A stretch of DNA of 37,309 nucleotides from contig VGFC01000018.1 in the NCBI GenBank assembly GCA_016869045.1, positions 1 to 37,309 on the forward strand, written 5' to 3'. The notes beneath the pieces are model-generated. The model saw only the letters and a program-made list of their open reading frames with translations. It did no database searches and was not told the origin of the DNA. Shown here one piece after another: positions 1 through 37,309 of the stretch; within the stretch, counting starts at the first letter, position 1, and each line of letters opens with the position of its first letter. Source of the stretch: Armatimonadota bacterium. GTDB taxonomy: Bacteria > Armatimonadota > Zipacnadia > Zipacnadales > VGFC01. A program made the translations under genes and the position numbers.

Positions 1-1
1 G

Positions 2-202
2 CTCGCGCTGGTGCGGGCCGAGGTCGGGGGTGAGGAGCTGACCACGATCCTGCAGAACGCCGAGACCATCCGCCTCGTCACGCCCGAGGGCCAGCCGATC
101 TCCGTCGTCGCCCTCGCGCCCGGCACCCAGGTCCTCGTCGCCCTCGAGAAGGCCGGCCGCCACCTCGGCACGAAGATCGAGGAGACCATCGAGGAGCATT
201 GA
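2..202 (+). CDS. 3-dehydroquinate synthase II (archaeal type), C-terminal fragment
   Basis: Only the last 66 residues lie in the window; the gene begins upstream and ends at the TGA at 200-202. The visible part carries the run TILQNAETIRLVTPEG, then SVVALAPGTQVLVALE and GRHLGTKIEETIEE. This matches the C-terminus of the DHQS II family, which makes 3-dehydroquinate from an amino-dideoxy-heptulosonate in the alternative entry to aromatic amino-acid synthesis known from archaea. It is distinct from the NAD-dependent AroB of most bacteria. The first in-frame GTG at 11 is internal to the protein and is not a start. The assignment rests on recognising the C-terminal sequence; the catalytic region is outside the window. 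Confidence 0.8.
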   Translation, partial: LALVRAEVGGEELTTILQNAETIRLVTPEGQPISVVALAPGTQVLVALEKAGRHLGTKIEETIEEH

Positions 203-265
203 TTGACCGCGCCGAGGGCGGCGGGTATACTCCTCGCGTGGGGACGTCCCCCGCAGGTGAGCAAG

Positions 266-691
266 ATGGCGGTACGAGAAGCTGCAGCGGTCGTGCAAGA
301 GCAGGCGCGAACGCCTCGGCGCGTGCGAGCGCGACCCCATGGCGATTCGGCTGCGTGGCGAAAGTTCGAGACGAGGGTGCTTGAGCTCCGGCGGCCGTGG
401 AACTGGGACGGCGAACGAAGTCGCGCCATCCGGGCGAGCGCATGTCGGGCCGCGGTGACGTTCGCCCGCGAGGCGGTCGCGGTACGCCCTGACCTCGGCC
501 TCCCGAGACCGTCGGGGTCCTACCGCGGTGCCGTTGCGCTCACCTGGGATGCCCCCCAGGAGAGCCTGACCGTGTTCGTGCGGACCGCTGATCTGAGGCG
601 CCTCGAGTACCACTGGGAGACCCTCGCCTACGAGTACGGCGGGGGCACTGCGACGCGCGAGGAAGTCCTGCAGCGGCTCGTGGGTCTCTGA
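266..691 (+). CDS. Small protein with a WNWDG motif, unknown function
   Basis: A 141-residue reading using the ATG at 266, which has a weak GGTGAG upstream. A TTG at 203, directly after the preceding stop, would add 21 residues without a clear ribosome site. I do not recognise an assigned function. The C-terminal half has the pattern WNWDGERS, a helical A-rich stretch, a Pro-rich turn, GAVALTWD and a final strand pair. That resembles a group of uncharacterised bacterial proteins with a conserved NWDG near the start of the domain and a G-x-x-L-x-W strand later. It is followed after 20 bp by another small gene and then by a UroD-like gene in 4-bp overlap, so the three are probably co-transcribed. 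A regulatory or antitoxin-like role is possible but not shown. Confidence 0.6.
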   Translation: MAVREAAAVVQEQARTPRRVRARPHGDSAAWRKFETRVLELRRPWNWDGERSRAIRASACRAAVTFAREAVAVRPDLGLPRPSGSYRGAVALTWDAPQESLTVFVRTADLRRLEYHWETLAYEYGGGTATREEVLQRLVGL

Positions 692-711
692 CCCCACAGG
701 CGTGCCCCCCA

Positions 712-1188
712 ATGCCACAGGCTCCACGCAGACTGAAACCCGACGATACGCTCTACCGTGCGGTGCGCCCGGGGGAGTGCGATGAGCAGGGCCCGCTGCG
801 GTCGGCCTTCGAGTACACGGGCATCGACCGCAGCACCGGGCGTCCCTCGGCCACGCTCTCCTTCTCGGTGAGGGGCGAAGCCACCCCCTCCGATGCCCTC
901 GCCGCGATCTCCCGGCAGTCGGTGGCTCGCCGGCTCTGTGGGACCGGCAAGCGCCCCCCCTCACCCGAGGCGATGTACCGGCACGGGTTCCGGGTCGCCG
1001 CACTCTCCGCGCGGCCCGTACTGGAGGCCTGTGCTCGCGCGGGCACCGAGGTGCGCGTCGTCGCCGACCCCTCAGGCAACGAGGTCGAGCCGAACGGGCA
1101 CCTGCAGCTCCACGCCGGCTCTCGGTTGGCTCGCACCTGGGCATCGCACTCGCGCATCCTCAGCGAAAGGGAGACCTTTGGCGGATGA
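712..1188 (+). CDS. Hypothetical protein, partner of the WNWDG protein
   Basis: This 158-residue protein begins at an ATG 20 bp after the previous stop. Its TGA overlaps the ATG of the next gene in an ATGA arrangement (1185-1188), so translation of the two is probably coupled. The N-terminal part contains LYRAVRPGECDEQGPLRSAFEYTG, and the C-terminal part ends in a basic and polar stretch. There is no signal peptide, membrane segment or cysteine cluster. I do not recognise a named domain. The pairing with a small acidic/aromatic WNWDG protein resembles a two-gene module of toxin-antitoxin size, but no nuclease or DNA-binding motif is visible. Function unknown. Confidence 0.6.
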   Translation: MPQAPRRLKPDDTLYRAVRPGECDEQGPLRSAFEYTGIDRSTGRPSATLSFSVRGEATPSDALAAISRQSVARRLCGTGKRPPSPEAMYRHGFRVAALSARPVLEACARAGTEVRVVADPSGNEVEPNGHLQLHAGSRLARTWASHSRILSERETFGG

Positions 1189-2288
1189 CCGGTCGCGAAC
1201 GCGCGTTGCGCGCACTTCAGTTCCAGCCGACGGATCGTGTGCCGATGCTCGGCGGGTTCATCGCCCACGCCGCGTACCTGCGGAGAATGAGCGGGCTTGA
1301 CCCGTGGACGGACTCGCGGCGGGCGGCGATCGAGACGGTGCGCGCGCAGGGAGCGTGCCTGATCATCCAGGTGGTTGGGCCGAAGCCTGCCGAGCAGTCC
1401 ACCGAGATGGGGGATGGGAGGGCGAGCAACTTCTCGCGGCAGGGGGAGTGCGGGTTCCAGTCGCCGGAGCAGGTGCGCGACTACTGCCTCGGGCTGCCCG
1501 ACCCCGAGTGCGTGCGCCGCGAGTTCGATCGCCAGGCGTACTACGACCACTGCGTCGCGACGTGGAGGCAGAACGACGCGGAGGGCGGCGAGGACATCCT
1601 CATCCTGCCGTACTACCTCGCGAGCGACTGCCCCTTCATGTACTACTCGCAGTTCGGCTATGAGAACTACTTCGAGGCCATCGCGCTGTATCCCGAGGCC
1701 ATCGGCAAGCTCTTCCGCCACGCCGCCGAGCACGCGCGCCTGCGAAACGAGGTGTTCGCCGCCGCCTCTCTGGAGGCGGGCATCCCGCCGTGGGTCTACA
1801 TGGGGCAGGACGTGTGCGACAACGCGGGGCCGATGATCTCACCCGCAGCCCTCGACCGGCTGTACTTCCCGAACCTCGCCTACGCGCTGGAACCGCTGAA
1901 CCGGATCGGCATCCGCAAGGTCTGGCATTCCGACGGGAACATCAACCCGGTCCTGGACCGATTGCTTGAGTGCGGCATCGACGGCTTCCAAGGCCTGCAG
2001 GAGGACCGCTGGCTGCTGCCGCGCCAGGTCGTCTCCCTCGCGAAGCTCGCGCGGATGAAGGCGAAGACCGGCGACAAGCTCATCCTGTTCGGCAGCCTCT
2101 CCGTGCGCGACGTGCTGCCGCGTGGGACACCGGACGACGTGCGCCGGGACGTGGAGCGCTGCATTGATGCCGCGGCCGACGGGGGCGGCTACTTCCTCGC
2201 GCCTACGAGCACCCTCGGCCCGGACGTACCCATCGCGAACATCGACGCGATGGTCGATCACTGTCGGGAATACGGCGCAGGGCGATAG
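1185..2288 (+). CDS. UroD-like (uroporphyrinogen decarboxylase/methyltransferase superfamily) protein
   Basis: The protein has 367 residues and starts at the ATG that overlaps the previous stop. The N-terminus RERALRALQFQPTDRVPM is characteristic of the URO-D superfamily, a TIM-barrel group that includes haem-pathway decarboxylases and cobamide-dependent methyltransferases of the MtaA/CmuA kind. Around residue 248 the sequence reads WHSDGN followed by GIDGFQGLQ. In zinc-dependent methyltransferases this site is normally an H-x-C motif, so the His-Ser-Asp form argues against that activity. The Arg-rich substrate site of true HemE is not obvious, and the genomic setting is not haem synthesis. 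Similar paralogues are common in bacteria rich in glycan-degrading genes, where their substrates are unknown. Family assignment is firm; reaction unknown. Confidence 0.85.
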   Translation: MTGRERALRALQFQPTDRVPMLGGFIAHAAYLRRMSGLDPWTDSRRAAIETVRAQGACLIIQVVGPKPAEQSTEMGDGRASNFSRQGECGFQSPEQVRDYCLGLPDPECVRREFDRQAYYDHCVATWRQNDAEGGEDILILPYYLASDCPFMYYSQFGYENYFEAIALYPEAIGKLFRHAAEHARLRNEVFAAASLEAGIPPWVYMGQDVCDNAGPMISPAALDRLYFPNLAYALEPLNRIGIRKVWHSDGNINPVLDRLLECGIDGFQGLQEDRWLLPRQVVSLAKLARMKAKTGDKLILFGSLSVRDVLPRGTPDDVRRDVERCIDAAADGGGYFLAPTSTLGPDVPIANIDAMVDHCREYGAGR

Positions 2289-2343
2289 CGGAAGCCAGCC
2301 TGCGATCTCATCCCGGAGCGGCGACGTGCTCTTCTTCTCGGCA

Positions 2344-2380
2344 TGGCCCAATGAGATGGGCCAGGGTTCCACTTTTTTTT
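2344..2380 (+). terminator. Hairpin followed by a T8 run
   Basis: The arms TGGCCCA (2344-2350) and TGGGCCA (2357-2363) form a 7-bp stem with a 6-nt loop. A run of eight T follows at 2373-2380, after a 9-nt spacer. It lies 55 bp after the UroD-like stop. The spacer is longer than in a classical intrinsic terminator, so it may be a weak terminator or part of the structured leader of the prepilin gene. Confidence 0.45.
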
Positions 2381-2403
2381 CGGGCACGGAGGAGGAATCC
2401 GAG

Positions 2404-2442
2404 ATGGCTGCGACGAATACCCCATTCATCACGGGGCGATGA
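2404..2442 (+). CDS. Possible 12-residue leader peptide ORF
   Basis: An ATG at 2404 is preceded by GGAGGAGG (2388-2395) with an 8-nt spacing, an excellent ribosome-binding site that serves no other start codon nearby. The frame reads MAATNTPFITGR and then TGA. A perfect 7-bp hairpin (2452-2469) follows, then the ribosome site and ATG of the prepilin at 2493. The order of strong ribosome site, very short frame, hairpin and structural gene is that of an upstream regulatory ORF. Nothing in the peptide suggests a specific amino-acid sensor. It may alternatively be the relic of a lost gene start. Confidence 0.3.
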   Translation: MAATNTPFITGR

Positions 2443-2451
2443 GGCCCCTGA

Positions 2452-2469
2452 CCTACGCTGTTGCGTAGG
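2452..2469 (+). promoter_or_regulatory. Hairpin in the leader of the prepilin gene
   Basis: The arms CCTACGC (2452-2458) and GCGTAGG (2463-2469) pair perfectly around a TGTT loop. The structure ends 11 nt before the GGAGGG ribosome site of the prepilin (2481-2486). It could stabilise the mRNA 5' end or take part in attenuation with the short upstream ORF. No U-run follows, so it is not an intrinsic terminator. Confidence 0.4.
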
Positions 2470-2492
2470 ACCCCATACACGGAGGGAGCCCT

Positions 2493-3194
2493 ATGAGGAG
2501 CAGAGGCTTCACCCTCATTGAGTTGTTGGTCGTGATTGCGATCATCGCAATCCTCGCCGCGATTCTGTTCCCCGTCTTTGCCCGAGCGCGCGAGAAGGCG
2601 CGCCAAACGAGTTGCCTGAGCAATGTCAAGCAACTGGCCCTTGGGTTCAACATGTACTCTTCCGACTACGACGAGCGGTTCCCGTACTGGCAGTGGGCGA
2701 ACCGCAAGTGCGGGGGCAATGCTCACGTCACGTACCTCTGGTACATGACGATCTACCCCTACGTCAAGAACAGTCAGCTGTACCAGTGCCCCAGCACCTC
2801 CGGCAACAACAAGTGCGCCAACAACGCCACTCAGTATCCCGGCATCGACATCATCCCGATCGTGAACTACGCGCTCAACGAGCCCATCAGCAACCACTGC
2901 TGCAACCGCACTTTCAAGGACATGCAGTGGCCGGCGGAAACGCTCCTGATCGGGGATGCCAGATCCTCTCTCGGGGGATGGCACCCTCCCGACCCGCCCT
3001 CGATCCTCTGGCGCTATGCCACCACCGAGGGTGGGACGTGTGCGTGTGGCAGCGGGAATAGCGCGCCAAATGACGGCCAGGCGCGCCACAACGGGGGCAG
3101 CAACATCGGGTTCTGCGACGGGCACGCCAAGTGGATGAAGTGGAACAACATCACGAACCCGGGCGTCCGGTACCGCGCGAACCGGTGGCGGTAG
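2493..3194 (+). CDS. DUF1559-type prepilin-like protein
   Basis: The protein has 233 residues. The start is fixed by GGAGGG six bases upstream of the ATG. The N-terminus [20 protein letters not shown] is a type IV prepilin/type II pseudopilin signal: cleavage is expected between Gly and the Phe that becomes N-methylated, and the hydrophobic helix follows. Next comes [15 protein letters not shown], then a Cys-, Trp- and Asn-rich globular part. The protein ends with [11 protein letters not shown], the D-G-H signature seen near the C-terminus of DUF1559 proteins (Planctomycetes-type and Armatimonadota-type). Such proteins occur in large paralogous families, are presumed to be exported by a type II/IV machinery and have unknown function. 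It stands alone here, with no pilus genes nearby. Confidence 0.9.
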
Positions 3195-3225
3195 TCGGCC
3201 AGACGTTGTGGTTCTTCGCCTACGT

Positions 3226-3256
3226 TGGCAGCCGCCCGCCGCCCGGGCGGCTGCCA
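3226..3256. terminator. Strong GC hairpin between convergent genes
   Basis: A perfect 13-bp stem (3226-3238 with 3244-3256) around a 5-nt loop lies 31 bp after the prepilin stop and 72 bp from the end of hicB on the other strand. There is no T-run on either side. It probably ends transcription or protects 3' ends from both directions. The remaining bases up to 3327 show nothing else recognisable. Confidence 0.55.
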
Positions 3257-3327
3257 TGCCGTTCGGCCACCAGCGCCCTGGGCCCGGACGTGTCTGTCGC
3301 GAACTGGGCAAGGGCGGTAGCAGGGGG

Positions 3328-3540
3328 CTACCCCGCGACCTCCACCAGATGGGGGTACGTCCGGGGCTCGGGTACGGGCTCTCCTGACCGCTGCATGAGC
3401 TCGATGTGGGCGTCGATGGCCTCGCTGATGAGGTCCAGCACCTCCTCCTCGGTATCCCCGACCGCAATGCAGCCCGGCAAGTCGGGGACATGAGCGCCCC
3501 AACTGCTCTCCCCTCGCTCAGTCACGACCAAGTACCTCAT
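3328..3540 (-). CDS. hicB: HicB-family antitoxin (short form)
   Basis: This 70-residue protein starts at an ATG with AAGGGGAG just upstream. It has the HicB/UPF0150 pattern: an N-terminal strand (RYLVVTERGESSWGAHVPDLPGCIAVGDT), then EEEVLDLISEAIDAHIE and a short Pro-rich end. The family forms a degenerate double-stranded-RNA-binding fold that masks the HicA nuclease. The protein stops after this domain and shows no clear C-terminal helix-turn-helix or ribbon-helix-helix. If it represses its own operon, it must do so in another way. Its start overlaps the end of hicA by 23 bp, the usual toxin-first order for this system. Confidence 0.88.
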   Translation of the reverse strand: MRYLVVTERGESSWGAHVPDLPGCIAVGDTEEEVLDLISEAIDAHIELMQRSGEPVPEPRTYPHLVEVAG

Positions 3541-3739
3541 CTCTGCTCCCCTTCAGCCCGGCCGCCTTCAGGATCGCCGCCAACGTGCCGGGGGGTACGT
3601 CACGACTCGCGTTGCCCGACACCGTGATTGTACCAGATCGGCCAGGATGCTGGAAGTGGCGGTGGCTGCCTCGACTTCGGACGAGACTCCACCCATCGTG
3701 TTCCAGGAGGCGGACCAGCTCACGGACCTTCATCGGCAT
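3518..3739 (-). CDS. hicA: HicA-family mRNA interferase toxin
   Basis: This 73-residue protein has the sequence VRELVRLLEHDGWSLVRSRGSHRHFQHPGRSGTITV spread over residues 5-40. This is the HicA fold, with the conserved Gly-Ser-His carrying the presumed catalytic histidine (His26). Its C-terminus (PPGTLAAILKAAGL) is also typical. HicA cleaves mRNA and is neutralised by HicB, whose gene overlaps its 3' end. The start at 3739 has only a weak GGT upstream; a second in-frame ATG lies at 3733. The pair sits 36 bp downstream of the sugar-isomerase gene on the same strand and may be partly transcribed from it. All expected residues are present, so the toxin appears intact. Confidence 0.88.
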   Translation of the reverse strand: MPMKVRELVRLLEHDGWSLVRSRGSHRHFQHPGRSGTITVSGNASRDVPPGTLAAILKAAGLKGSRDEVLGRD

Positions 3740-3775
3740 GGTGACCAGGTTTGGGCGTCGTGGCCCCGGTCCTTG

Positions 3776-4603
3776 CTACTCCATCAGCCCCGCCAGGTAG
3801 GCCATCCCCTTTCGGGTCATCTCGACAGGATCGTCCGAGCCTTCGTACTCGAAGGCAAGGAAGCCGGGGTAGTTCATCGCCTTGAGTTCCGCAATGATGG
3901 CCGGGTAGTTCAGCGCGCCCTCACCACAGACGGCGGCGATGTAGCCCTTCCCCGCGCGGGAGTACAGGCGCGCCCGGTCGTCGGGCACGAGCGCCCAGTC
4001 CTTCGCGTGGGCGTGGCGGACGCGCGGCGCGACAGCACGCAAGAAGTCTACCGGGTCCTCGTCGCCCATGACCATGTTCCCGCTGTCGTAGCAGACCATC
4101 AGGTCCGGGCCGGCGAGTTCGCAGGTCTCCAGGACCTCGTCTGAGGTCTGGTAGGGCGCGAGCGAGCTACCGAAATCCTCGATGGTCACAGTGATGCCGG
4201 CCTCGCGGGCGTGGGGGAGGACCTCGGATAGTGCCCTCGCCACGTTGCGGCGGGCCTCGGCCTTGTCCTGGCCTTCGGTGCAAGCCCCTGTCGTGACCAG
4301 CAGCACCTCGGTGCCGAGCGCGCGGGAATCGTCGATGAGCCTCTTGATCGCATCGACACCCTCCTGACGCGCGACGGGGTCGTCCTGGGTGAGGTTGCGT
4401 CCGCCGATGTGCGACGAGACCACCAGGCCCGCGTCCTCCACCATCGCCTTCAGCTCCTCGGGCGAGTGACTCCCCAGCAGGCCCTCCATCAGATCGACAC
4501 CCAGGCCGCCGGACTCCCGGATGACTCGGAATGCCTCCGGGATCGAGATCGCGCCGGAATGGACCGACCGCCCCATCGAGTAAAGCATGCAGCCGAGTTT
4601 CAT
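3776..4603 (-). CDS. Sugar phosphate isomerase/epimerase (xylose isomerase-like TIM barrel)
   Basis: The protein has 275 residues; the ATG is preceded by GGGAG at 8-nt spacing. The start MKLGCMLYSM and the later motifs TIEDFG (Glu142), CYDSGN (Asp173), HAHAKDW (His199) and LAFEYEG near the end match the divalent-metal site of the AP-endonuclease-2 type sugar isomerase/epimerase family. These enzymes interconvert ketoses, epimerise sugars or act on inosose-like cyclitols. The substrate cannot be told from sequence. It lies downstream of the beta-galactosidase-like gene, separated by an inverted repeat, and probably acts on a sugar released by that enzyme. No signal peptide, so it is cytoplasmic. 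Confidence 0.85.
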   Translation of the reverse strand: MKLGCMLYSMGRSVHSGAISIPEAFRVIRESGGLGVDLMEGLLGSHSPEELKAMVEDAGLVVSSHIGGRNLTQDDPVARQEGVDAIKRLIDDSRALGTEVLLVTTGACTEGQDKAEARRNVARALSEVLPHAREAGITVTIEDFGSSLAPYQTSDEVLETCELAGPDLMVCYDSGNMVMGDEDPVDFLRAVAPRVRHAHAKDWALVPDDRARLYSRAGKGYIAAVCGEGALNYPAIIAELKAMNYPGFLAFEYEGSDDPVEMTRKGMAYLAGLME

Positions 4604-4626
4604 GTGGAACGCTCCCTGCCGGTCAG

Positions 4627-4687
4627 TGTAGGGGCGCAGCGTGCTGCGCCCGCCGTCGGAAGGGGCAGAGCACGCTCTGCCCCTACA
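4627..4687. repeat. Nested palindromic repeat, copy 1
   Basis: The 61-bp unit begins TGTAGGGGC and ends GCCCCTACA, a 9-bp terminal inverted repeat. Each half is itself a palindrome: GGGCGCAGC/GCTGCGCCC in the left half and GGGGCAGAGC/GCTCTGCCCC in the right half. The whole can fold as one long imperfect hairpin or as two adjacent ones. The right end abuts the stop codon of the upstream gene (4688-4690). A related unit with the same GTAGGGGC...GCCCCTAC ends lies at 33086-33150, so this is a dispersed family rather than a one-off terminator. Confidence 0.85.
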
Positions 4688-7306
4688 TCATTGCAGCAGC
4701 AGCAACCTGGTCTCGCCGAGTTGGATAGTGAGTTCGAGATTGTCAGTGCGCACCGCGAGCGTCTGCCCGGTCAGCGCATCGACCACAGTGTAGGCTTCAG
4801 GCAGGCTGAGCGTCTTCGTGCCGGCGCTCGTCGCGGCAACGCCCAGGAACTCGCGGTCCACCAGGATCACGTCATCCGTGTCGCTGTACAGATGCACTCC
4901 CGCCCGCTTCAGGAGGTTCCGCAGAAGCCTCGCCGGGACATGCAGCGCACCGAGGTAGGCGCTCTTGCCGTCGGCCGTGACGGCCGCGGCCGGGGAGCCA
5001 TCTGCGTATCGGCCGAGGATCTGGACCCCGGGCCCTTCGGTGACGGTCCACAGTGGCTCAAGGACTGTGTCGGTGCCGAAGGGCGCGTCCAGGTCGGCCG
5101 TCACCGGCCCGGGTTCGGGCGTGACGCGACCGGGCTGAGGAGTACCGCGCAGCAGGTCCATGCCGATCACGTCCGCCATGTTCCGTTCGCCGGCGTCCTC
5201 GTTGAGGAAGGCGGCGCCGTATAGCCAGATCGCCATCGCGCCGTTGCACTCCCGGCGGATTGCATCGCGGTCGGCATCGGTCAGATGGAAGGCGTTGAGG
5301 AACAGGTACGCCTTGGCCTTCGGCACCTTCCCGGCAGTCAGGTCGCTGAGCAGGTGGATGCGGATCGGTGCGCCGAGGCGGAAGCACTGGCTGCGCATCT
5401 GGTAGACGAGCGGCGAGTGCAGCGCGCTCGTGCACTTCGTGTAGAAGGGGCTCGTCTCGCTGACGATCACTGCGACCTCGGGCGCGAAGGTCGCCGGGCG
5501 CGCCAGCTCGCGGTCGTAGATCGCGCGCAGCCGGCCGATGCTCTCCCATAGATCGGGGCCGTTCACCCAGCCCGTGCCGCCAAGGTCCATGTACCAGCAC
5601 GCGAGGCGCCGGGGCAGGAGCTGCGCGAAGTTGCGTTGGTGCACCCAGATTGAGCCTTGCGGCGTATCGACGCGCCCGAAGCCGGAGTCCGGCGGCGTCA
5701 GGTAGGTGCGCGTGTCGTCCTCATTGAGCCAGAGCTTGCCTCCGCTGCGCACGCTGTCCACTGCGCACATGAACATGCCTGCTCCCCCGAGTTCCCGGTC
5801 GTTGTAGGAGATCGGCGAGGTGAGGATGTCCGCATCGGGGCAGGCGATCATGCGGGCCATCGCGAGGTGCCCGCTGCCCTGCGGCCCCATCGGGATGCCG
5901 TGCATGTCGAACAGGTAGCCGTAGAAGAGCGTGACCAGCTTCCGGCCGTCCGTTTCCTCCTTGATGGCGCGAGCAATGGCCTCCGGCGGCTCCTCCATCG
6001 CGATCTGCTTGTACTCGAAGTAGTCGATCAGCTTGCGCTCGGACTGCGGGTCGCGGAAGAAGCCCAGCTTCGTCGAGAGCTGCTCCTCGGCGGTCGGCAC
6101 GGCGACCTGGTCGAAGGTGATCGCCGGATCGGCCCAGACCTTCTGCAGCGCCGCCTCGGTGCCGTACCGCGCCTGAACCCACTTGCGGAAGCCGGCGCTC
6201 ATCGCGGGCGAGAAGTCGCTGAGCACGGACTCCCACGAGCGCTCGTAGAACCACTCGCCGGTGTGCTGGCCGCAGGGATGATAGCCGATGAACCGGTCGC
6301 CGTACTTCGCCTCACAGTGGCGCACGAGTGCGCGGACGTTTCTCACGCACTCGTCGCGCCACAGCTCGGAGGCCATCGACATGGCTTCCGCCTTCCCATC
6401 CGAGAAGAGCATGGCCTCGTCCGGGTGCTCCTGCAGCCACCAGGCGGGTGGGTTGCAGCCAAAGCGGGGCATCAGGAGAGCCTGCGGGTCGTTGCGCAGC
6501 GTGACCTCGATCGGCATGTCCACACCCGTCCAGTTCGGTTGCTCCCCGGGCTTGGGCCACGGGAGGTCGATCCCGAAGGAGAAGAGGTGCACGCCCGCCG
6601 CCGCCGCGAGCTTCACCTGACTCTCATACTCCTCGTTGCCCTCCGAGGTGTAGATCGTCCACGGCTCGCCCTGCCGGAGGGCGAAGAACTCCACCGTCCG
6701 CGGCTCGGCGGACTTCAGCCAGAGCGAATAGGTGTATGTTTGCCCCTCCTTGACCGTCATCCCGGTCTGGTAGAAGTGCGCGTGCATCGGGTTCTGGCCG
6801 CTGCCGCGGATGGTCACGCGGCAGCTCTGCTCACCGGAGACCTTCTCTTGCGTATCGACGTCCCACTCGACGTCGGCGCCCTCATCAGCCCGCTGGAAGA
6901 GCACCCACGTCTGCGCCATCTCCGCTCTGGCGCTCTCCCAGTCGCCGAAGCGCAGGAGGTTCTCGGTCGGGTGCTCCTGCTTCGGGCCGAGGTACAGCCG
7001 GCAGTCGTCGATCCACACCGTCCCCGGTGGCCCGCCGCCGACGCGAATCTGCACGCCGGCCTGGCCCGCGTTGTCCTCCGGCGCGGTAAAGGTCAGGGAG
7101 TATTCCTTCCACTCCGGCCCAACCGGGACGCCCTTGATGCCTCGCGAGCCCGCCCAGCCATAGAAGACCAGCGGCGTCTGCGGCGTGCCGTTGACGAACA
7201 GCGTGGGGGAGCCGAGGTGGTCTCTGACCTCGGCGCGCAGGTCGGCTGCAGCCACCGGGCCACCTCCCACAACGAGGGATGCGAAGGTCAGCAGCAGGCA
7301 GGCCAT
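4688..7306 (-). CDS. Secreted beta-galactosidase-like glycoside hydrolase with N-terminal carbohydrate-binding-like module
   Basis: The start was set at the ATG at 7306, which has GGAGGG eight bases upstream and opens a signal peptide (MACLLLTFASLVVGGGPVAAA). The frame stays open far upstream, but only as a shadow of the permease gene. The mature protein of about 850 residues first has a beta-rich region with two CBM4-like pieces (residues about 65-105 and 140-215). A TIM-barrel region follows (about 265-560). Candidate acid/base Glu351 lies in GQHTGEWFYE and candidate nucleophile Glu529 in LWLNEDD. The C-terminal part resembles the trimerisation and beta-sandwich domains of GH42-type enzymes. 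Residue roles are inferred by position. It probably acts outside the cytoplasm on plant- or microbe-derived glycans. The permease and isomerase genes are its neighbours on the same strand. Confidence 0.75.
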   Translation of the reverse strand: MACLLLTFASLVVGGGPVAAADLRAEVRDHLGSPTLFVNGTPQTPLVFYGWAGSRGIKGVPVGPEWKEYSLTFTAPEDNAGQAGVQIRVGGGPPGTVWIDDCRLYLGPKQEHPTENLLRFGDWESARAEMAQTWVLFQRADEGADVEWDVDTQEKVSGEQSCRVTIRGSGQNPMHAHFYQTGMTVKEGQTYTYSLWLKSAEPRTVEFFALRQGEPWTIYTSEGNEEYESQVKLAAAAGVHLFSFGIDLPWPKPGEQPNWTGVDMPIEVTLRNDPQALLMPRFGCNPPAWWLQEHPDEAMLFSDGKAEAMSMASELWRDECVRNVRALVRHCEAKYGDRFIGYHPCGQHTGEWFYERSWESVLSDFSPAMSAGFRKWVQARYGTEAALQKVWADPAITFDQVAVPTAEEQLSTKLGFFRDPQSERKLIDYFEYKQIAMEEPPEAIARAIKEETDGRKLVTLFYGYLFDMHGIPMGPQGSGHLAMARMIACPDADILTSPISYNDRELGGAGMFMCAVDSVRSGGKLWLNEDDTRTYLTPPDSGFGRVDTPQGSIWVHQRNFAQLLPRRLACWYMDLGGTGWVNGPDLWESIGRLRAIYDRELARPATFAPEVAVIVSETSPFYTKCTSALHSPLVYQMRSQCFRLGAPIRIHLLSDLTAGKVPKAKAYLFLNAFHLTDADRDAIRRECNGAMAIWLYGAAFLNEDAGERNMADVIGMDLLRGTPQPGRVTPEPGPVTADLDAPFGTDTVLEPLWTVTEGPGVQILGRYADGSPAAAVTADGKSAYLGALHVPARLLRNLLKRAGVHLYSDTDDVILVDREFLGVAATSAGTKTLSLPEAYTVVDALTGQTLAVRTDNLELTIQLGETRLLLLQ

Positions 7307-7389
7307 GGTCTCAGCCCTCCGACGAAGTGCCGGACGCCGGACAACGTCCTTCGCGGAAGACCGGACCAATCCCTTGGCGGACGAGGGGC

Positions 7390-8319
7390 TCACTTTGACA
7401 ACAAGAGGACCTTCACCAGAGCCAGCGTTCCCAGGAACAGCGTGACATAGGCGATGGCCCCGCGGAGCGTGCGGGGAGGCATGAGCTTGACGGTGTATGC
7501 CGCGAGGGGCACCGAGAGCAGCGCGCCGGCGAGCAGGGGCAGCGCGAGGCGCCACAGTGGCAAGTGACCCACCGCCATGCTGATGCCGAGGTAGATGAGG
7601 CAGGTCAACGCCTCGCCGAGGGCCGTGATGCCCACGGCGCGCTTTGCCTGGACGCCGGCCAGAATCTGTCCGCCCATCACCAGCGGCCCGTAGCCCCCGC
7701 CGGTAGAGCCCTTGTTGAAGGAGGCCAGGAGGCCCAGCGCGACCATTCGCCCCCAACTGAACGGCGCCGGGGGGCGCCTGCGCGTGGCGAGCATGAACAG
7801 ACCGATCGCGAGGATCAGGCAGCCCACCCAAACGCGGAGGTACTGCTCCTGTACGCGGGAGGTGAACACCACCGCCACCGCGCCGCCAATGAGCGAGCAT
7901 GAAGCGAGGGCCAACATGACGTGGAAGTCGTGAGAGCGGCGGTTGAACGTGACGTTCCCGATCGTGTGATGGGCCGCCCCGGCGGCGAAGCCCGCAACCA
8001 TTTGGCTGAACATGACCGCCGGTACGATGTCGCGCACCGGGAAGCCCAGGATGATCAGCAACGGCGTCAGCGTGGTGCCGTAGCCCATGCCGAGCGAGGA
8101 GTCGAAGTACTCGCAGACAAAGGCCGCCAGCGCCAGCCCGATCGCCAGCCCGACCCGGAAATGCACGGTGTACGACGCTCCGACGGTGGACTGCACGGTG
8201 AACGTCAGATAGACGAGCACGCCGCCCATCGCGCAGAGCGCCAGGAACCACAAGGTGCGCTTGCGGAGCCACGGCGGGCGGGAGGGGGCTTCAGGAGGAA
8301 CTGCCGTCTCGTCGGTCAT
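7390..8319 (-). CDS. TSUP (TauE/SafE) family membrane permease
   Basis: This is a 309-residue integral membrane protein. A polar, Pro-rich N-terminal tail (about 20 residues) is followed by hydrophobic segments beginning LWFLALCAMGGVLVYL. The sequence has the two-repeat pattern of the TSUP family: a GLAxG...GMGYGTTLTPLLIILGF stretch in the first half and SFNKGSTGGGYGPLVMGGQ in the second. Relatives export or import organosulfur and organic anions such as sulfite, sulfoacetate or taurine; the substrate here is unknown. It is the first gene of a likely minus-strand unit followed 83 bp later by the beta-galactosidase-like gene. Its promoter region is shared with the divergent GH116 gene. Confidence 0.88.
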   Translation of the reverse strand: MTDETAVPPEAPSRPPWLRKRTLWFLALCAMGGVLVYLTFTVQSTVGASYTVHFRVGLAIGLALAAFVCEYFDSSLGMGYGTTLTPLLIILGFPVRDIVPAVMFSQMVAGFAAGAAHHTIGNVTFNRRSHDFHVMLALASCSLIGGAVAVVFTSRVQEQYLRVWVGCLILAIGLFMLATRRRPPAPFSWGRMVALGLLASFNKGSTGGGYGPLVMGGQILAGVQAKRAVGITALGEALTCLIYLGISMAVGHLPLWRLALPLLAGALLSVPLAAYTVKLMPPRTLRGAIAYVTLFLGTLALVKVLLLSK

Positions 8320-8357
8320 CGGCCTGCTCGGTTCAAGATCGGAACTGACATAAGGGT

Positions 8358-8366
8358 ACTATAACA
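8358..8366 (-). promoter_or_regulatory. Possible extended -10 promoter for the TSUP permease
   Basis: Read on the minus strand the sequence is TGT-TATAGT, an extended -10 element with a 5/6 match to TATAAT, about 40 bp upstream of the start at 8319. No convincing -35 lies 17 bp further up. It falls in the 181-bp region between two divergent starts; the plus-strand promoter for the GH116 gene could not be fixed. Confidence 0.35.
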
Positions 8367-8500
8367 CTCTCATATGCTGCGCATGATAGCGTGAAAGGGG
8401 GAGGAAGTCAACCCGTCGCACCGTTTCCCGTGCCCCAAGCGAGGAACTCGCCGCCGCTGAGGTGAACCAGCCCACGCATTCGCCAACGGGAGGTCCTCAC

Positions 8501-11077
8501 ATGGCGCGTTCGCAGATTCCGTACAGCCGCAAACAGCTACTCAGCCGCGATTGGTTCCCACCGCTCACCGGGCGCAACCTCGACGAGGTGGCTTTCCCGC
8601 TCGGCGGGATCGGCACGGGGATGGTGAGCCTGGGCGGTTGGGGGCAGCTCCGCGACTGGGAGATTCGCAACCGTCCCGCCAAGGGCTACACGCTGCCGAA
8701 CGCCTTCTTCGCCTTGAAGGTCGGCACCGGGAAGCGGGCCGTCACGAAGCTGCTTCAGGGCCCGGCGGGGGGGAGCTTCGTCGGCGATGGGCACACGGTC
8801 CCGATGGGCGCCGGCCAGGGCCTCCCGCGCTTCCGGAACGTCTCCTTCGACGGGCGGTACCCGGTGGCAAACGTGAAGCTCAGCGACCCGACCTTCCCGC
8901 TCGAAGTGGAGTTGGAGGCCTTCAACCCGTTCATCCCGCTGAACGACAAGGACTCGGGCATCCCGGTCGCGATCCTCACCTACCGTCTGCGCAACCGCAG
9001 CCGGCGGCCGGTGAAGGCCACGCTCGTTGGCAACCTCACGAACATCGCCGGCGAGGGGACGGACGCCCGGCCGGTCAACCGCAAGCGTGCGGCCGGGGGC
9101 GTCACCGGCCTGTTCCTGAGTGCCGAGCAGGGCGGGAAGCCTGCGCCCGACCTCGGCTCGCTTGCGCTGAGCACGACCTGGCCGGATGCGAGCGTCTGGA
9201 CGAACTGGGAGGATGATCGCATCTCGAAGTTCTGGGAGGCAGTTGCGGAGTCCGACGTCTTCCCGCCGCGCGGGAAGGGCGGCTCAAGGACCGGCACGCT
9301 CGCCGCGCGGTGCACGGTGAAGCCCGGGCAGACGGTGGCGGTCACGTTCCTCATCACCTGGCACTTCCCGGTCTACGAGCACTGGCGGAAGCCCGAGTGC
9401 GGCTGCGCGCCGACGTGGCGCAACCGCTACGCGACCCTCTGGTCCGACGCCTGGGACGCGGCGGTCTACACGGCCCGGAACCTCGAGCGCCTCGACCGGG
9501 AAACGAAGCTCTTCCGCGACACGCTCTTCGCCTCGACCCTGCCGGCGGTGGCGCTCGACGCAGTCAGCTCGCAGATCTCCATCCTGAAGACCCCCACAGG
9601 TCTGCGGCTGGAGGACGGCACGTTCTATGGCTTCGAGGGCTGCTCGAACACGGTCGGGTGCTGCGAAGGCTCGTGTACGCATGTCTGGAACTACGCGCAG
9701 GCCCTGCCCTACCTGTTCCCGGCGCTGCAGCGGTCGGTGCGCGACGCCGAGTGGGCCAACAGCATGTTGGAGGACGGCTTCGTGACCTTCCGCATGCCGT
9801 TGCCCCTCGGAACGAAGGCGGAGCCGCACTTCCACCCGGCCGCCGACGGCCAGATGGGCACCGTGATGCAGGCGTACCGCGAGTGGCTCATCTGCGGGGA
9901 TGACGAGTGGCTGGAGCGCATCTGGCCGCAGGCGAAGCAGGCGCTGGAGTTCGCCTGGAAGTACTGGGACGCCGACCGCGACGGCGTGATGGAGGGGATG
10001 CAGCACAACACGTACGACATGGAGTTCTACGGCGCGAACACCATGATGGGGAGCCTGTACCTCGGCGCACTAAGGGCGGGGGAGGAGATGGCGAAGGTGG
10101 TTGGGGACCCGGACGTGGCGGCCACCTACCGTGACCTGTTCGAGCGGGGCTCGGCGTGGACCGACGAGCACCTGTTCAACGGCGAGTACTACGAGCAGCA
10201 GGTGAACCCCGATGCGCACCTCCCCTGGCCGGACAACCTCCGCAAGCTGGCGGAGGACCACGGTCGCGACGACAAGTTCCCCTGGCCCCGCTGGCAGTTC
10301 GGCAAGGGCTGCCTCTCCGACCAGCTCATCGGCCAGTGGATCGCGGAGATCGTGCAACTCGGTCCGCTGTACAAGCGCTCGCACATCCGCAAGACGCTGC
10401 GGTCGATCTTCCGCTACAACTGGCGTGCGGAGCTGCACGACCACCCGTGCCTGCTGCGCATCTACGCGCTCAACGATGAGCCCGGCCTCATCATCGGCAC
10501 CTGGCCGAAGGGCGGTCGGCCGGGCTACGCCTTCTGGTTCGCGGATGAGGTGTGGTGCGGGATCGAGTACCAGGTCGCCGCGCATCTGATCTACGAGGGG
10601 ATGGTGGAGGAGGGCCTGGCGATCGTGAAGGGCGTGCGCGATCGCTACACCGGGGAACGCCGCAACCCGTGGAATGAGATCGAGTGCGGCCATCACTACG
10701 CGCGCTCGATGGCGAGCTACTCCGTGATGCTCGCGCTGGCGGGCTTCCGCTACTCCGCGCCGGAGAAGCGAATCGGCTTCGCGCCCCGTGTCTTTGCCGA
10801 GGACTTCGCCTGCTTCTTCTCGGTCGCCTCGGGCTGGGGGCTTTACTCGCAGAAGGTGACGAGCTCGGGCATGGAGGCCTCAGTCAACGTCCGCTACGGG
10901 ACGCTGACCCTCCGCGAGCTTGAAATCGACGCCGCGTCCGCCGGGCGGGTTGCCGCCAAGGTCGGCCGGAAGACGCTGGCCGCAACGGTGCGCAAGCGGC
11001 GGGGCGACGTGACTGTCGTGTTCGGTGAGCCCGTCGAGATAAGGGCGGGGGAGACGCTGAAGGTGACGATCGGGTAG
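8501..11077 (+). CDS. GH116 family beta-glucosidase (GBA2-like)
   Basis: The ATG at 8501 was chosen because GGGAGG precedes it by about seven bases; an in-frame GTG at 8462 would add 13 residues without a ribosome site. The 858-residue protein has the N-terminal beta-domain signature LDEVAFPLGGIGTG followed by the region GGWGQLRDWEIRNRP. An (alpha/alpha)6 C-terminal domain follows, with CCEGSCTHVWNYAQALPYLFP (Glu389), GMQHNTYDMEFYG (Asp506) and later WPKGGRPGYAFWFADEVW. This is the GH116 architecture of bacterial and animal glucosylceramidase/beta-glucosidases. The nucleophile and acid/base residues are probably Glu389 and Asp506, by position. There is no signal peptide, so it is probably cytoplasmic. 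It is monocistronic, with a convergent gene 15 bp beyond. Confidence 0.93.
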   Translation: MARSQIPYSRKQLLSRDWFPPLTGRNLDEVAFPLGGIGTGMVSLGGWGQLRDWEIRNRPAKGYTLPNAFFALKVGTGKRAVTKLLQGPAGGSFVGDGHTVPMGAGQGLPRFRNVSFDGRYPVANVKLSDPTFPLEVELEAFNPFIPLNDKDSGIPVAILTYRLRNRSRRPVKATLVGNLTNIAGEGTDARPVNRKRAAGGVTGLFLSAEQGGKPAPDLGSLALSTTWPDASVWTNWEDDRISKFWEAVAESDVFPPRGKGGSRTGTLAARCTVKPGQTVAVTFLITWHFPVYEHWRKPECGCAPTWRNRYATLWSDAWDAAVYTARNLERLDRETKLFRDTLFASTLPAVALDAVSSQISILKTPTGLRLEDGTFYGFEGCSNTVGCCEGSCTHVWNYAQALPYLFPALQRSVRDAEWANSMLEDGFVTFRMPLPLGTKAEPHFHPAADGQMGTVMQAYREWLICGDDEWLERIWPQAKQALEFAWKYWDADRDGVMEGMQHNTYDMEFYGANTMMGSLYLGALRAGEEMAKVVGDPDVAATYRDLFERGSAWTDEHLFNGEYYEQQVNPDAHLPWPDNLRKLAEDHGRDDKFPWPRWQFGKGCLSDQLIGQWIAEIVQLGPLYKRSHIRKTLRSIFRYNWRAELHDHPCLLRIYALNDEPGLIIGTWPKGGRPGYAFWFADEVWCGIEYQVAAHLIYEGMVEEGLAIVKGVRDRYTGERRNPWNEIECGHHYARSMASYSVMLALAGFRYSAPEKRIGFAPRVFAEDFACFFSVASGWGLYSQKVTSSGMEASVNVRYGTLTLRELEIDAASAGRVAAKVGRKTLAATVRKRRGDVTVVFGEPVEIRAGETLKVTIG

Positions 11078-11091
11078 GAGCCGACGCGCGG

Positions 11092-11334
11092 CTAATGCAC
11101 CAGGAGACCCTCGACCGAGAGGTCCTCATCGAGGTCGGGCCAGTGGATGCCAACGCCGTCCCCGATGAGACGCCAGTTGGCCCGCTGCTCTTCGGTCGCG
11201 GCCCGTAGGCGCGGGAACCACTCGAGCGGCACGGTGACGGTACGGCCGTCCGACAACCGCACGGTCAAGGCATCGCTGTCCAGCGAGACGGACTCAGCCA
11301 GCGGGGGCGAGACCCTAACTGCCGAAGTGCTCAT
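11092..11334 (-). CDS. DUF2442 protein
   Basis: An 80-residue protein starting at the ATG at 11334, inside the end of the preceding gene (20-bp overlap). The sequence SVSLDSDALTVRLSDGRTVTVPLEWFPRLRAAT, followed by NWRLIGDGVGIHWPDLDEDLSVEGLL, is the DUF2442 pattern. The family is a small beta-rich domain that nearly always sits beside a DUF4160 gene in a toxin-antitoxin-like pair. Its biochemical activity is not established. It is the second gene of such a pair here. Confidence 0.88.
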   Translation of the reverse strand: MSTSAVRVSPPLAESVSLDSDALTVRLSDGRTVTVPLEWFPRLRAATEEQRANWRLIGDGVGIHWPDLDEDLSVEGLLVH

Positions 11335-11551
11335 GCCAGGCTCTCTCCAGGAAGTCGCGGTTCTCCTCCACAAGCCGCCTGAGCGTTCCCAGCTCTTGTG
11401 GACTGTACCCTGTTGAGCGGCATAGGGCTACCGGCTCCAGCCAGAACTTCGCGTAGCGGCCGCCGCCTTCGATGTGGATGTGCGGGGGCTCATGGCCCCC
11501 GTTGCTGAAGAAGAAGAGCCGGTGCCCTCGAACCCGCAGGACGGTCGGCAT
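11315..11551 (-). CDS. DUF4160 protein
   Basis: A 78-residue protein with AAGGGGG upstream of its ATG. The sequence TVLRVRGHRLFFFSNGGHEPPHIHIEGGGRYAKFWLEPVAL is diagnostic of DUF4160, including the conserved H-E-P-P-H-I-H cluster, which looks like a metal- or nucleotide-binding site. The C-terminal helix (ELGTLRRLVEENRDFLERAWHEHF) is also typical. It is followed in overlap by DUF2442. The pair lies 29 bp downstream of the large TPR gene on the same strand. It is thought of as a toxin-antitoxin-like module in other genomes, but direct evidence is lacking. Confidence 0.88.
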   Translation of the reverse strand: MPTVLRVRGHRLFFFSNGGHEPPHIHIEGGGRYAKFWLEPVALCRSTGYSPQELGTLRRLVEENRDFLERAWHEHFGS

Positions 11552-11580
11552 CGCGCGCCCCCTTGGTCCTCCGAGGCCCT

Positions 11581-14500
11581 CTACCTCGCCGCAACGCCGA
11601 TGACCTGCGCGGATGCACGCTCCGCAGTCCGCTCCTCCTCGAGGAGGCGGTTGAGTGCGGCCTCGGCCTCCGGGTTGCCCGGATCGAAGGCCAGCACCAT
11701 CGTGTACATGTCGGCGGCGCGGGCGGGAGCGCTAGCCCGTTCATAGGCCCGGGCGAGGCGCAGACCGTAGGACACCTCGGTGGGCCGCAAGTCCACGAGC
11801 CGCGCCAGCGCCCGCGCCTCCTGATCCGCCTGCCCGGTGACTTGGTAGGCCTGGGCCAGGGCGGCCAGGGCGACCTCGCTGTTGCGCCACACGTCGCAGA
11901 TGTCGTTCAGCGCCATGACCGTCTCAGCGGGAGCCTGATCGGCCAACACGTCGCTCAGGAGCGCAACAAGAGAGCGGCTCGGCCCCCGGTCGATGCCCAC
12001 CCTCCGCAGCGCCTCACACGCCGCCTCGGGGGAGATGGCCTTGGCCGCGAGCAGCTTGCGAATGCCGTCGATGCCTTGAGATTCGGAGGCGGCGCGGTTG
12101 AGCAGGAACGCGTACTCCCACAGCGCGTCCTCGGGCCGTCCGGCCATGGTGAGTGTAGCGGCGAGGCTGGCTCGGTAGTCCGAGGGCGCGCCCTCGTCTG
12201 CCGCCGCGCGCGACAGTTCGGCTACGGCGTCGGCGTACAGCCCCAGAGCGTGCTTCGCCAGCCCACGTACGTACGCCGCCTCCCCCTCCGTCCGCTGCGT
12301 CTCAACGGCCTGCGCCAGCACCGCCAGCGCCTTGTCCGGCTCCCCGTTCAGCAGGTGCGCATACGCCAGGCCGACCTCCACCGCGGCCTCCGGCGCCTGA
12401 CGCAGATTGGCCTGGAGCGTCGAGACCGCCTTCTGAGGGCCATAGAGCTTGGCCACGACGTCCACCAGTAGCCGCTGCCCGGCCGGGTCGGCCGCGTCAA
12501 GCTCGACGAGCCTGGAGGCCGCGCCGAACGCCGTCATCAGTTGGTCATCGTCAGCCGCGACGCGGGCCAGCTGCTCGAGCGCCTGGCGGTTGTCGGGGTT
12601 CAGCTCGAGGTAGCGGCTCAAGTACATGCGGCAGCGCCCGAGTTCGCCCTCGTCGCGGCAGAGGGCCACCAGCATCGTCAGCGCCTCGTAGTCGCTGGGA
12701 CGCGACCACATGTAGCGCGCGTACCGCTCGATCGCCTCGTCGCGCAGCCCCATCGCCGCGCACAGCTCCGCGGCGACACGCTGGAAGATCGCCCGCTTGG
12801 GGTAGATGCCCGCCAGCCCCCGCGCCTGCTCCAGTGCCGCTTCATCGCCGCACTGCCGCCGGTAGGCCGCGATCAGCGTTCGCACCGCCTCTGGCGGCGG
12901 GTCGGGCACGGCCAGCAGCGTGACGAGGAAATCCCGGCCTTTCTGCGGCGCGCCGGACCGCTCGTACGTCCGGATGAGGGCCTCAAGGTACTCCGTGTCA
13001 TCCGGGGCGGAGGCCGCCACCTGGCGCCGCAGCTTGATGGCCTCCTCGATCTGGCCCGCCAGTTCCGCGCACCTCGCCTGTCGGTCTAGCGCCCAGACAC
13101 TGCCCGGCCGATCTGTCACGATGCCGGCGAGCAGCTGCCCGGCCTTGTCGAGCTGGCGGGTCCTCAGATAGAGCGCCGCGAGGTCAGAGCGCATGATGAG
13201 GTTCTTCGGGTCACGCTGCAGCAGGAGTTCGTACTCACGGATGGCCTCCGGCAGCCGGCCCTCCGCGGCCAGCAGCCGGCCCAGCGGCGTGAGGTACTGC
13301 GTCTGGGTGGGGTCGAGGCGCTGGATCGCCTGGAGATGCACGATCGCGCCATCCAGGTCGCCCAGTTCCTCCGCCGAGCGCGCGAGGCGGTAGCGTGCTT
13401 CGGTGTTGTTGGGTTCCCGGCGCAGGACCTCCCACGCCTGGACGTCTGCCGCCCGCGTGTCCCCGAGGTCACGGTACACGTCGCTGAGGGCCAGGCGAAC
13501 GGAGACCGCGTTGGGCCGCATCGCTGCGAGGCTGATCAGCGCGTCGCGCGCCAGGTCGGGGCGATCCAGGTCCCGGGCCAGGTCCGCCACCGCCGCCAGG
13601 GCCACCTCGTTCTCCGGGTCGAGCGCGAGGCCGGTCTGGAAGGCCGCCAGGGCCTCCTCGTTCCGCCCGAGCTGTGCGAGGATGGTGCCCAACCGGAACG
13701 GCCACGCCGCCTCCCTCGGCTGCAGCACGGCGGCCCGGCGATACTGCTCGGCGGCCTCCTCCCGCTGCCCGAGCGCCACCAGGCAATCCGCCAGCGCCGC
13801 CCGCAGCTTGGGGTCCTGCGGCTGCTGACGGACCGCCTCCTGGTAGTGCGGTCGCGCGATGGCCGCCTGCCCGGCGTTCATGTATGTCTCCGCCAGGTTC
13901 AGGTGCAGTTGCAGGGCCTGGGGACCCCGCACGAGCGTCGAGAGCTTCTCATAGATCGCCAGGGCCTCACGGTGCAGGCCCAGCGCCTCGTCCTCCTTGG
14001 CCAACTCGCCGAGCAACACGGGGTCATTCGGCGTATCCGCCAACATCTCCCGCAGGAGCTGACGCGCGTCCAGGTGCCGCTCCGCCTTCTGGTACAGGTC
14101 GAGCATCGCGTAGCGTGCCCGTGAGTGCTTCGGTTCGAGCTGCAGAACCCGATCGTAGTACAGCTCCGCCTGCGGGACCTTGCCCAGCTTCGCATAGGCA
14201 TCGCCCAGGCTGATGAGGACGGAGGGATCGCGGGGCGAGCTGACCTCGGCAGCGCGCAGGTACGGCACCGCCGCCTGGGCCTGCCCTTGCTCCAGCAGCG
14301 ACCGGCCGTACGCATACGCTACCGGGCCGTCGCCCGCCAGTTCGTCCATTGCCGTACGCAGCACGTGCACGCACTCCGCATACTGCCCGAGCCGGAAATG
14401 GGCCAGCCCCAGCCCACGGCGTGAGGAGATCAGCCCGGGGGACACGGTCAGCGCGGAGTTGAAGGCCGTCACCGCGTAGCGGAGCTGCGACGTGCGCAGG

Positions 14501-14727
14501 TAGCACCAGCCGAGGTTGTCGTAGGCCTGATCGTTGCGGGGATCGATGAGGACGACACGGCGGAAGTAGCTGATCGCGCCCGAGTAGTCGCCGGCCCTCA
14601 TGAGCCGGTCGCCCGTCGCCATGTGTTGGCGGACGGTCTGGACCTCGGTCAGCGGCGGCTGCGCCCTTCCCAGTCCGGCGGCGAGCAGCAACACACCCAA
14701 CGAGACCACGACAACACGCCGAGCCAT
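11581..14727 (-). CDS. Large exported TPR-repeat protein
   Basis: The protein has 1048 residues. The start was set at the ATG at 14727, which opens a signal peptide (MARRVVVVSLGVLLLAAGLGRAQ) and has GGAGG about 12 bases upstream. The rest is almost entirely tetratricopeptide-type helix pairs of about 34 residues with the W/L-G/A-Y-A-P pattern. Examples are MRAGDYSGAISYFRRVVLIDP, then LGWCYLRTSQLRYAVTAFNSAL and many further repeats. No enzyme domain is visible. It is likely a periplasmic or outer-surface scaffold for protein complexes, such as secretion, polysaccharide export or cell-envelope assembly. It follows hisI after 25 bp and may be read through from the his genes, although its function seems unrelated. 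Confidence 0.85.
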   Translation of the reverse strand: MARRVVVVSLGVLLLAAGLGRAQPPLTEVQTVRQHMATGDRLMRAGDYSGAISYFRRVVLIDPRNDQAYDNLGWCYLRTSQLRYAVTAFNSALTVSPGLISSRRGLGLAHFRLGQYAECVHVLRTAMDELAGDGPVAYAYGRSLLEQGQAQAAVPYLRAAEVSSPRDPSVLISLGDAYAKLGKVPQAELYYDRVLQLEPKHSRARYAMLDLYQKAERHLDARQLLREMLADTPNDPVLLGELAKEDEALGLHREALAIYEKLSTLVRGPQALQLHLNLAETYMNAGQAAIARPHYQEAVRQQPQDPKLRAALADCLVALGQREEAAEQYRRAAVLQPREAAWPFRLGTILAQLGRNEEALAAFQTGLALDPENEVALAAVADLARDLDRPDLARDALISLAAMRPNAVSVRLALSDVYRDLGDTRAADVQAWEVLRREPNNTEARYRLARSAEELGDLDGAIVHLQAIQRLDPTQTQYLTPLGRLLAAEGRLPEAIREYELLLQRDPKNLIMRSDLAALYLRTRQLDKAGQLLAGIVTDRPGSVWALDRQARCAELAGQIEEAIKLRRQVAASAPDDTEYLEALIRTYERSGAPQKGRDFLVTLLAVPDPPPEAVRTLIAAYRRQCGDEAALEQARGLAGIYPKRAIFQRVAAELCAAMGLRDEAIERYARYMWSRPSDYEALTMLVALCRDEGELGRCRMYLSRYLELNPDNRQALEQLARVAADDDQLMTAFGAASRLVELDAADPAGQRLLVDVVAKLYGPQKAVSTLQANLRQAPEAAVEVGLAYAHLLNGEPDKALAVLAQAVETQRTEGEAAYVRGLAKHALGLYADAVAELSRAAADEGAPSDYRASLAATLTMAGRPEDALWEYAFLLNRAASESQGIDGIRKLLAAKAISPEAACEALRRVGIDRGPSRSLVALLSDVLADQAPAETVMALNDICDVWRNSEVALAALAQAYQVTGQADQEARALARLVDLRPTEVSYGLRLARAYERASAPARAADMYTMVLAFDPGNPEAEAALNRLLEEERTAERASAQVIGVAAR

Positions 14728-14752
14728 GGGGAGGGCCGACCTCCGGAGCGCC

Positions 14753-15118
14753 TCAGTACGGATCACAGAGGCGTTCTTCGGTGACCTCCCACTCTCCTCC
14801 TGCCAACTTCCGGCTGAAGCAGGATCGATAGCCCTCATGGCACGCCGCGCCGGTCTGCTCCACTTCCAGCAGCAGCGCATCGCCGTCACAGTCGCGGCGG
14901 AGGGAGACGACTCCCTGCACATTGCCCGAGGTCGCACCCTTCACCCAGAACTGCTGCCTGGATCGGGACCAGTAGGTCACGTTGCCCGTCTCGACGGTCC
15001 GCCGGACGGCCTCGCGGTTCATGTGGGCGACCATCAGGACCGCCCGCGAGGCCGCGTCAGTCACGATCACCGTGACGAGGCCGTCGGCATCATACTTCAG
15101 GTCATCGAGGTATGCCAT
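14753..15118 (-). CDS. hisI: Phosphoribosyl-AMP cyclohydrolase
   Basis: The protein has 121 residues, starting at the ATG at 15118 with GGAGG ten bases upstream. It catalyses the third step of histidine synthesis, opening the purine ring of phosphoribosyl-AMP. The family's features are all present: MVAHMNREAVRRTVETGNVTYWSRSRQQFWVKG, then RRDCDGDALLLEVEQTG and ACHEGYRSCF. The Cys of DCDGD and the two Cys of the final motif are the zinc ligands, and the Asp pair binds magnesium. There is no fused HisE (phosphoribosyl-ATP pyrophosphatase) domain, so hisE must be elsewhere. It follows hisF after 20 bp. Confidence 0.95.
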   Translation of the reverse strand: MAYLDDLKYDADGLVTVIVTDAASRAVLMVAHMNREAVRRTVETGNVTYWSRSRQQFWVKGATSGNVQGVVSLRRDCDGDALLLEVEQTGAACHEGYRSCFSRKLAGGEWEVTEERLCDPY

Positions 15119-15138
15119 ACTGTCCCCGCCTCCGCGCG

Positions 15139-15942
15139 TCACAGTCGCACCGGGATTCCGCACTCGCGCAGGCCCTCCTTGACGGCTCGCACCGACGTCT
15201 CCCGGAAGTGGAAGATGCTCGCCGCCAGCACCGCGTCGGCCTTGCCGTACATCAGGGCCTCCGCCATGTGCTCGACCGTACCCGCGCCGCCCGAGGCGAT
15301 GACGGGAACCCTCACCCGCTCGGCGATGCGGCGGAGCAGCTCGATATCATAGCCCGCCTTCGTCCCGTCCGCATCCATGCTGGTCACGAGCAGCTCGCCG
15401 GCGCCCCGCTCCTCGGCCTCGGTGACCCACTCCAGCGCATCGACCTCCGTCGGCTCGTGCCCGCCGTGCGTCCAGACCTTCCACTCGATCTCCTCGTCCG
15501 GCGCCGGCCCCAGACGCGAGTCGTCGCGCCCCGCCTTCGGCACGCGCTTGGCATCCACCGCCACCACGATGCACTGGCTCCCGAAGCTCTCCGCGCCCGC
15601 GTTGATGAGGTCGGGCGTCAGGATCGAGGCCGTCATGATGCTGACCTTGTCAGCGCCCGCTTTGGTGATCTCGCGGATGTCCTCCACGCTGCGAATGCCG
15701 CCCCCGACGGTGAACGGGATGAACACCTGCTCCGCCGTCCGCCGGACGATGTCCAGCATGATCTGCCGATGGTCCTTGGAGGCTGTGATGTCCAGGAACA
15801 CCAACTCGTCGGCCATCTCCTGGTCGTACCACGCCGCCTGCTCCACTGGATCGCCCGCGTCCCGATGGTCGATGTACTTCACACCCTTGACCACGCGCCC
15901 GTCGGTCACGTCCAGGCAGGGGATGATGCGTCTGGTCAGCAT
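15139..15942 (-). CDS. hisF: Imidazole glycerol phosphate synthase, cyclase subunit
   Basis: A 267-residue TIM-barrel protein beginning [20 protein letters not shown], which contains the first catalytic Asp. The second catalytic Asp is in [10 protein letters not shown]. The loops [20 protein letters not shown] and [13 protein letters not shown] bind the phosphate groups. With HisH it converts PRFAR and glutamine-derived ammonia to IGP and AICAR. A stretch after AVDAKR ([19 protein letters not shown]) is longer than in the best-known homologues but in a surface loop. An AGAGGG ribosome site lies close upstream. The left repeat of the RAYT element begins only 22 bp before the start codon, separating hisF from hisA. 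Confidence 0.97.
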
Positions 15943-15964
15943 GTGCGTGCCCTCTGGTCGTCAA

Positions 15965-16016
15965 GGACTGTCCAAGTTTCGGTCCCGCTTGCGGGACCGA
16001 GACGCATGGACTGTCC
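15965..16016. repeat. Left REP-like repeat of the RAYT element
   Basis: The 52-bp repeat starts and ends with GGACTGTCC (15965-15973, 16008-16016), itself a 4-bp palindrome around one base. Between these lies a perfect hairpin with arms TCGGTCCCGC (15979-15988) and GCGGGACCGA (15991-16000) and a TT loop. Its sequence is the near-exact reverse complement of the copy at 16713-16765. Confidence 0.9.
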
Positions 16017-16036
16017 GCTGTGGTTGGAGCGACGTG

Positions 16037-16681
16037 TCACGACCGACGTTCGTCCGGTGCGCGGCCTGCATCCTCGGCGGCGCTGCGCCTCAACCAGTCA
16101 TCCCCGTACGGCGATCCCGTCCGCGTGTGCTCCCGGAGCCTGTTCAGCATGCACTCGTCCTCCTCGCTCACGAGCCAGGAAGCCCAGTCGTCCACCCTCG
16201 CGAGCAGCGGCAGGCCACTCGCGAGAACCGGATCGGGTCGAAGGCCGCAGTGCGCGGGTGCACTGCTCCAGGCGTAGGACTCGGCGCGCTCGACGAGGTG
16301 CGCACGCACTGGGTTCCGCTCCACATATCGCACGGCCTCCCAGAGGTGCGCGTCGTCGAGCGGGCAGGAGTAGTACCTCCCCTGCCACAGGTGGCCGTCG
16401 CCGCCGCGTTCCTCGTTGCACGCCTGAGCGTGCCTCGTGTGGACGACGCGGCCTACGTTAGAGAGCGCCGTCTCGTTCTCCGGGACGGCGATGAGATGAA
16501 CGTGGTTGCTCATCAGGCAGTAGGCCCAGATGCGGAGATCATACTTGCGTGCTGCTTCGGCCAGCCACACGAGGTAGCGTTGGAAGTGGCGGTCAGATAG
16601 GAACACGTCCTCGCGGTGGTGGCCGCGATGGGTCATGTGGTGCGGGAAGCCGGGAAGGACGATCCGGGCCGTGCGAGACAT
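16037..16681 (-). CDS. REP-associated tyrosine transposase (RAYT, Y1/HUH family)
   Basis: The protein has 214 residues from the ATG at 16681 ([20 protein letters not shown]). Another in-frame ATG at 16723 lies inside the right repeat and would add 14 residues; it is less likely. The HUH metal site is LMSNHVHLI (His60, His62), and the candidate nucleophilic Tyr is in WQGRYYSC (Tyr103/104). The intervening pattern [20 protein letters not shown] is typical of TnpA_REP proteins. These act on REP hairpins as single strands, nicking beside them; most are domesticated single copies. All key residues are intact, and the flanking repeats are well preserved, so the element may be recent. Base composition is like its neighbours. 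Confidence 0.93.
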
Positions 16682-16712
16682 GCGCGTCGCCTTTGTGGTG
16701 ACATGGAAGAGG

Positions 16713-16765
16713 GGACAGTCCATGCGTTCCGGTCCCGCCAGGCGGGACCGGAACTTGGACAGTCC
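16713..16765. repeat. Right REP-like repeat of the RAYT element
   Basis: The 53-bp repeat starts and ends with GGACAGTCC (16713-16721, 16757-16765), the reverse complement of the motif in the left copy. The central hairpin has 13-bp perfect arms (16727-16739 and 16741-16753) around a single A. The reverse complement matches the left repeat at nearly every position. The repeat ends 6 bp before the hisA stop codon. Confidence 0.9.
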
Positions 16766-16771
16766 CTGGCC

Positions 16772-17512
16772 CTACCGCGCCGCCCTGCTTAGTGCGCCGG
16801 CCGCAATGGCCTCCCGCAGCGTGAACTTGCCCTCATAGAGTGCGCGGCCGACGATGCAACTCGTCACACCCAGCGGCTCCAACGTCGCGAGTGCGCGGAT
16901 GTCCTCCAGCGAGGAGATGCCGCCGGAGGCCGTGACCTCGATGTGCAACGCCTCGGCCATCGTGCGCATGGCGCGGAGGTTCGGCCCGGTCAGCACGCCG
17001 TCGGTGGCGATGTCGGTGGCGATGATCCGTTGAACGCCGAGGGCCTCCGTCTGCCGTGCGAGGTCTGTCGCGAGGACGCTGGTGTCCTCGGTCCAGCCTT
17101 GGACGGCCACCCGGCCATCTCGCGCGTCGATGCCCGCCACGATGGCCTCGCTGAACTCCTTCACCGCCGCCTGCAGCATCGCCGGGTCGCGCAGCGCCGC
17201 CGTCCCCAGGATCGCCCACCGAGCGCCCAGGCCCAGCACCTGGCGCACATCCTCGATGGTGCGGATGCCTCCCCCGACCTCCACCGGAACCTTCGTCGCC
17301 TCGCAGATGGCTTTGAGCGCCCCCGCATTCGCGCGCTCGCCGGACACCGCGCCGTCGAGGTCAACGACATGGATGATCTCCGCGCCGCCGTCGGCCCAGC
17401 GCCGCGCCATCTCCGCTGGGTCGTCGGAGTAGACGGTCTTGCGCTGCATGTCGCCTTGCGCGAGGCGCACGCAGCAGCCCTTGGACAGATCGATGGCCGG
17501 GATGACGATCAC
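16772..17512 (-). CDS. hisA: Phosphoribosylformimino-AICAR-phosphate isomerase
   Basis: A 246-residue TIM barrel with MIVIPAIDLSKGCCVRL at its start (catalytic Asp8), VEVGGGIRTIEDV, AILGTAAL, VAGIDARDGRVAVQGW (second catalytic Asp) and VTASGGISSLEDI. It catalyses the Amadori rearrangement of ProFAR to PRFAR, the substrate of HisF/HisH. The start codon overlaps the stop of hisH (17509-17512, ATGA), implying translational coupling. The gene ends immediately before the right repeat of the RAYT element, so that insertion separates it from hisF. Confidence 0.96.
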   Translation of the reverse strand: MIVIPAIDLSKGCCVRLAQGDMQRKTVYSDDPAEMARRWADGGAEIIHVVDLDGAVSGERANAGALKAICEATKVPVEVGGGIRTIEDVRQVLGLGARWAILGTAALRDPAMLQAAVKEFSEAIVAGIDARDGRVAVQGWTEDTSVLATDLARQTEALGVQRIIATDIATDGVLTGPNLRAMRTMAEALHIEVTASGGISSLEDIRALATLEPLGVTSCIVGRALYEGKFTLREAIAAGALSRAAR

Positions 17513-18138
17513 GAGACTCCACCTGCCCGACGGGCGACCTCCAGGCGGAAGTTATCCAGGATCTGCAGGCCGACGTGCTGCGACTTCTCCGGGTGGAACT
17601 GGCAGGCAAACACGTTGTCGCGCCAGACAGACGAAGCGAACTCGTACCCGTAGTCCGTCGTCGTGGCGATGATGCTCTCATCGGCCGGCACGACGTGGTA
17701 TGAGTGCACGAAGTACACGTACGAGCCGTCGGGCATCCCCGCGAGGTGGGGGGGAGGGCCGCCCCGGATCGCGATCTGGTTCCACCCGATCTGCGGGATC
17801 TTCAGGTCGTGCCGGAAGAGCTGCACCTTGCCCGCGAACACGCCGAGGCCCGGCACGCCCGGTGACTCCTCGCTCTCCTCGAAGAGCACCTGCAAGCCCA
17901 GGCAGATACCCAGGAAGGGCTTGCCCGCCGCGATGCCCTCGCGGATCACGTCCGCCAGCCCGAAGCGAGTCAGGCTGCGCATGCAATCACCGAAGGCGCC
18001 CACGCCCGGCACGACAATCCCATCCGCCGCGAGAATGGCCTGCGGGTCCTGGGTGAGGCGGGCGTCGCAGCCGACGCGCAGCAACGCCTTCTCGACACTC
18101 CCCAGGTTGCCGAGTTCGTAATCGACGATGGCGATCAT
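17509..18138 (-). CDS. hisH: Imidazole glycerol phosphate synthase, glutaminase subunit
   Basis: The protein has 209 residues, starting MIAIVDYELGNLGSVEKAL at 18138. The nucleophilic Cys is in GICLGLQVLFE, and the catalytic His-Glu pair is in CQFHPEKSQ; the oxyanion loop region is VPGVGAFGD. It supplies ammonia to HisF. Its start overlaps the hisB stop (18135-18138) and its stop overlaps the hisA start, each by four bases, so hisB-hisH-hisA are almost certainly co-translated. The frame remains open upstream inside hisB, but that part has no HisH features. Confidence 0.96.
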   Translation of the reverse strand: MIAIVDYELGNLGSVEKALLRVGCDARLTQDPQAILAADGIVVPGVGAFGDCMRSLTRFGLADVIREGIAAGKPFLGICLGLQVLFEESEESPGVPGLGVFAGKVQLFRHDLKIPQIGWNQIAIRGGPPPHLAGMPDGSYVYFVHSYHVVPADESIIATTTDYGYEFASSVWRDNVFACQFHPEKSQHVGLQILDNFRLEVARRAGGVS

Positions 18139-18725
18139 GTCAGCGTGCCCTTGGTGCTGGGGACCCCGCTCAGCCGCTCGTCGATCCGTGTCGCCTGGTC
18201 GAGAGCACGGGCGAGGGACTTGAACGCGGATTCCAGGATGTGGTGCGTGTTCTCGCCCGCCTGCTGGGTGATGTGCAGCGCGATCTTCGCGTTCTGCGCG
18301 AAGGCGCCGAAGAACTCGTGGGCCAGCTCCGTGTCGAAACCCCCGACGCGCTCGGCCGGAAGCGATAGGCCCCACACGAGGCACGCGCGGCCCGAGAAGT
18401 CCAGCGCGACCGACACGAGCGCCTCATCCAGCGGGCACATCGCCGAGCCGAAGCGGACCATGCCCCGCTTGTCGCCCACGGCCTTGTTGAACGCCTGCCC
18501 GAGCACGATTCCCACGTCCTCGACGATGTGGTGGTCGTCCACGTGCCGGTCGCCCTCGGCGTCGATCGTCAGATCGAACACGCCGTGCTTGGCGATGTGG
18601 GTCAGCATGTGGTCGAAGAAGCCGACGCCCGTCCGAATCTCCGCGCGACCGGAGCCGTCGAGGGCTAGCTCGACCGTCACCTTCGTCTCCGCCGTCTCGC
18701 GCTTCAGGCTGGCCGTTCTGGACAT
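18135..18725 (-). CDS. hisB: Imidazoleglycerol-phosphate dehydratase
   Basis: A 196-residue protein with two copies of the manganese-binding His-rich motif, HVDDHHIVEDVGI and NTHHILESAFKSL, plus GVGFFDHMLTHIAKH near the N-terminus. It dehydrates IGP to imidazole acetol phosphate. The ATG at 18725 was preferred because GGAGG lies seven bases upstream and MSRTASLKRETAET is the usual start; a longer start at 18755 would overlap dnaE. There is no fused histidinol-phosphatase domain. It begins 26 bp after the dnaE stop, so the his genes here follow dnaE in one direction. Confidence 0.96.
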   Translation of the reverse strand: MSRTASLKRETAETKVTVELALDGSGRAEIRTGVGFFDHMLTHIAKHGVFDLTIDAEGDRHVDDHHIVEDVGIVLGQAFNKAVGDKRGMVRFGSAMCPLDEALVSVALDFSGRACLVWGLSLPAERVGGFDTELAHEFFGAFAQNAKIALHITQQAGENTHHILESAFKSLARALDQATRIDERLSGVPSTKGTLT

Positions 18726-18751
18726 GAAGGGCCTCCGTCTCGGTTTCGCCG

Positions 18752-21700
18752 TCACAGCGCTTCCGCGTGGAGCGACCCCTCGCCCAGCAGCTGCGTCACC
18801 GCCTGGGCCAACTGCGGCGTGGGGTCCACGGTGAACCTGTCAGGTAGTAATACGCGGCACGGGCCTTCCGGTTCACACAGTCGAAGGACGACTCGCGTCT
18901 GGCCGCGATGCTCGTAGAAGAGCGAGCGCAGGCGTTCGAGCTGGTCCTGCAGCCGCTGACGGTCCCGGCACAGGTCGCCGGGCAGGTCGATCCGCACGCA
19001 CCGCCGCCGCGCGCGCTCCTGCGCCATCGCCTCGCGGCCCTGCTCAATGGCATCACGGCGCCGCTTGTTTGGCTTGCGCGCCTCCTCCAGCGTACTCACG
19101 CTGTTGGCAATCAGCTTCAGTTCGGCCTCGTCGCCCTCGCCCCGGCGCTCCAGCTTGCCCTCGATGACAACCAGCATATCGGGGACGAGCACCTCGCGGC
19201 ACTTCGCGAACGTGCGCGGGAAGACGGTGACGCCGATCTCAGCGGCGGCGCCCTGAAGCTGCAGGACGCACATCTCCTCCCCGCGCTTGGTGATGATCGA
19301 ACGCATGTCGCCCACCAGGCCGCCCACGACCAGTTCCTGCCCGTCCGGCAAACCCTCCAGGTCCTCCAACTGGGCAGTAGTCTTCTCCTCGATCTCCTGG
19401 GCGTGCTTCAGCAGTGGGTGGTTGGTGACGAACAGGCCGAGGTACTCCTTCTCGTTGTCCCGCATCTCCTGCTCGCGCATGGGCTCCACGTCCGGCAGTC
19501 GCTCGTCAACCGTCTCCGCGGTCGCTCCGCCGCCCCCAACGTCGAACAGCGAGCCCTGGCCGACCGCGGCATCCTGCTGGAACTTCTGCCCCGCGGCGGC
19601 CGCCGTGCGCAGCCCCTTGAGCAGAGCATTGCGCTCCCCGAAGCTGTCGAAGGCGCCTGCGCGGATCAGGATCTCGAGGGTCGATCTGGTCGCCACTCCC
19701 GACGGGACGCGCCGGCAGAAATCCCACAGCCCGCGGAACGGGCCGTTGGTCTCGCGCTCCTCCACGATCGCCTCGGCCGTCTTGCCGCCCACGTTTCTGA
19801 TGGCGGTCAAGCCCCACGCCACGGCGCCCGCCCGCACCCGGAACTCCACGGCGCTGCGATTGACGTCCGGCGGAAGCACCTCAATCCCCGACCGGCGGCA
19901 GTCGGTGACGTACTTCGCCACCTCCGAACTGTCGTCCATGATGGTCGAGAGCTGCGCCGCCAGGAACTCCGGCCGGTAGTGCGCCTTCAGGTAGGCCGTC
20001 CAGTACGCCACGAGCGCGTAGCCGGTGCTGTGCGACTTGTTGAAGCCGTAGCGGCTGAACTTCTCCATCCGCTCGAAGACCTGCTCGGCCACGTGCTGCT
20101 CGACCCCGTGCGCCACGCAGCCGTCCAGGAACAGAGGCTTCATCTGCAGCATCTTGGCCTCTTGCTTCTTGGCCATCGCGCGCATGATGATCTCGGCCTG
20201 GGGCATCGTGAAGTCGGCCAGGTCGGTCGTCGTGCGCATGACCTGTTCCTGGTACAAGAGCACGCCGAACGTCTCCGACAGCGCGGGCGCAAGGTCCGGG
20301 TGCAAGTACTCGACCGGCTGCCGCCCGTGGCGCCTCGCACAGTACGTATCTGCTTCTTGCATCGGGCCCGGCCGGTAGAGGGCCAGCAGCGAGATCACGT
20401 GCTCGAAGGTGCGCGGCTGGAACTGCCGCAGCAGCCGCCGCATCCCCTCGCTCTCCAACTGGAACACGGCGTATGTGTCGCCCTGGGACAGCAGGTCATA
20501 CGTGGCCGAGTCATCCAGCGGCAGGCTGTGGACGTCGATCTCAACGCCGTAGTTCTCGCGGACCTGGTCGATTGTCTTCTGGATGATCGTGAGGGTCGCT
20601 AGGCCGAGGAAGTCCATCTTCACGAGACCCACGTCCACAACCGGGTCCATCGAGTACTGCGTCGTGATGCTCTCACCGACACGCTGCAAGGGAACGAGGT
20701 CGGTCAGGGGTTCGGTCGAGATCACGACCGCCGCGGCGTGGACGCCCGCATGGCGGGTGAGACCCTCGATGCTCTGCGCGACCTCGATCAGCCGCCCCGC
20801 CGTCTCGTCTTCGTCCAGCATCCCAACCAGGGCGAGCGAGTCCTTCTTCGCCTCCTCGATGCTCATGCCGAAGGGAATCGCCTTGGCGGTACGGTCGATC
20901 AGCTCCTGAGTGAGGCCCATCGCCCGCCCGGCATCCCGCACGGCCGCCCGTGCGCCCAACGTGGCGAAGGTCACTACCTGCGACACCCGGTCGGAACCGT
21001 ATCGGCTCCGCACGTACTGGATGATCTCCTCGCGCCGATCATCGGGGAAGTCGAGGTCGATGTCCGGCGGACTCGCCCGTTCCGGGTTGAGCATGCGCTC
21101 GAAGATCAACCCGTAGCGCAGCGGGTCAACGTCCGTGATACCGAGAAGATAGCAGACGATGCTGCCGGTAGCCGAACCCCGACCCGGTCCGACCAGGAGG
21201 CCGCGTCGCCGGGCCTCGCGCATGAAGTCGGCCACGATCAGGAAGTAGCCTGAGTAGTTGCAGCCCTCGATGATGTCCAGCTCGTAGTCCAGCCGCTGCA
21301 TCACGTCCGGGCGTCGCTCGCCGTAGCGCCGCGGGATGCTCTCCTCGCACAGGTGCCGGACGTAGCTCGCGATTGTGTGCCCGTCGGGCACGGTGAAGTC
21401 CGGTAGCCGCAGTCTCCCGATGTCCAGCTCCACGTTGCACCGCTCGGCGATTTCGAGTGTCGTCCGCAACGCCTCCGGGACCTCGCCGAACAGGTGCTGC
21501 ATCTCCTCCGCGCTGCGCAGGTAGAACTGGTCGCCCGGGAAGCGCATCCGGTCAGTCGCGTCGAGCGTCGAGTTGGTCTGGATGCACAGCAGCACGTCGT
21601 GGGCGAAGCTGTCTTCGCGTGCGACGTAGTGGACGTCGTTGCTGGCGACCAGGGGAACGCCGAGCCGGCTGCCCAGGCCGACGAGGAGCGGGTTCAGCCG

Positions 21701-22258
21701 CGCCTCCTCCGCCATGCCGTGGTCCATGAGCTCCAGGTAGAAGCGCCCGGGACCGAACAGCTCAGAGTACTGCCCCGCCTTCTGGGCCGCGGCCTCCTCG
21801 TGCCCCTCAAGCAGCAGTTGCGGGACCTCCCCCTGAAGGCACGCCGACAGTCCGATCAGCCCCTCGCGGTACCGGTGCAACAGCTCGAAGTCGACGCGCG
21901 GCTTCTGGTAGAACCCGTTCAGGTGGGCCTCGGAGACGACCTTGATCAGGTTCTGATAGCCGGTCGCGTTCTCCGCCAGCAGGACCAAGTGGAACGGCTT
22001 GGAGTCCTTGGCTGCCTCTCTGTCGGTCATCGTGCGGCGCGCGACGTAGACCTCACAGCCGATGATCGGCTTGATCCCCTCGTCCCGGCACGCCTTGTAG
22101 AAGTCGATGGCCCCGTACATCGCGCCATGGTCCGTCAGCCCCAGGGCCGGCATCCCGTAGGCTGCCGCGCGCAACACAACGTCGCCGAGGCGGCAGGCGC
22201 CGTCCAGCAGGCTGTATTCCGTGTGGACGTGCAGATGGACGAACGGTTGGGCGGACAT
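18752..22258 (-). CDS. dnaE: DNA polymerase III alpha subunit
   Basis: This 1168-residue protein is the main replicative polymerase. The N-terminal PHP domain keeps its metal ligands: FVHLHVHTEYSLLDG, LGLTDHGAMYG, PIIGCEVYVA, LSACLQGE and SNDVHYV. The polymerase core has PPDIDLDFPDDRR (two catalytic Asp) and VGLVKMDFLGLATL (third Asp). LLYQEQVM and the Lys-rich thumb follow, then an OB-fold (about residues 960-1060) starting near LPDGQELVVGGLVGDMR. A C-terminal region containing LPDRFTVDPTPQLAQAV follows. The retained PHP residues resemble the Thermus-type alpha subunit, in which PHP has metal-dependent exonuclease activity, unlike the degenerate E. coli PHP. It starts 11 bp after the upstream lipoprotein stop. 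Confidence 0.97.
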   Translation of the reverse strand: MSAQPFVHLHVHTEYSLLDGACRLGDVVLRAAAYGMPALGLTDHGAMYGAIDFYKACRDEGIKPIIGCEVYVARRTMTDREAAKDSKPFHLVLLAENATGYQNLIKVVSEAHLNGFYQKPRVDFELLHRYREGLIGLSACLQGEVPQLLLEGHEEAAAQKAGQYSELFGPGRFYLELMDHGMAEEARLNPLLVGLGSRLGVPLVASNDVHYVAREDSFAHDVLLCIQTNSTLDATDRMRFPGDQFYLRSAEEMQHLFGEVPEALRTTLEIAERCNVELDIGRLRLPDFTVPDGHTIASYVRHLCEESIPRRYGERRPDVMQRLDYELDIIEGCNYSGYFLIVADFMREARRRGLLVGPGRGSATGSIVCYLLGITDVDPLRYGLIFERMLNPERASPPDIDLDFPDDRREEIIQYVRSRYGSDRVSQVVTFATLGARAAVRDAGRAMGLTQELIDRTAKAIPFGMSIEEAKKDSLALVGMLDEDETAGRLIEVAQSIEGLTRHAGVHAAAVVISTEPLTDLVPLQRVGESITTQYSMDPVVDVGLVKMDFLGLATLTIIQKTIDQVRENYGVEIDVHSLPLDDSATYDLLSQGDTYAVFQLESEGMRRLLRQFQPRTFEHVISLLALYRPGPMQEADTYCARRHGRQPVEYLHPDLAPALSETFGVLLYQEQVMRTTTDLADFTMPQAEIIMRAMAKKQEAKMLQMKPLFLDGCVAHGVEQHVAEQVFERMEKFSRYGFNKSHSTGYALVAYWTAYLKAHYRPEFLAAQLSTIMDDSSEVAKYVTDCRRSGIEVLPPDVNRSAVEFRVRAGAVAWGLTAIRNVGGKTAEAIVEERETNGPFRGLWDFCRRVPSGVATRSTLEILIRAGAFDSFGERNALLKGLRTAAAAGQKFQQDAAVGQGSLFDVGGGGATAETVDERLPDVEPMREQEMRDNEKEYLGLFVTNHPLLKHAQEIEEKTTAQLEDLEGLPDGQELVVGGLVGDMRSIITKRGEEMCVLQLQGAAAEIGVTVFPRTFAKCREVLVPDMLVVIEGKLERRGEGDEAELKLIANSVSTLEEARKPNKRRRDAIEQGREAMAQERARRRCVRIDLPGDLCRDRQRLQDQLERLRSLFYEHRGQTRVVLRLCEPEGPCRVLLPDRFTVDPTPQLAQAVTQLLGEGSLHAEAL

Positions 22259-22269
22259 GGGCGAACGGC

Positions 22270-23190
22270 CTATCTCGACGTGGAGGGCTCGGGCTGAGTC
22301 GTGCCGGACTTGGGCGCGCCGGTGGCAGGCGCTGCGCCCGAGGACGGCGGCGGCGCTTCGGTGGTCTTGGTTGCGCCCGCCTCCGGCGGAGCAGCACCCG
22401 ATCCGCCAGTTGTCTTCTCTGTAGTCGGTGCGGGCGGGGCTGTCTCGACCTTGGCCTCGGGCGTCGCGCGCTTGGCCACGCTATCGAGCAGCGCGTTGAC
22501 CTGCGTGGCCTGGGCGATCAGGATCGGCCACGCCTTCCGTGCCACGCTCACTTCGGCCTCCACAGCGATCTCGTGCGCGGAGGCCAGGTCCGCCGCGGTG
22601 GCGTCCGAGCGCGTCTTCTCCATCACGGCGCCGAGCAGCTCGGCGGCCTTGGTCGCATCCCCGGCACGAAGGGCCTGGGACGCCTCCTCGAGCTTGCTCA
22701 GCACATCGGGTACGAGCGCCGGCGCGGACGGGTTGTACGCCGTGCCCGCGGCCGCCAGGACCTCGCCTCCGGCCGCCTCGAGATTGCCTGCGGAAAGCCC
22801 CATCTCGGCTCGTTCAAGATGCTGCTGGATGCGGTTCGCGGGCGCCGAAGCAACGAGCGCGACAAGGCATCGGGTGAGCCGGTCGATGGTGACAGCCGCC
22901 TCCTTGTCCTGCTGCTTGGAGGCCTGCTTCGAGAGTTCGCTCGTGAGGCGCTTGCCGACCGCCAGGTCGTCCTTGAACGCCGGCTCCGCCGCCTGGGCGG
23001 CCGCCGTGTTCCGCACTGTGACGACGTCCGCCTGAATCTGCTGGAGTGTCTTGCCTTGCTCGGCCTGGGTGGCCGCCAGGGCCTCCTGGGCCGACGCCTC
23101 CTCCGCCTTGGTATCAACCGCGCGCTTCTTGCACCCAACCACCAGGGCCGTAGCGACAATCAGCACGCCAACAGCGATCCGTCTGCACAT
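22270..23190 (-). CDS. Putative lipoprotein with alanine-rich helical domain
   Basis: The protein has 306 residues from the ATG at 23190, which has GGGGAGGGG a few bases upstream. The start MCRRIAVGVLIVATALVVGC is a lipoprotein signal with the lipobox Cys at residue 20. A long Ala-, Glu- and Gln-rich helical region follows (residues about 25-235) with coiled-coil character. The C-terminal 70 residues are Pro-, Ala-, Thr- and Gly-rich and probably unstructured. No domain is recognised. It has its own consensus promoter at 23279-23307 and is followed 11 bp later by dnaE, so it may head the dnaE-his transcript. Likely anchored to the membrane; role unknown. Confidence 0.75.
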   Translation of the reverse strand: MCRRIAVGVLIVATALVVGCKKRAVDTKAEEASAQEALAATQAEQGKTLQQIQADVVTVRNTAAAQAAEPAFKDDLAVGKRLTSELSKQASKQQDKEAAVTIDRLTRCLVALVASAPANRIQQHLERAEMGLSAGNLEAAGGEVLAAAGTAYNPSAPALVPDVLSKLEEASQALRAGDATKAAELLGAVMEKTRSDATAADLASAHEIAVEAEVSVARKAWPILIAQATQVNALLDSVAKRATPEAKVETAPPAPTTEKTTGGSGAAPPEAGATKTTEAPPPSSGAAPATGAPKSGTTQPEPSTSR

Positions 23191-23278
23191 GGTGTCCCCT
23201 CCCCCGTGGAGGCGCTTCGGTGAGCGACCGCGCGGCTCGCGACTGCAACGCTTGGGGCAGCGTGCTGACCGTGCTCGG

Positions 23279-23307
23279 ATTATAGCGGAGGACGGAGATG
23301 AAGGCAA
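23279..23307 (-). promoter_or_regulatory. Sigma-70 promoter of the lipoprotein-dnaE-his block
   Basis: Read on the minus strand: TTGCCT, a 17-bp spacer, TATAAT. The -10 hexamer is perfect and the -35 matches 4 of 6 bases. Transcription would start near 23271, about 80 bp before the lipoprotein start codon at 23190. Confidence 0.7.
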
Positions 23308-23371
23308 CCCTGTCTAGGTTGGGCGCGAGAAGCTTGCACAGTGGTGCGCCTCGGCCATCGGCGCCAAGGCC

Positions 23372-24871
23372 CTACTTCCTGGATGGCTTGCTCTTCTTCG
23401 GGGGAACGCGCTTGGCGTCGGCCTTCTTCGGCTCGGCCCTCTTGGGCTCCGTCTTCTTCGGCTCGGGCTTCCTGGGCGCAGGCTTGCTCGGTGCGGCTGC
23501 TTTGGGTTCCGGCTTCTTCGGCGCCGGCTCCTTCAGGGCAGGCTTCACGGCCGGCTTGCGTTTGGCCTTCGCCTGCATCTCCTGAACAGCCTCGATCACG
23601 GCCTCCTTCACACGGTCGTCGGGGTCCTTCAGGCACGCGCGCAGGCTGTCAAGGGCCCGAGGGTCGCCGATGCGCCGAAGAGCCGCCACGGTAGCTCGGC
23701 GCACACGGGCATCCGAGTGCTCCAGAGCACGCGCAAGCCCGGGCACGGCCTTCTTGTCCCGAATCTCGCCCAACGAGTTGCACGCGTGGAAGGCCACGCT
23801 CCACTCGTCATCCTTCAGCGCCTGGCTGAGGGCGCGCACCGCGGCCCCCGTGCCGGCTCGGCCCAAGCCGCGCGCCGCCGTCAGCCGCACCACCCAGTCG
23901 GGGTCGCGCAACCGCGCGATGAGATCCTGCTCGACGGTCTTTGTGCCCAGCAGGGAAAGCCCCTCAACCGCCGCGTAGCGCACGTCCTCCCGCGGGTGCT
24001 TCAGGAGCTTCGAAAGGGGGGCCTTGGCGCGTTTGCCGCCGATCTTGCCTAACGCGATGGCGGCGTAGCGCACCACGCGCTCGTTGCGATCGTCAAGGGC
24101 TTCCAGCAGCGCGGAGGTCGCCTCCGCATCGCCGATGTTGCCCAGAATCTCCGCCGCCACGGGACGCACGACGTCGTCGCCGGTTCTCAACTGCTCCAAC
24201 ACCGCGGGCAACGCGCGAGCGCCCACCTGCTGCAGTGACCGCGCCGCCGCGGTGCGCACGTCGGCGCTGGGGGACGCCAGCGCACGCGCGAGGGGGTCCA
24301 CGACGACCGAGCCCTTGATCTTGCCCAGCGCCTCCGCTGCCGCGCGAGCCAGCTCGACGTTGTCGGACTCCAGCACATTGAGCAGCGGCTGGATGGCGCG
24401 GGAGCTCTTCAGATCGCCCAGCGCGGTGACCGCCGCCCGCTGCACTTCCACGTTCTGGTCGGTAAGCCGCTGCACCAGCTGTTGAGCCACCGACTCATCG
24501 CCGATGTTCCCCAGCGCCTCGGCCGCCCAGCGGCGGGCCGACTGGTCCCGTCCGATGAGCGCGTCCAGCAGCGCCTCGACCGCCCGCTCCCCGATATGCG
24601 CCAAGGCCGTGGCGGCGGCCTGCTGAGCGTTCACGCTGGAATCGCTCAGCACCAGCACGAGGTCCGGCACGGCATCTGCCGCGCGAAGACGCCCGAGAGC
24701 GGTCGCGGCCAGAACGCGAACCTGATACGCCTTGTGCGCGAGGGCTTTGACGAGGGGTTCAGCCGCCTCGCTGCCGAGCCCGACGAGGGCTGCAACTGTC
24801 TCATCGAGGTCGCTGCTCGGCTGCTTGGCGAACTTCTGGATGATGGCAGAGGCCTTGCGCTTGATGGGCAT
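23372..24871 (-). CDS. HEAT-repeat protein with basic Pro/Lys-rich tail
   Basis: The protein has 499 residues from the ATG at 24871, preceded by a fair GTGAGG. Residues about 20-430 are made of 31-residue HEAT/PBS-lyase-type repeats with the pattern VRxxAAxALGxIGDxxAxxxL. Examples are RVLAATALGRLRAADAVPDLV, then RRWAAEALGNIGDESVAQQL and VRYAAIALGKIGGKRAKAPL. The last ~50 residues are KPEPKK-type repeats of Pro, Lys, Ala and Glu. HEAT arrays of this type bind proteins or pigments; the basic tail could bind nucleic acid, membrane lipids or another protein. No signal peptide. It lies downstream of a membrane-anchored acidic protein and may be co-transcribed with it. Confidence 0.85.
   Translation of the reverse strand: MPIKRKASAIIQKFAKQPSSDLDETVAALVGLGSEAAEPLVKALAHKAYQVRVLAATALGRLRAADAVPDLVLVLSDSSVNAQQAAATALAHIGERAVEALLDALIGRDQSARRWAAEALGNIGDESVAQQLVQRLTDQNVEVQRAAVTALGDLKSSRAIQPLLNVLESDNVELARAAAEALGKIKGSVVVDPLARALASPSADVRTAAARSLQQVGARALPAVLEQLRTGDDVVRPVAAEILGNIGDAEATSALLEALDDRNERVVRYAAIALGKIGGKRAKAPLSKLLKHPREDVRYAAVEGLSLLGTKTVEQDLIARLRDPDWVVRLTAARGLGRAGTGAAVRALSQALKDDEWSVAFHACNSLGEIRDKKAVPGLARALEHSDARVRRATVAALRRIGDPRALDSLRACLKDPDDRVKEAVIEAVQEMQAKAKRKPAVKPALKEPAPKKPEPKAAAPSKPAPRKPEPKKTEPKRAEPKKADAKRVPPKKSKPSRK
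23393..23530. repeat. Degenerate tandem repeat encoding the basic tail
   Basis: Imperfect units of CTTCTTCGGCTCGG and close variants (minus strand: CCGAGCCGAAGAAG) recur every 15-30 bp. They encode the K-P-E-P-K-K series at the C-terminus of the HEAT-repeat protein. Copy number in such tracts may vary between strains. Confidence 0.6.
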
Positions 24872-24996
24872 CGGGCCTGAGGCCTCACTTGCCGTTCGTA
24901 GTCGTGGGCCGATGAGCACGTGCGCGGACAGAGAGCCCACGGTTCGCACGCAGTGCAGGCCCTCGGTGTTGGCGGGTTCGAGCGCGGGCCGGGAGC

Positions 24997-25704
24997 CTAC
25001 GGGTTGCTCTTCCCCGCTTCGGCTTCCGGAGCCGCCTCGGGAGCTGTCTCCGGCTGTTCGCCTCCGGAGGGTAGAGACGACACGCCGGGCACGACCAGGG
25101 GCGTGTCCACGTCGCCCTGGGCGCCCCTCTTCAGGATCTCGATCCTGTCCGCCAGCGGCTTCACCTCAGCCAAGGCAGCGGTTCTCAGGTCCTTCTGGGC
25201 CGCGGCAACGGCCTCCAGGTACTGGTCATTGCGGTTCTTGAGGTTGGCAGAGGCGTCGCGAAGCTCGCCCTGCAAGTCCACGAGCTGCGGAGACACCCCG
25301 GCCTTGGTCGCGCGTGGTGTCAAGGCCAGTTCGCCCACTTGCTCCGCCGCCCTGTTCAGCGCCTGGATTGCGCTCGCCACATCCGGCGGGTCGCCCTCGA
25401 TCTCTTCCGCCGCGCGGGCGATGTTGTTCTTGGCGGGATCGAGCTGGCCCATCACCTGCTCTTTCTCCAGCTTGCGCGCCGCAGCCGCCTTGTCTTGGCG
25501 GTCCCTTAGGTACAGGACGGCTGTGACCACCAGCGCAAGGACAACGATCACGAGCACGACCGCCCAAACAGCGCCGGACCCGCCCCGAGCAGGCGCCGGA
25601 CCCGCCTTCGGGAGCAGATCGTCGTCAGAAGAGGTGTCTTCGGTGTCGTCGTCTTCAGGCTCCAGGGCCTCGTCCTTGGGTTCGGTGTCCTTTTTCCGAG
25701 GCAT
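24997..25704 (-). CDS. Single-span membrane protein with acidic N-terminus
   Basis: A 235-residue protein of unknown function. A very acidic N-terminal tail (residues 1-35, rich in Asp and Glu) is followed by one membrane helix (about 44-66, GAVWAVVLVIVVLALVVTAV). A region of predicted helices with heptad-like spacing runs to about residue 195, and the end is Pro/Ala/Glu-rich. The topology should be cytoplasmic N-terminus, extracytoplasmic coiled coil. The gene has a perfect sigma-70 consensus promoter and a hairpin at the expected mRNA 5' end. The HEAT-repeat gene follows 125 bp later on the same strand. Confidence 0.7.
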   Translation of the reverse strand: MPRKKDTEPKDEALEPEDDDTEDTSSDDDLLPKAGPAPARGGSGAVWAVVLVIVVLALVVTAVLYLRDRQDKAAAARKLEKEQVMGQLDPAKNNIARAAEEIEGDPPDVASAIQALNRAAEQVGELALTPRATKAGVSPQLVDLQGELRDASANLKNRNDQYLEAVAAAQKDLRTAALAEVKPLADRIEILKRGAQGDVDTPLVVPGVSSLPSGGEQPETAPEAAPEAEAGKSNP

Positions 25705-25730
25705 CCGCGACCCCCCTACGGCGCTATTGG

Positions 25731-25747
25731 GCCCCAGAAGGTGGGGC
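25731..25747 (-). promoter_or_regulatory. Hairpin at the expected 5' end of the mRNA
   Basis: Arms GCCCCA and TGGGGC pair around a 5-nt loop, starting about two bases downstream of the predicted transcription start. Such a 5'-terminal stem can protect an mRNA from 5'-end-dependent decay. It ends 26 bp before the start codon, so it does not cover the ribosome site. Confidence 0.45.
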
Positions 25748-25755
25748 GACGGTGG

Positions 25756-25784
25756 ATTATACCGCCCAGGCAGGCCATTGTCAA
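25756..25784 (-). promoter_or_regulatory. Perfect sigma-70 consensus promoter
   Basis: On the minus strand the sequence is TTGACA, 17 bp, TATAAT: an exact match to both hexamers with ideal spacing, rare in such a GC-rich genome. It lies 52 bp upstream of the start codon at 25704. Confidence 0.85.
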
Positions 25785-25822
25785 CGCGACGAGCTACGCG
25801 CGAACGCTTGTTCGGTGGATGC

Positions 25823-27256
25823 TCACACGGTGGACGCCTTGGACGAGCCCATCCCCCACGGACTCCCGGCCTGGGGCACCATGGGCCTGGGCGGCTCTTC
25901 CCCCGGCGTCAGCGAGGCGAGTAGCTCTATGGATGCGTCCTCGATCATCTGCCCTGCCTCGGGCACGAGCTTACTGCTCAGCGCAAGGCGCGGCTCGTAG
26001 CCGCCCCCCTGCGGGCCCATCGCCTCGGGTGTCGGCACGTAGCCGATGCAGCCGTTCGCCAACTCGACCACCCACGTGTACGGAAAGCGCGACCGCTGCT
26101 TGATGTTCAGGCCGAACTGGCAGAAGTACTCCGCTGGGTTGGCGACATACGCCGCTGGACCGATCTGGATCGCCTGCACCTCGCAAGTAGCCTCCGACTC
26201 CCACCGGTTCTGTTCGTAGAGCAGTAGCACGTCCCGCGCAAAGACCCACTCGGTGTCGTGCGGCGCGTCCGACTTCAGCAGGGCGAGGCACTCCTGGAAG
26301 CGGTCGTCGCTCACCTCGCGCGTCCGGATCGGGAACACGGTCTGCGCCGAGGCCAGGGGCAGCAGTTCGGCCGGCTCGGCGTCGGCGATCACCTTGAGGG
26401 CCTCCGCGCCGACCTTCTGCCCGACGCGCCGGGCCCACTTCTCGCCGAACTCGCTCTCCTGCAGCGAGAGGTTGTTCACCTGCGTTACGTCGCCGCAGGC
26501 GCCGTTCAGGAAGACCACGAGCGAATCGGGGTTCAGCGCGCGCGTGATCGTCTCCCGCATGGTGTAGGGCCAGTCGGCTGAGATCCCGCCGGAGAAGACC
26601 GTGCCGTGGCAGGTGAAGTTCACCACTGCGCCCAGGAACCCACCATCGAGCGACCACGCGCTCAGCACGCCGACCTCGGGGTCCGCGGGACCGGCGGGCC
26701 CGAGGATGTCGGGGTTGCCCTTGCCCGGATGCGTCATCTGCGTCCCGTCGCGCATCTTGAAGCGGCGGTTGAACGCCACCGTCGCCTCGTGGCCGCGGCC
26801 GACCGCCAGCCGCGCCTCCCGCTTCCGCGCATCGGCCAGCGTCACGGCCGTCGCGATCTGGTCCGCGACCTCCCGGAGGTACTCCGGGTCCGGCGCCGTG
26901 GCGTGGTTCTGCGCGAGATCCTCGCAGAACTCGGGGTCGAAGGCCCCCGCGAAGGAGCCGGGCATCGCCCCCTGGCACGGCCCGCCGTTGTGCGTGTGCG
27001 AGGCCCCGACCATGACGTTCGCGCCGGGAATCCCCGTCCGCTCCTCGATGACCCGCCTGGCCGTCTGCACAACGGAGCGCTTGACGGAGAGGTTGTCCAG
27101 CCCTACCAGCGCCACCCGCGTCTCGCCATCGCCGATCACAGCCGCCGTGGCAAGCAGCGGATCGTGGACGTTGCGGCTGAAGGCCTTCGAGAAGCCTCCG
27201 GGCACCTCGCGCCCGATGGCCGGCGTGATGTCTGCGCACGCGAACCCAACCTGCAT
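25823..27256 (-). CDS. Neutral/alkaline ceramidase-like protein
   Basis: The protein has 477 residues. The ATG at 27256 was chosen because GAGGAG lies eight bases upstream; a GTG at 27265 would place the ribosome site too close. It has the N-terminal features of the neutral ceramidase family: VGFACADITPAIG, then HDPLLATAAVI and the zinc ligands in GASHTHNGG and NFTCHGTV. GACGDVTQVNN and an Ala-rich C-terminal part follow. Family members cleave the amide bond of ceramide, but many bacterial members of this wide group act on unknown substrates. There is no signal peptide, unlike secreted ceramidases, and the protein is shorter than animal enzymes. It diverges from the beta-helix gene across a repeat-rich 204-bp spacer. 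Confidence 0.83.
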   Translation of the reverse strand: MQVGFACADITPAIGREVPGGFSKAFSRNVHDPLLATAAVIGDGETRVALVGLDNLSVKRSVVQTARRVIEERTGIPGANVMVGASHTHNGGPCQGAMPGSFAGAFDPEFCEDLAQNHATAPDPEYLREVADQIATAVTLADARKREARLAVGRGHEATVAFNRRFKMRDGTQMTHPGKGNPDILGPAGPADPEVGVLSAWSLDGGFLGAVVNFTCHGTVFSGGISADWPYTMRETITRALNPDSLVVFLNGACGDVTQVNNLSLQESEFGEKWARRVGQKVGAEALKVIADAEPAELLPLASAQTVFPIRTREVSDDRFQECLALLKSDAPHDTEWVFARDVLLLYEQNRWESEATCEVQAIQIGPAAYVANPAEYFCQFGLNIKQRSRFPYTWVVELANGCIGYVPTPEAMGPQGGGYEPRLALSSKLVPEAGQMIEDASIELLASLTPGEEPPRPMVPQAGSPWGMGSSKASTV

Positions 27257-27324
27257 GGCGATCACTCCTCAGATGAGCGGTCCGGGGCCGGCCGTTCACC
27301 CTCTCTCCAGGCGTTCCCTCCTGC

Positions 27325-27385
27325 GGGACACCGGGGGACACCACTCGGGACACAAGGGGACACGATTGCATCGTGTCCCCCGGTG
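27325..27385. repeat. Phased GGGACAC array with overlapping hairpins
   Basis: GGGACAC occurs four times in direct orientation at 27325, 27335, 27347 and 27357, with start-to-start spacings of 10, 12 and 10 bp. One inverted copy (GTGTCCC) lies at 27373. Two hairpins compete for the same right arm: an 11-bp perfect stem 27356-27366 with 27370-27380, and a 13-bp perfect stem 27329-27341 with 27373-27385. It lies between two divergent starts (27256 and 27461), the usual place for an operator. A REP-like origin is the alternative. Confidence 0.75.
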
Positions 27386-27460
27386 TGACCCGGAAGGGAC
27401 CGCCTTGCCCCAGGCCGAAGATGCGGACCAGACTCTGCTCGGGAGAGTGAGGGACGGCCG

Positions 27461-29368
27461 ATGCGCAACGCCATTCGCGTGCTTCTGGGGGTGCTCCTGA
27501 TGTCCGGCTCCGCCTTCGGCGCGATGTACCACGTCTCCAACGCCGGCTCCGACGACAACGACGGCCTCACGCCGCAGACCGCCTGGGCGTCGCTGGGGCG
27601 GGTGAACCTCGGGCCCTACCAGCCTGGCGACTCCATCCTCTTCCGGCGGGGCGACTCCTGGCGCGGGCAGCTCCTACCGCAGAGCGGAAGCGAGGAGGGG
27701 TACGTCATCTACGGGGCCTACGGCGAGGGTCCCAAGCCGCTCCTCCTGGGCTCCATCGCGAAAAACAGCCCCGACGACTGGACGGACGAGGGGAACGGAA
27801 TCTGGTCCACGGGGGGAGCCGTGAAGGTGCTCGGCGAGACCCTCCCCGAAGGCGCTACAGATACGCTGGAGTGGCACCTGTACTGCGAGGGCGGTGCACA
27901 GGCGACGGGCGCGCGGGACGAGACCGACTTCGACTCCGCGCCCGCGAGCTACCGCGTCGAGTGCGCGAGCACCGGCAAGAATGGCAGCGACATCCAGCTC
28001 TATCTCGGCCCGCTCCACATCGAGCGCGGCCGGCTCTACGAACTGACCTTCCGGGCCAAGTGCACGCAGCCGTTTCGCCTGAACATGCCGCACATGATGA
28101 TGATGAACGCGCCGTGGACCGCCTACTCGGGCGGGACGGGCACCTGCGACGTGGGAGAGGACTGGACGACCTGCTCGCAGCTCTACCTCGCGAACACGAC
28201 CGCCGACGACACGCGCCTGACGTGCTACCTCGGCGCCGCGCTGCCCGCCCAGAGCGTACTCCACATCGACAGCGTCAGCCTCGCGGAGTGCGACGGGGGC
28301 GGCTGGCTGCCTGCCGATGTCGGCAACATCATCTTCAACGAGGGCGAGACCTGTGGCGTCAAGGTGTGGAACGAGGAGGACCTCAAGGAGCCCGGCCAGT
28401 ACTGGTATGACGAGGCCCGTCACCTCGTGAAGCTCGTCTGCGCGAAGAACCCCGCCGAGCAGTACCGCAGCATCGAGCTGGCGATTCGCGAGCACATGAT
28501 CCTCCAGAGCAACCGGAGCTACGTAATCTACGAGAACCTCAAGCTCCTCTACGGCGGCGCGCACGGCATCGGCGGCGGCAGCACGCACCACATCATCGTG
28601 CGAGGCTGCGACTTCGGCTTCATCGGCGGGGGTGACCAGATGGGCGGCGACCGCACTGTGCGCTTCGGCAACGGCGTCGAGTTCTGGGGCGCCGCCCACG
28701 ACAACCTTGTCGAACGCTGCCGCTTCTGGGAGATCTACGACGCCGCCCTCACCAACCAGAGCGGCGGCCCCGAGACCCCGCAGTACAACCTCATCTACCG
28801 CAACAACGTGATCTGGAACTCCGAGTACTCGTTCGAGTACTGGAACCGCCCCGAGGCCTCCGAGACCTACAACGTGCAGTTCATCCACAACACCTGCGTG
28901 AATGCCGGCCACGGCTGGGGCCATGCCCAGCGCCCCGACCCCTCCGGCCGGCACCTGTGCTTCTACAACAGCCCCGCCCGCGCGCACGACATCGTGGTCA
29001 GCAACAACATCCTCTTCGAGGCGAAGTCCCACGCGTTCTACGCGCCCGGCTGGACCAACGAGCAGATCGACGCCCTCGTCATGGACCACAACTGCTGGTA
29101 CCAGGCCGAGGGCGTGATGATCGACCTCAAGGACTCACCCTACACGATGGCCGACTTCGCGAAGTACCAAGCCGAGCGCCACAAGGAACCCCACTCCCTC
29201 TGCGCCGACCCGCTGTTCGTCGATCCCGCGCACCTCGACTTCCGCCTCCGCCCCGGCTCCCCGTGCATCGACGCCGGCGCAGACCTCGGCGTCAAGGACG
29301 ACTGCGGCGGCGTCCAACGGCCGCACGGCAAGGCGTCGGATATGGGGGCGCATGAGGCCAAGGCGTAG
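27461..29368 (+). CDS. Secreted right-handed parallel beta-helix protein
   Basis: The protein has 635 residues. The ATG has GAGGGA seven bases upstream and opens a signal peptide (MRNAIRVLLGVLLMSGSAFGA). Mature residues begin YHVSNAGSDDNDGLTPQTAWASL, the start typical of DUF1565/beta-helix carbohydrate-active proteins (pectate-lyase-like fold). An inserted beta-sandwich region (about residues 130-275) looks like a carbohydrate-binding module. The helix coils resume with YVIYENLKLLYGGAHGIGGG and NLVERCRFWEIYDAALTNQSG. The C-terminus ends FRLRPGSPCIDAGADLGVKDDCGG, common in secreted beta-helix proteins. It could be a polysaccharide lyase or hydrolase, but the catalytic residues cannot be assigned. 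The 216 bp that follow hold no gene I can support. Confidence 0.8.
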   Translation: MRNAIRVLLGVLLMSGSAFGAMYHVSNAGSDDNDGLTPQTAWASLGRVNLGPYQPGDSILFRRGDSWRGQLLPQSGSEEGYVIYGAYGEGPKPLLLGSIAKNSPDDWTDEGNGIWSTGGAVKVLGETLPEGATDTLEWHLYCEGGAQATGARDETDFDSAPASYRVECASTGKNGSDIQLYLGPLHIERGRLYELTFRAKCTQPFRLNMPHMMMMNAPWTAYSGGTGTCDVGEDWTTCSQLYLANTTADDTRLTCYLGAALPAQSVLHIDSVSLAECDGGGWLPADVGNIIFNEGETCGVKVWNEEDLKEPGQYWYDEARHLVKLVCAKNPAEQYRSIELAIREHMILQSNRSYVIYENLKLLYGGAHGIGGGSTHHIIVRGCDFGFIGGGDQMGGDRTVRFGNGVEFWGAAHDNLVERCRFWEIYDAALTNQSGGPETPQYNLIYRNNVIWNSEYSFEYWNRPEASETYNVQFIHNTCVNAGHGWGHAQRPDPSGRHLCFYNSPARAHDIVVSNNILFEAKSHAFYAPGWTNEQIDALVMDHNCWYQAEGVMIDLKDSPYTMADFAKYQAERHKEPHSLCADPLFVDPAHLDFRLRPGSPCIDAGADLGVKDDCGGVQRPHGKASDMGAHEAKA

Positions 29369-29584
29369 CTCGCCCTCCGGGCGTGCGCCAACCCTTGAGT
29401 CCACTCGGTCCAGAGCTTGCGGACGGGGTACCGCGCAGGGCACGCTCCGTGAGGGCCTACATTGGGACAGCGCGAGGCGGCGAGAAGGAGATATCGCGCG
29501 ATTCGTCGAACTCCCGCGTGCAGAAGTGAGCAATGCCTACGACATCGACGGTTGCACTCTGGGCCACGAGGAGGTGCACCAGAG

Positions 29585-30070
29585 ATGAGGATGAGAGCAG
29601 GGAATGCTGCCGCATTCGTCAATCGGTACGCGAAACGGAAAGGTTGGTTCATCGGGCACTTCATCACTGAACGGGGGCGGGGTGACCCTGGACGCACCAG
29701 TGACGTCGAGGTGAAGTGGGGTGTGCACCAGAAAGAGGAGCCAAAGGGCAAGTGGACCAGCGATGCGGCCACCACGATGAGCATTCTGGTTCGCGGGCGC
29801 TTCCGGATCACCTTTGGCGAGGCGAGGGCGGCGCCAAAGGGCCGTGCAGACGCAGGCCCTCCACAGGTGAAGCCGTCGACTGTCAGGAAGAGGGTGCTCA
29901 GGAAGCCGGGGGACTACGCGATATGGGGTCCAGGGGTCGCGCACACATGGGCGGCGCTGGAGAACGATACGGTGGTCCTCACGGTGCGATGGCCCAGCCG
30001 ACGCCCTCCGACCACGCAGGTCACAGGGCCCCGGCGGGCCGCACCAGCGCCTTCGAGGCGGGGACGATAG
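29585..30070 (+). CDS. Cupin-fold small protein
   Basis: This 161-residue protein begins at the ATG at 29585 with GAGGAGGTG ahead of it. The core MSILVRGRFRITF, then RKPGDYAIWGPGVAHTWAAL and VVLTVRWPS is a cupin jelly roll. The N-terminal part, GWFIGHFITERG followed by DVEVKWGVHQK, forms a conserved first strand pair in this subfamily. Only one clear metal-type His is seen in the second motif (His120), so metal binding is uncertain. The C-terminal 20 residues are basic and Pro/Arg-rich. It is followed 48 bp later by a TIR-like gene. It may be a sensor or a modifying partner; function unknown. Confidence 0.7.
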   Translation: MRMRAGNAAAFVNRYAKRKGWFIGHFITERGRGDPGRTSDVEVKWGVHQKEEPKGKWTSDAATTMSILVRGRFRITFGEARAAPKGRADAGPPQVKPSTVRKRVLRKPGDYAIWGPGVAHTWAALENDTVVLTVRWPSRRPPTTQVTGPRRAAPAPSRRGR

Positions 30071-30118
30071 GGGCCTGAGGCATGGGAGCGCCAGTATGCT
30101 CCGGTAAGGAGGCACGCT

Positions 30119-31045
30119 GTGGACTGCGACCAGCCGCGGGCCAGAGTGTTCATCAGTTGCGGCCAGGCGAGTGGTGAAGAGCGGCAGATCGCGGACGCGG
30201 TGCGCGACAGGCTCCGTGACGCGGGGTATGAGCCCTACGTTGCCGTCCGGGAGCAATCGCTCTTAGGGCTGCAAGAGAACCTCTTCGCCCGGCTCCGTGA
30301 CTCGGAGTACTTCGTCTTCATTGACTTCCGACGCGAGCGGCTCTCCGTGGACGGAGGTGAGGAGACGTATCGAGGTTCGCTGTTCGCCAATCAGGAGTTG
30401 GCCATCGCCTCCTACCTGCGCATACAGCCCGTGGTTCTGCAGGAGCAGGGCGTGGCTCCCCTGGACGGGATGCTGGGGGCGATGCAGGCCAACGCATCGC
30501 AGTTCGCCCCGGCTAGCCGCGGCGAAGTGCCCGACTTGGTGGTACGCCAGGTGGAGGCCGCGAAGTGGAGCCCCAAGTGGCGGAGGGAGTTGCGACTGCT
30601 TGTCCCTGCCGAGGCCCATCAGGACGCCAACTACAAGGCCGCGCAGCCGATGCGTTACTTCCACGTCGAGGTCCGCAACCTGCACTGCTCCCAACCCGCG
30701 GTCAATTGCCTTGCGTACGTGGAGCGCGTTCACCTTCGGCACTCTGGCCCTTCATTCGAGTCGGAACCGGTGCCCGCAAAGTGGGCGGGGTCCATCGTGC
30801 CCGTTGCGTGCATCCCTCCGGGTCGGGCGTGCAAGCTGGACGCCTTCCAGGTCTTCCACGACAGCCCGCGGCAGCCCCACTTCATCAACCCTCACACGGA
30901 CGCCCACTTCCGGCCTGACCCCGCGCGGGCGGACGACTACCGGCTCACCTTCAGCGTCGTCTCAGCGAACTTGGCCGTCGCCTCAGCCAGTTTCGACGTC
31001 CACGTCGGGAACGGTCTGAACGACGCGCGCCTCGAACCCGTATGA
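30119..31045 (+). CDS. TIR-like domain protein with beta-rich C-terminal domain
   Basis: The protein has 308 residues with a GTG start; AAGGAGG lies six bases upstream, fixing the start. Residues 8-130 have a TIR-like flavodoxin-like order. VFISCGQ opens the first strand, followed by IADAVRDRLRDAGYEPYVAVREQ and then FARLRDSEYFVFIDF. RGSLFANQELAIASYL follows, where Glu93 is in the position of the catalytic Glu of NAD-cleaving TIR domains. Later comes LDGMLGAMQANASQF. Residues about 150-308 look like an immunoglobulin-like or other beta domain and contain no membrane helix. TIR proteins in bacteria often degrade NAD in anti-phage or toxin systems, but enzyme activity here is inferred. It is preceded by a cupin gene. 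Confidence 0.68.
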   Translation: MDCDQPRARVFISCGQASGEERQIADAVRDRLRDAGYEPYVAVREQSLLGLQENLFARLRDSEYFVFIDFRRERLSVDGGEETYRGSLFANQELAIASYLRIQPVVLQEQGVAPLDGMLGAMQANASQFAPASRGEVPDLVVRQVEAAKWSPKWRRELRLLVPAEAHQDANYKAAQPMRYFHVEVRNLHCSQPAVNCLAYVERVHLRHSGPSFESEPVPAKWAGSIVPVACIPPGRACKLDAFQVFHDSPRQPHFINPHTDAHFRPDPARADDYRLTFSVVSANLAVASASFDVHVGNGLNDARLEPV

Positions 31046-31074
31046 AGCGGGGAGCCCCATGTCCAGTAGCAGTC

Positions 31075-31314
31075 TCACGGCACGCCCACGGGCGGCAGGG
31101 GCGCCCACCGGTCCTCCACCATGCTCGCCGCGTACTCCAGTGCCTGGCGGATGTCCTCGTCCTCCACCTCCGGGTAGTCCTCGCGGAGCACTGCGCGGTC
31201 CAGGCCCTGAGCGGCGAGTGACACGACCCGCTTGACGGTCAGCCTCATGCCCCGAATGTAGGGCTGCCCGTTCATGACCCGAGGGTCAGCCGTGATGCGG
31301 TCGAACGTTCCCAT
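31075..31314 (-). CDS. DUF433 (antitoxin-like) protein
   Basis: A 79-residue protein starting at the ATG at 31314 with GAGAGG close upstream. The sequence FDRITADPRVMNGQPYIRGMRLTVKRVVSLAAQG, followed by LREDYPEVEDEDIRQALEYA, is the DUF433 signature: a small winged/helix-turn-helix-like domain. It is usually the antitoxin of a DUF5615 PIN-like nuclease. No such toxin gene lies next to it; the neighbour is an unrelated conserved hypothetical. It is therefore an orphan or has a non-canonical partner. It has its own good promoter at 31340-31368. Confidence 0.9.
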   Translation of the reverse strand: MGTFDRITADPRVMNGQPYIRGMRLTVKRVVSLAAQGLDRAVLREDYPEVEDEDIRQALEYAASMVEDRWAPLPPVGVP

Positions 31315-31339
31315 GGCGATCACCTCTCTGCGCAAGCCC

Positions 31340-31368
31340 ATCGTACCCAGGCGCGGCGCGCTCGTCAA
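31340..31368 (-). promoter_or_regulatory. Sigma-70 promoter of the DUF433 gene
   Basis: Minus-strand TTGACG, 17-bp spacer, TACGAT. The -35 matches 5 of 6 bases and the -10 matches 4 of 6. Transcription would start about 20 bp before the start codon at 31314. Confidence 0.55.
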
Positions 31369-31427
31369 GGCGGCTCCGACTTGCGAGCAGGGGGGCCGGT
31401 CGCCGCAGGCGGGGCCCGGCACCGCCT

Positions 31428-31859
31428 TCACTGCAGGTATAGCTGTGCGATGAGGATGAAGGCGTCCTCCAGCGCGATTCCATCACCGAAGTAGCAAGGC
31501 TCGTATCGCTCGCCGCTGTAGGTGTACATTGCCACTGCCCACACGTCCTCGCTGCCGACGTACCCCAGGCGACAGAGGTGAAGCGGCGTGTCCCGCATCC
31601 GCTCCAGGTACTCCTCCGGCGTCTCGCTGCAACCGGGCCATGGGAAGCCGGCGGGCAGCTCCGGCTCCTGGTAGGCATCGACGTAGCAATGGGCCCCGCG
31701 AAAACGCACGTCGAGGCGAGCGTACTTGCCGGCGAAGTTGGCCTCGGCACAGGCGATGAGACGGTGTCGGACACGCTCCTGCACACCGGCGGGCACCCTC
31801 TGCCCTCCGGCCCGGGAGGGCCGCCCCGGCTTTCCCCAGTACCCACGATGTGGAGTCAT
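31428..31859 (-). CDS. Conserved hypothetical protein
   Basis: The protein has 143 residues from the ATG at 31859, preceded by GGGGAGG. After a basic Gly/Pro-rich start, the conserved region contains RFRGAHCYVDAYQEPELP, then TPEEYLERMRDTPLHLCRLGYVG and WAVAMYTYSGERYEPCYFGDG. This pattern recurs in uncharacterised proteins of many bacteria, often in regions with toxin-antitoxin genes. It carries several Cys and aromatic residues but no known motif. It is transcribed in the same direction as the DUF433 gene and precedes it by 113 bp; each may have its own promoter. Function unknown. Confidence 0.65.
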   Translation of the reverse strand: MTPHRGYWGKPGRPSRAGGQRVPAGVQERVRHRLIACAEANFAGKYARLDVRFRGAHCYVDAYQEPELPAGFPWPGCSETPEEYLERMRDTPLHLCRLGYVGSEDVWAVAMYTYSGERYEPCYFGDGIALEDAFILIAQLYLQ

Positions 31860-31919
31860 GGCACGCCTCCCCGCTGGCAGCTCTCCGGATGGTCCAGCCA
31901 ACCGACTGCAGTCTGTCCC

Positions 31920-33047
31920 TCAGCCCTTCAGTCCCGTCAGCCTCACGCCCTGGATGAACGTGCGCTGGGTCAGGAAGAAGAGGAGGATGAGGGGGGTGAT
32001 GACGATCATGGAGGCGGCCATGAGCATGCTCCACTCGGTGCCGCCGTGCTGGCTCTGGTAGGCCTGGAGGCCGAGGGAGAGGGTGAACATCCTCTCGTCG
32101 GTGAGGTAGATCAGCGGGCCGAGGAAGTCGTTCCACACGTACATGAAGTGGAAGAGGCCGACGACGGCGAGGGCGGGCTTGGAGAGCGGCAGGATGATGT
32201 GCCGGAAGATCTGCAGCTCGGTGCAGCCGTCGATGGCCGCGGCGTCGGACAGGTCGCGGGGGATCGTCAGGAAGAACTGGCGCAGCAGGAAGATGTTGAA
32301 GGCGCTCCCGAACCACGCCGGGACCCACAGCGGGCGGAAGCTGCCGATCCAGCCGAGTTCCTTGAAGACGCTGAAGACCGCGACCATCGTCACCGGGAAG
32401 GGCACCATCATCGTCGCGAGCGTCAGCGCGAACAGCACATCGCGCCCGCGCCATCGGAGGCGCGCGAAGGCGTAGGCGATCAGGGAGTTGGAGACGACGG
32501 TCCCCGTAACCGACAGCGCGGCGAGGTAGATCGTGTTCCGCGCCTGGCGCAGCATCGGGATGTAGCCCAGTTCCTTGCTGCGGTACGTCACGGCATCCCG
32601 GTAGTTGCGCCATCTGAGGTGGGGCTCAAGGACGGGCTCGAACCGGGCGACGATCTCCCCCGTTTCGGTCTTGCGGTCGAGGGTCAGCTCCAGGACCTGA
32701 CCTGCGCGGTTCTGGGGCTCGAGGATGGCGACGACCTTCGCTCCTGCGGTTTGGGCCAGTTCGGCAACCCGCAGCACGGCGCCGCTGTCGTCCGTGGCCC
32801 GGAACACCTTCTTTGGTTTCTTGTCGGACAGAGGGTCGATCACCCAGCGCCCGTTGATCCGATGGGCTGCCTTGGCGGGCACCTGCACCGGCCAGCGAGG
32901 GATCCACTCCGGCGGGAGCTGCATGGTGCGTTCGTTGATCTTGAGGGATGTGGAGATGGTCCACACCAGCGGCATGAGGAACAGGCCCGAGAGGACGATC
33001 AGGACAAGGTAGACGATGATCTTCGTCGGCAGCGAGCGGGCTCTCAA
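31920..33047 (-). CDS. Sugar ABC transporter permease (MalG-like) with extracytoplasmic insertion
   Basis: The start is uncertain. The TTG at 33047 gives a 375-residue protein with a usual MalG-type N-terminus (RARSLPTKIIVYLVLIVLSGLFLMPLVWTISTSLK) and GGGGTG just upstream; a GTG at 33065 would add six residues. The EAA loop that contacts the ATPase is LSDAAAIDGCTELQIFRHIILPLSKPAL. Between PPEWIPRWPVQ (about residue 50) and WRNYRDAV (about 148), where most homologues have only a short linker, there is an insertion of about 95 mostly polar residues, expected outside the membrane. It imports sugars with the other permease and the binding protein. No ATPase gene is present in the window. Confidence 0.88.
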   Translation of the reverse strand: MRARSLPTKIIVYLVLIVLSGLFLMPLVWTISTSLKINERTMQLPPEWIPRWPVQVPAKAAHRINGRWVIDPLSDKKPKKVFRATDDSGAVLRVAELAQTAGAKVVAILEPQNRAGQVLELTLDRKTETGEIVARFEPVLEPHLRWRNYRDAVTYRSKELGYIPMLRQARNTIYLAALSVTGTVVSNSLIAYAFARLRWRGRDVLFALTLATMMVPFPVTMVAVFSVFKELGWIGSFRPLWVPAWFGSAFNIFLLRQFFLTIPRDLSDAAAIDGCTELQIFRHIILPLSKPALAVVGLFHFMYVWNDFLGPLIYLTDERMFTLSLGLQAYQSQHGGTEWSMLMAASMIVITPLILLFFLTQRTFIQGVRLTGLKG

Positions 33048-33085
33048 CTCAGCACCCCGTGTCACAGGTGCGGCGCAGAGCCGTC

Positions 33086-33150
33086 GTAGGGGCGGACCCA
33101 CGTGTCCGCCCCGTCGGCAGCGCCGGGCGGACACGTGGGTCCGCCCCTAC
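33086..33150. repeat. Nested palindromic repeat, copy 2
   Basis: The 65-bp unit has 26-bp perfect inverted arms (33086-33111 and 33125-33150) around 13 nt. It starts GTAGGGGCGGACC and ends GGTCCGCCCCTAC. Within each arm GGGCGGAC also pairs with GTCCGCCC, so a smaller hairpin can form. Its ends match those of the copy at 4627-4687. It lies 3 bp after the stop of the upstream permease gene (33154-33156) and about 20-40 bp before the start of the next. Confidence 0.9.
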
Positions 33151-33153
33151 AGC

Positions 33154-34251
33154 TCATCCGCCCTCGTAGTAGACGAACCGCCGGCTCAGCCGCAGAGCAA
33201 GCATCGTGAGCGCGAAGACGATCAGGAACAGAACCCACGCCATCGCGGACGCATAGCCCATCCGCAGGTAAGTGAAGGCGTTGTCGTACAGGTACATCGT
33301 CAGGAAGTAGATCGAGCGATCCGGCGAGCCGGTCGGCGAGATGACATAGGGCACCGCGAAGAACTGGAGACTCCCGATGATCCCCATGATGAGGTTGAAC
33401 AGGATCACCGGAGAGATCGCGGGGAGGGCGACGTGGCGGATTTTCTGGAGCCAGTTCGCGCCATCGAGTTCGGCAGCGTCGTAGAGGTGCTGGGGCACAT
33501 CCTGGAGGCCGGCGAGGTAGATGACCATCGCGTTTCCGCCGCCCCAGAGGCTCATAACCACGAGCGCCGACTTCGCCCAGGCGGGGTCCGCCAGCCAGCC
33601 CGGCGGACCTCCGCGCAAGGCATGGAAGCGCTCGCCCAGCACGAAGGCGAACAGGCCCGCCTCCGGGTGCAGCAGCGCGATGATGACCGCCGCCGTTGAG
33701 CCCGCTGTGAGCCAGGCCGCCCAGCTCCTCGACGCGCCCCAGAGCAGCGACAGGCGGTCGTACACCCACGCGGCAACCACGCCGGCGATGGGCAGCGCGT
33801 AGCCCAGGTACAGCACCCAGTAGATCTGCGAGGGGCGCAGAAGGTTGTTCAGCAGCCCGTACTGCCCGTTGAAGATCCAGAGCCACACGATCGCGAGGGC
33901 CACCATCGGCACCAGCGCCGGTAGGAACATGATCGTGCGGAAGACCGCCAGACCCTTGACGCCCGTGTTCAGCAGGAAGGCCAGCGAGAGCGAGACGACC
34001 AGCCCGAGCGGCAGGGCGAAGGCGGCGTAGACGACCGTGTTGCCGAGGGTCTTCCAGAAAACGCTGTCGGTCGCGAGGTCCTGGTAGTTGCCGGCGCCGA
34101 TCCAGACGGGTTTCTGCAGGACGGAGTACTCGCAGAAGCTGAAGTACAGCGACGCGAGGATCGGGTAGAGCAGGAACACGCCCAGCCCGATGAGCCACGG
34201 CGAAGCGAAGGCCAGGCCCTTCCTCAGTCGTCGTCGCTCCGCAGGCGTCAC
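33154..34251 (-). CDS. Sugar ABC transporter permease (MalF-like) with extra membrane segments
   Basis: The protein has 365 residues with a GTG start; GGAGG lies about ten bases upstream, inside the end of the previous gene. Features include an N-terminal helix (LIGLGVFLLYPILASLYFSF) and WKTLGNTVVYAAFALPLGLVVSLSLAFLLN. The EAA loop is LYDAAELDGANWLQKIRHVALPAISPVI. After YGLLNNLLRP (about residue 140) there is an insertion of some 70 residues with two hydrophobic stretches (about 147-165 and 178-206) before the usual PPGWLADPAWAKSALVV. In typical MalF-type permeases this link is a short loop. It pairs with the MalG-like permease and probably needs an ATPase encoded elsewhere. Confidence 0.9.
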   Translation of the reverse strand: MTPAERRRLRKGLAFASPWLIGLGVFLLYPILASLYFSFCEYSVLQKPVWIGAGNYQDLATDSVFWKTLGNTVVYAAFALPLGLVVSLSLAFLLNTGVKGLAVFRTIMFLPALVPMVALAIVWLWIFNGQYGLLNNLLRPSQIYWVLYLGYALPIAGVVAAWVYDRLSLLWGASRSWAAWLTAGSTAAVIIALLHPEAGLFAFVLGERFHALRGGPPGWLADPAWAKSALVVMSLWGGGNAMVIYLAGLQDVPQHLYDAAELDGANWLQKIRHVALPAISPVILFNLIMGIIGSLQFFAVPYVISPTGSPDRSIYFLTMYLYDNAFTYLRMGYASAMAWVLFLIVFALTMLALRLSRRFVYYEGG

Positions 34252-34257
34252 GGCAGG

Positions 34258-34620
34258 CTAGCCTCCGACCTTCGGGGGGATGCTCGTCAGGAACTCGGCG
34301 ATGTCCCACAGCCACGCATAGCCGAGCAACATGAGCAGGCTGACCAGGAACGACCACGGCCGCGGCGGGTCCCAGGAGGCCGCCACCATCGCCGCGCCCC
34401 CAGCCAGCGCGATCCCCGGCAGAGCGAGCCACTTCATCGCGTACAGGCTCAGGAGGCTGGGGGCCTCGTAGTGGCCCGTGATCCGCCAGGTCACCACGTC
34501 CATCGCCACGGCCGCCAGACCCACGATGCAGTAGTACGCGGCGCAGGTCATCACCGCGGAGCGAACCGGATCGCGGGGCCGAGCAGGCTTGCGTTCGGGT
34601 GTCGCAGCCGGGTCACTCAT
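34258..34620 (-). CDS. Small membrane protein in the sugar ABC operon
   Basis: A 120-residue protein of unknown function. A Pro/Arg-rich cytoplasmic tail (residues 1-20) is followed by three hydrophobic segments: AVMTCAAYYCIVGLAAVAMDVV, then WLALPGIALAGGAAMVAA and WSFLVSLLMLLGYAWLW. Its start overlaps the stop of the binding-protein gene by 8 bp and its stop lies 6 bp from the MalF-like start. It is thus within the operon and probably co-translated. I know of no family match. It may be an accessory subunit of this transporter. Confidence 0.7.
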   Translation of the reverse strand: MSDPAATPERKPARPRDPVRSAVMTCAAYYCIVGLAAVAMDVVTWRITGHYEAPSLLSLYAMKWLALPGIALAGGAAMVAASWDPPRPWSFLVSLLMLLGYAWLWDIAEFLTSIPPKVGG

Positions 34621-35962
34621 GTCCGCTCTCCCCGTACGGCATCCCCATCCTCTCGTACCGCTTCAGGTCGCGGTCGAGCTTCGCCTGCATCCGGGTCTGC
34701 ACATCCCGCAGCGCGTCCTTCGGCGCCTTCTCCGCGAGCCAGATCTGGTCGAAGGCGGTCTGCATCTCCGCCTGGTACTCCTGCCACAGCGGCATCTGCG
34801 GCGGGACGAACGCGTTCTTGCTCTTCGCGAGGTCGATGAAGACCTTGATATACGGGTTCGGATGATCCCTGAGGAAAGGCTGGCTGACGTCCAGCAGCGG
34901 CGTGAACTTGCGCTGCCCCATGTTCAGGAGTTCTGAGCCCCTGCGGCTGTTGACGAAGGCGATGAAGTCGAACGCCTCGTCCGGGTGCTTCGCGCCGCGG
35001 GGGATGACCAGCACATCCTCCTCGACGGGCGAGCTGTTCGCCAGGTCGGGCCGATCCGCCGGATAGGGGAACGGCGCCGCGCCCCATTCCATCCCCGGCG
35101 CGAGTTCGGCGACGAAGTTGTGCATCCACACGCCCTGCAGCTCCATGGCCACGATCCCCGAGATGAATGGGTTCTGGGGCGAGGAGAAGTTCCCAAAGCC
35201 GCTGGAGAAGACCTGAAGCTGCTTCACATCCATCTTGTCCGCGTACGCGCGCACCCACTGGTAGGCCCGGAGGTTCTCGTCGGAGGTTGCGGTGATCTTG
35301 CCCTTGCTGTCCCACAGCTCCCCGCCGAAGTAGTAGACCCACGCCCAGGGCCACCAGCCCGGTTCGGAGGGCATGAACCCGGCCTGCAGGATCCTGCCGT
35401 CGCGATCCCGCTTCGTGAGTCGATCGGCGTACTCGTCCAGCTCCTCGATCGTGCGCGGAGGCCGGTCGGGGTCCAGGCCGACCTCGCGGAAGAGCCGCTT
35501 GTTCCAGTGCAGGGCGAGCGAAGCCGGCGTGCTCGGCAGGCCCCAGAGGTGATCCCGGTGATAGCACAGGTCCCAGAACGCAGGGATGAACTGCTCCCGC
35601 GTGAGCCCATGCTGAGCGGCGTACTCGTCGAGGGGCAGCAGAGCGTTCTTGTCGGCATAGGGGATGACGTTGTTCGACCAGAGGCCCGCCACGTCCGGCG
35701 GGATTCCCCCGGCGGTCGCCATGAGCATCTTCCGGTCCACCTGACTCGTGGTCAGCAGCCGGACCTCGGTACGCTCTTGGCTCGCGTTGAAGGCCTCCAC
35801 CGTCTTGCGCATCGCCTCGCCCTCGAAGCCCGTCCACTTCTCCCAGTAGGTGACGACGAGGCGCCCGCCGGATTCCCGCGCCGGCCGGCAACCGGTCAGC
35901 GCCGCGGCGAGCACGAGGAGGCCGCAGAGGCTCGCGCGCCTCACGCTGGTTGCTGCACTCAT
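34613..35962 (-). CDS. Extracellular sugar-binding lipoprotein (ABC transporter, family 1)
   Basis: This 449-residue protein begins with a lipoprotein signal: MSAATSVRRASLCGLLVLAAALTGC, lipobox Cys at 25. The mature part has the usual binding-protein start (RLVVTYWEKWTGFEGEAMRKTVEAFNASQ), then PPDVAGLWSNNVIPYADKNALLPLDEY, WGLPSTPASLALHWNKRLFREVGL and a conserved Trp-rich hinge. This is the MalE/UgpB type that delivers oligosaccharides to the permeases. The specific sugar cannot be named. The start overlaps the preceding UPF0280 stop in an ATGA arrangement (35959-35962). Confidence 0.92.
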   Translation of the reverse strand: MSAATSVRRASLCGLLVLAAALTGCRPARESGGRLVVTYWEKWTGFEGEAMRKTVEAFNASQERTEVRLLTTSQVDRKMLMATAGGIPPDVAGLWSNNVIPYADKNALLPLDEYAAQHGLTREQFIPAFWDLCYHRDHLWGLPSTPASLALHWNKRLFREVGLDPDRPPRTIEELDEYADRLTKRDRDGRILQAGFMPSEPGWWPWAWVYYFGGELWDSKGKITATSDENLRAYQWVRAYADKMDVKQLQVFSSGFGNFSSPQNPFISGIVAMELQGVWMHNFVAELAPGMEWGAAPFPYPADRPDLANSSPVEEDVLVIPRGAKHPDEAFDFIAFVNSRRGSELLNMGQRKFTPLLDVSQPFLRDHPNPYIKVFIDLAKSKNAFVPPQMPLWQEYQAEMQTAFDQIWLAEKAPKDALRDVQTRMQAKLDRDLKRYERMGMPYGESGHE

Positions 35963-36711
35963 TGGCCCGCCCTCACCAGCTCAAGCTCCCCCCACGCTGC
36001 CATCCGGTCGTCGATGATCCCGACGACGTGGATGACACCCGGGATCGCGGCGCCGACCTCGACGGCGGCCTCCAGGTCCTCCGCCGTCTGCACTCGATTG
36101 CCAACGGCACTCGCAACGGCATCCGCGAGGGCGCCATTCTCCGTAGCGATGACGGCCGCATCCGCCTTGCCAAAGCTCAGCGAGGGCCCTACCGTACCGG
36201 AGGACGTGCAGACGCTGATCGGCTGCCGGTCGGCCGGGATGACGAGACCCACGCGGTTGCTCAAGGGGGACGCGCCGGCGAAGATGAGAGCGGTCCGCTC
36301 CCGGTCGCCCATGATGTAGACATCCCCGCCATTCTCGACGATGACGTTGGGCGACACCGGCGCGAGGTCGCGGGCGATTCGCTCCGCAATCGCGCCCGCG
36401 ACCGCCGCCATCGGGCCGACGCCGGCCGCCTGCCCCGCGGCGCACATCTCTCGGATGATGCGGGGAGCATCCGTCGGGCACTCGACTGGAACGAGGGAGC
36501 GGCCGAAGTCCGGGTCGGACTCGATCCACGCCTCCACCGTGCGCCGAGCGATGCGCGCCGACCGCGTCGCCTCCTCGGTGAGGTCCCGCTCGGCGAGGAT
36601 GCGCAGGTCGGTCTGCTGCACCTTGACGGAGAACGCCGTCAGGTCGGCCGCGCCCATGCGGTCGCGATAGTCCCGCTCGACGTACTCCCGGTTCGTGCGC
36701 CCGGTCATCAT
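35959..36711 (-). CDS. UPF0280 family protein (ApbE-like fold)
   Basis: The protein has 250 residues. Motifs AGVGPMAAVAGAIAERIARDL, then VIVENGGDVYIMGD and FAGASPLSNRVGLVIP, CTSSGTVGPSLSFGKADAAVI and ADAVASAVGNRV match the UPF0280 (COG2122) family, which is structurally related to the flavin-transferring protein ApbE. Such proteins are known from archaea and some bacteria; their reaction is not established. The gene lies between the sialidase and the sugar-binding protein: 15 bp after the former and in 4-bp overlap with the latter. This implies a role linked to this transporter or its substrate. A second ATG at 36708 is equally possible as a start. Confidence 0.9.
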   Translation of the reverse strand: MMTGRTNREYVERDYRDRMGAADLTAFSVKVQQTDLRILAERDLTEEATRSARIARRTVEAWIESDPDFGRSLVPVECPTDAPRIIREMCAAGQAAGVGPMAAVAGAIAERIARDLAPVSPNVIVENGGDVYIMGDRERTALIFAGASPLSNRVGLVIPADRQPISVCTSSGTVGPSLSFGKADAAVIATENGALADAVASAVGNRVQTAEDLEAAVEVGAAIPGVIHVVGIIDDRMAAWGELELVRAGQ

Positions 36712-36726
36712 TGGTCTCCGGCCCGT

Positions 36727-37309
36727 CTACTCGGGCTCGATCACGCTCACGCCCTCGGTGCTGACGCGCAGCCACTTGCCCCGGATGTCGGAGCCCTCGC
36801 CCTCCTCGTAGTACACGCAGAACACGCGCCCGTCCGGTAGCTCGCAGAGGCTGGGGTACGCGCCGCCGACGGTATCGACCGGCACCGGGCCGTGCCACGT
36901 CGCCCCCTCATCGGTGCTGTAGTGCAGCGCAGTGCCCGGCAGGCGGTGGGCCACGAGGATCACGCCCGTAGAGGTCCTCAGTAGGTAGGCCGCGTGGCCC
37001 TCGAAGCCGATCGGCTGCGAGGGCGTCCACGTCCGTCCACCGTCGCTGGACTTCGCGTAGCACATGCACGGGCGCATGACCGCCAGCAGGTCGCCGTTCG
37101 CCAACCGGCACGTATCGGTCTCCGCGTCGTGATAGTGCCCGCTCTCGCGACCGATGTCGATGGGCGCGGACCAGGTCTCGCCCTTGTCGGTCGAGATCAC
37201 AACCGCGCCCCACGCGCCGGTCCCGGGCCTCTCGTAGTATAGCCCGAGCACGAGCGAGCCATCGGGCTGCTCGCGGACGGGAGCCGAGCATGCGTAGGTG
37301 TCGGAGATG
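36727..37309 (-). CDS. Sialidase/neuraminidase-like beta-propeller protein, 3' part
   Basis: The gene runs out of the window at its 5' end, so about 193 C-terminal residues are visible. Three Asp-box repeats are present: STDKGETWS, SSDGGRTWT and STDEGATWH. Between them are the blade motifs RLANGDLLAVMR and CELPDGRVFCVYYEEGEG. These are features of exo-alpha-sialidases and related six-bladed BNR proteins. The catalytic Arg triad and Tyr cannot be checked here. The gene is first in the visible operon followed by UPF0280, binding protein and permeases, so its product may release the sugar that is imported. BNR proteins can also bind without cleaving. Confidence 0.85.
   Translation of the reverse strand, partial: ISDTYACSAPVREQPDGSLVLGLYYERPGTGAWGAVVISTDKGETWSAPIDIGRESGHYHDAETDTCRLANGDLLAVMRPCMCYAKSSDGGRTWTPSQPIGFEGHAAYLLRTSTGVILVAHRLPGTALHYSTDEGATWHGPVPVDTVGGAYPSLCELPDGRVFCVYYEEGEGSDIRGKWLRVSTEGVSVIEPE

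Follow-up and report, generated by a model that had tools for sequence, protein, structure and literature searches.

A REP/RAYT-like transposase element between hisA and hisF of an Armatimonadota bacterium, and a genome-wide family of related hairpins

A transposase gene between inverted hairpins in the his operon

The window, a stretch of 37,309 nucleotides from an Armatimonadota bacterium, carries on its minus strand hisB, hisH, hisA, a transposase gene, hisF and hisI, in that order (Table 1). The whole element spans 15965-16765 and consists of a hairpin, the transposase gene (16681-16037) and an inverted hairpin, inserted into a hisA-hisF spacer of roughly 28 bp. An earlier note on this DNA had described a transposase gene flanked by two inverted repeats between hisA and hisF, with hisB, hisH and hisA joined by 4-bp overlaps, and our analysis bore out its coordinates, repeats, gene order and overlaps. 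The upstream hairpin has its tail towards the transposase gene and its head 6 bp (16766-16771) past the hisA stop, and the head of the downstream hairpin lies 22 bp (15943-15964) ahead of the hisF ATG; these distances, and the reading that the insertion left both genes whole, were also as the note had them. The earlier note had also suggested that the hairpins may weaken transcription of hisF and hisI; a scan of the hisA-hisF interval returned no promoter-like and no intrinsic terminator-like site, and the RNA folds predicted there are very stable. In the fold predicted for minus-strand RNA from 15940-16020, the AGAGGG of hisF pairs with repeat bases, and an effect on hisF translation is possible.

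Table 1. Features of the element and of the adjoining his genes (feature, positions in the window, strand, remarks)
Feature	Positions	Strand	Remarks
Upstream type A hairpin	16713..16765	-	GGACTGTCC-AA-[GTTCCGGTCCCGCC T GGCGGGACCGGAAC]-GCAT-GGACTGTCC
RAYT/TIRYT-type Y1 HUH transposase (candidate class)	16037..16681	-	214 aa; PF01797, NF047646, profile, fold
Downstream type A hairpin, inverted	15965..16016	+	GGACTGTCC-AA-[GTTTCGGTCCCGC TT GCGGGACCGAGAC]-GCAT-GGACTGTCC
hisA, intact	16772..17512	-	
hisF, intact	15139..15942	-	AGAGGG ribosome-binding-like site still present upstream
hisI	14753..15163	-	longest ORF overlaps hisF; alternative possible start 15118

The two flanking hairpins match each other in inverted orientation over 30-32 nt (88-90%), and their DNA folding scored z = -7.7 and -5.0 against shuffled sequences. 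In the predicted fold the feet pair as a lower stem with a central T-T mismatch, followed by a small asymmetric internal loop and an inner stem of 12-13 bp. The earlier note had called the repeats near-identical palindromes; they are indeed inverted hairpins framed by GGACTGTCC, but they are not identical, since some paired positions of the inner stem carry different bases in the two copies.

The transposase was absent from all 17 relatives in which hisA lies directly upstream of hisF (0/17), and the gap between the two genes was mostly under 150 bp in these genomes. In a genome of the same genus the gap holds a Phd-like/ParE pair (ParE 3.6e-10; antitoxin match below the Pfam cut-off), and in two genomes of another family it holds HTH_17 + PIN pairs; the cassettes lie at L107:1021-1468, L123:2323-3105 and L134:711-1499. 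Because the junctions of relatives lack the transposase and some carry other cassettes, the insertion is lineage-specific and the gap is a recurrent landing place: at this tolerant junction of a biosynthetic operon, insertion of small selfish cassettes (RAYT, Phd/ParE-like, HTH+PIN) has happened repeatedly.

A hairpin family with constant feet and variable inner stems

The pattern GGACTGTCC-N18..47-GGACTGTCC gave about 101 matches in the genome (G000), a count that includes a few overlaps between neighbouring units, compared to 0 for the reversed control. The search for further copies that the earlier note had proposed thus uncovered a family of about 100 hairpins, almost all intergenic. Sorting of 100 listed places yielded 56 of type A, with AA ahead of the stem and GCAT, GCA or GCAC behind it; 33 of type B, with no 5' linker and a single A behind the stem; six of a CAGTTTTCGGC type, near-identical to one another; and five unassigned. 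In 1.47 Mb read directly, where 11% of bases are intergenic according to gene calls from a simple codon-usage script, 50 of 51 sampled copies were intergenic, 10 of them in convergent gaps vs 3 in divergent gaps; the sample was partly picked for holding copies and therefore gives their context, saying nothing on copy density. The copies are thus short, palindromic, high in number and intergenic, as REP sequences are. The only sampled copy predicted within a gene (L044:19432-19479) belongs to the nearly invariant CAGTTTTCGGC group, some members of which (L045, L096) have an additional outer inverted repeat. An Rfam search with the hairpins gave no match, and among the matches listed in a literature search for GGACTGTCC there were only unrelated primer or microRNA sequences.

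Two 9-bp feet and the small asymmetric internal loop are constant across the family, and the inner stem varies in sequence while remaining paired. In type A, 642/662 stem cells were Watson-Crick (97%) and 50/56 stems were distinct; among distinct copies 571/590 cells paired, compared to 449 +/- 6 (maximum 468) in 1000 shuffles of the 3' letters. Type B behaved similarly (298/311 cells vs 195 +/- 6 in shuffles). At position 4 of the type A stem, T-A occurred 33 times, C-G 15, G-C 4 and A-T 3. Few copies were added when one mismatch per foot was allowed, which suggests a much tighter constraint on the feet than on the stem, although such a search would miss any copy in which both feet are badly worn. 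Complementary mutations in REPs were already noted by Nunvar et al. (PMC2817692) and alternative complementary stem residues by Di Nocera et al. (PMC3733652); covariation is therefore known as a phenomenon, and it is its extent in these hairpins that is striking.

We considered whether the pairing could have arisen by arm-to-arm templated repair of quasi-palindromes instead of selection, in which case the covariation would say little on recognition. The presence of all four pair types at position 4, and a share of mismatched cells of only about 3%, fit such repair. It should, however, erase the T-T centre of the feet and the AA/GCA loop, both of which stay constant and mismatched, and we regard this explanation as improbable, although for the inner stem taken by itself repair may have played a part.

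Two further ideas were rejected: a stem sequence specific to the transposase, as the two hairpins of the single his-junction element already differ, and a recent burst of hairpin copying, as 50/56 type A inner stems are distinct. The earlier note had taken the good preservation of the repeats as a sign of recent arrival. The insertion itself is specific to this lineage, but the repeats form a diverse family of seemingly old age; nearly every inner stem differs, the flanking pair included, so what is preserved reflects a constraint on hairpin shape and on the feet.

The hairpins are polar. A degenerate [GT][CT][AC]G precedes the head, its last G present in 46/48 type A and B copies, and C[CT]TGTTGCC follows the tail; a strict GTAG/GTGG 5' tetranucleotide was not found, the his-junction copies having CCAG and TCAA. 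Gene ends are nearer to heads than to tails (median 24.5 bp vs 66 bp, p about 0.02). Three tail-to-tail hairpin pairs with a 49-bp spacer were found (C140, C485, C124). Tandem hairpin arrays occur in the same genome (C115, L030:3624-3937) and in a same-genus genome, G001 (C381, L086, 791-1425), with periods of about 89 bp and 156 bp. Two genomes from another family of the order (G028 and G004) carry a different GGACTGTCC-framed repeat (CCTCGTGATACGCGGCTGGTGGAGG) with a GGGACTGTCCCTTNAGGGACTGTCC end. Beyond the his junction, none of the hairpins showed transposition or had an empty-site pair.

Another reading is that the hairpins are kept mainly as RNA elements, for 3' end protection or attenuation, with the transposase a passenger or former mobiliser. 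Copies sit downstream of genes, convergent gaps are over-represented, and the RNA past hisA is predicted to fold very stably (-46.8 kcal/mol, z = -5.6). Such a role, however, needs neither constant feet, nor DNA polarity, nor hairpins beside transposase genes; the hairpins occur in both orientations relative to flanking genes and have no terminator-like T-run, and the near-mismatches of type A (G-T 8, C-A 8) show no G-U preference, although type B has 9 G-T vs 0 C-A. On balance it is an unlikely main reason for the family.

The transposase and its relatives

The reading frame of the transposase is open to 16723, with a possible start inside the repeat (ATGGACTGTCC); the ATG at 16681 is the likelier start because homology begins there. 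The HUH motif (H60-V-H62) and the tyrosine motif (Y119-x3-N123-P124), which the earlier note had reported as intact, are present, and H60, H62, Y119 and N123 were invariant in 21 homologues. Pfam returned PF01797 (Transposase IS200-like, 2.7e-11) and no other domain, and in particular no HTH/DnaA-type (Bac_DnaA_C-like) C-terminal domain; a helical C-terminal extension was predicted in the structure model. The NCBIfam model for REP-associated tyrosine transposases (NF047646) scored 75.1 bits (E 5.1e-21), just under its cut-off of 80. A single-sequence search of the PDB with the transposase gave no match, nor did a PHROGs search. With a profile of 21 sequences, the first match was the E. coli TnpA_REP structure 4ER8 (9.4e-7), which was also the best fold match of the AlphaFold2 model (pLDDT 86; 9.9e-10), ahead of IS608 and ISDra2, with an identity of only about 21% in the fold alignment. 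The note's assignment of a RAYT-type transposase with inverted REP-like hairpins therefore gains from profile, predicted fold and the high-copy family together.

An insertion of the ordinary IS200/IS605 kind, with no relation to REPs, would account for the PF01797 domain, but it fits poorly with the Y-x3-NP signature, with 4ER8 and not IS200/IS608 as best match, with the C-terminal extension and with the presence of a single intact copy and about 100 hairpins that carry no gene. We consider it highly improbable.

The his-junction gene has a type A hairpin on both sides. G001 has a frameshifted RAYT with 70% identity at another locus, and upstream of it lies a type A hairpin. The C8 RAYT (L042:18682-19245; 58% identity), in which a conserved Trp codon is replaced in frame by TGA, has type B hairpins on both sides. 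From the frameshift and the TGA, some RAYT copies appear dead. None of these three genes contradicts coevolution of hairpin type and RAYT, and three are few. By NG86, dN/dS came to about 0.17 in the comparison with the G001 copy and to 0.23 in that with the C8 paralogue, dS being near saturation. More distant paralogues (C140, C183; L034:10306-10812, L040:1316-1942) have their own, different flanking palindromes (GGGGACAGCAT...ATGCTGTCCCC and GGGGACACCAT...ATGGTGTCCCC; TAGGGACAGGCCCCAATTT...).

Relatives of the transposase with 32-58% identity are patchily distributed among Hydrogenedentota, Nitrospirae, Deltaproteobacteria, WOR-3, Mariprofundus and others. Inverted GGGACA ends were found on both sides in 32/40 relatives in other phyla, compared to 2/241 control windows, and strict GGGGWSAS on both sides in 8/40. 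On the plus strand, the foot at 16713 reads GGACAGTCC after GG, giving the GGGGWSAS-like GGGGACAG, so that the motif stands at one end of the element. Ends of the GGGGWSAS type have been described for TIRYT transposases (PMC3733652), mostly of subclass 2.1 (PMC6006769). The earlier note's term REP-like holds as regards the high-copy inverted hairpins, but there is no strict GTAG and the motif matches TIRYT GGGGWSAS ends. Because 4ER8 is the best match and the relatives carry GGGACA ends, we read the element as REP/RAYT-like within the TIRYT branch, its terminal repeat apparently turned into a REP-type hairpin population; the placement in that branch is one we infer from the motif of the ends.

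Candidate mode of recognition and comparison with known systems

Taken together, we favour, with a probability of roughly three in four, a REP/RAYT-type transposase-bearing element of the TIRYT (GGGGWSAS-end) Y1 branch that moves hairpins by clamp-and-loop recognition. The transposase would recognise its own hairpins in single-stranded form by two features, the constant lower clamp, in which GGACTGTCC pairs with GGACTGTCC on either side of the T-T mismatch, and the asymmetric AA/GCA(T) internal loop; the inner stem would be sensed for its pairing, its sequence not being read. Cleavage would take place near the feet, and single hairpins or tail-to-tail pairs would be moved between genes, hairpin copies elsewhere presumably being mobilised by the his-junction protein. 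The his-junction copy is the full unit (hairpin, gene, inverted hairpin), put into the hisA-hisF spacer. A bolder version, which we put forward as tentative and rather doubtful, is that the family is a living intermediate from TIRYT to REP, with GGGACAG duplicated as two feet round a hairpin, a clamp-and-loop signal and an inner stem read by shape alone.

These observations bear on the origin of REP populations and on which part of the hairpin a transposase reads. One genome here offers a ready-made mutational series, in which the clamp is constant and about 50 different inner stems occur naturally. The observations also link REP-like hairpins to TIR-flanked transposases; near subclass 2.1 genes, REP-like sequences had not been found before (PMC6006769).

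A close likeness in layout is to TIRYT/TIRtron elements (Di Nocera 2013, PMC3733652; Quentin 2018, PMC6006769), which likewise have a Y1 transposase between GGGGWSAS-like inverted repeats and whose TIR copies too can form repeat families, as singles, dimers or clusters. The TIR families of those papers are only moderately abundant, whereas here the ends are stable hairpins whose flank is polar and tag-like, in about 100 copies, and subclass 2.1 proteins have a C-terminal HTH/Bac_DnaA_C-like extension where only PF01797 was found here. Tail-to-tail hairpin pairs with a short spacer are likewise reported for REPINs (Bertels and Rainey 2011, PMC3116915); unlike these, most copies here are singlets, and the spacer ends are CTTGT...ACAAG.

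With the E. coli-type REPtron (RAYT group 2 / subclass 2.2; yafM, PDB 4ER8) the element shares inverted hairpins around the gene, a hairpin of lower stem, mismatch loop and upper stem, high-copy intergenic repeats and Y-x3-NP. The loop has AA opposite GC in E. coli, a mismatch that the E. coli enzyme requires (PMC8266576), vs AA opposite GCA/GCAT here, a likeness that may hint at shared recognition, as a lead short of proof. The present family differs from the E. coli REPtron in having a degenerate [GT][CT][AC]G in place of GTAG, palindromic 9-bp feet that stand as direct repeats, and an upper stem that is far more variable.
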